The position numbers were made by a program, and so were the translations under genes. From Actinomycetota bacterium (GTDB lineage: Bacteria > Actinomycetota > Acidimicrobiia > Spongiisociales > ZC4RG35), in the NCBI GenBank assembly GCA_003388545.1, contig QQVI01000063.1, positions 1-34,919 of the forward strand: DNA of 34,919 nucleotides. The letters run 5' to 3'. Under the pieces are notes generated by a model, which made no database searches, was not told the DNA's origin, and worked only from the letters and a program-made list of their open reading frames with translations. Shown piece after piece: positions 1 through 34,919 of the stretch. Each line of letters begins with the position of its first letter. Positions within the stretch are counted from its first letter, which is position 1.

Positions 1-2
1 CG

Positions 3-530
3 GCCACGGGGACGACTACCACGAGGGTTGTCACCGACACCGGTGAGACAATTTCTGAGTGGTCGAGGTCGGGAGGTGGGATCCTGGGCGGGCTCTTCAT
101 TGCCACGATGCTCATGATCGTGTTCCGTCAACGGTATCCACGATGGTGGTTCGACTTCGCACGTGAGCTCACCCGGTTTGGTGCTCGGGTCTGGGCGTAC
201 ATAGCTCTTCTGACAGACCTTTACCCGTCGACGGTCGAGGAACAGGCCGTGCACTTGGAACTCGAATACCCCGAAGTCGAGCGCGATCTCAACCGTTGGC
301 TGCCCCTCGTGAAGTGGCTCTTGGCGATCCCTCACTTCATAGTCCTCTTCTTCCTGTTGATCGGGGTTGTCCTGGCGATCGTCGTTGCCTGGTTCGCCAT
401 CCTCTTCACCGGCAGGTACCCCCGAGGCCTCTTCGACTATGTGGTCGGGGTTGGCAGATGGGCGCTTCGGGTCCAGGCTTACGCCACCTTGCTGCTCACA
501 GATCGCTACCCGCCGTTCAGTCTCAGATAG
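3..530 (+). CDS. DUF4389 family membrane protein, 5' end outside window
   Basis: The frame is open from the first bases of the window, so only the last 175 residues are present and the start lies upstream; the internal ATG at 108 is unlikely to be the true start. Two copies of the DUF4389 pattern are visible: RYPRWWFDFARELTRFGARV with AYIALLTDLYPS, and GRYPRGLFDYVVGVGRWALR with AYATLLLTDRYPPFSL at the C-terminus. Hydrophobic segments lie near visible residues 27-41 and 102-135. A long membrane stretch followed by a basic, aromatic RYP motif and a terminal DRYPPFSL is typical of the family, which is common in actinobacteria and has no established function. Family assignment is confident; role unknown. 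Confidence 0.85.
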   Translation, partial: ATGTTTTRVVTDTGETISEWSRSGGGILGGLFIATMLMIVFRQRYPRWWFDFARELTRFGARVWAYIALLTDLYPSTVEEQAVHLELEYPEVERDLNRWLPLVKWLLAIPHFIVLFFLLIGVVLAIVVAWFAILFTGRYPRGLFDYVVGVGRWALRVQAYATLLLTDRYPPFSLR

Positions 531-605
531 CCACCGCCGCGGGTGACTCATCTTCGGTAGCGAGGTGGAGTGCTCCCCCGTGAGGCCCGAAGTTGGCCTC
601 GATCG

Positions 606-621
606 GCTGATACGCATCAGC
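606..621. promoter_or_regulatory. Perfect dyad upstream of CHRD gene
   Basis: GCTGAT and ATCAGC flank the four bases ACGC, a perfect 6-bp inverted repeat 43 bases before the CHRD gene start. It could be an operator or an mRNA hairpin. No promoter hexamers stand out beside it. Confidence 0.3.
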
Positions 622-664
622 ATTCGGCGCGAACCAATCCAGCTTCACGAGCGTAGGGAGAGGT

Positions 665-1171
665 ATGGGCACTTTGCGTCGACGAAAGGAAGCCCAATTG
701 AGACGAACAACCGTACTGATGACAGTGCTGGCACTCGTCCTCTTCGCCGCCGCTCCCGCTGGAGCGGTCGAAGCCGGCGAGCGCATTGCGCGTGCAGAGC
801 TGAGCGGGAGGAACGAAGTGCCGCCGGTTCAGACCGGTGCCACCGGCCAAGCGAGGTTCAACCTCTCCGAGGAGAGCATTGAGTACCGCCTCTTCGTTCA
901 CAACATCGAAAACGTGACACAGGCCCACATTCATCTCGGCAGCGCCGATGAGAACGGTCCCGTTGTGGCGTTCCTGTTTGGCTTCGTCGATGGGGGAGTG
1001 ACCGTGGACGGGCTACTGGCCACGGGAACCATTACGGCTGACGACCTGATCGGGCCTTTCGAGGGTGAGCCCTTGTCGGCACTGATCGAGGCGATCCAAT
1101 CGGGGAACGCGTACGTCAACGTGCACACAGTGGCGAATCCGCCGGGTGAGATCCGCGGCCAGATCCGCTGA
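665..1171 (+). CDS. Secreted CHRD domain protein
   Basis: 168 residues. The N-terminus is basic (MGTLRRRKEAQLRR), followed by a hydrophobic core TVLMTVLALVLFAAAPAGA, a Sec signal peptide with a likely cut after AGA or AVEA. The rest is one CHRD domain (first described in chordin): ARAELSGRNEVPP near the start, FNLSEESIEYRLFVHNIENV, then AHIHLGSADENGPVVAFL, and the terminal NAYVNVHTVANPPGEIRGQI. These NEVPP, AHIH and NPxGEIRGQ motifs are diagnostic. The protein is exported; the biochemical role of bacterial CHRD domains is not settled. The start is preceded by GGGAGAGG. A strong hairpin follows the stop, so the gene is probably monocistronic. Confidence 0.88.
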   Translation: MGTLRRRKEAQLRRTTVLMTVLALVLFAAAPAGAVEAGERIARAELSGRNEVPPVQTGATGQARFNLSEESIEYRLFVHNIENVTQAHIHLGSADENGPVVAFLFGFVDGGVTVDGLLATGTITADDLIGPFEGEPLSALIEAIQSGNAYVNVHTVANPPGEIRGQIR

Positions 1172-1189
1172 CACCGCCAGGTCGACCGG

Positions 1190-1220
1190 GACCCCCGAGC
1201 GGGCTCTCCGCTCGGGGGTC
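1190..1220 (+). terminator. Hairpin terminator after CHRD gene
   Basis: GACCCCCGAGCG and CGCTCGGGGGTC form a perfect 12-bp stem around a 7-base loop, 18 bases past the stop codon. The tail (TCGTCGTTGG) is only mildly T-rich, as is usual for high-GC actinobacteria. Confidence 0.75.
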
Positions 1221-1354
1221 TCGTCGTTGGGCAGCACGCGCCACTCGTTCCATGAGTCTCGACCAGTCGAAACGGCGCTACTGCACGGGGCCGGGGTTGA
1301 ACCCCCGGTTCCCCGGGTTCTCACTGATTCGATTCTGGGTACGCTTCCCCGGCC

Positions 1355-2986
1355 ATGCCAGGAACCCCGAATCCGGAGCCAGGTGATGCCGACCTCGTCC
1401 TGTTGGGGGGAAGGGTCTTCACCGCAAACGAGGCGGAGCCTTTCGTCTCGGCCCTCGCCGTCACCGATGGCCGCATCTCCGCCGTGGGTGGCGACGAGCT
1501 CGAGGCCTCGGTAGGGCCCACGACTGAGTTGATTCGGCTCCAGGGTGTGCTCGTCACGCCTGGTTTCACAGATGCTCATGTGCATACTGCCACGAGCGGC
1601 TTGGAGCAGCTGCGACTGAACTTCGACGACTGCCTGAACGCAGAAGAGGCGTACGAGGCTATCGCTGGCTATGTGGAAGGGCACGAAGAGGGGTGGATCA
1701 TCGGCGGCGGCTGGTCGCAAGCCTGGTTCGAACGGGGTTGCCCGGACGCCGCGTCGCTGGATCGGATCGTTGGTGATCGCCCCGCGCTGCTCATGAATGC
1801 CGACGGGCATGGAGCGTGGGCGAGCTCGCGCGCACTCGAGATGGCAGGCATAGAGTCGGAGACACCTGATCCGGCGGACGGTCGCATCGAAAGGAACCGC
1901 GATGGGTCCCCTCAGGGCACCCTTCACGAGGGCGCCATCAACCTCGTCAGGCGATTCGCACCTGACGACACGGTCGAGGACTTCGTGATGGGCCTCATGC
2001 GCGGACAGGAAGAGATGCTCCGTTTCGGAATCACGTCTTGGCAAGAGGCGGCCGTCACCCCGCCGGTCCAAGAGGCATATCTCCGAGTAGCCGGCTCCGG
2101 ACGTTTGGCGGGTGACGTAGTGGGCGCCTTGTGGTGGGACCGAGAACGAGGGCTCGACCAGATCGACGACCTCGCCCGACGGCGCGAACGGTCTGCGCCC
2201 GGCTTCAGGCCGACATCTGTCAAGTTGATGCTCGACGGAGTGGCCGAGAACTTCACTGCGTCGGTTCTCGACTCCTACCTGGACGACCAAAGACAACCAA
2301 CCGGGAACTTGGGTGTCGACTTCATCGATCCGGATCTACTCAAAGAGGTTGTGACCAGGTTGGATCGGCTCGGATTCCAGTGCCACTTCCATGCCCTTGG
2401 TGATCGAGCGGTGAGAAACGCACTAGATGCACTCGAGGTCGCACTGAAAGCCAATGGCCCGAACGACCTCAGGCACCACCTCGCCCACATTCAATTCGTG
2501 CATCCCGACGACGTCCCCCGCTTCGCTCACCTGGGGGCGTACGCCAACGCACAACCACTCTGGGCATGCAACGACGAATATCAGATCGAATTGACCAAGC
2601 CTTTCATCACGGCGGAGCGATACGGGTGGCAATACCCATTTGGATCGCTGCTTCGGTCCGGGGCGAAGATCGGGATGGGCAGCGACTGGAACGTGTCCAC
2701 CGCGAATGTGATGGAGGAGATCGATGTTGCGGTCACCCGCACCGGCAGTGAGGGCGGTAGCCCCCTGGGGCCCAACGAGGCGATTTCGGCCGCCGCCGCC
2801 TTAACCGCCTTCACCATGGGATCCGCAATGATCAACCACTCCGAGGGGGAGAGAGGCTCACTGGAAGTCGGGAAAGCAGCCGATTTCGTAGTTTTCGACC
2901 GTGATCCTCTGGTGGAAGGACCGCTGCGGGGTGCCAAAGTGAGCGGCACATACATCGATGGCCGCCAGGTTTACTCATCCGTCTGA
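1355..2986 (+). CDS. Amidohydrolase of the YtcJ-like Amidohydro_3 family
   Basis: 543 residues, normal length for the family. Metal-dependent hydrolases of this group cleave C-N bonds, mostly amides and cyclic amides; the substrate here cannot be told. Visible parts: the N-terminal beta domain (ADLVLLGGRVFTANEAEPF), the first metal motif GFTDAHVHT (His75, His77), the long internal insertion typical of the family (GWIIGGGWSQAWFERGCPD, MNADGHGAWASSRALEMAG), the metal-binding HFHALGDRAVRNALDALE and HLAHIQFVHPDDVPRF, and the terminal Asp in GMGSDWNVST, then a return to the small beta domain (GKAADFVVFDRDPL). No clear Shine-Dalgarno precedes ATG 1355, but TACGCT lies ten bases upstream and could be a -10 for a nearly leaderless message. 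Cytoplasmic. Confidence 0.88.
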   Translation: MPGTPNPEPGDADLVLLGGRVFTANEAEPFVSALAVTDGRISAVGGDELEASVGPTTELIRLQGVLVTPGFTDAHVHTATSGLEQLRLNFDDCLNAEEAYEAIAGYVEGHEEGWIIGGGWSQAWFERGCPDAASLDRIVGDRPALLMNADGHGAWASSRALEMAGIESETPDPADGRIERNRDGSPQGTLHEGAINLVRRFAPDDTVEDFVMGLMRGQEEMLRFGITSWQEAAVTPPVQEAYLRVAGSGRLAGDVVGALWWDRERGLDQIDDLARRRERSAPGFRPTSVKLMLDGVAENFTASVLDSYLDDQRQPTGNLGVDFIDPDLLKEVVTRLDRLGFQCHFHALGDRAVRNALDALEVALKANGPNDLRHHLAHIQFVHPDDVPRFAHLGAYANAQPLWACNDEYQIELTKPFITAERYGWQYPFGSLLRSGAKIGMGSDWNVSTANVMEEIDVAVTRTGSEGGSPLGPNEAISAAAALTAFTMGSAMINHSEGERGSLEVGKAADFVVFDRDPLVEGPLRGAKVSGTYIDGRQVYSSV

Positions 2987-3040
2987 TTTGTGCAGGGCTA
3001 TCGTCTCGTCGGCCGGCGCCGAAGCCTTCGAGGAGTCTTC

Positions 3041-3478
3041 ATGAGTGGTTACAGGTGGGTTCTCGATATCGACGACGTCGATTGGGAGGACCTGTCGAAT
3101 CTCTATCGAATCGCCCCACTCGGGGAGAAGCCCCCCGAGTCCCTGGAGAAGGTTTTCGGCAACAGCATGTTCACCTGTCTCGTGTACGAGAACGAAGTTC
3201 TCGTCGGTGCCGGGAGGGCGATCGCAGACGGCCTCGACTGTGCCTACATCGCAGATGTCGCGGTGCATCCCGAGCACCAGGGTCGCGGACTGGGCCGGGC
3301 GATCATTGGCAGGCTCACCGATTTGGCAGGTGATCACAGCAAGATCATTCTCTATGCCAACCCCGGAAAAGAGGGCTTCTATCTGAAGCTCGGCTTCCTT
3401 CCAATGAACACGGCGATGGGTATCTGGAAGGACCGCGACAAGGGTCTCAGCACGGGAGTCCTCAGAGAGACGATCTGA
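3041..3478 (+). CDS. GNAT family N-acetyltransferase
   Basis: 145 residues from ATG 3041, chosen because GAGGAG sits six to seven bases upstream; an in-frame GTG at 2990 would add 17 residues unlike the family. The acetyl-CoA binding motif A is clear: IADVAVHPEHQGRGLGRAIIGRL, with the QGRGLG phosphate loop. FYLKLGFLPM is the conserved C-terminal segment. It transfers an acetyl group to an unknown amine. It follows the amidohydrolase after 54 bases on the same strand and may be cotranscribed. Confidence 0.85.
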   Translation: MSGYRWVLDIDDVDWEDLSNLYRIAPLGEKPPESLEKVFGNSMFTCLVYENEVLVGAGRAIADGLDCAYIADVAVHPEHQGRGLGRAIIGRLTDLAGDHSKIILYANPGKEGFYLKLGFLPMNTAMGIWKDRDKGLSTGVLRETI

Positions 3479-3504
3479 TCTCGATTGCCAGGCCTTGGGG
3501 AATC

Positions 3505-3533
3505 TTCAGATAGGGGGGTTTCCCGCCGATAGT
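3505..3533 (+). promoter_or_regulatory. Candidate promoter for the histidine kinase message
   Basis: TTCAGA (3505-3510), 17 bases, then GATAGT (3528-3533), each matching four of six positions of the housekeeping consensus. An ATG begins six bases after the -10, which would make the message leaderless. The same site contains GCCGATAG, resembling the -10 of FliA/WhiG-type promoters, but no matching -35 is present. Confidence 0.35.
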
Positions 3534-3539
3534 CAAGCT

Positions 3540-3629
3540 ATGAAGGCCTCCTTCGTAGCAGCGCGCCTCCCCCGAATCGGATGGGGGCCCATCAACGAAC
3601 ACATCCCCGGCAAGCACTGGGCACGATGA
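3540..3629 (+). CDS. Possible 29-residue leader peptide of the kinase
   Basis: An ATG six bases after the candidate -10 opens a 29-codon frame (begins MKASFVAARLPRIGWG) whose TGA overlaps the kinase start as ATGA at 3626-3629. The kinase start itself has no Shine-Dalgarno, so translation could be coupled through this frame. No homologue is recognised. It may equally be a chance open frame. Confidence 0.3.
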   Translation: MKASFVAARLPRIGWGPINEHIPGKHWAR

Positions 3630-6079
3630 CCCAAAGCAAGGTGATCGAAACGCCGGTGGGCCCTGTCGTTGACGGGAACACCGAGAAAGGTCACTTTGAC
3701 GCGACGGCTCCCGGTGTACATGGCTCTGCGTCTCAGCAGCTCATCGGCAACATCCTGATCGGAGTCTCGATCTGGGTCGCTGGGGCATGCGGGTTGATCG
3801 TCCTGGCGGGCGCAACCGTATTTGGGCGAGCAGATCTCCTCGTGCTCGCAACGCTCTGTCTGGTCATCTCTGTGACGGGCGTCTTGCAGCGTCAGCTGCC
3901 TCGTTTCAACACATTCCATGCGTTGCTGGTGATAGCAACCGGTACGGCCCTGGTCGTCCCATTCGTCGATCGCACGGCGCATCTGGTCACGATCCCTGCG
4001 ATGACGTTCTTCGCGTTCGTCGGCATCTTCTCTCTAGAAAGACGTCGGGCCGCATGGTTCGTGAGCTGGTGTGCACTGCTCTCGATGGCGGTGCTCCCGG
4101 TTCTATTGCCAGACGTGGAAGTCGCCGAAATGGCCCTGGCAATGGTCCTCCTCGGGTCTCTCGGCGTTGCCGCCTGGCGCCTGATGCGTGTCGCCGCCGA
4201 CGCGATGGCCAGCGAGGAGGAGAACAACGAGCTCATGCTTCACACGTCCCCGGTCGCAATCATGGAAGAGGACTTCAGCGAGGTGGGCAAGGCTTTGGAT
4301 GAATTGCGATCCAGGGGAGTGACCGATCTGACGTTGTATCTCCGTGATCGACCCGAAGAGGCGAGACGGCTCATCTCGAAAGTGAAGATCCGAAGGGCGA
4401 ACCCGGCGGCAGTCGAGATGATCGGAGCGGCCTCCGAGGGGCAGCTCATCGCCGACTTTGAGAAGGCCGACCGCGTCGAGGGCGAATTGGCTCCCTTCAT
4501 TCAACAGTTCGTCGCGATCTGGGAGGGCCGCAGAAGCGTGGCATTGGACCTGGCCGGGCGAACGCTCGGTGGAGACTCTCTCGAGGCCGTGATGCACTGG
4601 GCCGTCCCCGATCGCATGGGCAACCCCGATCTGAGCCGTGTGATAGTCACATTCTCGGACATAGCTCCCAGGATCGAGGTGGAGCAAAGGCTTGCAAGAG
4701 CGCTCGAATCCAACCGCCGGCTGCTGGACTATGAGCACGCCTTGGCTTCATGCTCACGGGCGCTCGTGCTGACCAGCGGAATGGATGGACTCACCGCCGC
4801 CCTCGAGACCCTGAGGGAGACGATCGGGGCAGACCGGGCCTATCTCTCGATCAACTTCGAAGACCCTGACATCGGGCCGGCCTTCCGGATCGTGTCATCG
4901 GCAAATGTTCCCGGATTCGACTTCGAAGGTTGGGAAGGGCAGAAGTGGTCATGGTCCGACTACGAGGAGGCACGTGCACTCCTCAGCAGGGGTCGGCCGT
5001 ATCAGCGCGTTGCAGATGATGACGAAGCCGTGGTCGAGGGAGCCGATGAAGAAGCTCGCTCGGTGCTCGGAGTTCCCGTCTTCTCCGGGGGCGAGTGGGT
5101 GGGGACCGTTGGATTCGTCGATGTCGACAGGCAGACCGAGTGGACGAGAGACGCAGTCCGCATGTTGGAGGTTGCCGCCCCGATGTTGGGGACCTTCTGG
5201 GAGCGCGACGTGGCGCGTCGGCGGCTCGAGGACCTGGTCCGCTCCAAGGACAAGTTCATAGCCAGCGTTTCCCATGAGCTGCGAACGCCGCTTGCCGCCG
5301 TCTTGGGCTTCGCCGAGGAGTTGCGTGACAACGTGTCGGGTTTCCAGGTGCGCGAGATCACCGAGATGCTCGAGCTGATCGCTGATCAGAGTCAGGAGAT
5401 GGCCGACATGGTCGAAGATCTTCTTGTGTCGGCGAGAGCCGAGATTGGCACGATCACGATCAGACCCCAGGATGTCTACCTGCGGTCGCAGGCTGAAGCG
5501 GAGCTAGCCGCACTCGGCGCTATGACGGAAAACAACGTCCGGATCGAAGGCGGACGCGGCAAAGTGTGGGCCGACCCGACTCGTACCCGCCAGATCCTTC
5601 GCAACCTGATCACGAACGCAATCCGCTATGGCGGTCCAACTGTCACGATCGAGGCATTCGAGGGTGAAACGATCGATGGTGAGACAGTCACAAGACTCAC
5701 GGTGCGAGACGACGGTGCAGGTCTCGATGAGTCGCAGTGGGAGTCCATATTCGAGCCATATGTGCGCGCCCACGACACGCCGACCCAGCCTGCTTCCATC
5801 GGGCTCGGGCTGACGGTCTCCCGTCAACTCGCCAGACTCATGAGAGGCGACCTGGTCTATCGAGCCGACTCCACGGGGAGCGTATTCGAGTTGAGCTTGC
5901 CCACCGAACCTGGGTCCCAACAGGAGGAAGTTGAGCCCAAGACGATGACATCGGAAGCGGCGGGTCCCCCATCGGCCCGCTTCGAAAGCAACGGGAACGG
6001 CATCTCGGGTTCGGGCCCGTTCGGGCTCCAAGACCACCCGGCGCGCTCAGATACTGCGCAGGTCGAGGATCGTCCCTGA
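3626..6079 (+). CDS. Membrane PAS-GAF sensor histidine kinase
   Basis: 817 residues from ATG 3626; an in-frame ATG at 3581 would add 15 residues. Neither start has a good ribosome site. Domains in order: soluble tail of about 38 residues; six membrane helices (about 40-66, 68-87, 97-115, 121-138, 142-161, 166-187); a PAS-like region about 200-325 opening with VAIMEEDFSEV and GVTDLTLYLRDRPEEA, a variant found in some multi-domain kinases; GAF about 375-525; HisKA with SVSHELRTPL, phospho-acceptor His550; HATPase_c about 640-765 with N box NLITNAIRYGG, DDGAGLD and GLGLTVS. A polar tail of about 50 residues rich in Ser, Pro and Gly follows. No response regulator is adjacent, so the partner is unknown. 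The 3' end runs 33 bases into the convergent SDR gene. Confidence 0.9.
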   Translation: MTQSKVIETPVGPVVDGNTEKGHFDATAPGVHGSASQQLIGNILIGVSIWVAGACGLIVLAGATVFGRADLLVLATLCLVISVTGVLQRQLPRFNTFHALLVIATGTALVVPFVDRTAHLVTIPAMTFFAFVGIFSLERRRAAWFVSWCALLSMAVLPVLLPDVEVAEMALAMVLLGSLGVAAWRLMRVAADAMASEEENNELMLHTSPVAIMEEDFSEVGKALDELRSRGVTDLTLYLRDRPEEARRLISKVKIRRANPAAVEMIGAASEGQLIADFEKADRVEGELAPFIQQFVAIWEGRRSVALDLAGRTLGGDSLEAVMHWAVPDRMGNPDLSRVIVTFSDIAPRIEVEQRLARALESNRRLLDYEHALASCSRALVLTSGMDGLTAALETLRETIGADRAYLSINFEDPDIGPAFRIVSSANVPGFDFEGWEGQKWSWSDYEEARALLSRGRPYQRVADDDEAVVEGADEEARSVLGVPVFSGGEWVGTVGFVDVDRQTEWTRDAVRMLEVAAPMLGTFWERDVARRRLEDLVRSKDKFIASVSHELRTPLAAVLGFAEELRDNVSGFQVREITEMLELIADQSQEMADMVEDLLVSARAEIGTITIRPQDVYLRSQAEAELAALGAMTENNVRIEGGRGKVWADPTRTRQILRNLITNAIRYGGPTVTIEAFEGETIDGETVTRLTVRDDGAGLDESQWESIFEPYVRAHDTPTQPASIGLGLTVSRQLARLMRGDLVYRADSTGSVFELSLPTEPGSQQEEVEPKTMTSEAAGPPSARFESNGNGISGSGPFGLQDHPARSDTAQVEDRP

Positions 6080-6769
6080 CTCGAACCCGGATTCCAGCAC
6101 CTTCCACAGCTTGCTCGCCGCCACTTCGGGTGATGTCAGTCGATCATCCTGATGCAAGTCGCGGAATCGGCCCACATCGGGAAAGTCCTCCTCCGACTGC
6201 TCTCTGATCTGGGCCTGCATCGCGGTGTCGAGGACCCCAGGGGCTATTGCCGCAAGGCGGACGCCGCCACGAATCTGCTGCTCGGCACCGACATTTCGAA
6301 CCCAATGCTCGAGCGCTGCCTTTCCTGCCCCGTAGGCCGACCATCCCGGGTATGCCTTGCTCGCTGCCCCTGACGTGATCATCACCACGTCGAATGTGCC
6401 CTCCAAGCCGTGGACCGCCTCGAGGAAACCGTTGCCGAGAACCTGGCCCGCCGCACTGTTCAGGATCACGTTTTTCTCGTACTCGACACGTGCAACCTCT
6501 CCGGAAAATCCAATGGGTCGGAGGGTGCCGGCGTTGTGTATGAAAACCGCCCGGTCCGGCTTTTCCTTGCCGACGATGCTGACGATCTCCTCGATGAGAT
6601 CGTCCCATCCAGCCACGTTTGTGAGATCGGCTTGGAGGTGCTCGATGCCCGAGCTCTCGGGCGGTCCTGACCTGGAGATATCGATGATTCGGGCCGGGAA
6701 TGGAACGGATCGAGACAAGGCGAGGCCCAGTCCCCCTGAAGCCCCTGTGATGATCACCAGATCTGTCAT
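6047..6769 (-). CDS. SDR family NAD(P)-dependent oxidoreductase
   Basis: 240 residues. Classical short-chain dehydrogenase: nucleotide-binding TGASGGLG (residues 8-15), NAG at 79-81, catalytic Ser133, Tyr146 and Lys150 (ITSGAAS, YGAGK), and APGVLDTAMQAQIREQ after the active site. The VIITGASGGLGLALS start, short loops and the tail TILDLRSI resemble the sepiapterin reductase/benzil reductase (YueD-like) branch; the substrate is not determined. The start ATG overlaps the upstream gene stop as ATGA (6766-6769), so translation is coupled; a longer frame upstream to 6919 runs inside that gene and is rejected. The last codons lie antisense to the kinase tail. Confidence 0.88.
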   Translation of the reverse strand: MTDLVIITGASGGLGLALSRSVPFPARIIDISRSGPPESSGIEHLQADLTNVAGWDDLIEEIVSIVGKEKPDRAVFIHNAGTLRPIGFSGEVARVEYEKNVILNSAAGQVLGNGFLEAVHGLEGTFDVVMITSGAASKAYPGWSAYGAGKAALEHWVRNVGAEQQIRGGVRLAAIAPGVLDTAMQAQIREQSEEDFPDVGRFRDLHQDDRLTSPEVAASKLWKVLESGFESGTILDLRSI

Positions 6770-7389
6770 TCGTTTCCGCCAGGCTCGTTGGGATGACCGA
6801 GTCCCTCGAGGACCTCTCTCAGACGACGCTCGCCCTCGCCAGCGGCGAACCACCAGTACCCGGTCGCGAGTGACGCGATTGTCAGCGAGCCGAGGCTGGC
6901 CAAATAGAAGATTGTCCACTCAGTACCCGCGTTTTCGAGGACGCTCCAGCCCAGTGCCAATCCCGCGACGAATGCAACCGCTCCAGCCAGCGTGAACAGG
7001 ACGGTCATCCACCCAAACCAGCTGAATTCAGAGCCAACCCGAATGGTCACGATCTTCGGCTCCGAGAGCGGAAACAGATAGCGGTCCTCCAACTCGGCGC
7101 CAACCAGCCATCTCGCGCCCAACTTCTCGTTGATGCTCCGTTCAAGCGCACTCGCGTAGTGACGTGCGAAGTAGAGGTATGAGGCATCGAAGGCAGTCTG
7201 ATTGGCGCCAATCAGCGCGAGTACCGGGATGAGCAGGAACGCTTGTGGTGCGATTGCCCAGCCGGCCACGAATAGGGCGAGGACACCGATGACAACGTTG
7301 CGGGTGTCGGAGAAGAACTGCTCGTGGTAGTAGCGGGTCATCCCGCGCATCCGCTCGAGCTGTGCTGCAACGATGGTCAACTCGTCCAT
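6766..7389 (-). CDS. Four-helix membrane protein, unknown function
   Basis: 207 residues, family not recognised. The N-terminal 30 residues are soluble (MDELTIVAAQLERMRGMTRY), then two close helices (about 32-48 and 50-64), a soluble loop of about 55 residues containing YFARHYASALERSINEKLG and EDRYLFPLSEPK, two more helices (about 122-145 and 160-182), and a charged tail GEGERRLREVLEGLGHPNEPG. This layout resembles bacterial membrane proteins that resize or sense but gives no specific function. It is the first gene of a coupled pair with the SDR gene, overlapping by four bases. Confidence 0.6.
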   Translation of the reverse strand: MDELTIVAAQLERMRGMTRYYHEQFFSDTRNVVIGVLALFVAGWAIAPQAFLLIPVLALIGANQTAFDASYLYFARHYASALERSINEKLGARWLVGAELEDRYLFPLSEPKIVTIRVGSEFSWFGWMTVLFTLAGAVAFVAGLALGWSVLENAGTEWTIFYLASLGSLTIASLATGYWWFAAGEGERRLREVLEGLGHPNEPGGNE

Positions 7390-7527
7390 GACGATTGACC
7401 GTACCCGGCCTGGCTCAGCAGGATGTGATTACTGGCGAGCGCCATACTCAAGCCCGCCCTTAGACAGGTCTGAGACCGATGGGAGTTGGGAGGCTCGGCG
7501 CTAGTTGGCGAGGATCACTTGCCTTCG
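7390..7527. other. Intergenic segment
   Basis: No gene seen. It should carry the promoter of the membrane protein/SDR pair (minus strand) and the 3' end of the DUF1059 pair. A near-palindrome CTTAGAC-AG-GTCTGAG (one mismatch) lies near 7459-7474; its meaning is unknown. Confidence 0.4.
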
Positions 7528-7701
7528 TCAGGCGGCGATGATTGCGTTCCTAACCGCCTCGGCTGTCTCTGAGTCAAGCTCGGAAAGACCGTGCGCATCG
7601 GCTGCATGTGCTGCGGCTTTGGTGAGCACGTCGTCAGTGGTCTCGCCCTCGACCACTCCGGGACATCCATCGAACAGTTGGGCGCACTCGAGCTTGTACA
7701 T
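7528..7701 (-). CDS. DUF1059 family small protein
   Basis: 57 residues from ATG 7701, chosen because GAAGGAG sits six bases upstream; the upstream in-frame ATG at 7719 would place that ribosome site inside the gene. Sequence MYKLECAQLFDGCPGVVEGE, then TKAAAHAADAHGLSELDSET and a short helix AVRNAIIAA. The C-x-H-x-H layout (Cys6, Cys13, then HAADAH) is typical of DUF1059, a small domain of unknown function found as one or two copies in actinobacteria and archaea; paired Cys and His suggest metal binding, by inference. Second gene of a tandem pair, 14 bases after its paralogue. Confidence 0.8.
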   Translation of the reverse strand: MYKLECAQLFDGCPGVVEGETTDDVLTKAAAHAADAHGLSELDSETAEAVRNAIIAA

Positions 7702-7715
7702 GTCGTCTCCTTCGA

Positions 7716-7874
7716 TCATGCGGGTCGAGCCATGGCAAGTGCCTGCTCACTGGTGAGCTCCATCTCGTGAACCTCACGAGCATGCTCCTGGGCCTTTACG
7801 ACGACGGCGTCGTCGCCTTTGCCCTCCAGGATCACACCGCATGGGCACTCGATGACCTTGCTTGTATCGACCAC
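7716..7874 (-). CDS. DUF1059 family small protein, GTG start
   Basis: 52 residues beginning at GTG 7874 with GGAGGAA four bases upstream. The protein VVDTSKVIECPCGVILEGKG continues into AQEHAREVHEMELTSEQALA. It carries CPCG, then HAREVH, the same C-x-C-G and H-A-x-x-x-H layout as the DUF1059 gene that follows after 14 bases, so the two are tandem paralogues in one operon. It is easily missed because it is short and lacks an ATG. Function unknown. Its start region lies only 62 bases from the divergent BTAD gene start, so promoters are shared in 7875-7936. Confidence 0.75.
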   Translation of the reverse strand: MVDTSKVIECPCGVILEGKGDDAVVVKAQEHAREVHEMELTSEQALAMARPA

Positions 7875-7936
7875 GCTTCCTCCAATCGAAGGCGACGCTA
7901 CGTTATCGATGTTGTCAAACGGTTGGCGATGCCTTG

Positions 7937-8671
7937 GTGCGGATCTATGTGACGGGAAGGGTCACCCTCGAAGCCGAGAGGGTCGTAGACGAAGCCGACC
8001 TGCCTGGCTTGCAGGGCCGCATTGCCGTGGCGGCGCTCGCACTGACTCCCCATGCGATGGCGCGCGATCGGCTGGCATCGATCATGTGGGCCGAACCTCC
8101 CGAGGGCTGGGAGCGGAGCCTGTCGCCAATACTGTCCAAGGTTCGCCGCGCACTCGAAAAGGCCGGCGACGACGGATCGAGGTTGGTGTCATCCGCCGGA
8201 TCGGTCGAAATGCGCCGTGATCCGAGCATCTGGGTCGATGCCCTTGACGCGACCCGAGAGCTCGATGCCGCGGAGGGAGCCCTGCGCCGCGATGACGCTC
8301 GTCAGGCCTGGGTTGGCGCAGCCGTTGCCTCGGCCGTTTTTCGCCGTCCGTTTCTCCCGGGTGTTTCCGGGCTGTGGATCGATGAGCAGCGGCGGGCTTT
8401 CCACAACCGCCTCGTCCGCGCATTCGAAGTGGTCGCCGACGCTTGGTCTCTGTTGGATGATCCGGTCCAGTCAGGAGCGGCGGCCGAGCAGCTCATCGCG
8501 ATCGACCCTTATCGGGAAACGGGATATATCAAGCTCATGCGGGCCTGCGCAGACCAGGGGAATCGAGCAGCCGCTCTACGTGTGTTCGCCCGGGCGAGAG
8601 AAGTCCTTGCCTCCGAGCTCGGGGTCGAGCCGTCAGATCGGCTTCAGGCTGTTTATGAGGAGATCCTCTGA
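7937..8671 (+). CDS. BTAD-domain transcriptional regulator
   Basis: 244 residues from GTG 7937 (VRIYVTGRVTLE), the usual opening of this family; TTG 7934 is an alternative, and an in-frame TTG at 7862 would run through the divergent gene. Residues about 1-90 form the OmpR-like winged helix of SARP/BTAD proteins (GLQGRIAVAALALTPHAMAR, DRLASIMW, SPILSKVRRALEKAG). Residues about 95-240 form the bacterial transcriptional activator domain, a TPR-like helical array: FLPGVSGLWIDEQRRAFHNR, EQLIAIDPYRETGYIKLMRA, ARVFARAREVLASELGVEPS in nearly canonical form. No ATPase or sensor domain is attached. Its stop overlaps the next ATG by one base (TGATG), so it is coupled to the acetyltransferase. Confidence 0.88.
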   Translation: MRIYVTGRVTLEAERVVDEADLPGLQGRIAVAALALTPHAMARDRLASIMWAEPPEGWERSLSPILSKVRRALEKAGDDGSRLVSSAGSVEMRRDPSIWVDALDATRELDAAEGALRRDDARQAWVGAAVASAVFRRPFLPGVSGLWIDEQRRAFHNRLVRAFEVVADAWSLLDDPVQSGAAAEQLIAIDPYRETGYIKLMRACADQGNRAAALRVFARAREVLASELGVEPSDRLQAVYEEIL

Positions 8672-9204
8672 TGGGCGATCGGACGAATAGGTCGCCGGAC
8701 TTGGCCGACAGGGCGCGCATCGTGCGCCCGGTCGTCCCCGAAGATGCACGTGCGATCGCAGCGATTTACGCGCCAATCGTCACGGATACGACGGTCTCCT
8801 TCGAGCTCTCGCCTCCAGACGAGACTGAGATGGCCGAACGCATCGCGCAAGTGATGAAGTCGGGCCCGTGGCTCGTGCTCGAAATCGAAGGTGAGATCGT
8901 TGGCTATGCATACGCAACTGCCTTTCGAGCCAGGCCGGCCTATGACACGACGAGGGAGACCACGGTCTATGTACGAGGTGACCATCGGGGCAGCGGTGTT
9001 GGTCATGAGCTCATGGCCGCTCTGATCGCCCAGCTACGAGGAAGCGGATGCCACACGGTCGTCGCAGGCATAACCGTCCCAAATCCGCCGAGCGTCGCTC
9101 TTCATGAGCGTCTCGGATTTCGCCACGTTGGAACGTTTCATGAGGTGGGACGGAAGTTCGATCGGTGGCTCGACGTGGCTTTCTACGAGCTTCGTCTCCG
9201 GTGA
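8671..9204 (+). CDS. Phosphinothricin/methionine sulfoximine-type N-acetyltransferase
   Basis: 177 residues, GNAT fold of the Pat/Bar/MnaT group, which acetylates glutamine synthetase inhibitors such as phosphinothricin or methionine sulfoximine. Features: RIVRPVVPEDARAIAAIYAP, TVSFELSPPDETEM, acetyl-CoA motif VYVRGDHRGSGVGHELM, and the group-specific end NPPSVALHERLGFRHVGTF followed by VGRKFDRWLDVAFYE. Such genes are common in housekeeping settings and need not mean herbicide resistance; the native substrate may be an amino acid analogue. Start ATG overlaps the BTAD stop by one base. Confidence 0.85.
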   Translation: MGDRTNRSPDLADRARIVRPVVPEDARAIAAIYAPIVTDTTVSFELSPPDETEMAERIAQVMKSGPWLVLEIEGEIVGYAYATAFRARPAYDTTRETTVYVRGDHRGSGVGHELMAALIAQLRGSGCHTVVAGITVPNPPSVALHERLGFRHVGTFHEVGRKFDRWLDVAFYELRLR

Positions 9205-9238
9205 GCGCCTATACGCAGTGAGTGCGGGCCGATTCGAC

Positions 9239-9265
9239 GTTTGACCTCTCGAGTTTCTGGGCAAT
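9239..9265 (+). promoter_or_regulatory. SigB/SigF-like stress promoter upstream of DUF6131-like gene
   Basis: GTTT (9239-9242), 16 bases, then GGGCAAT (9259-9265). This matches the GTTT-N15/16-GGGTAT type used by SigB of Bacillus and SigF of mycobacteria, with one substitution in the -10. It ends 32 bases before the start codon. Confidence 0.5.
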
Positions 9266-9296
9266 TGCAGGCCAGTCAAGCCTCGAAAGGAAAATC

Positions 9297-9452
9297 ATGA
9301 TCATCACAGGTGTCATCCTGCTGCTACTTGCGGCACTGCTCGACATCGGGATTCTGTACACGATTGGCGGGATCCTCGTCGTTATCGGTGCAGTTCTCTG
9401 GATCCTTGGAGCCGCCGGTCGGGCGGTTGGTCCGAGAGCCCACTACTGGTAG
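9297..9452 (+). CDS. Small DUF6131-like membrane protein
   Basis: 51 residues, MIITGVILLLLAALLDIGIL followed by a second hydrophobic stretch ending AVLWILGAAGRAVG and a short tail RAHYW. Two hairpin-packed helices and the glycine-rich GxxGR...HYW end match the small DUF6131 family of actinobacteria, whose function is not known. AAAGGA lies six bases before ATG 9297, which decides the start; an upstream in-frame GTG at 9222 is rejected. A stress-type promoter lies upstream and a strong terminator downstream, so it is its own unit. Confidence 0.75.
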   Translation: MIITGVILLLLAALLDIGILYTIGGILVVIGAVLWILGAAGRAVGPRAHYW

Positions 9453-9496
9453 CCATCACTGGACTTCGAGTCTCCGCCTGCTGACGCGGGCGGATG

Positions 9497-9544
9497 AAGC
9501 GAATCTCCGGCACCCATGCCCATGGGCCGGAGATTCGCTTTTTT
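9497..9544 (+). terminator. Rho-independent terminator between DUF6131-like gene and csbD
   Basis: A 14-bp perfect stem (AAGCGAATCTCCGG with CCGGAGATTCGCTT) encloses an inner stem CCCATG/CATGGG, followed by six T residues. It is the clearest intrinsic terminator of the window, 44 bases after the stop. Confidence 0.92.
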
Positions 9545-9547
9545 AAT

Positions 9548-9572
9548 GTTTCCAGGCCTGGTGCTCGGGGAA
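9548..9572 (+). promoter_or_regulatory. SigB/SigF-like stress promoter upstream of csbD
   Basis: GTTT (9548-9551), 15 bases, then GGGGAA (9567-9572). It begins four bases after the T tract of the preceding terminator and ends 36 bases before the csbD start. csbD of Bacillus is a known SigB target, which supports the reading. Confidence 0.5.
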
Positions 9573-9608
9573 CTCGACGGCCGCAATCGGGCCACGAAAG
9601 GAGCAGTC

Positions 9609-9794
9609 ATGGCCAACAAACTCAAATGGGAAGGTCGTTGGGACCAACTCAAGGGCAAAGCGAAGCAGAACTGGGGCGAGCTGACCGACGACGATCTCGA
9701 TGTCGCCGAGGGCAACTACGACGAGCTCGTCGGGCGTATCAAAGAGCGAACCGGCGAGGCGCGCGAGGACATCGAGGATCGACTCGACCGCTGA
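9609..9794 (+). CDS. csbD: CsbD family stress protein
   Basis: 61 residues, highly charged and hydrophilic: MANKLKWEGRWDQLKGKAKQ, NWGELTDDDLDVAEGNYDEL, then VGRIKERTGEAREDIEDRL. The W-x-x-x-K-G-x-x-x-x-x-W-G-x-L-T-D-D-D-L pattern and the GRIKERTG motif are diagnostic of CsbD, a general stress protein of the SigB regulon in Bacillus; the biochemical role is unknown. AAAGGAG sits six bases before ATG 9609, which fixes the start. It has its own promoter and hairpin. Confidence 0.92.
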   Translation: MANKLKWEGRWDQLKGKAKQNWGELTDDDLDVAEGNYDELVGRIKERTGEAREDIEDRLDR

Positions 9795-9816
9795 GGACAG
9801 GTCACGCTCAGCACTT

Positions 9817-9842
9817 GGGGGTGCCGGTCAGCCGGCACCCCC
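9817..9842 (+). terminator. Hairpin terminator after csbD
   Basis: GGGGGTGCCGG and CCGGCACCCCC form a perfect 11-bp stem with loop TCAG, 22 bases after the stop. There is no T tract behind it. Confidence 0.75.
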
Positions 9843-9961
9843 TAACGCGAACGCTATGAGTCAGGGCAAAACGTCCTGAGAACCGGGCCTCATGGCCCTA
9901 GTGGCACATCAGCCTGCCCCGCAGAATCCACACTGCAGGCCATTGTCGAAAGGATGCGCGA

Positions 9962-10471
9962 ATGAGAGTGGTTGTCAGCGCGGCTTCGAAGCACGGCTCA
10001 ACGGCTGAGATCGCTGCTGCGATAGCAAACAGGCTCCGGGAGGCCGGCTTCACGGCCGATGTGGTGGAGCCGGGTGAGATCGACGGTGCAGGCGACTTTG
10101 AGGCGGCCGTCATCGGCAGTGCGGTTTATGCAGGCCACTGGATGCCCGTTGCCAAGGAGATGGTCCGCACCCACTCGAGCCGTCTTCTCGAGGTCCCGGT
10201 CTGGCTGTTTTCGAGCGGACCTGTGGGAGAGCCTCCCAAGCCCGAAGAGGACCCTGTTGACGCAGTAGAGATGATCGAGCTTGCCGACCCGGTCGAACAC
10301 CGGGTTTTTGCTGGCAAGATCGATCCTGCGAAGGTCGGTTTCGCCGAGAAGGCAATCATCAAGGCGTTGAGAGCACCGGTCGGCGACTATCGCGAATGGA
10401 ACGTGATCGAGGCTTGGACAGATGAGATCGCGGCCGCCTTGCAGAAAGAGTGGTTGACCAGCGACGCATGA
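9962..10471 (+). CDS. Flavodoxin domain protein, HemG-like
   Basis: 169 residues. The FMN phosphate-binding loop is at the N-terminus: MRVVVSAASKHGSTAEIAAA, with SKHGST in place of the classical T-x-T-G-x-T. The second strand FEAAVIGSAVYAGHWMPVAK, the FSSGPVGEPP segment and the terminal WNVIEAWTDEIAAAL match the Flavodoxin_5/menaquinone-dependent protoporphyrinogen oxidase group (HemG). Actinobacterial members of this group are often annotated only as flavodoxins, and no heme gene is nearby, so the substrate is open. AAAGGA lies eight bases before the ATG. Cytoplasmic. Confidence 0.82.
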   Translation: MRVVVSAASKHGSTAEIAAAIANRLREAGFTADVVEPGEIDGAGDFEAAVIGSAVYAGHWMPVAKEMVRTHSSRLLEVPVWLFSSGPVGEPPKPEEDPVDAVEMIELADPVEHRVFAGKIDPAKVGFAEKAIIKALRAPVGDYREWNVIEAWTDEIAAALQKEWLTSDA

Positions 10472-10529
10472 CTTGATGGGTGGGAAACTGGGCGATGCCT
10501 CGTCGGCCACTACGGCTCCCTGCCGGCTA

Positions 10530-10576
10530 GCCCTGAGGCCGGATGCCCGAGGCCCGGATAGCCCCGAGGCCGGATA
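10530..10576 (+). repeat. Three-copy 16-bp imperfect tandem repeat before pncA
   Basis: Three successive units, GCCCTGAGGCCGGAT, GCCCGAGGCCCGGATA and GCCCCGAGGCCGGATA (10530, 10545, 10561), end 11 bases before the pncA start codon. The units could fold as GGCC-centred hairpins in the leader of the message. Whether this is regulatory or replication slippage is not known. Confidence 0.6.
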
Positions 10577-10587
10577 GCCTCAGTGTC

Positions 10588-11175
10588 ATGGAATACAACG
10601 ATGCGACTGCCCTGATCGTCGTCGACGTGCAGAACGACTTCGCCAGCCCACGCGGGAGCCTCTACGTGCCAGGAGGCGACGAGGTGATTCCCTTCATCAA
10701 CGCCGAGATCGACAGAGCCCGGCGCAGCGGTGCTCACGTGGTTTACACCCAGGACTGGCACCCCGACTCGACTCCGCATTTCGAGAAGGACGGTGGGATA
10801 TGGCCGGTCCACTGTGTGGCCGGGACCGAAGGCGCGGAGTTTCATCCCGATCTGCGAGTGATAGACGATTCGCTCAGGATCAAGAAGGGAGTTGGTGGAG
10901 AGGACGGATACTCTGGATTCCACATTCGCGATCCCGAGACCGGAGAGGTCTCGTCGACAGGGCTCTCCGATCGGCTTCGCGAGAAGGGCGTGGAGACCGT
11001 CGTCGTTTTGGGGCTCGCTCTCGACTACTGCGTCAAGGAAACAGCTGTCGACTCGTCGTCAGAAGGCTTCGAGACAACGCTTCTCGCAGATGGGACGAGC
11101 GCGGTCAATCTCTCGGCCGGCGACGGAGCGAGAGCCGTCGCCTCGATGAGCGACGCCGGCGTCACCATCGAGTGA
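10588..11175 (+). CDS. pncA: Nicotinamidase
   Basis: 195 residues; converts nicotinamide to nicotinic acid and ammonia, the first step of NAD salvage. Isochorismatase fold with catalytic Asp13 (VVDVQNDF), Lys99 or Lys100 (RIKKG) and nucleophile Cys148 (LALDYCVKETA). The metal site Asp56, His58, His64 is in YTQDWHPDSTPHF, followed by WPVHCVAGTEGAEF, all typical of PncA rather than other isochorismatases. Start ATG 10588 begins MEYNDATALIVVDVQ; an in-frame ATG at 10543 would read through the tandem repeat and is rejected. The stop abuts the stop of convergent pncB, whose enzyme uses the product. Confidence 0.93.
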   Translation: MEYNDATALIVVDVQNDFASPRGSLYVPGGDEVIPFINAEIDRARRSGAHVVYTQDWHPDSTPHFEKDGGIWPVHCVAGTEGAEFHPDLRVIDDSLRIKKGVGGEDGYSGFHIRDPETGEVSSTGLSDRLREKGVETVVVLGLALDYCVKETAVDSSSEGFETTLLADGTSAVNLSAGDGARAVASMSDAGVTIE

Positions 11176-12726
11176 TCAATCACCGTTGAGCGCCCGGGCG
11201 ACCAAATCTCTCTGCAGCTGTTTCATCCGGTTGGTCAAGGACACGTGATAGACGTGTGGATTCACCAGACGGCGGACTCCGGGGTCGAGTAGCTCGAGAT
11301 CCGCAATCCGACGCTTTCTCATCACGTCCAGGTCGGCTTCGCCGTTCGTTGCTTGGCCGGCATCGAACACGCGGCGATGCAACTCCTCCACTCGGGAGAT
11401 CTCCGACATGTCTATCCGACGATGCAATTCCCGATGAGGGTGGAACAGGTCGATGTGGTCGAACGACGGCAGATCTTCGTCGACCAGAGCGGCGACATCG
11501 GCGGTGGCGAGACCGCGTTCGTCGTACAGGCGGTAGACCTTCTTATCGCCAGGGATCGGGATCTTCTCGGCGTCTTCAGAGACCTTGATCGCCGGCACCC
11601 AGTCGCCGTGCCCATCGTCGACGGCTACCAGCTTGTAAACCCCTCCGAGGGATGGATCCCCTTCTGAAGTGACCAAGCGGGTGCCGACTCCGAAAACGAG
11701 ACGCGAGATCAGCGAGCTTGCATCGACTCCGTACCTGGGTGCTTCAGCTTCGATCTGGGAGAGGATCTGCCAGATGACCAGCTCATCCAGATCCGACGAG
11801 AGGACGATGCTCACCTGCTCGAATCCGGCGGAGTCCAGCTGCGCGGCGGCCTGGATCGCGAGATAGGCGAGGTCTCCGGAATCGATTCTGATACCGGCTG
11901 GTTCGTGGCCCTCTGCTTCCAGCTCTCGAAACACCTCGATCGCGTTTGGTACGCCTGACGTGAGTGTGTCCACGGTGTCGACGAGGAGAGTGCACTCGTC
12001 GGGGTAGACGGCGGCGAAGCGTCGAAATGCTTCCTTCTCGCCCATACCCAACGCTAGATAGACCTGGACGAGTGAGTGGGCGTGTGTTCCCTTCGGGTCG
12101 ATTCCGAGACTCAGTGAGAGAGCTGTGTTTGAGGAAAAGTCACAGCCACCAATCAAGGCAGCGCGTGATCCTGCGTCGGAGCCTGATTCGGGTCCTCGCC
12201 TCATACCGAATTCGAGGACCGGGCGGCCCCGCGCTGCTTCCTTGGCCCGAGATGCCTTTGTGGCGACGAGGGTCGGGTAGTTCGAGCGATTCAGGAAAGG
12301 CGTCTCCAGGATTTGCGCCATGGCGAGTGGGCCGGTGACCGTGGCGATTGGCACGTTGGCGTGAACAACCCTGCCTTCGGGTATGGCGTCGACGGTGATC
12401 CCGGAGAAGTCGCCGTGAGCGGAGAGCCAATCGATGAAGCCGTCCTCGAACCGGCGCCGCCCCTCTGGGGTCCTCTGCGATCGAAGTTGTTCCAGCTCGC
12501 CTTCGCCGAAACGTGCCGTCTCCATCCACTCGAGTAGCCACCCCAACCCTGCCGTAACACAGTATCCGGCCTGATGGGTCCCGTAGTCCGGATAGCTGCG
12601 GAAGAAGTAGTCGAACTGGGCCCGCCGCTCGGCCAGACCGTCTTTCCAATACGCCTGCGCCATAGTCAGCTGGTATTGGTCTGTTGCCAGAACCCCGCCG
12701 AGTAAGTCGTTTTCGATGGCGGTCAT
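11176..12726 (-). CDS. pncB: Nicotinate phosphoribosyltransferase
   Basis: 516 residues; joins nicotinic acid with PRPP, ATP-dependent, to give nicotinate mononucleotide (Preiss-Handler route). Type-defining segments: N-terminal ATDQYQLTMAQAYWKDG and FDYFFRSYPDYGTHQAGYCV, central FGMRRGPESGSDAGSRAALI, GCDFSSNTALSLSLG, GTHAHSLVQVYLALG, and the phosphate-binding IRIDSGDLAYLA. C-terminal tail extends about 100 residues, as in actinobacterial PncB. Start ATG 12726 is chosen as it overlaps a 6-codon frame (12743-12723) in ATGA fashion and begins the conserved region; the frame stays open to 12765. No Shine-Dalgarno is visible. Stop codon abuts that of pncA; D-lactate dehydrogenase lies upstream on the same strand after 85 bases. 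Confidence 0.92.
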   Translation of the reverse strand: MTAIENDLLGGVLATDQYQLTMAQAYWKDGLAERRAQFDYFFRSYPDYGTHQAGYCVTAGLGWLLEWMETARFGEGELEQLRSQRTPEGRRRFEDGFIDWLSAHGDFSGITVDAIPEGRVVHANVPIATVTGPLAMAQILETPFLNRSNYPTLVATKASRAKEAARGRPVLEFGMRRGPESGSDAGSRAALIGGCDFSSNTALSLSLGIDPKGTHAHSLVQVYLALGMGEKEAFRRFAAVYPDECTLLVDTVDTLTSGVPNAIEVFRELEAEGHEPAGIRIDSGDLAYLAIQAAAQLDSAGFEQVSIVLSSDLDELVIWQILSQIEAEAPRYGVDASSLISRLVFGVGTRLVTSEGDPSLGGVYKLVAVDDGHGDWVPAIKVSEDAEKIPIPGDKKVYRLYDERGLATADVAALVDEDLPSFDHIDLFHPHRELHRRIDMSEISRVEELHRRVFDAGQATNGEADLDVMRKRRIADLELLDPGVRRLVNPHVYHVSLTNRMKQLQRDLVARALNGD

Positions 12727-12750
12727 TGTGGAATCTGGCGCATCACAACA

Positions 12751-12756
12751 AGCATA
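12751..12756 (-). promoter_or_regulatory. Candidate -10 for pncB message
   Basis: TATGCT on the minus strand, seven bases before an ATG (12743) that opens a 6-codon frame MRQIPQ ending in the ATGA of pncB. A good -35 is not seen. Confidence 0.3.
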
Positions 12757-12811
12757 CGATGCCACCGCACCTCGTCGCTCGGGGCAGTGCAGAGACCATG
12801 AGCCGCAGCAT

Positions 12812-13813
12812 CTACGTCGACTCGAGCGATATCTCGTTTCCGGAAAGCCGCCCGGCTGCGAATGCTGAGATGTTTGCCATCGTCGTCTCCGCTATCTCGA
12901 CCATCGCGTTGTGCGTGAAGAAGGCCTGATGCCCCGTAACGAGAGCGTTGGGAAAGGTGAGGAGGCGCGAGAAGACATCATCCTGGATGATCGTGTCAGA
13001 GCGGTCTTCAAAGAAGAGGTCGCTCTCCTCTTCGTAGACATCGAGCCCGAGATGGCCAATCCGGCCTTCCTTCAGGGCATCGATGACTGCCTCGGTGTCG
13101 ATCAAGGCCCCCCTGCTCGTGTTGATCAGCACCACACCTGGTTTCATTAGCTGCAGTGTTCCCTCGTTGATCAAGTGATGCGTCTCTGGGGTCAAGGGAC
13201 AGTGAAGCGTGACGATGTCGGATGCCCCCAGCAGGCCGTCGAGGCTCATGTACGTGACGCCTAGGGCAACCGCCTCGTCACTCGGGTATGGATCGTATGC
13301 AACGACCCGGCAGCCGAAGCCTCTCAGGATGGCGGCTAGCACGAGACCGATCTTTCCGGTGCCGACGATCCCAACTGTCCGGCTGTGCAGATCGAAGCCC
13401 ATCAGCCCTTCGAGCGAGAAGTTCCCCTCACGCACCCGGTTCTGGGCCCGGTGATACTTGCGACCTAGCGCAAGCATCATGCCGACGGTGAACTCTGCGA
13501 CGGCGTAGGGCGAGTACTCAGGTACGCGAACGACGGTCAACCCCGAATCGGCGGCCGCCTCGAGGTCGACGTGATTGAATCCCGCGGATCGCAGTGCGAG
13601 TAGCCGGGTTCCGTGGTGTGCCAGCGTCTCGAGCACCGGCCGGCTCGCTATGTCGTTGACGAAGATGCTCACCGCCTCTTTGCCTGAGGCCAGGGTTGCC
13701 GTGTCGGGATCGAGGCGAGCCTCCAAGAAGACCAGCTCGTGACCATGAGCCTCGTTGGCGGACGTGAGGTAATCCTCGTCGTATGGCTTCGCGCTGAAGA
13801 CTGCTAGTTCCAT
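12812..13813 (-). CDS. D-lactate dehydrogenase-like 2-hydroxyacid dehydrogenase
   Basis: 333 residues, NAD-dependent, reduces pyruvate to D-lactate or a similar 2-keto acid. Closest in pattern to Ldh[57 protein letters not shown]. Nucleotide loop GTGKIG at 151-156 with Asp174 (AYDPYP), catalytic Arg234 (NTSRGALID), Glu about 261 (LDVYEEE) and His295 (VTGHQAFFT). The SDLFFEDRS segment and the acid-rich loop are typical of D-LDH rather than glycerate or formate dehydrogenases. Upstream 208 bases are shared with the divergent LiaF-like gene. Cytoplasmic. Confidence 0.9.
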
Positions 13814-14021
13814 TGACGGGAATGGTATTGGTCAGGGCGGACAGGGAGAATTCGATGCCAATTGGCAAGATGTGTGGGCTGTCCTCCTCTCGAGTCTCTT
13901 CTGTTCCCGGTCGCCGGTGACAGATCGACTCGGGATCAAGACTGAGTGAGGGTCTGCTCGCATCCAATAGAGTGGAGCGATCACTCGCTGAACATGTGAG
14001 TCGTCACCGATAAGGAGAACC

Positions 14022-14678
14022 ATGAACTGGGCACGGGCCTTTTTCGGGATACTCGTGATCGCCGTAGGCACACTGCTGCTGCTCGACAACCTGGACGTGC
14101 TCGACGCGGGTGAGGTCATCGGCACGTGGTGGCCGATTGTGCTTGTGGCAGCGGGTGTCATAGGGCTTGCGGCCAACCCACGGCATTGGGTGGTCCCTGC
14201 GATCCTGATACTTGGCGGGGGTGGGGTGCTCCTGCGCACGACCGGCGTGATCGACAGCCTCGGCTTCGTCATCCCGGTCGTGGTGATTCTCGTTGGGTTG
14301 TTCCTGCTCTTCGGGCGGGACTCGCTCTCAGGCAGGACAGAGGCGGGGGATTCGGTTGCCAGCTTCAGCCTGTTCGCGGGGAGCGAGATGGCATCCCACT
14401 CCAAGGGATTCCAGGGTGGCAGAGTGGGAGCCGTCTTTGGGGGCGCAGAGCTCGATCTGCGCGATGCGGGGCTCGCTCCGGGAGCCACGCTCGATGTGTT
14501 TGCGGCCTTCGGAGGGGTCGAGGTCAGAGTGCCACAGGGTTGGCGAGTTGACATCAATGGCTTCCCGATCTTCGGGGGATTTGAGAACGCGACGGCAAAG
14601 GACTCTGTGCCTGCGGACGCACCTCACCTGACGATCGGGGCCACCGTCTTGTTTGGTGCCCTCGAAGTCAAGCACTGA
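14022..14678 (+). CDS. LiaF-like membrane protein
   Basis: 218 residues. Four membrane helices (about 5-22, 36-52, 57-72, 81-98) with the LiaI/LiaF-type N-terminal motif AVGTLLLLDNLDVLD, then a soluble C-terminal domain that matches the LiaF (cell-wall-active antibiotic response) fold: VFGGAELDLRDAGL, LDVFAAFGGVEVRVPQGWRV, GFPIFGGFENAT and TVLFGALEVKH. LiaF of Bacillus inhibits a cell-envelope stress histidine kinase; here no LiaRS partner is next to it. AAGGAG is four bases before the ATG, which fixes the start. Hairpins follow the stop. Confidence 0.87.
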   Translation: MNWARAFFGILVIAVGTLLLLDNLDVLDAGEVIGTWWPIVLVAAGVIGLAANPRHWVVPAILILGGGGVLLRTTGVIDSLGFVIPVVVILVGLFLLFGRDSLSGRTEAGDSVASFSLFAGSEMASHSKGFQGGRVGAVFGGAELDLRDAGLAPGATLDVFAAFGGVEVRVPQGWRVDINGFPIFGGFENATAKDSVPADAPHLTIGATVLFGALEVKH

Positions 14679-14680
14679 CC

Positions 14681-14737
14681 CAGCCGGAGTCGGCTGAACA
14701 CATGACGTTCGCGTAACCGCGAGGGCATTCTTGCCCT
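14681..14737 (+). promoter_or_regulatory. Three consecutive hairpins between LiaF-like and CaCA genes
   Basis: Perfect inverted repeats CAGCCG-GAGT-CGGCTG (14681-14696), TCGCG-TAAC-CGCGA (14709-14722) and AGGGCA-TTCT-TGCCCT (14722-14737). The first may terminate the LiaF-like gene, though it lacks a T tract. The third ends one base before the GTG start of the antiporter and would hide its ribosome entry region. A leader structure is possible; no known riboswitch class was recognised. Confidence 0.4.
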
Positions 14738-14738
14738 T

Positions 14739-15734
14739 GTGGTTGCGAAGCCGGGGCCCGATCGTGAACGAGTGGGCCTGACCTCCAATCCGGCACTCGA
14801 TATCGCTCTTGCGTCACTTGTCGTGGCAGCGGGCTTCGTCGTGGCAGTACTCGCGTCGAATCGGGCGGTCACCAACGCGACCGAGCTCGCTGCCGGAACA
14901 CGGATCCCGAGGTTCGTGATCGGTTTCACCCTCTTGGCGTTGGGAACCGATTTGCCGGAGATAGCCAACTCGATCGTCGCGTCATTGACCGATCACGGTG
15001 ACTTGAACGTAGGCGATTCGATCGGGTCCGCTGCGACTCAGGTCACCTTGGTTCTCGGGCTGCTACCCATCATCGTGGGCACCGGTTTTGCAGTCTCGCG
15101 TGCCCGTCTCTCCCGCTTCGGGGCGACCACGATCGCGGCTCTGCTCTTCGGTCTCGCTTTGATGGCGGATGGTTTCCTCTCCCGGATCGATGCGGTTGTC
15201 CTGCTTGCGGCGTGGGCATTGGGCAGCTCCATCGTGTGGGGCCGTTCGCCCGAAGGCACCCAACTCGACCTTCCCCTCGAGGCGAGCAACAAGGCGCGAA
15301 AGGCGGTGGTCGTCCTGCTGGCGCTCGTCGTCGTGGCTGGAGCCGCGCTCGCAGCCGTCTGGGGCATGACGGTGCTTGCCGAAGCTCTTTCGATACCAGA
15401 GTTCATCATCGCCTTCTTCCTGGCTTCGATAGGCACCTCTCTGCCTGAGTTGTTCGTGACGATCGGGGCTGTGCGGAGCGGGCAGTCGGAGCTCGCCATC
15501 GGCGACATCGTGGGCAGCAGTTTTCTCGACTCCACGCTCTCACTTGCGGCCGGACCGCTCATTGCACCGGTCGCTGTGACGGCGAGCCTCGCAATGCGAG
15601 GTGCACTAGTGGCCGCCGGCGCCGTTCTCGTGGCCGTTGTCGTCCTCATGATCAGACAGCGTCATGACTGGAAGAGCGGTGCTCTTCTGGTGCTGACCTA
15701 CGGCGCCTTCTACCTCTGGGCGGGCATCATCTGA
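14739..15734 (+). CDS. CaCA family sodium/calcium antiporter
   Basis: 331 residues from GTG 14739; GTG 14772 (VGLTSNPALDIALAS) is an alternative that leaves room behind the hairpin. About ten membrane helices in two halves. Both alpha-repeats of the calcium:cation antiporter superfamily are intact: RFVIGFTLLALGTDLPEIAN with GDSIGSAATQVTLVLG, and EFIIAFFLASIGTSLPELFV with GDIVGSSFLDSTLSL. The acidic Glu in each G-T-x-L-P-E and the GDxxGS motif are the ion-binding signatures. It probably exports calcium against sodium or proton influx; the exact ions are not decided. The first repeat has Asp in place of Ser (GTDLPE). Separated from the LiaF-like gene by structured RNA. Confidence 0.88.
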   Translation: MVAKPGPDRERVGLTSNPALDIALASLVVAAGFVVAVLASNRAVTNATELAAGTRIPRFVIGFTLLALGTDLPEIANSIVASLTDHGDLNVGDSIGSAATQVTLVLGLLPIIVGTGFAVSRARLSRFGATTIAALLFGLALMADGFLSRIDAVVLLAAWALGSSIVWGRSPEGTQLDLPLEASNKARKAVVVLLALVVVAGAALAAVWGMTVLAEALSIPEFIIAFFLASIGTSLPELFVTIGAVRSGQSELAIGDIVGSSFLDSTLSLAAGPLIAPVAVTASLAMRGALVAAGAVLVAVVVLMIRQRHDWKSGALLVLTYGAFYLWAGII

Positions 15735-15843
15735 CGAGAGGGGTGACGATTCTCACCGCCTGTCGGGACTTGTTCCTCTACCAAGACCCTCGGCGCCATT
15801 CGATCATGAGGCAGATGAGATCGCGACGTTGGAGGAGACGGCC

Positions 15844-16140
15844 ATGATGAGAATGGACCATAGGTACGGCCGTGATGAGCGTCGAGAATCGTCGGATGAC
15901 GATTCTCCATCCTGGCCGATGACAGCCCTCCATGGCCTGGTAGGGGGGCTGGCCGGATCGGTCTTGGCCGCCGTGGTAGCCGTGAATGTGGTCATTTTCT
16001 CAGGAATCGACCAGGGCTACGAAGCGACCCTCGAAGAGCTGTTCGACCACAACTTCGTCGTGGGCGTCGTGGTAGCGGCGATTCTTGCGGCAGGACCCAT
16101 CGTCGGCGCGTGGTTGAACATCCGGCGCATACGCGACTGA
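15844..16140 (+). CDS. Small membrane protein, unknown function
   Basis: 98 residues, family not recognised. Start ATG 15844 has GGAGGAG six bases upstream; the in-frame TTG at 15829 is rejected. The first 30 residues are charged and disordered (MMRMDHRYGRDERRESSDDD), followed by a glycine-rich helix (LVGGLAGSVLAAVVAVNVVI), a polar acidic loop (GIDQGYEATLEELFDHNF) and a second helix (VVGVVVAAILAAGPIVGAWL) with a basic tail NIRRIRD. Cytoplasmic-in topology with both ends inside fits the positive charges. Convergent with the acidic repeat protein gene. Confidence 0.6.
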   Translation: MMRMDHRYGRDERRESSDDDSPSWPMTALHGLVGGLAGSVLAAVVAVNVVIFSGIDQGYEATLEELFDHNFVVGVVVAAILAAGPIVGAWLNIRRIRD

Positions 16141-16173
16141 TAGGTCACAGCCACAGTTCAGGACTCCTGAGGC

Positions 16174-16413
16174 TCAGCTCTCGTCTCTGTGCTCATCCTC
16201 GAAGTCGTCGTCTTCTTCAGGTGGCTCGCCTTCGCTGAACCGGGAGCGGGGGACGGTGGCGTCCGGGTCTTCGAACAGCTCGACACCTTGCGCCTCCTCG
16301 CGCTCTCGTTCGAGTGCTCGGGACCGCGCTGGGTCCTCCTGGAGCTCGGTTCCCTCGGCCTCTTCCCGTGCTCTCTCCAATGAAGGATCGTCTCTATTCG
16401 GGTCCATGCTCAC
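16174..16413 (-). CDS. Acidic 79-residue protein with internal repeat
   Basis: GTG start at 16413 with AAGGA six bases upstream; ATG 16407 is a possible alternative. The protein is strongly acidic and disordered. It contains a duplicated 17-residue unit: LERAREEAEGTELQEDP (12-28) and LEREREEAQGVELFEDP (34-50), 13 of 17 identical. The C-terminus is an acidic run (EGEPPEEDDDFEDEHRD). No known family was recognised. It follows the hemerythrin-like gene by 51 bases on the same strand, so the two may be cotranscribed. Confidence 0.5.
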   Translation of the reverse strand: MSMDPNRDDPSLERAREEAEGTELQEDPARSRALEREREEAQGVELFEDPDATVPRSRFSEGEPPEEDDDFEDEHRDES

Positions 16414-16464
16414 CTCGCATCCTTGTCGGCCAGTGAGGTCAGTTCACACCGGCATCGCCGGAAA

Positions 16465-16950
16465 TCAGTCACCTGATCCGATGTCCACGTTGTATGCGTC
16501 GAAAACCAGCTCGGAGCCCTGCTGCCGATGCAGCGTCAACCTCCCCAGGAGAGAGATCACCTTGCGTCGGATCACCTTTGCGTCGGGCGCAGGCTCCTGA
16601 TGCAGCCTTGCGAGCAGATTCTGGCATGACTCACGGAGCTCGTCGTGGTCCGATCGCATCGTGCCCACCTGATACTCCAGCCTCGGCGCCTTCTCCAGGA
16701 CATCCGCAAGGATCCCGCTCTCTGCTTCGACTTCGACGGCATGGGCGTCAACGGCGGCACTCAGGCCGAGGAGGGCGACCTCGACTCGGGCCACCCAGTC
16801 GGGAGAAGCGGTGGCCCGCGCTGCGGCAACCTCGAGGTCGGCCATGGCCTCACGAAGCTCGATTCGCCGGGCGCGCGCCCCTATGAGACTTGGCTCGTTG
16901 GGGACTGCCGGCTCGACGGTCGTGGCAGCCGTTCGTTGCTCTGTGCTCAT
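16465..16950 (-). CDS. Hemerythrin-like helical protein
   Basis: 161 residues. The second half reads as a four-helix bundle with His and acidic residues at helix ends: LSAAVDAHAVEVEAESGILA, RLEYQVGTMRSDHDELRESC, then LTLHRQQGSELVFDAYNVDI. The SDHDEL segment and H-R-Q-x-x-x-x-L-V-x-x-A-Y-x-x-D-I-G tail match actinobacterial hemerythrin (HHE) domain proteins, which bind a di-iron or similar metal centre; the first 40 residues are a variable extension. The usual first H-x-x-x-E or H-x-H motif is less clear, so metal binding is an inference. Confidence 0.6.
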   Translation of the reverse strand: MSTEQRTAATTVEPAVPNEPSLIGARARRIELREAMADLEVAAARATASPDWVARVEVALLGLSAAVDAHAVEVEAESGILADVLEKAPRLEYQVGTMRSDHDELRESCQNLLARLHQEPAPDAKVIRRKVISLLGRLTLHRQQGSELVFDAYNVDIGSGD

Positions 16951-17019
16951 GGTTCAACTGTGCCCGAGACGAGTCGCTGGTGTCTAGGGTCTTTGTGCCC
17001 AACCGATTCGGGTGCCGGC

Positions 17020-17991
17020 CTAGCGGGCCTCTGCACCAGCCGGGCCGCCTCTGTAGCGCTCTAGGAGCTTTTCGCCGAGGGTCATGAGCTCTTCGCGCAG
17101 GGCCTCCGGGCTTTGCACATCGAACTCGAAGGGGAGATTCAGCAGGTAGCGTGCCAGCCAGCCGAGGTCGTCGGCCCCGATCGTCAAGCGTGAGTGGTTG
17201 CCTTCGGCCTCAACCAATCCAATGGTGGCCGGCACATACTTGCTCGCAACCTCAGCCGTCACACCCAGCCGTACTTCGGCCCGGTGACTCCATGCGTCGA
17301 TGGCGATTCCCTTCTGAACGAGTGCAACAGGATCGGGTGCCTTTCGGTTGGCGATCTTGAACCCGGTTGCCCGGGGCTCAGTGACCCGGTCCAATCGGAA
17401 GGTTCGCCAGTCGTCGCGGTCGAGGTCGAAGCCCACCAGATACCACCTGCGGCCGGTGTGAACGAGGCGATGAGGCTCCATGTGGCGCTCTGAGCGGCGA
17501 CCTTCACCGTCTGTGTATGCAACGCGGAGCCGTTGTCGGGAGTGGATTGCTCCCGCGGTCGAAGCTAGGGCCCCGTGGTCGACACGGTTGGCTGGTAGCG
17601 GGAGAGTGGAGACCGTCGACTCAGAGATGTCCTCCAGGCGGCGGCGCAACCGAGGCGGCAGCACCTGCTCCAACTTCGACAGCGCTGAGAGCGACGCATC
17701 CTCCAGCCCACCCACCGCGGTGCTGGTTGCGACACGGAGCCCGAGGGCCACGGCCAGTGCCTCATCATCGTCGAGGAGGAGGGGTGGGAGCTTTCCTCCT
17801 GCTCCCAGCCGGTACCCACCGCCGGGTCCGGCGACGGCCTCGACCGGATACCCGAGATTGCGCAGTCGGGTCACGTCCCGCCGGACGGTCCGGGGGGTCA
17901 CGTCGAGTCTTCGGGCCAGCTCCTGAGAGGTCCAGTCGATCCGTCCTTCGAGGAGCCCAAGGAGCTTCAACAGTCGTTCAGCGCTGTCCAT
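17020..17991 (-). CDS. WYL-domain transcriptional regulator (YafY type)
   Basis: 323 residues. Residues 1-60 are a DeoR-like winged helix: MDSAERLLKLLGLLEGRIDW, TSQELARRLDVTPRTVRRDV, TRLRNLGYPVEAVAGPGGGYRL. The central part (EALAVALGLRVATSTAVGG) and the WYL domain at about 145-225 follow, with the literal RRWYLVGFDLDRDDWRTFRL, then a winged C-terminal extension (LTIGADDLGWLARYLLNLPF). WYL proteins bind small ligands or nucleic acid and regulate neighbouring genes. AAGGA lies nine bases before the ATG. It is divergent from a small protein/acetyltransferase pair across a perfect dyad, so auto- and cross-repression is likely. Confidence 0.92.
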   Translation of the reverse strand: MDSAERLLKLLGLLEGRIDWTSQELARRLDVTPRTVRRDVTRLRNLGYPVEAVAGPGGGYRLGAGGKLPPLLLDDDEALAVALGLRVATSTAVGGLEDASLSALSKLEQVLPPRLRRRLEDISESTVSTLPLPANRVDHGALASTAGAIHSRQRLRVAYTDGEGRRSERHMEPHRLVHTGRRWYLVGFDLDRDDWRTFRLDRVTEPRATGFKIANRKAPDPVALVQKGIAIDAWSHRAEVRLGVTAEVASKYVPATIGLVEAEGNHSRLTIGADDLGWLARYLLNLPFEFDVQSPEALREELMTLGEKLLERYRGGPAGAEAR

Positions 17992-18009
17992 TCAACAGGA
18001 TCCTTCTCG

Positions 18010-18015
18010 ATTATG
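18010..18015 (-). promoter_or_regulatory. -10 element of the WYL regulator gene
   Basis: CATAAT on the minus strand, 18 bases before the gene start, overlapping the left arm of the dyad. A repressor on the dyad would block it. The -35 is poor. Confidence 0.45.
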
Positions 18016-18035
18016 CGGACTGTATCCGTCCGCAT
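18013..18035. promoter_or_regulatory. Operator dyad between WYL gene and divergent pair
   Basis: ATGCGGAC and GTCCGCAT form perfect 8-bp arms around the 7-base spacer TGTATCC. The dyad lies in the 86-base divergent intergenic region and overlaps the -10 of the WYL gene. Regulators of this type usually act on their own divergent promoter, so this is the likely binding site. Confidence 0.7.
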
Positions 18036-18077
18036 TTATTTGTAGCGTCAGAGGACGTAGAAAGAGGAAAAAAAGAC

Positions 18078-18260
18078 ATGTTCCACATGCAGAGTTACGA
18101 ATACGTCCGCAAGGTCAACCAGGACCGCCTCGAGCGGTCCCTGCGACGTTTCGCGATCCGCCACACCACCGACGAGCCGTCGGTTTCATCTCAGCCTGAG
18201 GCCGTGGTCGTCGAGGTCGTTTTCCCGTCCGGATGCCCCTACGACGAGTTGACTGCATGA
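18078..18260 (+). CDS. Small protein divergent from WYL regulator
   Basis: 60 residues; begins MFHMQSYEYVRKVNQDRLER and is basic in the first half, acidic and valine-rich near the end (AVVVEVVFPSGCPYDELTA). No family was recognised. GAGGAAA lies upstream at a loose spacing of about 11 bases; the ATG at 18087 is an alternative start. The stop overlaps the acetyltransferase start as ATGA (18257-18260). The frame upstream of 18078 runs antisense to the WYL gene and is not part of it. It is probably the first gene of a WYL-controlled operon. Confidence 0.5.
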   Translation: MFHMQSYEYVRKVNQDRLERSLRRFAIRHTTDEPSVSSQPEAVVVEVVFPSGCPYDELTA

Positions 18261-18844
18261 CGATGGAGTGGTCCCACATCGCGGAGACGGAGGCAGGCCC
18301 AATGGTGTCCCGTCCTCTTGTCCCCGAACGGTTCGGCGACATGGAGGCCGTCTTTGGGGAGAGAGGCGTGGCGCGACGCTGCTTCTGCATGCATTGGAGG
18401 AGGCCCGACGGCGGCTATCCCGATGAGAGAGACAATCGAGATCGGTATTTCGATGTCGTCGCCGACGGTCCACCCCCCGGGCTCCTCGGTTATGTCGACG
18501 ATGAGCCGCTGGGATGGGTCCAGGTCGGCCCACGCGCTGTCTTTCCCACTCTCGACCGATCAAGGCTTCTCAAGCGGGTCGATGATGAGGAAGTGTGGTC
18601 GATCAACTGCTTTGTAGTGAAGGCAGGGAACCGGCGGAAAGGGATCGGAGCAGGCCTGCTCGACGCCGCCATCGCGTATGCCAGGGCCTCCGGGGCAATG
18701 ACCTTGGAGGCCTACCCGGTCGATGGGTACCGCTCGTCGGCCGTAGACCTGTTCACGGGAACCATGAGGATGTTCGAGGATCAGGGCTTCGTCGAAGTCC
18801 TTAGGCGCAACGACAGCCGCCCGATCGTGCGGCTCACGTTTTGA
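18257..18844 (+). CDS. GNAT family N-acetyltransferase
   Basis: 195 residues. The N-terminal half has the VARRCFCMHWRRPDGGYPDE segment found in a subgroup of GNAT proteins with a C-x-C-M-x-W motif. The acetyl-CoA site is in INCFVVKAGNRRKGIGAGLL with RRKGIG as phosphate loop, followed by ASGAMTLEAYPVDGYRSSAV and the C-terminal TMRMFEDQGFVEVLRRND. Substrate unknown. Its start at 18257 overlaps the small upstream gene by four bases, which fixes it. It sits on the far side of the WYL operator, so it may be the main target of that regulator. Confidence 0.85.
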   Translation: MTMEWSHIAETEAGPMVSRPLVPERFGDMEAVFGERGVARRCFCMHWRRPDGGYPDERDNRDRYFDVVADGPPPGLLGYVDDEPLGWVQVGPRAVFPTLDRSRLLKRVDDEEVWSINCFVVKAGNRRKGIGAGLLDAAIAYARASGAMTLEAYPVDGYRSSAVDLFTGTMRMFEDQGFVEVLRRNDSRPIVRLTF

Positions 18845-18865
18845 TGAAAGCTTCGGCGCCCTCGG

Positions 18866-19513
18866 TCAGCCGGTCTTGGGTCCGACGAAGACCGGGACTT
18901 CGCTCCCACCGACAAGCCTGCTGGTCACACTGCCGAACAGCGCTTCGGTGGCGCCACGTCCTTTGGCACCAACGACGATGAGCTCCATCCCGGCGGCGCG
19001 GGCATGGTCAATGAGCGCCACATCCGCTCTCCCATATAACAGCCTCGCGTCAACCGGCTCGAAGTCCAGATTGGCTGCGATCTTCTCGAGCATGTCTAGC
19101 GCTTCGGATCGCTCCACTTCGGCTTCCGGCGGATGCTCGAGGTCGTAGTCGAGGACTGTGGCCAGGGTTATGCCCGATAGCTGCCACCCAAAGAGGTCGA
19201 GGGCCCTGCTCAATGCCGCCTGAGACTCATCAGATCCATCGATGCCGACCAGCAGGTCGAAGCCGGTGCGGGGCGGCATCGAGGTAGGAGAGCTCTGCTT
19301 CCTCTCCTCGCTGTGGAAACGCACGCGTTCTATCGCCAAAGGAATGGAGAATGGCCCGAGGACGACGCCGAGGAGCATCCAAAGGCCCAGGTTGTGGCCT
19401 CGCCGACGCATGACGAAAGCCACTATCAGGCCAATCAATGCCCACAATGCAGCGAGATACAGCAGGTATCTAGTTGGCACGGTGAAGTCGCCTCCAGGCT
19501 CGTTCTCTCCCAT
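18866..19513 (-). CDS. Membrane-anchored universal stress protein
   Basis: 215 residues. The N-terminus has two helices (about 14-33 and 43-57: YLLYLAALWALIGLIVAFVM, LGLWMLLGVVLGPFSIPLAI) followed by a basic linker. Residues about 84-213 are a UspA domain: FDLLVGIDGSDESQAALSRA, then the ATP-binding GAKGRGATEALFGSVTSRLV and VPVFVGPKTG. The G-x-K-G-x-G-x(9)-G-S pattern predicts nucleotide binding. Most Usp proteins are soluble, so a two-helix anchor is less common. No good ribosome site precedes the ATG. Confidence 0.85.
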   Translation of the reverse strand: MGENEPGGDFTVPTRYLLYLAALWALIGLIVAFVMRRRGHNLGLWMLLGVVLGPFSIPLAIERVRFHSEERKQSSPTSMPPRTGFDLLVGIDGSDESQAALSRALDLFGWQLSGITLATVLDYDLEHPPEAEVERSEALDMLEKIAANLDFEPVDARLLYGRADVALIDHARAAGMELIVVGAKGRGATEALFGSVTSRLVGGSEVPVFVGPKTG

Positions 19514-19526
19514 CTAACACCAGGGG

Positions 19527-19608
19527 GTAACCATGGGCCAGTGACTAACGACCCATCCGGACACAACCATTGTCTCTAGCCACCCGAACCTGTCGCCTCG
19601 ATGGTTAC
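19527..19608. repeat. Spaced 8-bp inverted repeat in the leader of dps
   Basis: GTAACCAT (19527-19534) and ATGGTTAC (19601-19608) are perfect complements 66 bases apart, the second ending just before the dps ribosome site. It might form a long-range stem in the message. Chance is possible. Confidence 0.25.
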
Positions 19609-19625
19609 GGAGAAAGGAGAACACA

Positions 19626-20093
19626 ATGAAACTCGACACTGGTCTTTCCGAGGAAGCGCGTGAGGAGGTCGCCGAGGGCCTGGAAAGGCTCCTGGCAGAC
19701 ACGTACACGCTCTATGTCAAGACCCATGGCTATCACTGGAATGTGACCGGCCCGATGTTTCGATCGCTCCATCTCATGTTCGAGGAGGAGTACATGGAAC
19801 TACGTGACGCCGTCGACGTGATTGCCGAGCGAATCAGGTCTCTCGGGCACATCGCTCCTGGTAGCTACAAGGAGTTCGCCAGTCTTGCCTCTGTGGACGA
19901 CGAGGAAGGCGCCCCTGAGGCGATCGAGATGGTAAAGGGGCTGGTTCGGGGCAACGAGGCGGTGGTGCGAACGGCACGGGGCGTTGTTGTCTCAGCCGAG
20001 AAACACGGGGATGTCGCCACCGCCGATCTCGCTACTCAACGGATCGACGTCCACGAGAAGGTGGCCTGGATGCTTCGCTCGATGGCCTCCTGA
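19626..20093 (+). CDS. dps: Dps-like ferritin
   Basis: 155 residues. DNA-binding protein from starved cells: a dodecameric mini-ferritin that oxidises iron with peroxide and shields DNA. The ferroxidase signature is intact: LYVKTHGYHWNVTGPMF, then LHLMFEEEYMELRDAVDVIA with His and Glu ligands, and DVIAERIRSLG. No long basic N-terminal tail is present, so DNA binding is uncertain. AAAGGAG lies close before the ATG and fixes the start. It is convergent with the arsenate reductase gene; only two bases separate the stops, leaving no room for separate terminators. Confidence 0.92.
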   Translation: MKLDTGLSEEAREEVAEGLERLLADTYTLYVKTHGYHWNVTGPMFRSLHLMFEEEYMELRDAVDVIAERIRSLGHIAPGSYKEFASLASVDDEEGAPEAIEMVKGLVRGNEAVVRTARGVVVSAEKHGDVATADLATQRIDVHEKVAWMLRSMAS

Positions 20094-20095
20094 GC

Positions 20096-20737
20096 TCAGG
20101 CTCGTGCAGACGTCTTGATGTCGGCAAGTAGGCCTCGCACTCGCTCTTCTATCTCGTCCCTGATCGGTCGCACCTGATCGAGGTCCTTGCCCGAGGGGTC
20201 CTCGAGCTCCCAGTCGACGTATCTGTTCCCCGGGAACACGGGGCAGGCATCGCCACATCCCATCGTCACGACTACATCCGCGGCGCGGACAATCTCATCA
20301 GACCAAGGCTGCGGAATCTCGGACGTGATATCGATCCCCTTCTCGGCCATAGCCGCGACCGCTACTGCGTTGACCGTCTCAGCAGGCTCCGATCCGCCTG
20401 AGAAGACATCTATCTCCCCACCGGCGAGATGACGCATCCACCCGGCGGCCATTTGCGATCGACCTGCATTGTGAACGCATAGAAACAAAACGCTTGGATT
20501 CATAGTCGAAGTGTCGGCTTCGAGACGCACCAGTGCGCGTAGGCGATCTCTGGCAAAGCGCTCGGCAAGTAGAGGGACCCATTGAGACGTCTTGGACCGC
20601 TCGAGGAGCACACCCAGCGAATCGTTCATGAACCGCTCGATGGTCTCGGCGTTGAGCTGCCCATCGAATTGTCGCTGGAGGCGCTCGGCTGCCTGACGAA
20701 TCTGCAGCATCTCGGCGGTGGAGAGTGATACGGGCAT
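20096..20737 (-). CDS. arsC: Arsenate reductase with N-terminal three-helix domain
   Basis: 213 residues. Residues 1-75 form a helical domain like the dimerisation domain of actinobacterial arsenate reductases (LSTAEMLQIRQAAERLQRQF, NDSLGVLLERSKTSQWVPLL, AERFARDRLRALVRLEA). The rest is a low-molecular-weight phosphatase fold: LFLCVHNAGRSQMAAGWMR (Cys87, Arg93), VFSGGSEPAETVNAVAVAAM, VVVTMGCGDACPVFPGNRYV (Cys161, Cys165) and DWELEDPSG with the catalytic Asp. It reduces arsenate to arsenite; the organism class suggests mycothiol or thioredoxin as donor, by inference. Third gene of the ars operon, three bases after the aquaporin stop. Confidence 0.9.
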   Translation of the reverse strand: MPVSLSTAEMLQIRQAAERLQRQFDGQLNAETIERFMNDSLGVLLERSKTSQWVPLLAERFARDRLRALVRLEADTSTMNPSVLFLCVHNAGRSQMAAGWMRHLAGGEIDVFSGGSEPAETVNAVAVAAMAEKGIDITSEIPQPWSDEIVRAADVVVTMGCGDACPVFPGNRYVDWELEDPSGKDLDQVRPIRDEIEERVRGLLADIKTSARA

Positions 20738-20740
20738 TGT

Positions 20741-21424
20741 CTATGACCCCCTGAGGTCGGTTGTGTTGAGGTTTGCTGGATCAGGGAAGAAGAATCGGGT
20801 CGCATATGCAGCCAGGAACCCCGCTAGGACCTGAGCCACCAGAAACGCCGGGACCGACGCCGGGTCGATGCCCGCGTAGGTATCTGTGAACACTCTCGAG
20901 AGCGTCACCGCAGGATTGGCGAATCCTGTCGACGAGGTGGCAAACACGATGGCTGCGACCCAGGCACCGACAGCAGCCGGAATGGTTGATTCTTTCCCCA
21001 GCCTGACCAGGGCAAGGATCACGAAGACCAGGACAAAAGTGCCGATGGCTTCGGCAAACACCAGCCCGACTCCAGTACGAGCCGTTGTCGACACCTCGAG
21101 AGGCGCCTGTTGAAAGGAGATGTTGGCCGCCGCCACGCCAGCCAACGCTCCGACAACTTGTGCGATCGCGTAACCAACGGCCTCCCGGCCTGTCAGGGTC
21201 CCGGTGCGCCAGAAGCCGAGGGTCACCGCGGGGTTGAAGTGGGAGCCGGACACGGTTTGGAAGAGGAGGATGAGAACTCCCAGGGCCAGGCCGACTGTCA
21301 GAGCGTGCGCAATCAGCTGTCCGGCTTGGTCCCGGCCAAGTGTCTCTGCAGCGATACCGCTCCCCACGATCACGTACAGCAGAAGACTCGTGCCGAGCCC
21401 CTCGGCGCTGGCTCGCCGGCTCAT
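20741..21424 (-). CDS. Aquaporin-family channel in arsenic operon (AqpS-like)
   Basis: 227 residues from ATG 21424, which overlaps the arsR-arsC stop as ATGA (21421-21424); a longer frame runs into that gene and is rejected. Six helices and two half-helices of the MIP family, with motifs SGSHFNPAVTLGFW and TGFANPAVTLSRVF (both NPA). Other segments: LLYVIVGSGIAAETLG, AYAIAQVVGALAGVAAANIS. In Sinorhizobium an aquaglyceroporin, AqpS, takes the place of the ArsB pump, letting arsenite made by ArsC leave down its gradient; the same arrangement is inferred here because no ArsB or Acr3 is present. Confidence 0.85.
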   Translation of the reverse strand: MSRRASAEGLGTSLLLYVIVGSGIAAETLGRDQAGQLIAHALTVGLALGVLILLFQTVSGSHFNPAVTLGFWRTGTLTGREAVGYAIAQVVGALAGVAAANISFQQAPLEVSTTARTGVGLVFAEAIGTFVLVFVILALVRLGKESTIPAAVGAWVAAIVFATSSTGFANPAVTLSRVFTDTYAGIDPASVPAFLVAQVLAGFLAAYATRFFFPDPANLNTTDLRGS

Positions 21425-22089
21425 TCCGGGCCCGCCAATGTGGCGGTGGTCAGTTTGCCGACGCGTTCGGCAATCTCGTCGAATGCCGAGCGAAATGCGC
21501 GATCGGTCCCGTCGGCGACCGGGTCCGGCACCGACCAGTGGAGGTCTATCTTCGCTTTGGGGAGACCGGACTCGCGCGCCCGGTCGCAAACGCTGATCAA
21601 CAGGTCGGGCTCAGCCGGGATGCGCTCATAGCCACCGGGAGTGGCACGCGACAGATCGATGCCCCGCTCGAGGGCCACACGAACTGCCTTTGGATGAACC
21701 GTGGCGGACGGCCGGCTCCCTGCGCTCGTCGCCCGCCGCCCCGTCTCTCGGGTCCAATATGCGGCGGCGAATTGAGACCGGGCCGAGTTGTGCGTGCAGA
21801 CGAATGCGATCTCTTCGAATGGTCTGAGGCCCGGGCCGACCTCCACCGGCTGCCGGCCCGGCGTCAAGGAGACATATCTTCTCCGGCGATCACCTTCCGA
21901 GACCCGACGCTCTATCAGGCCGGCGCCCTCCAGAATGTCGAGATGGTGCGCCAGGAGGTTCCCTTCCATTCCTGAGATCCGCGCTAGCTCCGCCACCGTG
22001 CGATCGCTGAGTGTCAATTCATCGACGATGAGAAGACGTCTCTCATCTCCAAGCGCGGCGTGGGTCCTGGCACGATCGGAGAGGGTCAT
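21421..22089 (-). CDS. ArsR-ArsC fusion: regulator joined to arsenate reductase
   Basis: 222 residues. Residues 1-75 are an ArsR-type winged helix (AALGDERRLLIVDELTLSDR, TVAELARISGMEGNLLAHHL, EGAGLIERRVSEGDRRRRYV), but no Cys pair of the usual ELCVCDL kind is present, so metal sensing may differ. Residues about 93-222 are a low-molecular-weight phosphatase fold: EIAFVCTHNSARSQFAAAYW (Cys98, Arg104), AGSRPSATVHPKAVRVALER, LLISVCDRARESGLP and DLHWSVPDP with the catalytic Asp. Such fusions are known in actinobacteria. There is no Shine-Dalgarno; a promoter at 22098-22126 predicts a leaderless message. Confidence 0.9.
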   Translation of the reverse strand: MTLSDRARTHAALGDERRLLIVDELTLSDRTVAELARISGMEGNLLAHHLDILEGAGLIERRVSEGDRRRRYVSLTPGRQPVEVGPGLRPFEEIAFVCTHNSARSQFAAAYWTRETGRRATSAGSRPSATVHPKAVRVALERGIDLSRATPGGYERIPAEPDLLISVCDRARESGLPKAKIDLHWSVPDPVADGTDRAFRSAFDEIAERVGKLTTATLAGPE

Positions 22090-22097
22090 TAATTCAA

Positions 22098-22126
22098 AAA
22101 ATATTGAGTCAATCCCTTTGTGTCAA
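22098..22126 (-). promoter_or_regulatory. Promoter of the ars operon, likely leaderless
   Basis: On the minus strand TTGACA (22126-22121), exactly 17 bases, then TATTTT (22103-22098), eight bases before the ATG at 22089. Transcription would begin at or very near the ATG. Confidence 0.7.
22103..22113. promoter_or_regulatory. Candidate ArsR operator
   Basis: ATTGA-G-TCAAT is a perfect palindrome inside the spacer of the ars promoter, touching the -10. A second dyad, TCAA-N6-TTGA (22094-22107), covers the -10 itself. Typical ArsR sites are AT-rich inverted repeats of this sort. Confidence 0.55.
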
Positions 22127-22149
22127 ATCAAAGCGTGGTCGAAGACGTA

Positions 22150-22176
22150 TAGACATTTACGGTCGCTCGGTAAACT
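22150..22176 (+). promoter_or_regulatory. Candidate promoter of the MEDS/ATPase gene
   Basis: TAGACA (22150-22155), 15 bases, TAAACT (22171-22176), six bases before the ATG at 22183. The spacer is short of the usual 17. It is back to back with the ars promoter in the 93-base divergent region. Confidence 0.35.
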
Positions 22177-22182
22177 GATCGG

Positions 22183-23124
22183 ATGTCCGGAGACGACACG
22201 GCGATCGAAGCGGCATACCGACACGACGCCGTTTTCTACTCGGGGGAGGCTGAGTTCGTTGAGGCGATCGGCTCGTTCCTGGAGTCGGGAGTAGGCCGGG
22301 GCGCCCGCGCCCTGGCGCTTGTCACACGGCACAAAGCGGACCTCCTGAAGAGTCGACTGGGCCCGGCGGCCGATTCGGTTGAGTTCGGCGACATCCTCGA
22401 GCTCGGAGAGAACCCGGCTCGCATCATTCCCGAGTGGCGGCGTTGGCTCGACGAGGCATCCAGCGAGGGGAGTCCGTTGATCGGGGTTGGCGAGCCGATC
22501 TGGGCAGAGCGCACCAGCGAAGAGATGGTGGAATCTCACAACCACGAGGCGCTTCTGAACCTCGCCTTCTCGGACGTGACGGACTTCTGGCTCAGATGCC
22601 CATACGACGCCTCGACACTCAACGAGGCCGATCTCGAGCGTGCCAGGACCACACATATGTCGTTGATCGACGGTGATGGCGAACACCACATCCAACTGGA
22701 CGTGGCCGCGATGGCCGCTGAGACACTTTCCGGGACACTGCCCAAGGCCCCGGGCGAGGGCTTGAAAGTCGACTTCTCGATCGAAGGGTTACATGACCTG
22801 CGTGAACTCGCGGCCAAACAGGCAGTGGAGGCTGGAGTCAGCGGTCGGCGAGTCGAAGACTTCGTGCTGGCCGTGAGCGAAATCGCAACCAACAGCCTTC
22901 AATACGGGAGTGGATCGGGGGCGGCGCACATCTGGCAGGGCGTGGCCGAAGTCGTCTGCGAGATTCGTGACTCGGGTCGGATAGTCGATCCCCTCATCGG
23001 TCGAAGACCGCCAGCGGGAGTAGGCCGCGGCTACGGAACCTGGATCTCGAATCAGGTGTGTGATCTCGTTCAGATTCGTTCTGGCGATGACGGAACCGTG
23101 GTCCGCGTTCACCAACGTGCGTGA
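22183..23124 (+). CDS. RsbA-like regulator: MEDS domain and anti-sigma ATPase
   Basis: 313 residues. Residues about 14-170 are a MEDS sensory domain (HDAVFYSGEAEFVEAIGSFL, GARALALVTRHKADLLKSRL, RIIPEWRRWLDEASSEG and LIGVGEPIWAERTSEEM, FWLRCPYDASTLNEADLE). Residues about 195-310 form a GHKL ATPase of the RsbW/SpoIIAB kind: DLRELAAKQAVEAGVSG, N box FVLAVSEIATNSLQYGSGSG, EIRDSGRIVDPLIGRRPP and GRGYGTWISNQVCDLVQIRS. Such proteins are annotated as anti-sigma factor RsbA-family regulators and feed a SigB/SigF-type network. It may govern the stress promoters found at 9239 and 9548, by inference. Divergent from the ars operon. No Shine-Dalgarno. Confidence 0.87.
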   Translation: MSGDDTAIEAAYRHDAVFYSGEAEFVEAIGSFLESGVGRGARALALVTRHKADLLKSRLGPAADSVEFGDILELGENPARIIPEWRRWLDEASSEGSPLIGVGEPIWAERTSEEMVESHNHEALLNLAFSDVTDFWLRCPYDASTLNEADLERARTTHMSLIDGDGEHHIQLDVAAMAAETLSGTLPKAPGEGLKVDFSIEGLHDLRELAAKQAVEAGVSGRRVEDFVLAVSEIATNSLQYGSGSGAAHIWQGVAEVVCEIRDSGRIVDPLIGRRPPAGVGRGYGTWISNQVCDLVQIRSGDDGTVVRVHQRA

Positions 23125-23246
23125 CTGACGTGTGGCGCCGCATCTCTAGGGGCCCGGTTGCAACGTAGCGTTTCTGAGTTAGGCGCCTCTTGGCATTGGA
23201 GCGGCAAGCTCAGATGGCTCTCCGTCTCGGGTGCGGGCGAGGGTCG

Positions 23247-23411
23247 TCAGGCAGCCAACTCGGATTCCGTGCCGGCGCTCCATAGACCCCGGTGCCCACA
23301 GTTGCATCTGTAGCGGATTCGGATCCCCTTTGGTGTCCGCTCGATGGCTTCTATGTTCTCTACGAACAGGAGCACACGTGAGCCGTGGTCAGGGCAGTAG
23401 GGGGCGAACAT
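23247..23411 (-). CDS. Small zinc-ribbon-like protein
   Basis: 54 residues from ATG 23411, which overlaps the upstream gene stop by one base (TGATG); a frame to 23441 lies inside that gene. MFAPYCPDHGSRVLLFVENI, then KGIRIRYRCNCGHRGLWSAG. The CPDH and CNCGH pairs look like two knuckles of a zinc ribbon, common in small actinobacterial proteins of unknown role. Second gene of a two-gene unit behind a strong regulated promoter. Confidence 0.65.
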   Translation of the reverse strand: MFAPYCPDHGSRVLLFVENIEAIERTPKGIRIRYRCNCGHRGLWSAGTESELAA

Positions 23412-23602
23412 CAGCGAATCTCCGAGCTGCGTCCGGTCCACCAGCCATGCATCGCGTCCCGCGCCCTCTCCACTGACTCCCAGGATTCAACCAATGCCCG
23501 GTACTCGGGCCGGCGATCACGAAGAACTTGGTGCTGCCACCAGGTGTTGGCGAGATTGGAGTACAGGCTTTCGAAGTTGGGGTTTGTTCTCTTGCTCGAC
23601 AT
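23411..23602 (-). CDS. Small protein, unknown function
   Basis: 63 residues, family not recognised. MSSKRTNPNFESLYSNLANT is followed by a Trp-rich, amphipathic helix (WWQHQVLRDRRPEYRALVES, WESVERARDAMHGWWTGRSS). GGGAG is seven bases before the ATG. The stop overlaps the zinc-ribbon start as TGATG, so the two are translated together. It has one of the two best promoters of the window, with dyads, suggesting that it is switched strongly. Confidence 0.55.
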   Translation of the reverse strand: MSSKRTNPNFESLYSNLANTWWQHQVLRDRRPEYRALVESWESVERARDAMHGWWTGRSSEIR

Positions 23603-23643
23603 GATGGTCTCCCGAGGTAATGAGCGAAACTATCTATGTTCCT

Positions 23644-23673
23644 TACAATACGAGAGAACTTGTAATATGTCAA
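23644..23673 (-). promoter_or_regulatory. Strong promoter with dyad for the small-protein pair
   Basis: On the minus strand TTGACA (23673-23668), 17 bases, TATTGT (23650-23645). TTACAA and TTGTAA (23644-23649, 23660-23665), perfect arms ten bases apart, overlap the -10 and spacer, a good repressor site. The whole 23620-23702 patch is AT-rich relative to its surroundings. Confidence 0.72.
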
Positions 23674-23680
23674 GAGAGTT

Positions 23681-23702
23681 TTGACCGTTACGAAATGGTC
23701 AA
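23681..23702. promoter_or_regulatory. TTGACC/GGTCAA dyad upstream of the -35
   Basis: TTGACC and GGTCAA, perfect 6-bp arms around ten bases, lie eight bases upstream of the promoter above. It may be an activator site, or a weak terminator for the PhnB-like gene that ends at 23725. A third TTGAC half site overlaps the -35. Confidence 0.5.
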
Positions 23703-23724
23703 GACCCTTGTGGGGGAGTGTCGA

Positions 23725-24192
23725 TCACTGGCTCTCGTAGAACTCCTGCATCCGACGTTCCATCTCCTCAGGGCTCACGTCCTCGACGTGCTCGCCGAGA
23801 CCCCAGGTATGACCGAAGGGATCCCTCACCCGACCTCCCTTGTCGCCATAGAACTGCATCTCGAGCGGATAGACCTCTTCACAGCCTGCTTCGATCGCTC
23901 GTTTCCACAGCGAGTCGACGTCGTCGGTGTAGATGAAGATTGCTGACGAGGAACCGCCGAGCGTGCGCGGCGATGCCGTCGGCCCGTCGGGCCACTCATC
24001 GCCGAGCATGATGACTGAGTCCCCAATCCTGATCTCGGCATGAGCCACGACGCCGTCGGGGCCTGTCATCCTCGGCTCGATCTCTTCGGCGCCGAATGCC
24101 TTCTTGTAGAACTCAATAGCTTCGGCACAAGGCGTCACCGTCAACGAGGGCGTGACGGTGTTCAGGTGTGCGGGCACTCCGGGGGAGGGCAT
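23725..24192 (-). CDS. VOC family protein, PhnB-like
   Basis: 155 residues of the glyoxalase/bleomycin resistance/dioxygenase fold. TVTPSLTVTPCAEAIEFYKK, AFGAEEIEPRMTGPDGVVAH, AEIRIGDSVIMLGDEWPDG, and the diagnostic end YGDKGGRVRDPFGHTWGLGE with HVEDVSPEEMERRMQEF. The HxEDVSPEEMxRR tail marks the PhnB-like subgroup, whose activity is unproven. AAAGGAG is five bases before the ATG and decides the start. Cytoplasmic. Confidence 0.87.
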   Translation of the reverse strand: MPSPGVPAHLNTVTPSLTVTPCAEAIEFYKKAFGAEEIEPRMTGPDGVVAHAEIRIGDSVIMLGDEWPDGPTASPRTLGGSSSAIFIYTDDVDSLWKRAIEAGCEEVYPLEMQFYGDKGGRVRDPFGHTWGLGEHVEDVSPEEMERRMQEFYESQ

Positions 24193-24259
24193 CGGGTCTC
24201 CTTTCCGCGAGACACCGAACCTACCCCCGAACCGCCCGGAAGGGGTGTGGCCCTGACTT

Positions 24260-24664
24260 CTACTTGACGATCAGGACGTCGCGGTCGGAAGCGTGGGCGA
24301 CCCCGTGGCTGACCGATCCGAGCAGCAGCGTGGAGAGTGCTCCACGGCCCCGGGATCCGACAACGATCAGGTCGGCGTCCATGTTCTTGGCGTAATCCAC
24401 GATCATCGCCGCCGGCGCCCCACCCTCCAGTGTCGTCGCCGTGGCGTTGTCGGGAAGACGGCCAACCATCTTCCAGACATCATCCGTCTGGCTCTTGCGG
24501 ATCGCCTCGAAGTCGACCATCGCTCCCGAGGCTGCCATGTATGGGTAGATGTACGTGCCAGAGACGTATACGAAGTGGATCTTCCCGTCTCGTGCGTACT
24601 TCCTCGCGGCATCGACGACCTTGTGGGTGTGCTGCGATCCGTCGACTGCAGCTACAACGATCAT
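24260..24664 (-). CDS. Universal stress protein (soluble UspA domain)
   Basis: 134 residues, single UspA domain: MIVVAAVDGSQHTHKVVDAA, then VSGTYIYPYMAASGAMVDFE, GGAPAAMIVDYAKNMDADLI and the nucleotide-binding VVGSRGRGALSTLLLGSVSH. The G-S-R-G-R-G-x(9)-G-S motif predicts ATP binding. AAAGGAGG lies five bases before the ATG. It is divergent from the sulfur operon and is the second Usp of the window, after the membrane-anchored one at 18866. Confidence 0.9.
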   Translation of the reverse strand: MIVVAAVDGSQHTHKVVDAARKYARDGKIHFVYVSGTYIYPYMAASGAMVDFEAIRKSQTDDVWKMVGRLPDNATATTLEGGAPAAMIVDYAKNMDADLIVVGSRGRGALSTLLLGSVSHGVAHASDRDVLIVK

Positions 24665-24716
24665 TCGAGCCTCCTTTCAGCCTTGATCCTCCTGGATACG
24701 CGACTGCCGGGACAGT

Positions 24717-24750
24717 GTTTTTGTGCCCATGGGATAGGGTCATTCGACCC
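24717..24750 (+). promoter_or_regulatory. Candidate control region of the sulfur operon
   Basis: GTTT (24717-24720), 16 bases, GGGTCA (24737-24742) resembles a SigB/SigF site with a weak -10, and a hairpin GGGTC-ATTC-GACCC (24737-24750) overlaps it. Neither reading is firm. Confidence 0.25.
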
Positions 24751-24808
24751 TTCACCTATGTGAGGTCACGCGGGAAGCTGAAGACATTCGAACCAACAAG
24801 AGGATTGA

Positions 24809-26053
24809 ATGAAAAGGCTTCTGATACTGGGTTCCGGCACGGCCGGAACCATCATCGTGAACAAGCTTCACCGTCGTCTCCCTGAAGATTGGGAGATACA
24901 TGTCGTCGAGCCATCCCGCGAGCACCTATATCAACCCGGGCTGCTCTTCCTCCCGTTTGGCAGGATCGATCCCAGGAACCTCCACCGCGAAACGGAGGCG
25001 TTCCTACCCAAGGGGGTGACGCGGTGGACGGGGACCGTGCAACGGGTGGTTCCCGATGGGGACAAGGTCGAGCTGGAGGACGGGACCGTCATCGAGTACG
25101 ACCAACTGGTCATTGCCACAGGGACCACACCCAGACCGGACCAGACGCCGGGTATGACCGGCCCGGGATGGCGGGAGACGATCCACGACTTCTACACCTA
25201 CGAAGGTGCTTTGGCACTGTGGGAAGCATTGCGGAACTTCGAGGGAGGGCGGCTCGTCGTACACGTGAGCGAGATGCCGATCAAGTGCCCCGTCGCTCCT
25301 CTCGAGTTTGCATTTCTCGCCGACGACCACTTCAGGGAATTGGGCATCCGGGATGACGTGGACATTGTCTATGTCACCCCCTTGTCGGGTGCATTCACCA
25401 AGCCAGTGGCATCCCGGAGGCTCGGAGACATGCTCTCTCGTCGACGCATCGAACTGGAGACGGACTTCTACGTCGAGCGAATCGAGGACGGAGCCCTGTG
25501 GTCATATGACGAGAGAGAGGTCCCATTCGACCTCCTCGTCACCGTACCGGTCAACATGGGAGCCAAGTTCGTCGGTGAGTCGGGGCTCGGAGACGAGCTC
25601 GATTTCGTCAAAGTCGACCAGGGCACTTTCCTCGCCGAGGGATACGAGAACATCTTCGCAATAGGGGATGCGGCAGCGCTCCCAACCTCGAAGGCTGGTT
25701 CAGTCGCTCACTTTGCTGCGGACGTCTTCGTGGAGAACTTCCTCGAGCACATCGCAGGCCTGCCGATGACCCGACGGTTCGACGGCCATGCCAACTGCTT
25801 CGTCGAGGCAGGCGGCGGCAAGGCGTTGCTGATCGATTTCAACTACGACACCGAGCCGCTCCCGGGTAAGTATCCGCTTGCCAGCATTGGCCCGCTCTCT
25901 CTCCTCAAGGAGACCAGAGCGAATCACCTCGGGAAGCTCGCCTTCGAGAAGATCTATTGGAACGTTCTGCTACCGGGCAGACCGATGCCCGTGGCCAGTG
26001 AAATGTCAATGGCGGGGAAGATCCCCGCCGATCAGATAGGAGATGAACTATGA
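24809..26053 (+). CDS. Sulfide:quinone oxidoreductase-like flavoprotein
   Basis: 414 residues. FAD/NAD disulfide-reductase fold: first Rossmann motif LILGSGTAGTIIVNKL, acidic end of strand 2 (HVVEPSREH), LVIATGTTPRPDQTPG, and FAD-binding NIFAIGDAAALPTSKAGSVA. SQR signatures are the YQPGLLFLPFG segment and redox Cys160 (EMPIKCPVAP) with Cys330 (DGHANCF); classical SQRs use three cysteines, and the first is missing here. It oxidises sulfide, or a persulfide, and passes electrons to the quinone pool, attached to the inner face of the membrane; substrate is inferred from family. GAGG lies before ATG 24809. First gene of a coupled operon with DsrC- and DsrE2-like genes. Confidence 0.85.
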   Translation: MKRLLILGSGTAGTIIVNKLHRRLPEDWEIHVVEPSREHLYQPGLLFLPFGRIDPRNLHRETEAFLPKGVTRWTGTVQRVVPDGDKVELEDGTVIEYDQLVIATGTTPRPDQTPGMTGPGWRETIHDFYTYEGALALWEALRNFEGGRLVVHVSEMPIKCPVAPLEFAFLADDHFRELGIRDDVDIVYVTPLSGAFTKPVASRRLGDMLSRRRIELETDFYVERIEDGALWSYDEREVPFDLLVTVPVNMGAKFVGESGLGDELDFVKVDQGTFLAEGYENIFAIGDAAALPTSKAGSVAHFAADVFVENFLEHIAGLPMTRRFDGHANCFVEAGGGKALLIDFNYDTEPLPGKYPLASIGPLSLLKETRANHLGKLAFEKIYWNVLLPGRPMPVASEMSMAGKIPADQIGDEL

Positions 26054-26364
26054 GCGATGTATTGGTCGCCGGAACACAGATCACGTTGGACGACGAAGGA
26101 TTCCTGACCGATCCGTCTGAGTGGTCCCCGGATGTCGCTAGCGAGCTCGCGGCCAACATCGGCCTCGAGCTATCGGATGAGCACTGGGCTGCGATCAATT
26201 TCGCCCGGACCGACTTCGAGGAGAACGGCGAGACGCCGACTCTTCGGCGCATGGCTCAGGCCGGTGGCGTCTCTACCAAGGAGATGTTCCGTCTCTTCCC
26301 CAAGAAGCCGGCGAAGAAGATGGCCTACGTGGCCGGACTCCCCAAGCCGGTCGGCTGCGTCTGA
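26050..26364 (+). CDS. DsrC/TusE-like sulfur carrier with a single C-terminal cysteine
   Basis: 104 residues. Matches the DsrC/TusE/DsvC family along its length: ITLDDEGFLTDPSEWSPDVA, LSDEHWAAINFARTDFEENG, ETPTLRRMAQAGGVSTKEMF, RLFPKKPAKKMAYVAGLPKP, ending VGCV. The C-terminal arm carries CysA as Cys103, one residue before the end. The second cysteine (CysB) of true DsrC, eleven positions upstream, is Ala92 here, so it can hold a persulfide but not form the intramolecular trisulfide of DsrC in dissimilatory pathways. It overlaps the flavoprotein gene as ATGA (26050-26053). Confidence 0.87.
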   Translation: MSDVLVAGTQITLDDEGFLTDPSEWSPDVASELAANIGLELSDEHWAAINFARTDFEENGETPTLRRMAQAGGVSTKEMFRLFPKKPAKKMAYVAGLPKPVGCV

Positions 26365-26393
26365 ACTTCAAACTCGAGCAAGGAGAACATGAA

Positions 26394-26906
26394 ATGACCG
26401 CAACAATGTCGGACACGCTCCCGACCCCGGATCTCGACTCAGACGCCGAAGGTAGGAAGCTGGCCATCATTTGCTCCAAAGGGTCGTTGGACATGGCCTA
26501 CCCGGGCCTCGTTCTGGCGAACGCAGCTCTGGGTGAAGGCATCGAGACTCATCTCTTCTTCACCTTCTGGGGCTTCGACATCATCAACAAGGAGACGATG
26601 GACCATCTGCAGTTCACGCCACTCGGCAATCCGGCCACGCACATGCCACCGTCTCTGATGGGGCTGCCGGGCATGACGGCCTTCGCGACCCACATGATGA
26701 AGAAGCAGATGGAGGGTCTCGACATCCCAGATGTGCCGGAGTTCCTCGAGATGATCACCGACGCAGGTGGGCACCTCTGGGGCTGCCGGATGTCTGCCGA
26801 CATGCAGCATCTCGACGAGGACGATCTCTACGACCGAGTCGAGGGGATCATCTCCGCTGCTGACTTCATGGAGCTCTCGGAGGGTGCCCAGACGATATTC
26901 GTCTGA
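26394..26906 (+). CDS. DsrE2-like sulfurtransferase
   Basis: 170 residues of the DsrE/DsrF superfamily, DsrE2 type. KLAIICSKGSLDMAYPGLVL (Cys27), ANAALGEGIETHLFFTFWGF, PPSLMGLPGMTAFATHMMKK (a hydrophobic or amphipathic stretch), and GHLWGCRMSADMQHLDEDDL (Cys131), the usual C-terminal active cysteine. It probably exchanges persulfide with the DsrC-like protein and the flavoprotein. AAGGAG lies eight bases before ATG 26394; an ATG-AAA-TGA mini-frame just ahead overlaps the start. Third gene of the sulfur operon; it is convergent with the LLM oxidoreductase with only four bases between. Confidence 0.87.
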   Translation: MTATMSDTLPTPDLDSDAEGRKLAIICSKGSLDMAYPGLVLANAALGEGIETHLFFTFWGFDIINKETMDHLQFTPLGNPATHMPPSLMGLPGMTAFATHMMKKQMEGLDIPDVPEFLEMITDAGGHLWGCRMSADMQHLDEDDLYDRVEGIISAADFMELSEGAQTIFV

Positions 26907-26910
26907 GGCT

Positions 26911-27894
26911 TCAGTCCGAAAGGGCGGGAATCACCTCTTTGGCGAAGAGCTCCATGCCCGACGTGTCATAGGCGGCATCGGCGAAGTTGACGATGGCGTA
27001 CTCGAGTCCGGCATCCTTCCATTCTCTGAGAATGGAGACGAGCTTCTCAGGAGTGCCCGAAGTGTCCTCGTAGTAGGAAGCCTGAGTCTGCACTTTGTCA
27101 GCGGGCAGGTGGGCGCCCAGTTTGGCCGTGTACCAGTCGAACTTCTCTGATAGGTCGGCGTCGGTCTCGGTGCAAAACACATTGAAGTTCGAAGTCCGGA
27201 CGATTGAATCGAAGTCGGTACCCACATCGGCGCAGTGCTTGGCCAGGACCTCGGACTTGTGGACGAACTCGTCGAGGTTCACCCCGAAGTTCGTGTAGTT
27301 GGCGTGTCGGGCGGCGATGTTGAGTGTCAACTGCTCGCCGCCCCCAGCAATCCACATCGGGATGTGGGGCTGCTGCAAGGGCTTTGGCTGGCATATGGCG
27401 CCATCCAGCGTGTAGTAGTCGCCGTCGTAGCGGACCACGTCTTCGGTCCACATTGCTCTCATGATCTCGACGCCTTCCCGCAGCATCCCTATTCGCTTCG
27501 ATGGCTTGAGGAAGGGGTATCCGTAGCCGTCGTGCTCGTGCTCGTACCAACCTGCTCCGATACCCATCTCGAGACGACCGCCAGATATCACATCGATCGA
27601 TGCCGCGACCTTGGCAAGATATGACGGCGGGCGGTATGTGTTGCACGTGCACATCTGCCCGATTCGCACCGTGTCGGTCGCAACCGCCAGGGCGGCCATG
27701 AGAGTCCACGCCTCGTAAGTCACGTTCTGCGTTGGAGCGGGAACGGTGTGGAAGTGGTCATACACCCACAGTGACTCGAATCCGAGCTCCTCTATCTTCC
27801 CGGCGACACCGGTCATGGTTTCCCAGTGCTTCTCTGTGGGGATATCGACCAGGTCGTGGCGCCAGCCTTGCGGTACAAATGCTCCAAATCTCAT
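26911..27894 (-). CDS. LLM-class F420-type oxidoreductase
   Basis: 327 residues of the luciferase-like monooxygenase family: MRFGAFVPQGWRHDLVDIPT, ELGFESLWVYDHFHTVPAPT, AALAVATDTVRIGQMCTCNT, VISGGRLEMGIGAGWYEHEH and the phosphate-binding PHIPMWIAGGGEQLTLNIAA. The IDVISGGRxExGIGAGW signature and the IxIGGGGE loop favour the F420-dependent (or F420-H2) branch found in actinobacteria; the substrate is unknown. There is no Shine-Dalgarno, and TAGGTT sits six bases before the ATG, a leaderless pattern. Confidence 0.87.
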   Translation of the reverse strand: MRFGAFVPQGWRHDLVDIPTEKHWETMTGVAGKIEELGFESLWVYDHFHTVPAPTQNVTYEAWTLMAALAVATDTVRIGQMCTCNTYRPPSYLAKVAASIDVISGGRLEMGIGAGWYEHEHDGYGYPFLKPSKRIGMLREGVEIMRAMWTEDVVRYDGDYYTLDGAICQPKPLQQPHIPMWIAGGGEQLTLNIAARHANYTNFGVNLDEFVHKSEVLAKHCADVGTDFDSIVRTSNFNVFCTETDADLSEKFDWYTAKLGAHLPADKVQTQASYYEDTSGTPEKLVSILREWKDAGLEYAIVNFADAAYDTSGMELFAKEVIPALSD

Positions 27895-27900
27895 GGGATG

Positions 27901-27906
27901 AACCTA
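27901..27906 (-). promoter_or_regulatory. Candidate -10 of the LLM oxidoreductase gene
   Basis: TAGGTT on the minus strand, six bases before the ATG at 27894, suggests a leaderless message. The -35 is not evident. Confidence 0.35.
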
Positions 27907-27951
27907 GCGGCCGCCTCGGAGGTTGAACGCGGGCCCCTTTGAGTCCCTGGT

Positions 27952-28599
27952 TCAGGTACGCCCGGCAGTCTCCAGCAGACGACGGACCTCCTCATCGGTG
28001 GTCTGGCCGAAGTCGTGGTACCAGGCGCCGACAGCGCGGAGGAACCTCGGCGTCAGGAGGCACACGACGGAGTCGGCGAGTTTGATCATCTCACGCACGG
28101 TTTCCGGTGCGGCTACCGGCACGGCGACGATGATCTGTTCGGGATGCTCGGTCCGCAATGCCTCTACTGCAGCCTTCATGGTCGAGCCTGTCGCCATGCC
28201 GTCGTCCACGACGATCACGGTCTTGTCTCGGACATCGACTCGGGACCTCGAGCCTCGGAGCGACGCTTCTCTGGCTCGCAGCTCCTCGGTTGCCTTTGTG
28301 ACTCCGTCGTCGAAGGCGACGTCACTGATGCCGATCCAGTCGGCCACTTCTCTATTCCTGATGACGGTCCCTCCCGAGGCGACTGCCCCCATCGCCAGCT
28401 CGCGGTGGCCAGGTACGCCGATCTTCCTCACCACCAGGATGTCAAGAGGTGCCTCCAGCCGATCCGCGACCTGATATGCGACAGGAACACCGCCACGAGG
28501 GAGACCGAGCACCACGACGTCTTTGCTGAATCCCCTTTCTTCCAGAGCAGCACCCAATTGCGCTCCGGCTTCCTGTCTGTCCGCGAATCGCCTCGCCAT
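27952..28599 (-). CDS. Phosphoribosyltransferase-like protein
   Basis: 215 residues from ATG 28599; a TTG at 28608 is an alternative. The type I PRTase fold is visible: MARRFADRQEAGAQLGAALE, VVVLGLPRGGVPVAYQVADR, VRKIGVPGHRELAMGAVASG, and the PRPP-binding TVIVVDDGMATGSTMKAAVE. These proteins occur beside dienelactone hydrolases or alone; the nucleobase or other substrate is not known. The tail (AVGAWYHDFGQTTDEEVRRL) is the typical DxxQxSDEEV-like end of this subfamily. Divergent from the haloacid dehalogenase gene. Confidence 0.88.
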   Translation of the reverse strand: MARRFADRQEAGAQLGAALEERGFSKDVVVLGLPRGGVPVAYQVADRLEAPLDILVVRKIGVPGHRELAMGAVASGGTVIRNREVADWIGISDVAFDDGVTKATEELRAREASLRGSRSRVDVRDKTVIVVDDGMATGSTMKAAVEALRTEHPEQIIVAVPVAAPETVREMIKLADSVVCLLTPRFLRAVGAWYHDFGQTTDEEVRRLLETAGRT

Positions 28600-28657
28600 C
28601 GGTGTCAAACCTACCGGCCGCCTTCGCTAGCGTCGCCGACAGGACCAAGGAACAGAC

Positions 28658-29323
28658 ATGGCCAAACAGGTGATCGTCTTCGATGTCAATGAGACGCTTC
28701 TCGACCTCGCCGGGCTCGAGCCGCGCTTTTCCGAGCTACTGCCGGCCGGCATGATGGCCCTTTGGTTCTCCCGCATGCTCTTCAACTCTGCTGTAGCGAC
28801 GATGTCGGGGGTCTACCAGCCGTTTGACCAGCAGGGCATCGACGCTCTAGTCACAACCGGATTGGGCGCAGGGATCGAGATCTCAGAAGAAGAGGCGAGA
28901 TGGGTGGTGGACGGCATGCGAGACCTTCCACCGCACCCAGACGTCGAGCCGGCCCTGGAGGCCCTCCAGGACGAAGGCATCCGGATGGCCACTCTCACGA
29001 ACAGCTCGAGGTCCATGGTGAGGGACCAGATGGGCAACGCAGGCCTGGCCCGCTACTTCGAGAAGCTGCTGTCGGTCGAATCGGTCGGGGAATTCAAGCC
29101 TTCGCCGGCGGCATATCGCCATGCTGCGTCATCCCTGGCGGTAGGCATCTCCGAGATCCGCCTCGTCGCCGCTCACGCCTGGGACGTCACCGGAGCAATT
29201 CGGGCTGGCGCCCTGGCCGCCTTTGTCGAGCGGGGGAGAGCCCGCCTCGGGCCACTCTCGGAGAAACCGGACATCGTGGCGAGAGATCTCACCGGGATTG
29301 CCTCGTCGATTCTCGCTCACTGA
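28658..29323 (+). CDS. HAD-family (S)-2-haloacid dehalogenase-like protein
   Basis: 221 residues. Motif I IVFDVNETLLDL with nucleophile Asp9; cap domain of about 90 residues (LWFSRMLFNSAVATMSGVYQ); motif II LTNSSRSM; motif III Lys in VGEFKPSPAAYRHAA; motif IV LVAAHAWDVTGAIRAG. The DVNETLLD and AAHAWDV combinations match the type II haloacid dehalogenase subgroup, though many such enzymes have other substrates. AAGGA lies nine bases before the ATG. Confidence 0.88.
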   Translation: MAKQVIVFDVNETLLDLAGLEPRFSELLPAGMMALWFSRMLFNSAVATMSGVYQPFDQQGIDALVTTGLGAGIEISEEEARWVVDGMRDLPPHPDVEPALEALQDEGIRMATLTNSSRSMVRDQMGNAGLARYFEKLLSVESVGEFKPSPAAYRHAASSLAVGISEIRLVAAHAWDVTGAIRAGALAAFVERGRARLGPLSEKPDIVARDLTGIASSILAH

Positions 29324-29379
29324 CCAGCGTCGCCTCATCGCCGACTTGGAATGAGCTGCAGAATGGCCAAGATGCAGGC

Positions 29380-29835
29380 ATGACCACGAGCAACAGGGTC
29401 GACCCGGCGTGGATCGAGCGAGTCCGGTCCGAGTACGGGCATTGCTTCGGCTGCGGCCGTGACAACCCGATGGGACTGAAAGTCGACGGGTTTGAACGAG
29501 ATGGAAACACAGTCCTTGCGAGCTTCACACCACGTCCTGAGTACGGCGGATTCCATGGGATTCTCCACGGTGGGATTCTCGCCACGGCGATGGATGAGAT
29601 CCTCGGTTGGACGACCATTTTGGTTGCCGGGCAGATGGCGGTGACCGCAACACTGGATATCAAGTATCGAAAACCGGCACCTCCAACCGCTACCTATGAG
29701 CTGAAGGGAACCTTGGTCGAGCGACGAGGCCGTCGGCTACTTGTCGAAGCAGCGTGCTCGACGGCTACGGATGTCATCGCCGAGGCGTCAGGCTTGTTTC
29801 TCGCCACGGGACCCATAGAAGAGGTCGGCGTTTGA
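29380..29835 (+). CDS. Hotdog-fold thioesterase (PaaI-like)
   Basis: 151 residues from ATG 29380. HCFGCGRDNPMGLKVDGFER, then GGFHGILHGGILATAMDEIL with the HGGxxxTxxDE catalytic helix, TATLDIKYRKPAPPTATYEL and VERRGRRLLVEAACSTATDV. Such enzymes cleave acyl-CoA thioesters; the acyl group is not known. The C-x-x-C-G-x-x-N-P-x-G-L motif at the start is a common variant of the family. The stop overlaps the start of aceK as TTGA (29832-29835), so the two are translated together. Confidence 0.87.
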   Translation: MTTSNRVDPAWIERVRSEYGHCFGCGRDNPMGLKVDGFERDGNTVLASFTPRPEYGGFHGILHGGILATAMDEILGWTTILVAGQMAVTATLDIKYRKPAPPTATYELKGTLVERRGRRLLVEAACSTATDVIAEASGLFLATGPIEEVGV

Positions 29836-31592
29836 GCGGTGCGATCACGCAACTCTCGGACAGCCGACTGTCGAGCCTGGCGGCTGGGCGGATACTCGAT
29901 GGGTTCTCCGACTACATGGTGAGTTTCCGCGCCATCAATCAAAGGGCTCCGATCAGGTTCGCGGAGATGGACTGGGTGGGCATGCAAGCAGATGCCGTTG
30001 AACGCCTCGATCTCTACGCCGGAACGGTCGCTGACGTCATTCGCTCCATCGAGTCGCTGCTTGGGGAACGGAGCGACGACCGCACCCTGTGGGTTGCCAT
30101 CAAGGCGGTCTTTTCGTCTCTGATCTCCGATCGTCAGGATTGGGAGCTTGCCGAGACCTTCTTCAACTCCATAACGCGCAAGGTGTTCACGACTGTTGGC
30201 GTCGACTCGGCCGTGGAATTCGTCGACACCGATTTCGACAGCCCTCCAAGTCCTTCCCGCGAGCCGGTGTACGTCACGTTCCAGAAGAGAGAGTCTCTGA
30301 ACGAACTGGTGGCCGGCATCCTCGAGGGCGCGAGTGGAGGCATCGAGTTTGCTGACCTCGATAGCAACGCAAGGGAGGTGGCAAGCCGGATCGAGTCGAG
30401 GTTGAGTGCGGCGGGCGGGCTGCCTGTGGTCGACCGGGCAGAGATCGTTCGTACCCTCTTCTACCGGGGGCAGGCTGCGTACATCGTCGGGCTTCTCTAC
30501 TCGGGTTCGATCCAGGTGCCGTTGGTGGTCGCTCTCCGCAATGGAGATGGAGGGGCGGCCGTCGATGCGGTGCTTCTCACCGAGAACGAAGTGTCGATTC
30601 TCTTCAGCTTCACCCGCTCCTACTTCCATGTCGATCTGGCGCGGCCCTATGACCTCGTCAGGTTCCTCCGTCGGCTCATGCCCCGGAAGCGAGTGGCCGA
30701 GTTGTACATCTCCATCGGTCACAACAAACACGGGAAGACCGAGCTATATCGCGACCTCCTGCGCCACCTCCAGTCGACCGACGAGAGGTTTGAGCACGCC
30801 CGCGGCACGCGAGGGCTGGTGATGATCGTCTTCACGATGCCTGGCTACAACGACGTGTTCAAGGTGATACGTGACCGTTTCCCCCCTCCGAAGCGGACGA
30901 CGAGGCGGGCCGTCATGGCCAAATACCGCATGGTGTTCCAGCACGACCGGGCAGGCCGCCTCATGGACGTTCAGGACTTCCAGCACCTCAAGTTCAACAA
31001 GTCGCGCTTCAGCGATGAGTTGCTCGAGGAACTCCTCGATGAGGCCGGCAGCACAGTGACCCTCGAAGGGGATCACGTGATCGTGAAGCATGTCTACGTA
31101 GAGCGCAGAATCGTTCCGCTCGACCTGTACGTGAGAGAGGCTGTCCCGTCGGCAGCCGCAAACGCCGTGGTCGACTACGGGCAAGCAATCAAAGACCTCG
31201 CCTCGACGAACATCTTTCCTGGGGACCTGCTCATGAAGAACTTCGGGGTCACCAGGCACGGTCGGGTCGTCTTCTATGACTACGACGAGCTGTCACCACT
31301 GACCGAGGTCAAGTTCCGGAGGATCCCCGAGCCACGGGACGACTTCGACGCGCTGTCGGATCAGCCGTTCTACGCAGTCGGCGATCGTGATGTGTTTCCC
31401 GAGGAGCACAGCAACTTCCTCGGGTTGGGGCCACGTCTCCGAAAGCTCTTTGAGGAGACCCATGGAGACCTGTTCGAGGTCGAGCCATGGCTGAAGATTC
31501 AGAATCGAATCAGAGCCGGGGAGATGATCGAGGTGTTCCCGTACTCAGAAGAGGCGCGCCTGGCCGACGCTGTCGGGTTCCGCGGGTGGTGA
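29832..31592 (+). CDS. aceK: Isocitrate dehydrogenase kinase/phosphatase
   Basis: 586 residues from TTG 29832 (LSGAITQLSDSRLSSLAAGR), chosen because it overlaps the thioesterase stop and the next residues align with the start of Escherichia coli AceK (578 residues). Switches isocitrate dehydrogenase on and off to send carbon to the TCA cycle or the glyoxylate shunt. Hallmarks: RPYDLVRFLRRLMPRKRVAE, LYISIGHNKHGKTELYRDLL, ATP loop HARGTRGLVMIVFTMPGYND, Lys344 in FKVIRDRFPPPK, Asp465 in GDLLMKNFGVTRHGRVVFYD and Asp483 in the following YDYDE. These correspond to E. coli Lys336, Asp457 and Asp475 with a constant offset of eight, so all three sites look intact. Unusual outside Proteobacteria. Confidence 0.92.
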   Translation: MSGAITQLSDSRLSSLAAGRILDGFSDYMVSFRAINQRAPIRFAEMDWVGMQADAVERLDLYAGTVADVIRSIESLLGERSDDRTLWVAIKAVFSSLISDRQDWELAETFFNSITRKVFTTVGVDSAVEFVDTDFDSPPSPSREPVYVTFQKRESLNELVAGILEGASGGIEFADLDSNAREVASRIESRLSAAGGLPVVDRAEIVRTLFYRGQAAYIVGLLYSGSIQVPLVVALRNGDGGAAVDAVLLTENEVSILFSFTRSYFHVDLARPYDLVRFLRRLMPRKRVAELYISIGHNKHGKTELYRDLLRHLQSTDERFEHARGTRGLVMIVFTMPGYNDVFKVIRDRFPPPKRTTRRAVMAKYRMVFQHDRAGRLMDVQDFQHLKFNKSRFSDELLEELLDEAGSTVTLEGDHVIVKHVYVERRIVPLDLYVREAVPSAAANAVVDYGQAIKDLASTNIFPGDLLMKNFGVTRHGRVVFYDYDELSPLTEVKFRRIPEPRDDFDALSDQPFYAVGDRDVFPEEHSNFLGLGPRLRKLFEETHGDLFEVEPWLKIQNRIRAGEMIEVFPYSEEARLADAVGFRGW

Positions 31593-31596
31593 AGTC

Positions 31597-33039
31597 TTGA
31601 GCCAGGCAATGGCTCGAGTGGTGGTCTTCACCACTTCGGCATCCGTGCTGATCATCGAGATACTCGCGGGCCGTTTGCTCGCGCCCTATCTCGGCGTCAG
31701 CCTCGAAGTGTTCACCGGGATCATTGGGGTGATCCTGGCGGGCATTTCGATTGGTGCCTGGCTAGGGGGACGAGCCGCAGACCGACTCGATCCGACCCGC
31801 CTGCCCGGGCCTCTGATGGTGGCTGGAGGGCTATCCGTCATTCTCAGCCCCGTGATAATCGACTTCTTCGGACCCGGTGTCGGCATCAACCCGCTGTCGA
31901 TTGTCTTTCTGGCAACGGTGGGCTTCGTCGTTCCCGCGGCTTTGTTGTCTGCCGTCTCCCCGATAGTCGTCAAGATTCGCCTCGCCTCGTTGGACAACAC
32001 CGGATCGGTGGTTGGCTCCTACTCGGCGATAGGCACGGCCGGTGCCATTTTCGGTACATTCGTCACCGGCTTCGTCCTGATCGCCGCGTTTCCAACCCGT
32101 CCCATAGTTGCCGGACTCGGGCTGCTTCTCTCTCTTGGCGGCGCATCGCTGATGATCGGACGGGGCCGATGGGTCCCGCTGGCGGTGCTACTTGTCGCCG
32201 TCGGCTCCGCCACGGCCCTGGCCTCTTCCGACGGGCCGTGCCAATACGAGACCACCTATCACTGCGCCGATGTGGTGGTGGACCCGGATAGGCCCACGGG
32301 ACGCCTGCTCATCCTCGACCGCGGCCACAACAGCTATGTCGACCTGGAAGACCCGACCTATCTGGACTTCAGATACGCCCGGGTAATGGCGGACGTGATC
32401 GATGCCAACTTCGCCTCCGGCCCTCTGAGTGTGCTCTCGATCGGCGGGGGTGGTTTCACGTTTCCCCAGTACTTGGAGGCGACGAGGCCCGGCACCGACC
32501 ATGTCGTGCTCGAGATAGATCGTCTGCTCGTCGACATCGGTCGGTCGGAGCTCGGATTCGAAGACGAGGCCGAAGTCGTCATCGCAGACGCACGGCAGTC
32601 AATCCAGGATGTGCCGCCGGCCACGATCGACCTGGTCATCGGTGATGCCTTCAGCGGGCTGACCGTTCCCTGGCACCTGACGACAGCGGAGTTCGTTTCG
32701 ATTGTCGACAGCCGGATGGCGCCCACGGGCCTCTACTTGATCAATGTCATCGATTACGGCGACCTCGACTTCGCAATGTCCACAGTCAAGACTTTCGAAG
32801 CGGTATTTGATCACGTCGCCGTGATCGCTCCGCCGTCGTACCTGAGCGGCGAGGCGGGAGGAAACTTCGTCATCGTCGGATCGCAAGCCGCATTGGATAC
32901 CCCGGCGTTGATACGGGCCATCGCGGAACGCGGTGGAAGCGAGGCCGTCCTGACTGGCGCCGATCTCGAATCCTTCACGACAGGAGGCCTCGTGCTTCGG
33001 GACGACTTCGCCCCTGTGGACCAGATGATCGATCGGTGA
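31597..33039 (+). CDS. Fused membrane/spermidine synthase-like protein
   Basis: 480 residues from TTG 31597; ATG 31609 is an alternative. N-terminal membrane half with about six to seven helices (FTTSASVLIIEILAGRLLAP, GIIGVILAGISIGAWLGGRA, VFLATVGFVVPAALLSAVSP, GSYSAIGTAGAIFGTFVTGF). C-terminal soluble half is a spermidine synthase-like methyltransferase fold: VLSIGGGGFTFPQYLEATRP, DHVVLEIDRLLVDIGR, VVIADARQSIQDVPPATIDL and VIGDAFSGLTVPWHLTTAEF. Fused proteins of this kind are widespread; a true polyamine synthase activity is not proven. It begins four bases after the aceK stop, hence one operon. Confidence 0.85.
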   Translation: MSQAMARVVVFTTSASVLIIEILAGRLLAPYLGVSLEVFTGIIGVILAGISIGAWLGGRAADRLDPTRLPGPLMVAGGLSVILSPVIIDFFGPGVGINPLSIVFLATVGFVVPAALLSAVSPIVVKIRLASLDNTGSVVGSYSAIGTAGAIFGTFVTGFVLIAAFPTRPIVAGLGLLLSLGGASLMIGRGRWVPLAVLLVAVGSATALASSDGPCQYETTYHCADVVVDPDRPTGRLLILDRGHNSYVDLEDPTYLDFRYARVMADVIDANFASGPLSVLSIGGGGFTFPQYLEATRPGTDHVVLEIDRLLVDIGRSELGFEDEAEVVIADARQSIQDVPPATIDLVIGDAFSGLTVPWHLTTAEFVSIVDSRMAPTGLYLINVIDYGDLDFAMSTVKTFEAVFDHVAVIAPPSYLSGEAGGNFVIVGSQAALDTPALIRAIAERGGSEAVLTGADLESFTTGGLVLRDDFAPVDQMIDR

Positions 33040-33057
33040 GCCCCGCCAGCCCCTGGT

Positions 33058-33063
33058 TACGAT
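33058..33063 (+). promoter_or_regulatory. Candidate -10 of the cupin gene
   Basis: TACGAT, six bases before the ATG at 33070, which has no ribosome site. Another case of the leaderless pattern of this window; the -35 is poor. Confidence 0.35.
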
Positions 33064-33069
33064 CACCGC

Positions 33070-33459
33070 ATGGAGAAGAAAGCAGCAGAGAACATGGAGT
33101 GGGTCGCCGCGCCCCCTGAGCACTTCACTGGAAGAGTCTGGTTCGGGGCGATGGCCGAGCCCGAGACCGAGCAAGACTTGAACGTGCTCGGCGTTCAGTT
33201 CGAGCCCGGGGCGCGAACCGACTGGCATTCCCATCCTTCAGGGCAGGCGCTGCACGTCGTGTCCGGTAGCGGGATTGTGGCCAATGATTCGGGGGAGAGG
33301 ATCGAGATGTCGGCTGGGGATACCGTCAACACGCCTCCAAACGAGCTGCACTGGCATGGGGCTCGCGAGGATTCTCCAATGCTCCACCTCTCGATCACGT
33401 ACGGGGGAGCAACCATCTGGTCCGAAGACAAGGTGTCGGACGAGGACTATCGCGGCTGA
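33070..33459 (+). CDS. Cupin domain protein
   Basis: 129 residues, single small cupin barrel. Metal-binding motif 1 is ARTDWHSHPSGQALHVVSG (two His, then Gln and His), motif 2 is GDTVNTPPNELHWHGAREDS with PxELHWH. The N-terminus (EKKAAENMEWVAAPPEHFTG, RVWFGAMAEPETEQDLNVLG) and the tail THS-like end (LHLSITYGGATIWSEDKVSD) match cupins fused to or found beside carboxymuconolactone decarboxylase genes, though none is here. Substrate unknown. Follows the fused synthase gene by 30 bases. Confidence 0.87.
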   Translation: MEKKAAENMEWVAAPPEHFTGRVWFGAMAEPETEQDLNVLGVQFEPGARTDWHSHPSGQALHVVSGSGIVANDSGERIEMSAGDTVNTPPNELHWHGAREDSPMLHLSITYGGATIWSEDKVSDEDYRG

Positions 33460-33464
33460 GCTCG

Positions 33465-33493
33465 TTGCCATCCTATTTGGCCTCTGATATATT
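33465..33493 (+). promoter_or_regulatory. Promoter of the ABC-2 exporter operon
   Basis: TTGCCA (33465-33470), exactly 17 bases, TATATT (33488-33493). Transcription would begin near 33500, in the middle of the operator palindrome. Confidence 0.65.
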
Positions 33494-33511
33494 TCAACAA
33501 GTGTTGAAATA
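33490..33511. promoter_or_regulatory. Perfect operator palindrome of the ABC-2 operon
   Basis: TATTTCAACA-AG-TGTTGAAATA: ten-base arms around two bases, fully symmetric. It overlaps the -10, the start site and the first bases of AGGAGG. The TTCAACA-NN-TGTTGAA core looks like a TetR-family site, but no such gene is visible; it may lie beyond the window. Confidence 0.8.
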
Positions 33512-33524
33512 GGAGGCACGCCTC

Positions 33525-34574
33525 ATGTGGGCGATGATTGTCAAAGAGTTCCGCCAGGTCCGCCGGGACCACAGGACCCTGGCGATGATGATCGTGATGC
33601 CGGTCCTCCTGCTGGTCGTCTTTGGGTACGCCGCATCGTTCGACGTCTCCGAGATAGAAACCGTCGTGTACGGCCCGGGCGCCGAGCAGGCAACGGAGAT
33701 GCTCCCGGACATCTTCAACGTGGAAGAGACGGACGTCGAAGCGGGCGTCGAGGAAGCTGAGGGCCGGCTGCGGCGCGGTGAGTCTGTGGTTGCCTTGATC
33801 GCCGACCCGGGTGCTCCCCTGGTGCTCATCGACGGATCCCAACTCTTCGCCGCCAGGAGCGCTACCCAGGCCGTGGCCATGGCCGGGGCTTCGATACCGG
33901 GGCTCGAGACAGAGATTCTCTTCAATCCCGAGCTGGAGACATCTGCGGTCTTGGTCCCCGGTCTGGCGGGCCTGATCCTCTTGTTCGTTGGGACGGTCAT
34001 CACAAGTCTCGGTGTGGTCAAAGAGCGACAGGCGGGGACGCTGGAGCAACTGGCGGTGATGCCTCTGCGCCCGGCCGATGTGTTCATAGGCAAGATCGCC
34101 CCGTATTTCTTGGTCGCTGCGGTCGATCTCGTGGTCGTCCTCGTGGTCGGGACATTCCTCTTTGACGTTCCCTTCAATGGGTCGGTTTGGATCATGGCTC
34201 TCGGGTCGCTCCTCTTCCTCTTCGTCACGCTTGGGCTCGGAGTGCTGATTTCGAGTGTCTCCCAGAATCAGGGCCAGTCGATCCAGTTGGCGCTGATGAC
34301 GCTGCTGCCCCAGGTGCTCTTGTCCGGACTGATATTCCCGCTCGCTTCCATGGCCGCCGGAGTCCGCTGGATCGGCTATCTGCTTCCCCTCACCTACTTC
34401 AACCTGGTCGCACAGGGTGTCATGCTCAGAGGTGCGCATTTCACCGAGCTGTTGTTCCCACTCGGCCTTCTCTTTGCTCTCGGAGTGGTGATCTTCGGGC
34501 TTGCCGTGCTCAGGTTCCGGAGCGATCTCGCCGCCGCGACTCCGGATACCGAGCCAGCCGGGGTGGCAGCATGA
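33525..34574 (+). CDS. ABC-2 type transporter permease
   Basis: 349 residues with the ABC2_membrane_3 layout: N-terminal helix (MWAMIVKEFRQVRRDHRTLA, MMIVMPVLLLVVFGYAASFD), a large external loop of about 130 residues, then five helices (about 144-166, 181-201, 215-240, 250-275, 300-335). The SLGVVKERQAGTLEQLAVMP motif is the permease EAA-like coupling loop typical of drug and lipid exporters. AGGAGG lies upstream of ATG 33525. The stop overlaps the ATPase start as ATGA (34571-34574). Confidence 0.9.
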   Translation: MWAMIVKEFRQVRRDHRTLAMMIVMPVLLLVVFGYAASFDVSEIETVVYGPGAEQATEMLPDIFNVEETDVEAGVEEAEGRLRRGESVVALIADPGAPLVLIDGSQLFAARSATQAVAMAGASIPGLETEILFNPELETSAVLVPGLAGLILLFVGTVITSLGVVKERQAGTLEQLAVMPLRPADVFIGKIAPYFLVAAVDLVVVLVVGTFLFDVPFNGSVWIMALGSLLFLFVTLGLGVLISSVSQNQGQSIQLALMTLLPQVLLSGLIFPLASMAAGVRWIGYLLPLTYFNLVAQGVMLRGAHFTELLFPLGLLFALGVVIFGLAVLRFRSDLAAATPDTEPAGVAA

Positions 34575-34919
34575 GCTGGGGAGTCCTCGGCCTGCATGTC
34601 GAAATCGGGGGCGAACCCGCCCTCGCGGACGTCGATCTCGAAGTTGGGTTGGGACAAATCGCTGCGGTGGTTGGCGGAGACGGTGCAGGCAAGACGACTC
34701 TCGCCCGTGTTCTCGGACGATTGGTAAGTCCGCTGGCCGGGAGACTTCGACTGCCGCCGCGCCGATCGGTCGGGTATCAACCGGCTTCTTCCGGCTCCTG
34801 GCCCGACCTGACGGTCGTGGAGAACCTCAAGTTCGTTGCGGACTCACACAGAATGCCCACCGCCCAGGCAAGGTCGCGTTTGGACGAGTTGGTTGCCGCC
34901 ACAGGGCTCGATGGTGCGA
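34571..34919 (+). CDS. ABC transporter ATPase, 3' end outside window
   Basis: 116 residues are present; the gene continues past the right edge. Walker A is VVGGDGAGKTTLARVL; the Q loop is VGYQPASSGSWPDLTVVENL, and HRMPTAQARSRLDELVAATG leads toward the signature motif, which lies outside. The N-terminal MSWGVLGLHVEIGGEPALAD shows no other domain before the ATPase. Partner of the ABC-2 permease with which it overlaps by four bases. Confidence 0.9.
   Translation, partial: MSWGVLGLHVEIGGEPALADVDLEVGLGQIAAVVGGDGAGKTTLARVLGRLVSPLAGRLRLPPRRSVGYQPASSGSWPDLTVVENLKFVADSHRMPTAQARSRLDELVAATGLDGA

Follow-up and report, generated by a model that had tools for sequence, protein, structure and literature searches.

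A candidate sulfide oxidation operon of a predicted sulfide:quinone oxidoreductase, a single-cysteine DsrC and DsrE2 recurs across Actinomycetota

In A. vinosum, sulfur is transferred from DsrE to DsrC at the penultimate cysteine of the latter, CysB being dispensable for this step (PMC3397948). CysB itself is found only alongside DsrAB, and its position is otherwise almost always occupied by Ala, Ser or Thr (PMC3397948). Among DsrE2 proteins, DsrE2B of M. cuprina showed no reaction with any sulfur compound tried (PMC4175335). For sulfide:quinone oxidoreductases (SQRs), the quinone site of the A. ferrooxidans enzyme is lined by Phe357, next to a conserved cysteine towards the C-terminus (PMC9666304), whilst a review gives an HxxU motif for the type III selenoprotein-subtype family (PMC13188914). 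Each of the three protein families is already known. We found no description in the open-licence full-text literature of the three genes as a module, of its spread or of its exclusion from genomes encoding dsrA or TusD, and the open-licence literature yielded no biochemistry on any module member.

The locus described here lies on contig QQVI01000063.1 of the actinobacterial assembly GCA_003388545.1, of which the whole stretch of 34,919 nucleotides that was analysed is referred to as the window. It comprises the following features.

24809..26053, + strand: SQR-like flavoprotein gene, 414 aa; NF049943 'type III', Cys form
25286..25288, + strand: codon of redox Cys160, in IKCPVAP; conserved as Cys in all intact module SQRs that could be read
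25796..25798, + strand: codon (TGC) of redox Cys330, in GHANCF; the dsr-bearing lineage of actinobacteria has Sec (TGA) here
26050..26364, + strand: DsrC-family gene, 104 aa; one terminal cysteine (Cys103)
26323..26325, + strand: codon of Ala92, at the CysB position of dissimilatory DsrC
26356..26358, + strand: codon of Cys103 (CysA)
26394..26906, + strand: DsrE2-family gene, 170 aa; Cys131 and Cys27

The SQR stop and the dsrC start overlap in an ATGA, 29 bases separate dsrC from dsrE2, and a purine-rich stretch resembling a ribosome-binding site lies 5' of each start (AGAGGA for the SQR gene, AGGAGA for both dsrC and dsrE2). The first-pass annotation of this DNA had described three tightly coupled genes with this overlap and spacing, and its coordinates and named residues all proved correct. 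We infer that the three genes are co-transcribed as a single operon. Elsewhere, the window carries an arsenic-type cluster (20096-22089, - strand) made up of an ArsR-arsenate reductase-like fusion, an aquaporin-family MIP and a second LMW phosphatase/ArsC-like protein, a fusion of a MEDS sensory domain with an ATPase domain of histidine-kinase-like type (22183-23124, + strand) and an isocitrate dehydrogenase kinase/phosphatase, AceK, with both Pfam domains (29754-31592, + strand). AceK is known mainly from proteobacteria.

The flavoprotein matched the NCBIfam model NF049943, 'type III sulfide quinone reductase, selenoprotein subtype', at 579 bits against a cut-off of 525 (578.6 bits in the genome-wide search). 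Its Cys160 and Cys330 align with both redox cysteines of human SQOR and are invariant in the readable intact module SQRs of the pooled loci. An N-terminal FAD-binding GxGxxG motif is found at residue 8 (GSGTAG), and a second GxGxxG, for NAD(P)H, is absent from the 414-residue sequence. For the AlphaFold2 model (mean pLDDT 79, with residues 347-373 and 384-414 of low confidence), the best solved fold match was human SQOR (TM 0.79), followed by the SQRs of A. ferrooxidans and A. aeolicus and then by flavocytochrome c and type II NADH dehydrogenase. The NF049943 score and these fold matches place what had been annotated as an 'SQR-like' flavoprotein with Cys160 and Cys330 on firmer ground; the protein is predicted to be a membrane-surface sulfide:quinone oxidoreductase, with its substrate and electron acceptor assigned from sequence and structural model.

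The second protein of the module scored 113 bits with PF04358, 85 bits with TIGR03342 and 70.3 bits with the TusE equivalog NF008562, for which the cut-off is 191. In alignment with the DsrC proteins of A. vinosum and A. fulgidus, the penultimate Cys103 corresponds to CysA and Ala92 occupies the CysB position, as the first-pass annotation had read them, and CysB is present in 0 of 138 module DsrCs, the position being Ala or Ser; these pooled samples may share species, so all such counts are of loci and not of independent events. The 138 copies comprise subtype I (KKPAKK[ML][AS]Y, n = 116), subtype II (KGPAKxxA[KR], n = 20) and two further copies of other types, with CysA conserved in 136/136 of subtypes I and II and missing only from one degenerate copy. 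The label 'TusE-like', also given in that annotation, stands for the presence of CysA alone; the score lies far from the TusE cut-off and there is no TusD/DsrE partner above cut-off. The degenerate copy belongs to a module (L161, G280:C16) in which the SQR is missing both redox cysteines and the C-terminal cysteine of DsrC has been lost by a frame change, through decay or assembly error.

The third protein matched PF13686 at 112.8 bits (cut-off 25) and scored 110.6 bits with the equivalog NF047629, short of its cut-off of 210. Its best fold match was SSO1126 (2qs7), with the cysteine of which Cys131 aligns. All readable modules include DsrE2. Cys131 is retained in 132 of the 133 copies that could be read; Cys27 is less conserved and common in subtype I modules only. 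At one locus (L099:1862-2305), a cysteine-free DsrE2 sits inside a complete-looking module, and DsrE2 is therefore no obligatory cysteine carrier there.

An SQR-anchored scan of one genome per species recovered at least 588 relatives of the flavoprotein, and the best 80 loci were read; these were nearly all actinobacterial, with single MAGs from Trueperaceae and Chloroflexi. The order SQR-DsrC-DsrE2 on one strand recurred in 79 of these 80 best loci, from many genera, which excludes chance, and at the odd locus (L013) the retrieved DNA stops just past the SQR. Across a phylum sample of 246 actinobacterial genomes, DsrC was detected above cut-off in 30, of which 17 encoded proteins scoring 86-123 bits; all 17 adjoined an NF049943-type SQR, with DsrE2 next. 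A class sample gave DsrC profile matches in 66 of 247 genomes (~27%), and of the 41 DsrC-anchored loci read from this class, 39 had SQR before and DsrE2 after, the other two having DsrC at a contig end. The three-gene order, a genome search for which had been proposed with the original reading, is thus found across the phylum. Distance matrices of the three proteins were correlated (Mantel r 0.44, 0.48 and 0.62; 0/999 permutations), as expected for co-inherited genes, although a common species history alone would also produce such values.

Some of these loci include further genes. A DUF1641 gene lies between sqr and dsrC in approximately 29 loci and was rejected as a core part, being present in only part of the loci and absent from both the window and its whole genome. 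Just upstream of the module in approximately 25 loci, though not in the window, is a gene for an HTH_17 regulator (e.g. L058:4200-4985 and L060:497-1372), and two of the three such proteins inspected also have a PocR sensory domain; the ligand of this regulator could hint at the inducer of the module. Beyond DUF1641 and the HTH/PocR regulator, no conserved neighbours were found in the loci examined. Fusions of SQR or DUF1641 to DsrC were also rejected, as the extended open frames that precede certain dsrC genes turned out to have been read out of frame, and so were plasmid copies: the 63 plasmid matches all had <60% identity, and those listed were mostly haloarchaeal SQR homologues rather than the module.

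The other 13 of the 30 DsrC-bearing genomes in the phylum sample belong to two families, and their DsrC proteins score 141-159 bits and carry CysB in 13/13 (QACKIAGLPKPTGC or close). In 12 of these 13, dsrA was detected above cut-off, the exception (G035) having no dsrA match. None of the 17 module genomes encoded dsrA above cut-off; TusD/DsrE above cut-off was likewise found in no module genome and occurred only in 11 dsrA-bearing genomes. Within the window's own 93%-complete genome, neither dsrA nor TusD/DsrE gave any match at all. A relay in the module genomes would therefore be neither the Dsr pathway nor TusABCDE. The phylum data agree with the rule that ties CysB to DsrAB (PMC3397948), save for G035, in which a CysB-bearing DsrC lies divergent from a selenocysteine-containing SQR (L116, G035:C28:30000-45000). 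That no dsrAB or sox gene was in view had already been remarked from the window, and this extends to its genome as probed with dsrA and SoxB, the SoxB search reaching 24 bits against a cut-off of 550 with none above it. No sHdr genes (hdrC1B1A-hyp-hdrC2B2, lipoate-binding protein) were seen in the examined part of the window. TusA was rejected as an obligate partner, being found in 12 of 17 module genomes and 161 of 246 overall, approximately its base rate.

An NF049943-type gene with an internal TGA was found in eight genomes from one of the two families with CysB-bearing DsrC; seven were over the cut-off and the eighth (G169) was split across contigs. The TGA aligns with Cys330 (HATU) in 6/6 of the Sec-SQR genes read. 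At four loci in dsrA-bearing actinobacteria (L113, L114, L115 and L117, from G137, G083, G060 and G094), TusA, TusD/DsrE, TusC/DsrF, TusB/DsrH and AprA/AprB lie beside the Sec-SQR, the proteins of two of these loci having been searched against families. These surroundings tie the flavoprotein family to sulfur metabolism. One SQR clade so appears in two settings, as Sec-SQR with DsrEFH/Apr and as Cys-SQR with single-cysteine DsrC and DsrE2. G119:C136, G087:C2, G109:C14 and G011:C1 hold more distant SQR-like genes that score ~247-273 bits with NF049943 and each contain a single in-frame TGA, and these are possibly a second Sec-containing SQR clade.

We consider it moderately probable that the module is a sulfide oxidation operon with a protein sulfur relay running from SQR to DsrE2 and then to DsrC. 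The flavoprotein would oxidise H2S at the Cys160/Cys330 pair and pass two electrons via FAD to the quinone pool, whilst the enzyme-bound sulfane sulfur would most likely be taken up first by Cys131 of DsrE2 and passed from there to Cys103 of DsrC, which would act as a mobile persulfide carrier through this single terminal cysteine. As this DsrC is without CysB, it could not form the intramolecular disulfide or trisulfide of the Dsr cycle, and would carry sulfur rather than release it reductively. The proposed order of transfer draws on homology, on the DsrE-to-DsrC direction in A. vinosum and on gene linkage. Weighing against the scheme are the cysteine-free DsrE2 of L099, the lack of reaction of M. 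cuprina DsrE2B with sulfur compounds (PMC4175335) and, as regards membrane attachment, the low confidence of the C-terminal part of the SQR model; nor is any acceptor gene linked to the module. We also suggest, more tentatively, that the enzyme is an SQR whose physiological sulfane acceptor is the DsrC cysteine, reached directly or via DsrE2, instead of a small thiol, cyanide or sulfite. The DsrC arm would then have a third function, next to those with DsrAB and with TusBCD-MnmA, and one that is widespread in Actinomycetota.

The order of transfer is also where one alternative departs from this scheme. The DsrC arm might enter the SQR active site and take the sulfane sulfur itself, in place of glutathione or sulfite, leaving DsrE2 a downstream or structural role. 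No cysteines of the module are more strictly conserved than those of the SQR and Cys103 of DsrC, sqr adjoins dsrC or is separated from it only by the DUF1641 gene, one module has the cysteine-free DsrE2, and A. vinosum DsrC is persulfurated at its penultimate cysteine by sulfide as well as by DsrEFH (PMC3397948). Yet the retention of DsrE2 in every readable module, with Cys131 nearly invariant, implies that it normally matters, and the known direction from DsrE to DsrC favours DsrE2 as the donor, making such a direct hand-off unlikely. A different role for the flavoprotein, such as the reduction of a DsrC persulfide or disulfide, is suggested by the NADH dehydrogenases among its related folds; it appears very improbable for a protein whose best sequence and fold matches are SQRs, which keeps both redox cysteines and in which the NAD(P)H motif is absent.

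Two further alternatives concern the fate of the sulfur. Persulfide formed on the flavoprotein could pass through DsrE2 and DsrC to a thiolating enzyme, for instance MnmA, in the manner of E. coli TusE, and the window's genome does encode MnmA and two TusA homologues alongside a CysA-only, TusE-resembling DsrC. Against this, no module genome has TusD/DsrE above cut-off, the DsrC falls short of the TusE equivalog model, TusA is no more frequent than its base rate and the control Corynebacterium glutamicum, which encodes MnmA, lacks DsrC, so thiolation can proceed independently of DsrC; we therefore regard a biosynthetic relay as highly unlikely. It is also conceivable, if doubtful, that the SQR releases polysulfide and that DsrC and DsrE2 buffer or sense persulfides without feeding a pathway. 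Many of the genera with modules, among them Nocardioides and Micromonospora, are not known to be sulfur lithotrophs, no downstream oxidation gene is linked to them, and an HTH_17 regulator, often with PocR, precedes some of them, all of which would suit detoxification or sensing. However, the three-way linkage and co-divergence of the proteins suggest a working relay, and DsrC and DsrE2 carry no DNA-binding domain.

If the SQR-DsrE2-DsrC relay is correct, the actinobacteria possess a compact sulfide-oxidising module, present in 17 of 246 sampled genomes of the phylum and 27% of those sampled from the class, many carriers of which are not usually counted among sulfur oxidisers. It would account for the occurrence of DsrC without dsrAB or TusBCD, and would caution against taking a dsrC gene in metagenomes as a sign of dissimilatory sulfur metabolism. 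The data also provide a clean test of the CysB/DsrAB rule inside a single phylum (PMC3397948).

Compared with dissimilatory DsrC, the window protein shares the PF04358 fold family, the penultimate CysA and the conserved arm GLPKPxGC, but it is without CysB, is only ~33-36% identical to the dsr-type DsrCs of actinobacteria and comes from a genome with no dsrA match and no TusD/DsrE above cut-off. With TusE it has CysA alone in common, and it differs in scoring under the equivalog cut-off, in having no TusD partner above cut-off and in its linkage to an SQR. The DsrE2 protein resembles DsrE2A of the A. vinosum rhd-tusA-dsrE2 arrangement and DsrE2B of M. cuprina in its PF13686 domain, its SSO1126-like fold and a conserved cysteine near the C-terminus, whereas its gene does not adjoin tusA or a rhodanese gene in the window. 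In the flavoprotein, Phe331 directly follows Cys330, like Phe357 by the conserved cysteine of the A. ferrooxidans SQR. The HxxC/U motif is the same as in the selenoprotein form of NF049943, but is present as HANC, with Cys in place of Sec, and the gene for this Cys-form enzyme has those of single-cysteine DsrC and DsrE2 as its fixed neighbours. The genes of the examined Sec forms instead adjoin those of TusA, DsrEFH and AprBA, and in G035 that of a CysB-bearing DsrC.

Follow-up and report, generated by a model that had tools for sequence, protein, structure and literature searches.

The analysed window is the whole of contig C7 of the host assembly (34,919 nucleotides) and carries the only AceK encoded in that assembly. 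Translation of the open reading frame gave a protein of 586 residues in which the regulatory and kinase domains of AceK follow one another, both matched in full (Table 1). The NCBIfam equivalog model NF002804 scored 678 bits, above its curated cut-off of 488 bits, and was covered from position 6 to 576 of 582. Chains of the solved E. coli AceK structures (PDB 3eps and 3lc6) matched residues 13-578 with an E-value of ~1e-122, and alignment to E. coli AceK (PDB 3EPS, 3LC6, 3LCB) ran end to end across the shared two-domain architecture, with 212 of 568 aligned positions identical (37%). By these comparisons the match is far beyond chance, and the AceK fold is in no doubt because homology to solved AceK structures extends over the full length.

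Table 1 Features at the aceK locus, in window coordinates.
Feature	Position	Strand	Evidence
Hot-dog (4HBT) thioesterase-like gene, stop overlapping the aceK start	29380-29835	+	PF03061 (longer frame 28900-29835)
aceK, bifunctional isocitrate dehydrogenase kinase/phosphatase, 586 aa, TTG start	29832-31592	+	NF002804, PF20423 + PF06315, E. coli AceK structures, catalytic residues
AceK regulatory domain, residues 19-316	29886-30779	+	PF20423, 301 bits
AceK kinase/phosphatase domain, residues 318-572	30783-31547	+	PF06315, 362-364 bits
Fused MFS/spermidine synthase, downstream of aceK	31597-33039	+	NF037959, 308 bits

Residue by residue, Lys344, Asp465 and Asp483 of the window protein correspond to E. 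coli Lys336, Asp457 and Asp475, and Asp379, Lys469, Asn470, Asp485 and Glu486 correspond to Asp371, Lys461, Asn462, Asp477 and Glu478, all at a constant offset of 8. Every catalytic or metal-binding residue tested in this alignment was conserved (for the roles of the catalytic residues, Asp371 excepted, see PMC3747045 and PMC6591243). One difference from the E. coli enzyme is Leu329 in place of Met321, a change found in 31 of 48 actinobacterial AceKs. Judged by its sequence, the window protein is thus an ordinary, complete and genuine AceK. The initial annotation of this DNA, which had described a full-length AceK with Lys344, Asp465 and Asp483 at a constant offset from the E. coli sites in an actinobacterium-like genome, was borne out on each of these points.

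Start codon and neighbouring genes

The TTG start assigned to aceK in the initial annotation shares bases with the TGA codon that ends the thioesterase gene. It is a plausible start because GAAGAGG lies directly 5' of it and the sole other in-frame start farther upstream, GTG 29754, falls within the thioesterase gene. The exact position is tentative, as starts in relatives scatter by ~10 codons or less to either side. The stop/start overlap with the thioesterase gene, described initially as coupling, is real in the window, but the thioesterase was absent at every other AceK locus examined in a conservation search, and no relative of the MFS/spermidine synthase was found beside other AceK genes. 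Functional coupling of aceK to the thioesterase, to the HAD hydrolase gene upstream or to the spermidine synthase was rejected, as none of these recurs beside other AceK genes, and the linkage therefore holds no functional information. Elsewhere in the window (24809-26906), a type III sulfide:quinone reductase gene adjoins a DsrE2-like sulfur carrier gene; a selenoprotein-subtype NCBIfam model matches the reductase, yet no TGA interrupts its reading frame.

Probable target enzyme and glyoxylate shunt in the host genome

The host assembly comprises 358 contigs (2.46 Mb; 93.17% complete, 2.08% estimated contamination). The initial annotation had remarked that no icd or glyoxylate shunt gene lies near aceK. 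This holds for the 35-kb contig, on which icd, aceA and aceB were not found, but it is misleading for the organism: a search of the same genome, which that annotation had proposed, recovered all three genes. Contig C19 encodes an E. coli-type prokaryotic NADP-dependent isocitrate dehydrogenase (IDH; L119) that scored 650 bits against NF005425 and also passed TIGR00183. It is 62% identical to E. coli IDH, the subfamily I NADP-IDH that serves as AceK substrate, and carries TTPVGGGIRSLNVALRQ, which equals E. coli residues 104-120 exactly, Ser113 included, together with the NADP residues KYVYR. Monomeric IDH (PF03971) gave no match in the host genome or in 40 relatives and was discarded as an alternative target.

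Contig C121 carries aceB followed after 3 bases by aceA, encoding malate synthase A (TIGR01344, 750 bits) and isocitrate lyase (NF011645, 772 bits, KKCGH motif). The adjacency of aceB and aceA is that of the E. coli aceBAK operon. Unlike in E. coli, the host aceK does not lie directly 3' of aceA but on a separate contig (C7), outside the operon and with its TTG start over a thioesterase stop.

Distribution, linkage and co-occurrence of AceK

Near relatives carried AceK in 25 of 41 genomes, belonging to 17 of 28 genera, and in class Acidimicrobiia it was detected in 56 of 296 genomes (33 of 148 genera). Phylum-wide sampling recovered it in 10 of 396 genomes, one of the ten with a weak fragment only, and 26 of 200 Pseudomonadota genomes carried it. 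The named relatives came from Acidimicrobiia, followed by Chloroflexota, Verrucomicrobiota, Planctomycetota and others. This distribution contradicts one published study, in which AceK was stated to be confined to Gram-negative bacteria; a literature search turned up no publication that deals with this enzyme in Acidimicrobiia or Chloroflexota. Gram-negatives are thus not the only bacteria with this switch, the best known of the phosphorylation switches in bacterial metabolism.

Several genomes link aceK to its presumptive partners. Within the order of the host, a single-contig genome (G367) has the operon aceB-aceA-aceK, as in E. coli, and another genome (G376) has the gene order aceA-aceK-aceB. 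In G213, icd and aceK are divergent. Isocitrate lyase occurred in 61 of the 64 actinobacterial genomes with AceK vs 13 of 39 without it (Fisher p ~1e-11, kinship ignored), a comparison in which two weak methylisocitrate-lyase-like matches were scored absent and genomes lacking AceK had not been sampled at random. The three AceK-bearing genomes without isocitrate lyase were all <90% complete. One actinobacterial order hence combines widespread AceK with a matching IDH type and a full shunt, and in some genomes with aceBAK or icd-aceK clusters.

Open frames of 916-1026 aa at four loci (L165, L169, L172 and L174) were considered as N-terminal AceK fusions and rejected, as they contained no extra Pfam domain. 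At L165, L169 and L172 the AceK frames are open for ~340-370 residues upstream, probably as GC-rich open sequence rather than as fusions, and at L174 the N-terminal extension is antisense to icd.

The AceK-recognition segment of the IDH

The segment of E. coli IDH recognized by AceK lies at residues 239-275 and differs in length among IDH classes, and a Bacillus-type helical hairpin in IDH prevents AceK action (PMC3521221). Actinobacterial isocitrate dehydrogenases (ICDs) have been argued to be without AceK-interacting elements (PMC4999502). In the host IDH the segment measures 33 residues vs 37 in E. coli, and its sequence is divergent. The same length was found in 30 of 30 genomes of the order with an aligned IDH (the host among them), AceK present or absent. 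The form of the IDH was therefore discarded as a marker of AceK presence, since relatives lacking AceK have the same IDH.

G189 has icd immediately 5' of aceK, and the encoded IDH has a near-identical 33-residue segment, while in Gemmatimonadota an icd adjoining aceK encodes a segment of 32 residues. Judged by this gene adjacency, the 33-residue segment appears compatible with an AceK partnership. It is conceivable, though we hold it with some doubt, that the AceK of the order controls a short-segment IDH through contacts unlike those of the E. coli complex. If so, control by IDH phosphorylation would be an old trait outside Gram-negatives with a co-evolved recognition surface. The short segment offers a natural test of how AceK locates its substrate. 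Two further segment lengths were seen at icd-aceK loci: in a Chloroflexota genome (Anaerolineales, L047), icd directly upstream of aceK encodes a segment of 50 residues, roughly as long as the Bacillus-type helical hairpin, and the icd divergent from aceK in G213 (L174) has an E. coli-like 37-residue segment.

Proposed role of AceK

We infer the activity, substrate and physiological role of the window AceK from sequence. Very probably it is a functional acidimicrobial AceK acting on the organism's own NADP-IDH at the glyoxylate branch point, which is the best explanation given AceK biochemistry, the intact kinase/phosphatase and target loop, the complete shunt and the way aceK clusters with aceBA or icd in related genomes; the co-occurrence with isocitrate lyase lends further support. 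AceK would phosphorylate the C19 IDH at the serine that matches Ser113 of E. coli. When cells grow on acetate or fatty acids, IDH inactivated in this way would let isocitrate pass into the shunt, whose genes are the aceB-aceA pair of C121. Once the TCA cycle is needed, AceK would dephosphorylate the IDH. Counterpoints are that the host aceK adjoins neither aceBA nor icd, that the recognition segment of the host IDH is short, that actinobacterial ICDs have been argued to be without AceK-interacting elements (PMC4999502) and that relatives lacking AceK share this IDH form. Control of mycobacterial ICD by glyoxylate (PMC4999502) acts at this branch point too, in bacteria of the same phylum. Mycobacteria, however, have another ICD type and no AceK (PMC4999502), whereas the acidimicrobial order has an E. 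coli-type IDH, and AceK in many of its members.

The initial annotation had also entertained that AceK regulates a different enzyme. Such a substrate, or recognition of IDH by way of another surface, could be argued from the 33-residue segment, which is one of several length-variable types in the IDH subfamily (PMC3521221), and from the position of aceK beside a thioesterase gene, apart from aceBA and icd. This reading is nevertheless unlikely, as the Ser113 loop of the host IDH is intact, all tested catalytic residues of AceK are conserved, and segments of 33 and 32 residues occur in the IDHs encoded beside aceK in G189 and in Gemmatimonadota. A different substrate is moreover unnecessary because the host has an E. 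coli-type IDH with the Ser113 loop as well as aceBA, and no monomeric IDH. The history of the gene admits rival accounts of its own. Recent horizontal transfer from Proteobacteria would fit the rarity of AceK phylum-wide and the AceK of G213 (a single-contig genome), which lies inside the main Pseudomonadota clade. The window AceK, however, is 61-68% identical to its closest Acidimicrobiia counterparts vs 37% to that of E. coli, AceK occurs in many genera of the order, and aceK matches neighbouring genes on the contig in composition (GC 0.606, GC3 0.782). The careful tree placed the window AceK within Acidimicrobiia sets of 4 (100/97) and 8 sequences (100/100), and within a wider set of 32 (95/90) that also takes in two sequences from other parts of the phylum and a single one from Myxococcota. 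This is a broad actinobacterial clade, the placement that the initial annotation had said would argue against recent transfer; trees and composition together rule out a recent proteobacterial origin, which we consider highly improbable. An assembly or binning artefact, in which a proteobacterial or chloroflexotal contig entered an actinobacterial metagenome-assembled genome (MAG), could be argued from the number of contigs and the estimated contamination of the draft. It is scarcely credible, given that independent Acidimicrobiia MAGs are the source of all the nearest AceKs, that a single-contig genome with aceBAK is among the relatives and that the composition of aceK is that of the other genes of C7.

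Transfer within the order has better grounds, and here the initial suggestion that aceK may have been transferred finds support. A single clade for all Acidimicrobiia AceKs was rejected (p-AU 0.00095) because family f2 and families f16/f100 form separate AceK lineages within the class, and a single origin of these AceKs was dismissed on the same test. The host lies deep within family f1 in a tree of eno, pat, ppx and idh, its AceK groups with those of family f5 (100/100), and a single clade for all f1 AceKs was rejected as well (p-AU 0.0012). In many members of the order, eno, ppx and tRNA-Leu(UAA) precede aceK, and a GNAT-acyl-CoA-ligase (Pat-like) gene often comes next. The eno-ppx-tRNA-Leu-pat site is without aceK in the host (G000) and in G006 and G802, and a search of the host's vacant ppx-pat interval at E-values up to 10 detected no AceK remnant. 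AceK has long been present in the order, with its ancestral site between ppx/tRNA-Leu and pat, and the window copy was probably exchanged within the order, as it lies off this site and groups with another family. That the ancestral copy was lost and an f5-like copy gained at a new site is a reasonably likely course of events. Old duplication with differential loss could yield the same pattern, and the host tree draws on four genes, of which three share one locus; of the two readings, exchange inside the order is the simpler. It concerns history only and is compatible with control of IDH by AceK.

The site itself showed further features. The order eno - ppx/gppA - tRNA-Leu(UAA) - aceK - GNAT+acyl-CoA ligase (Pat-like protein acetyltransferase) was seen at L155, L016, L170, L150 and others, with the host locus at L247. 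As aceK comes and goes right behind the tRNA gene, this may be an insertion site, and the Pat-like neighbour looks like another central-metabolism regulator. The AceK of G213 (L174, contig C1), a genome from another actinobacterial family, likely represents a separate transfer from Proteobacteria.
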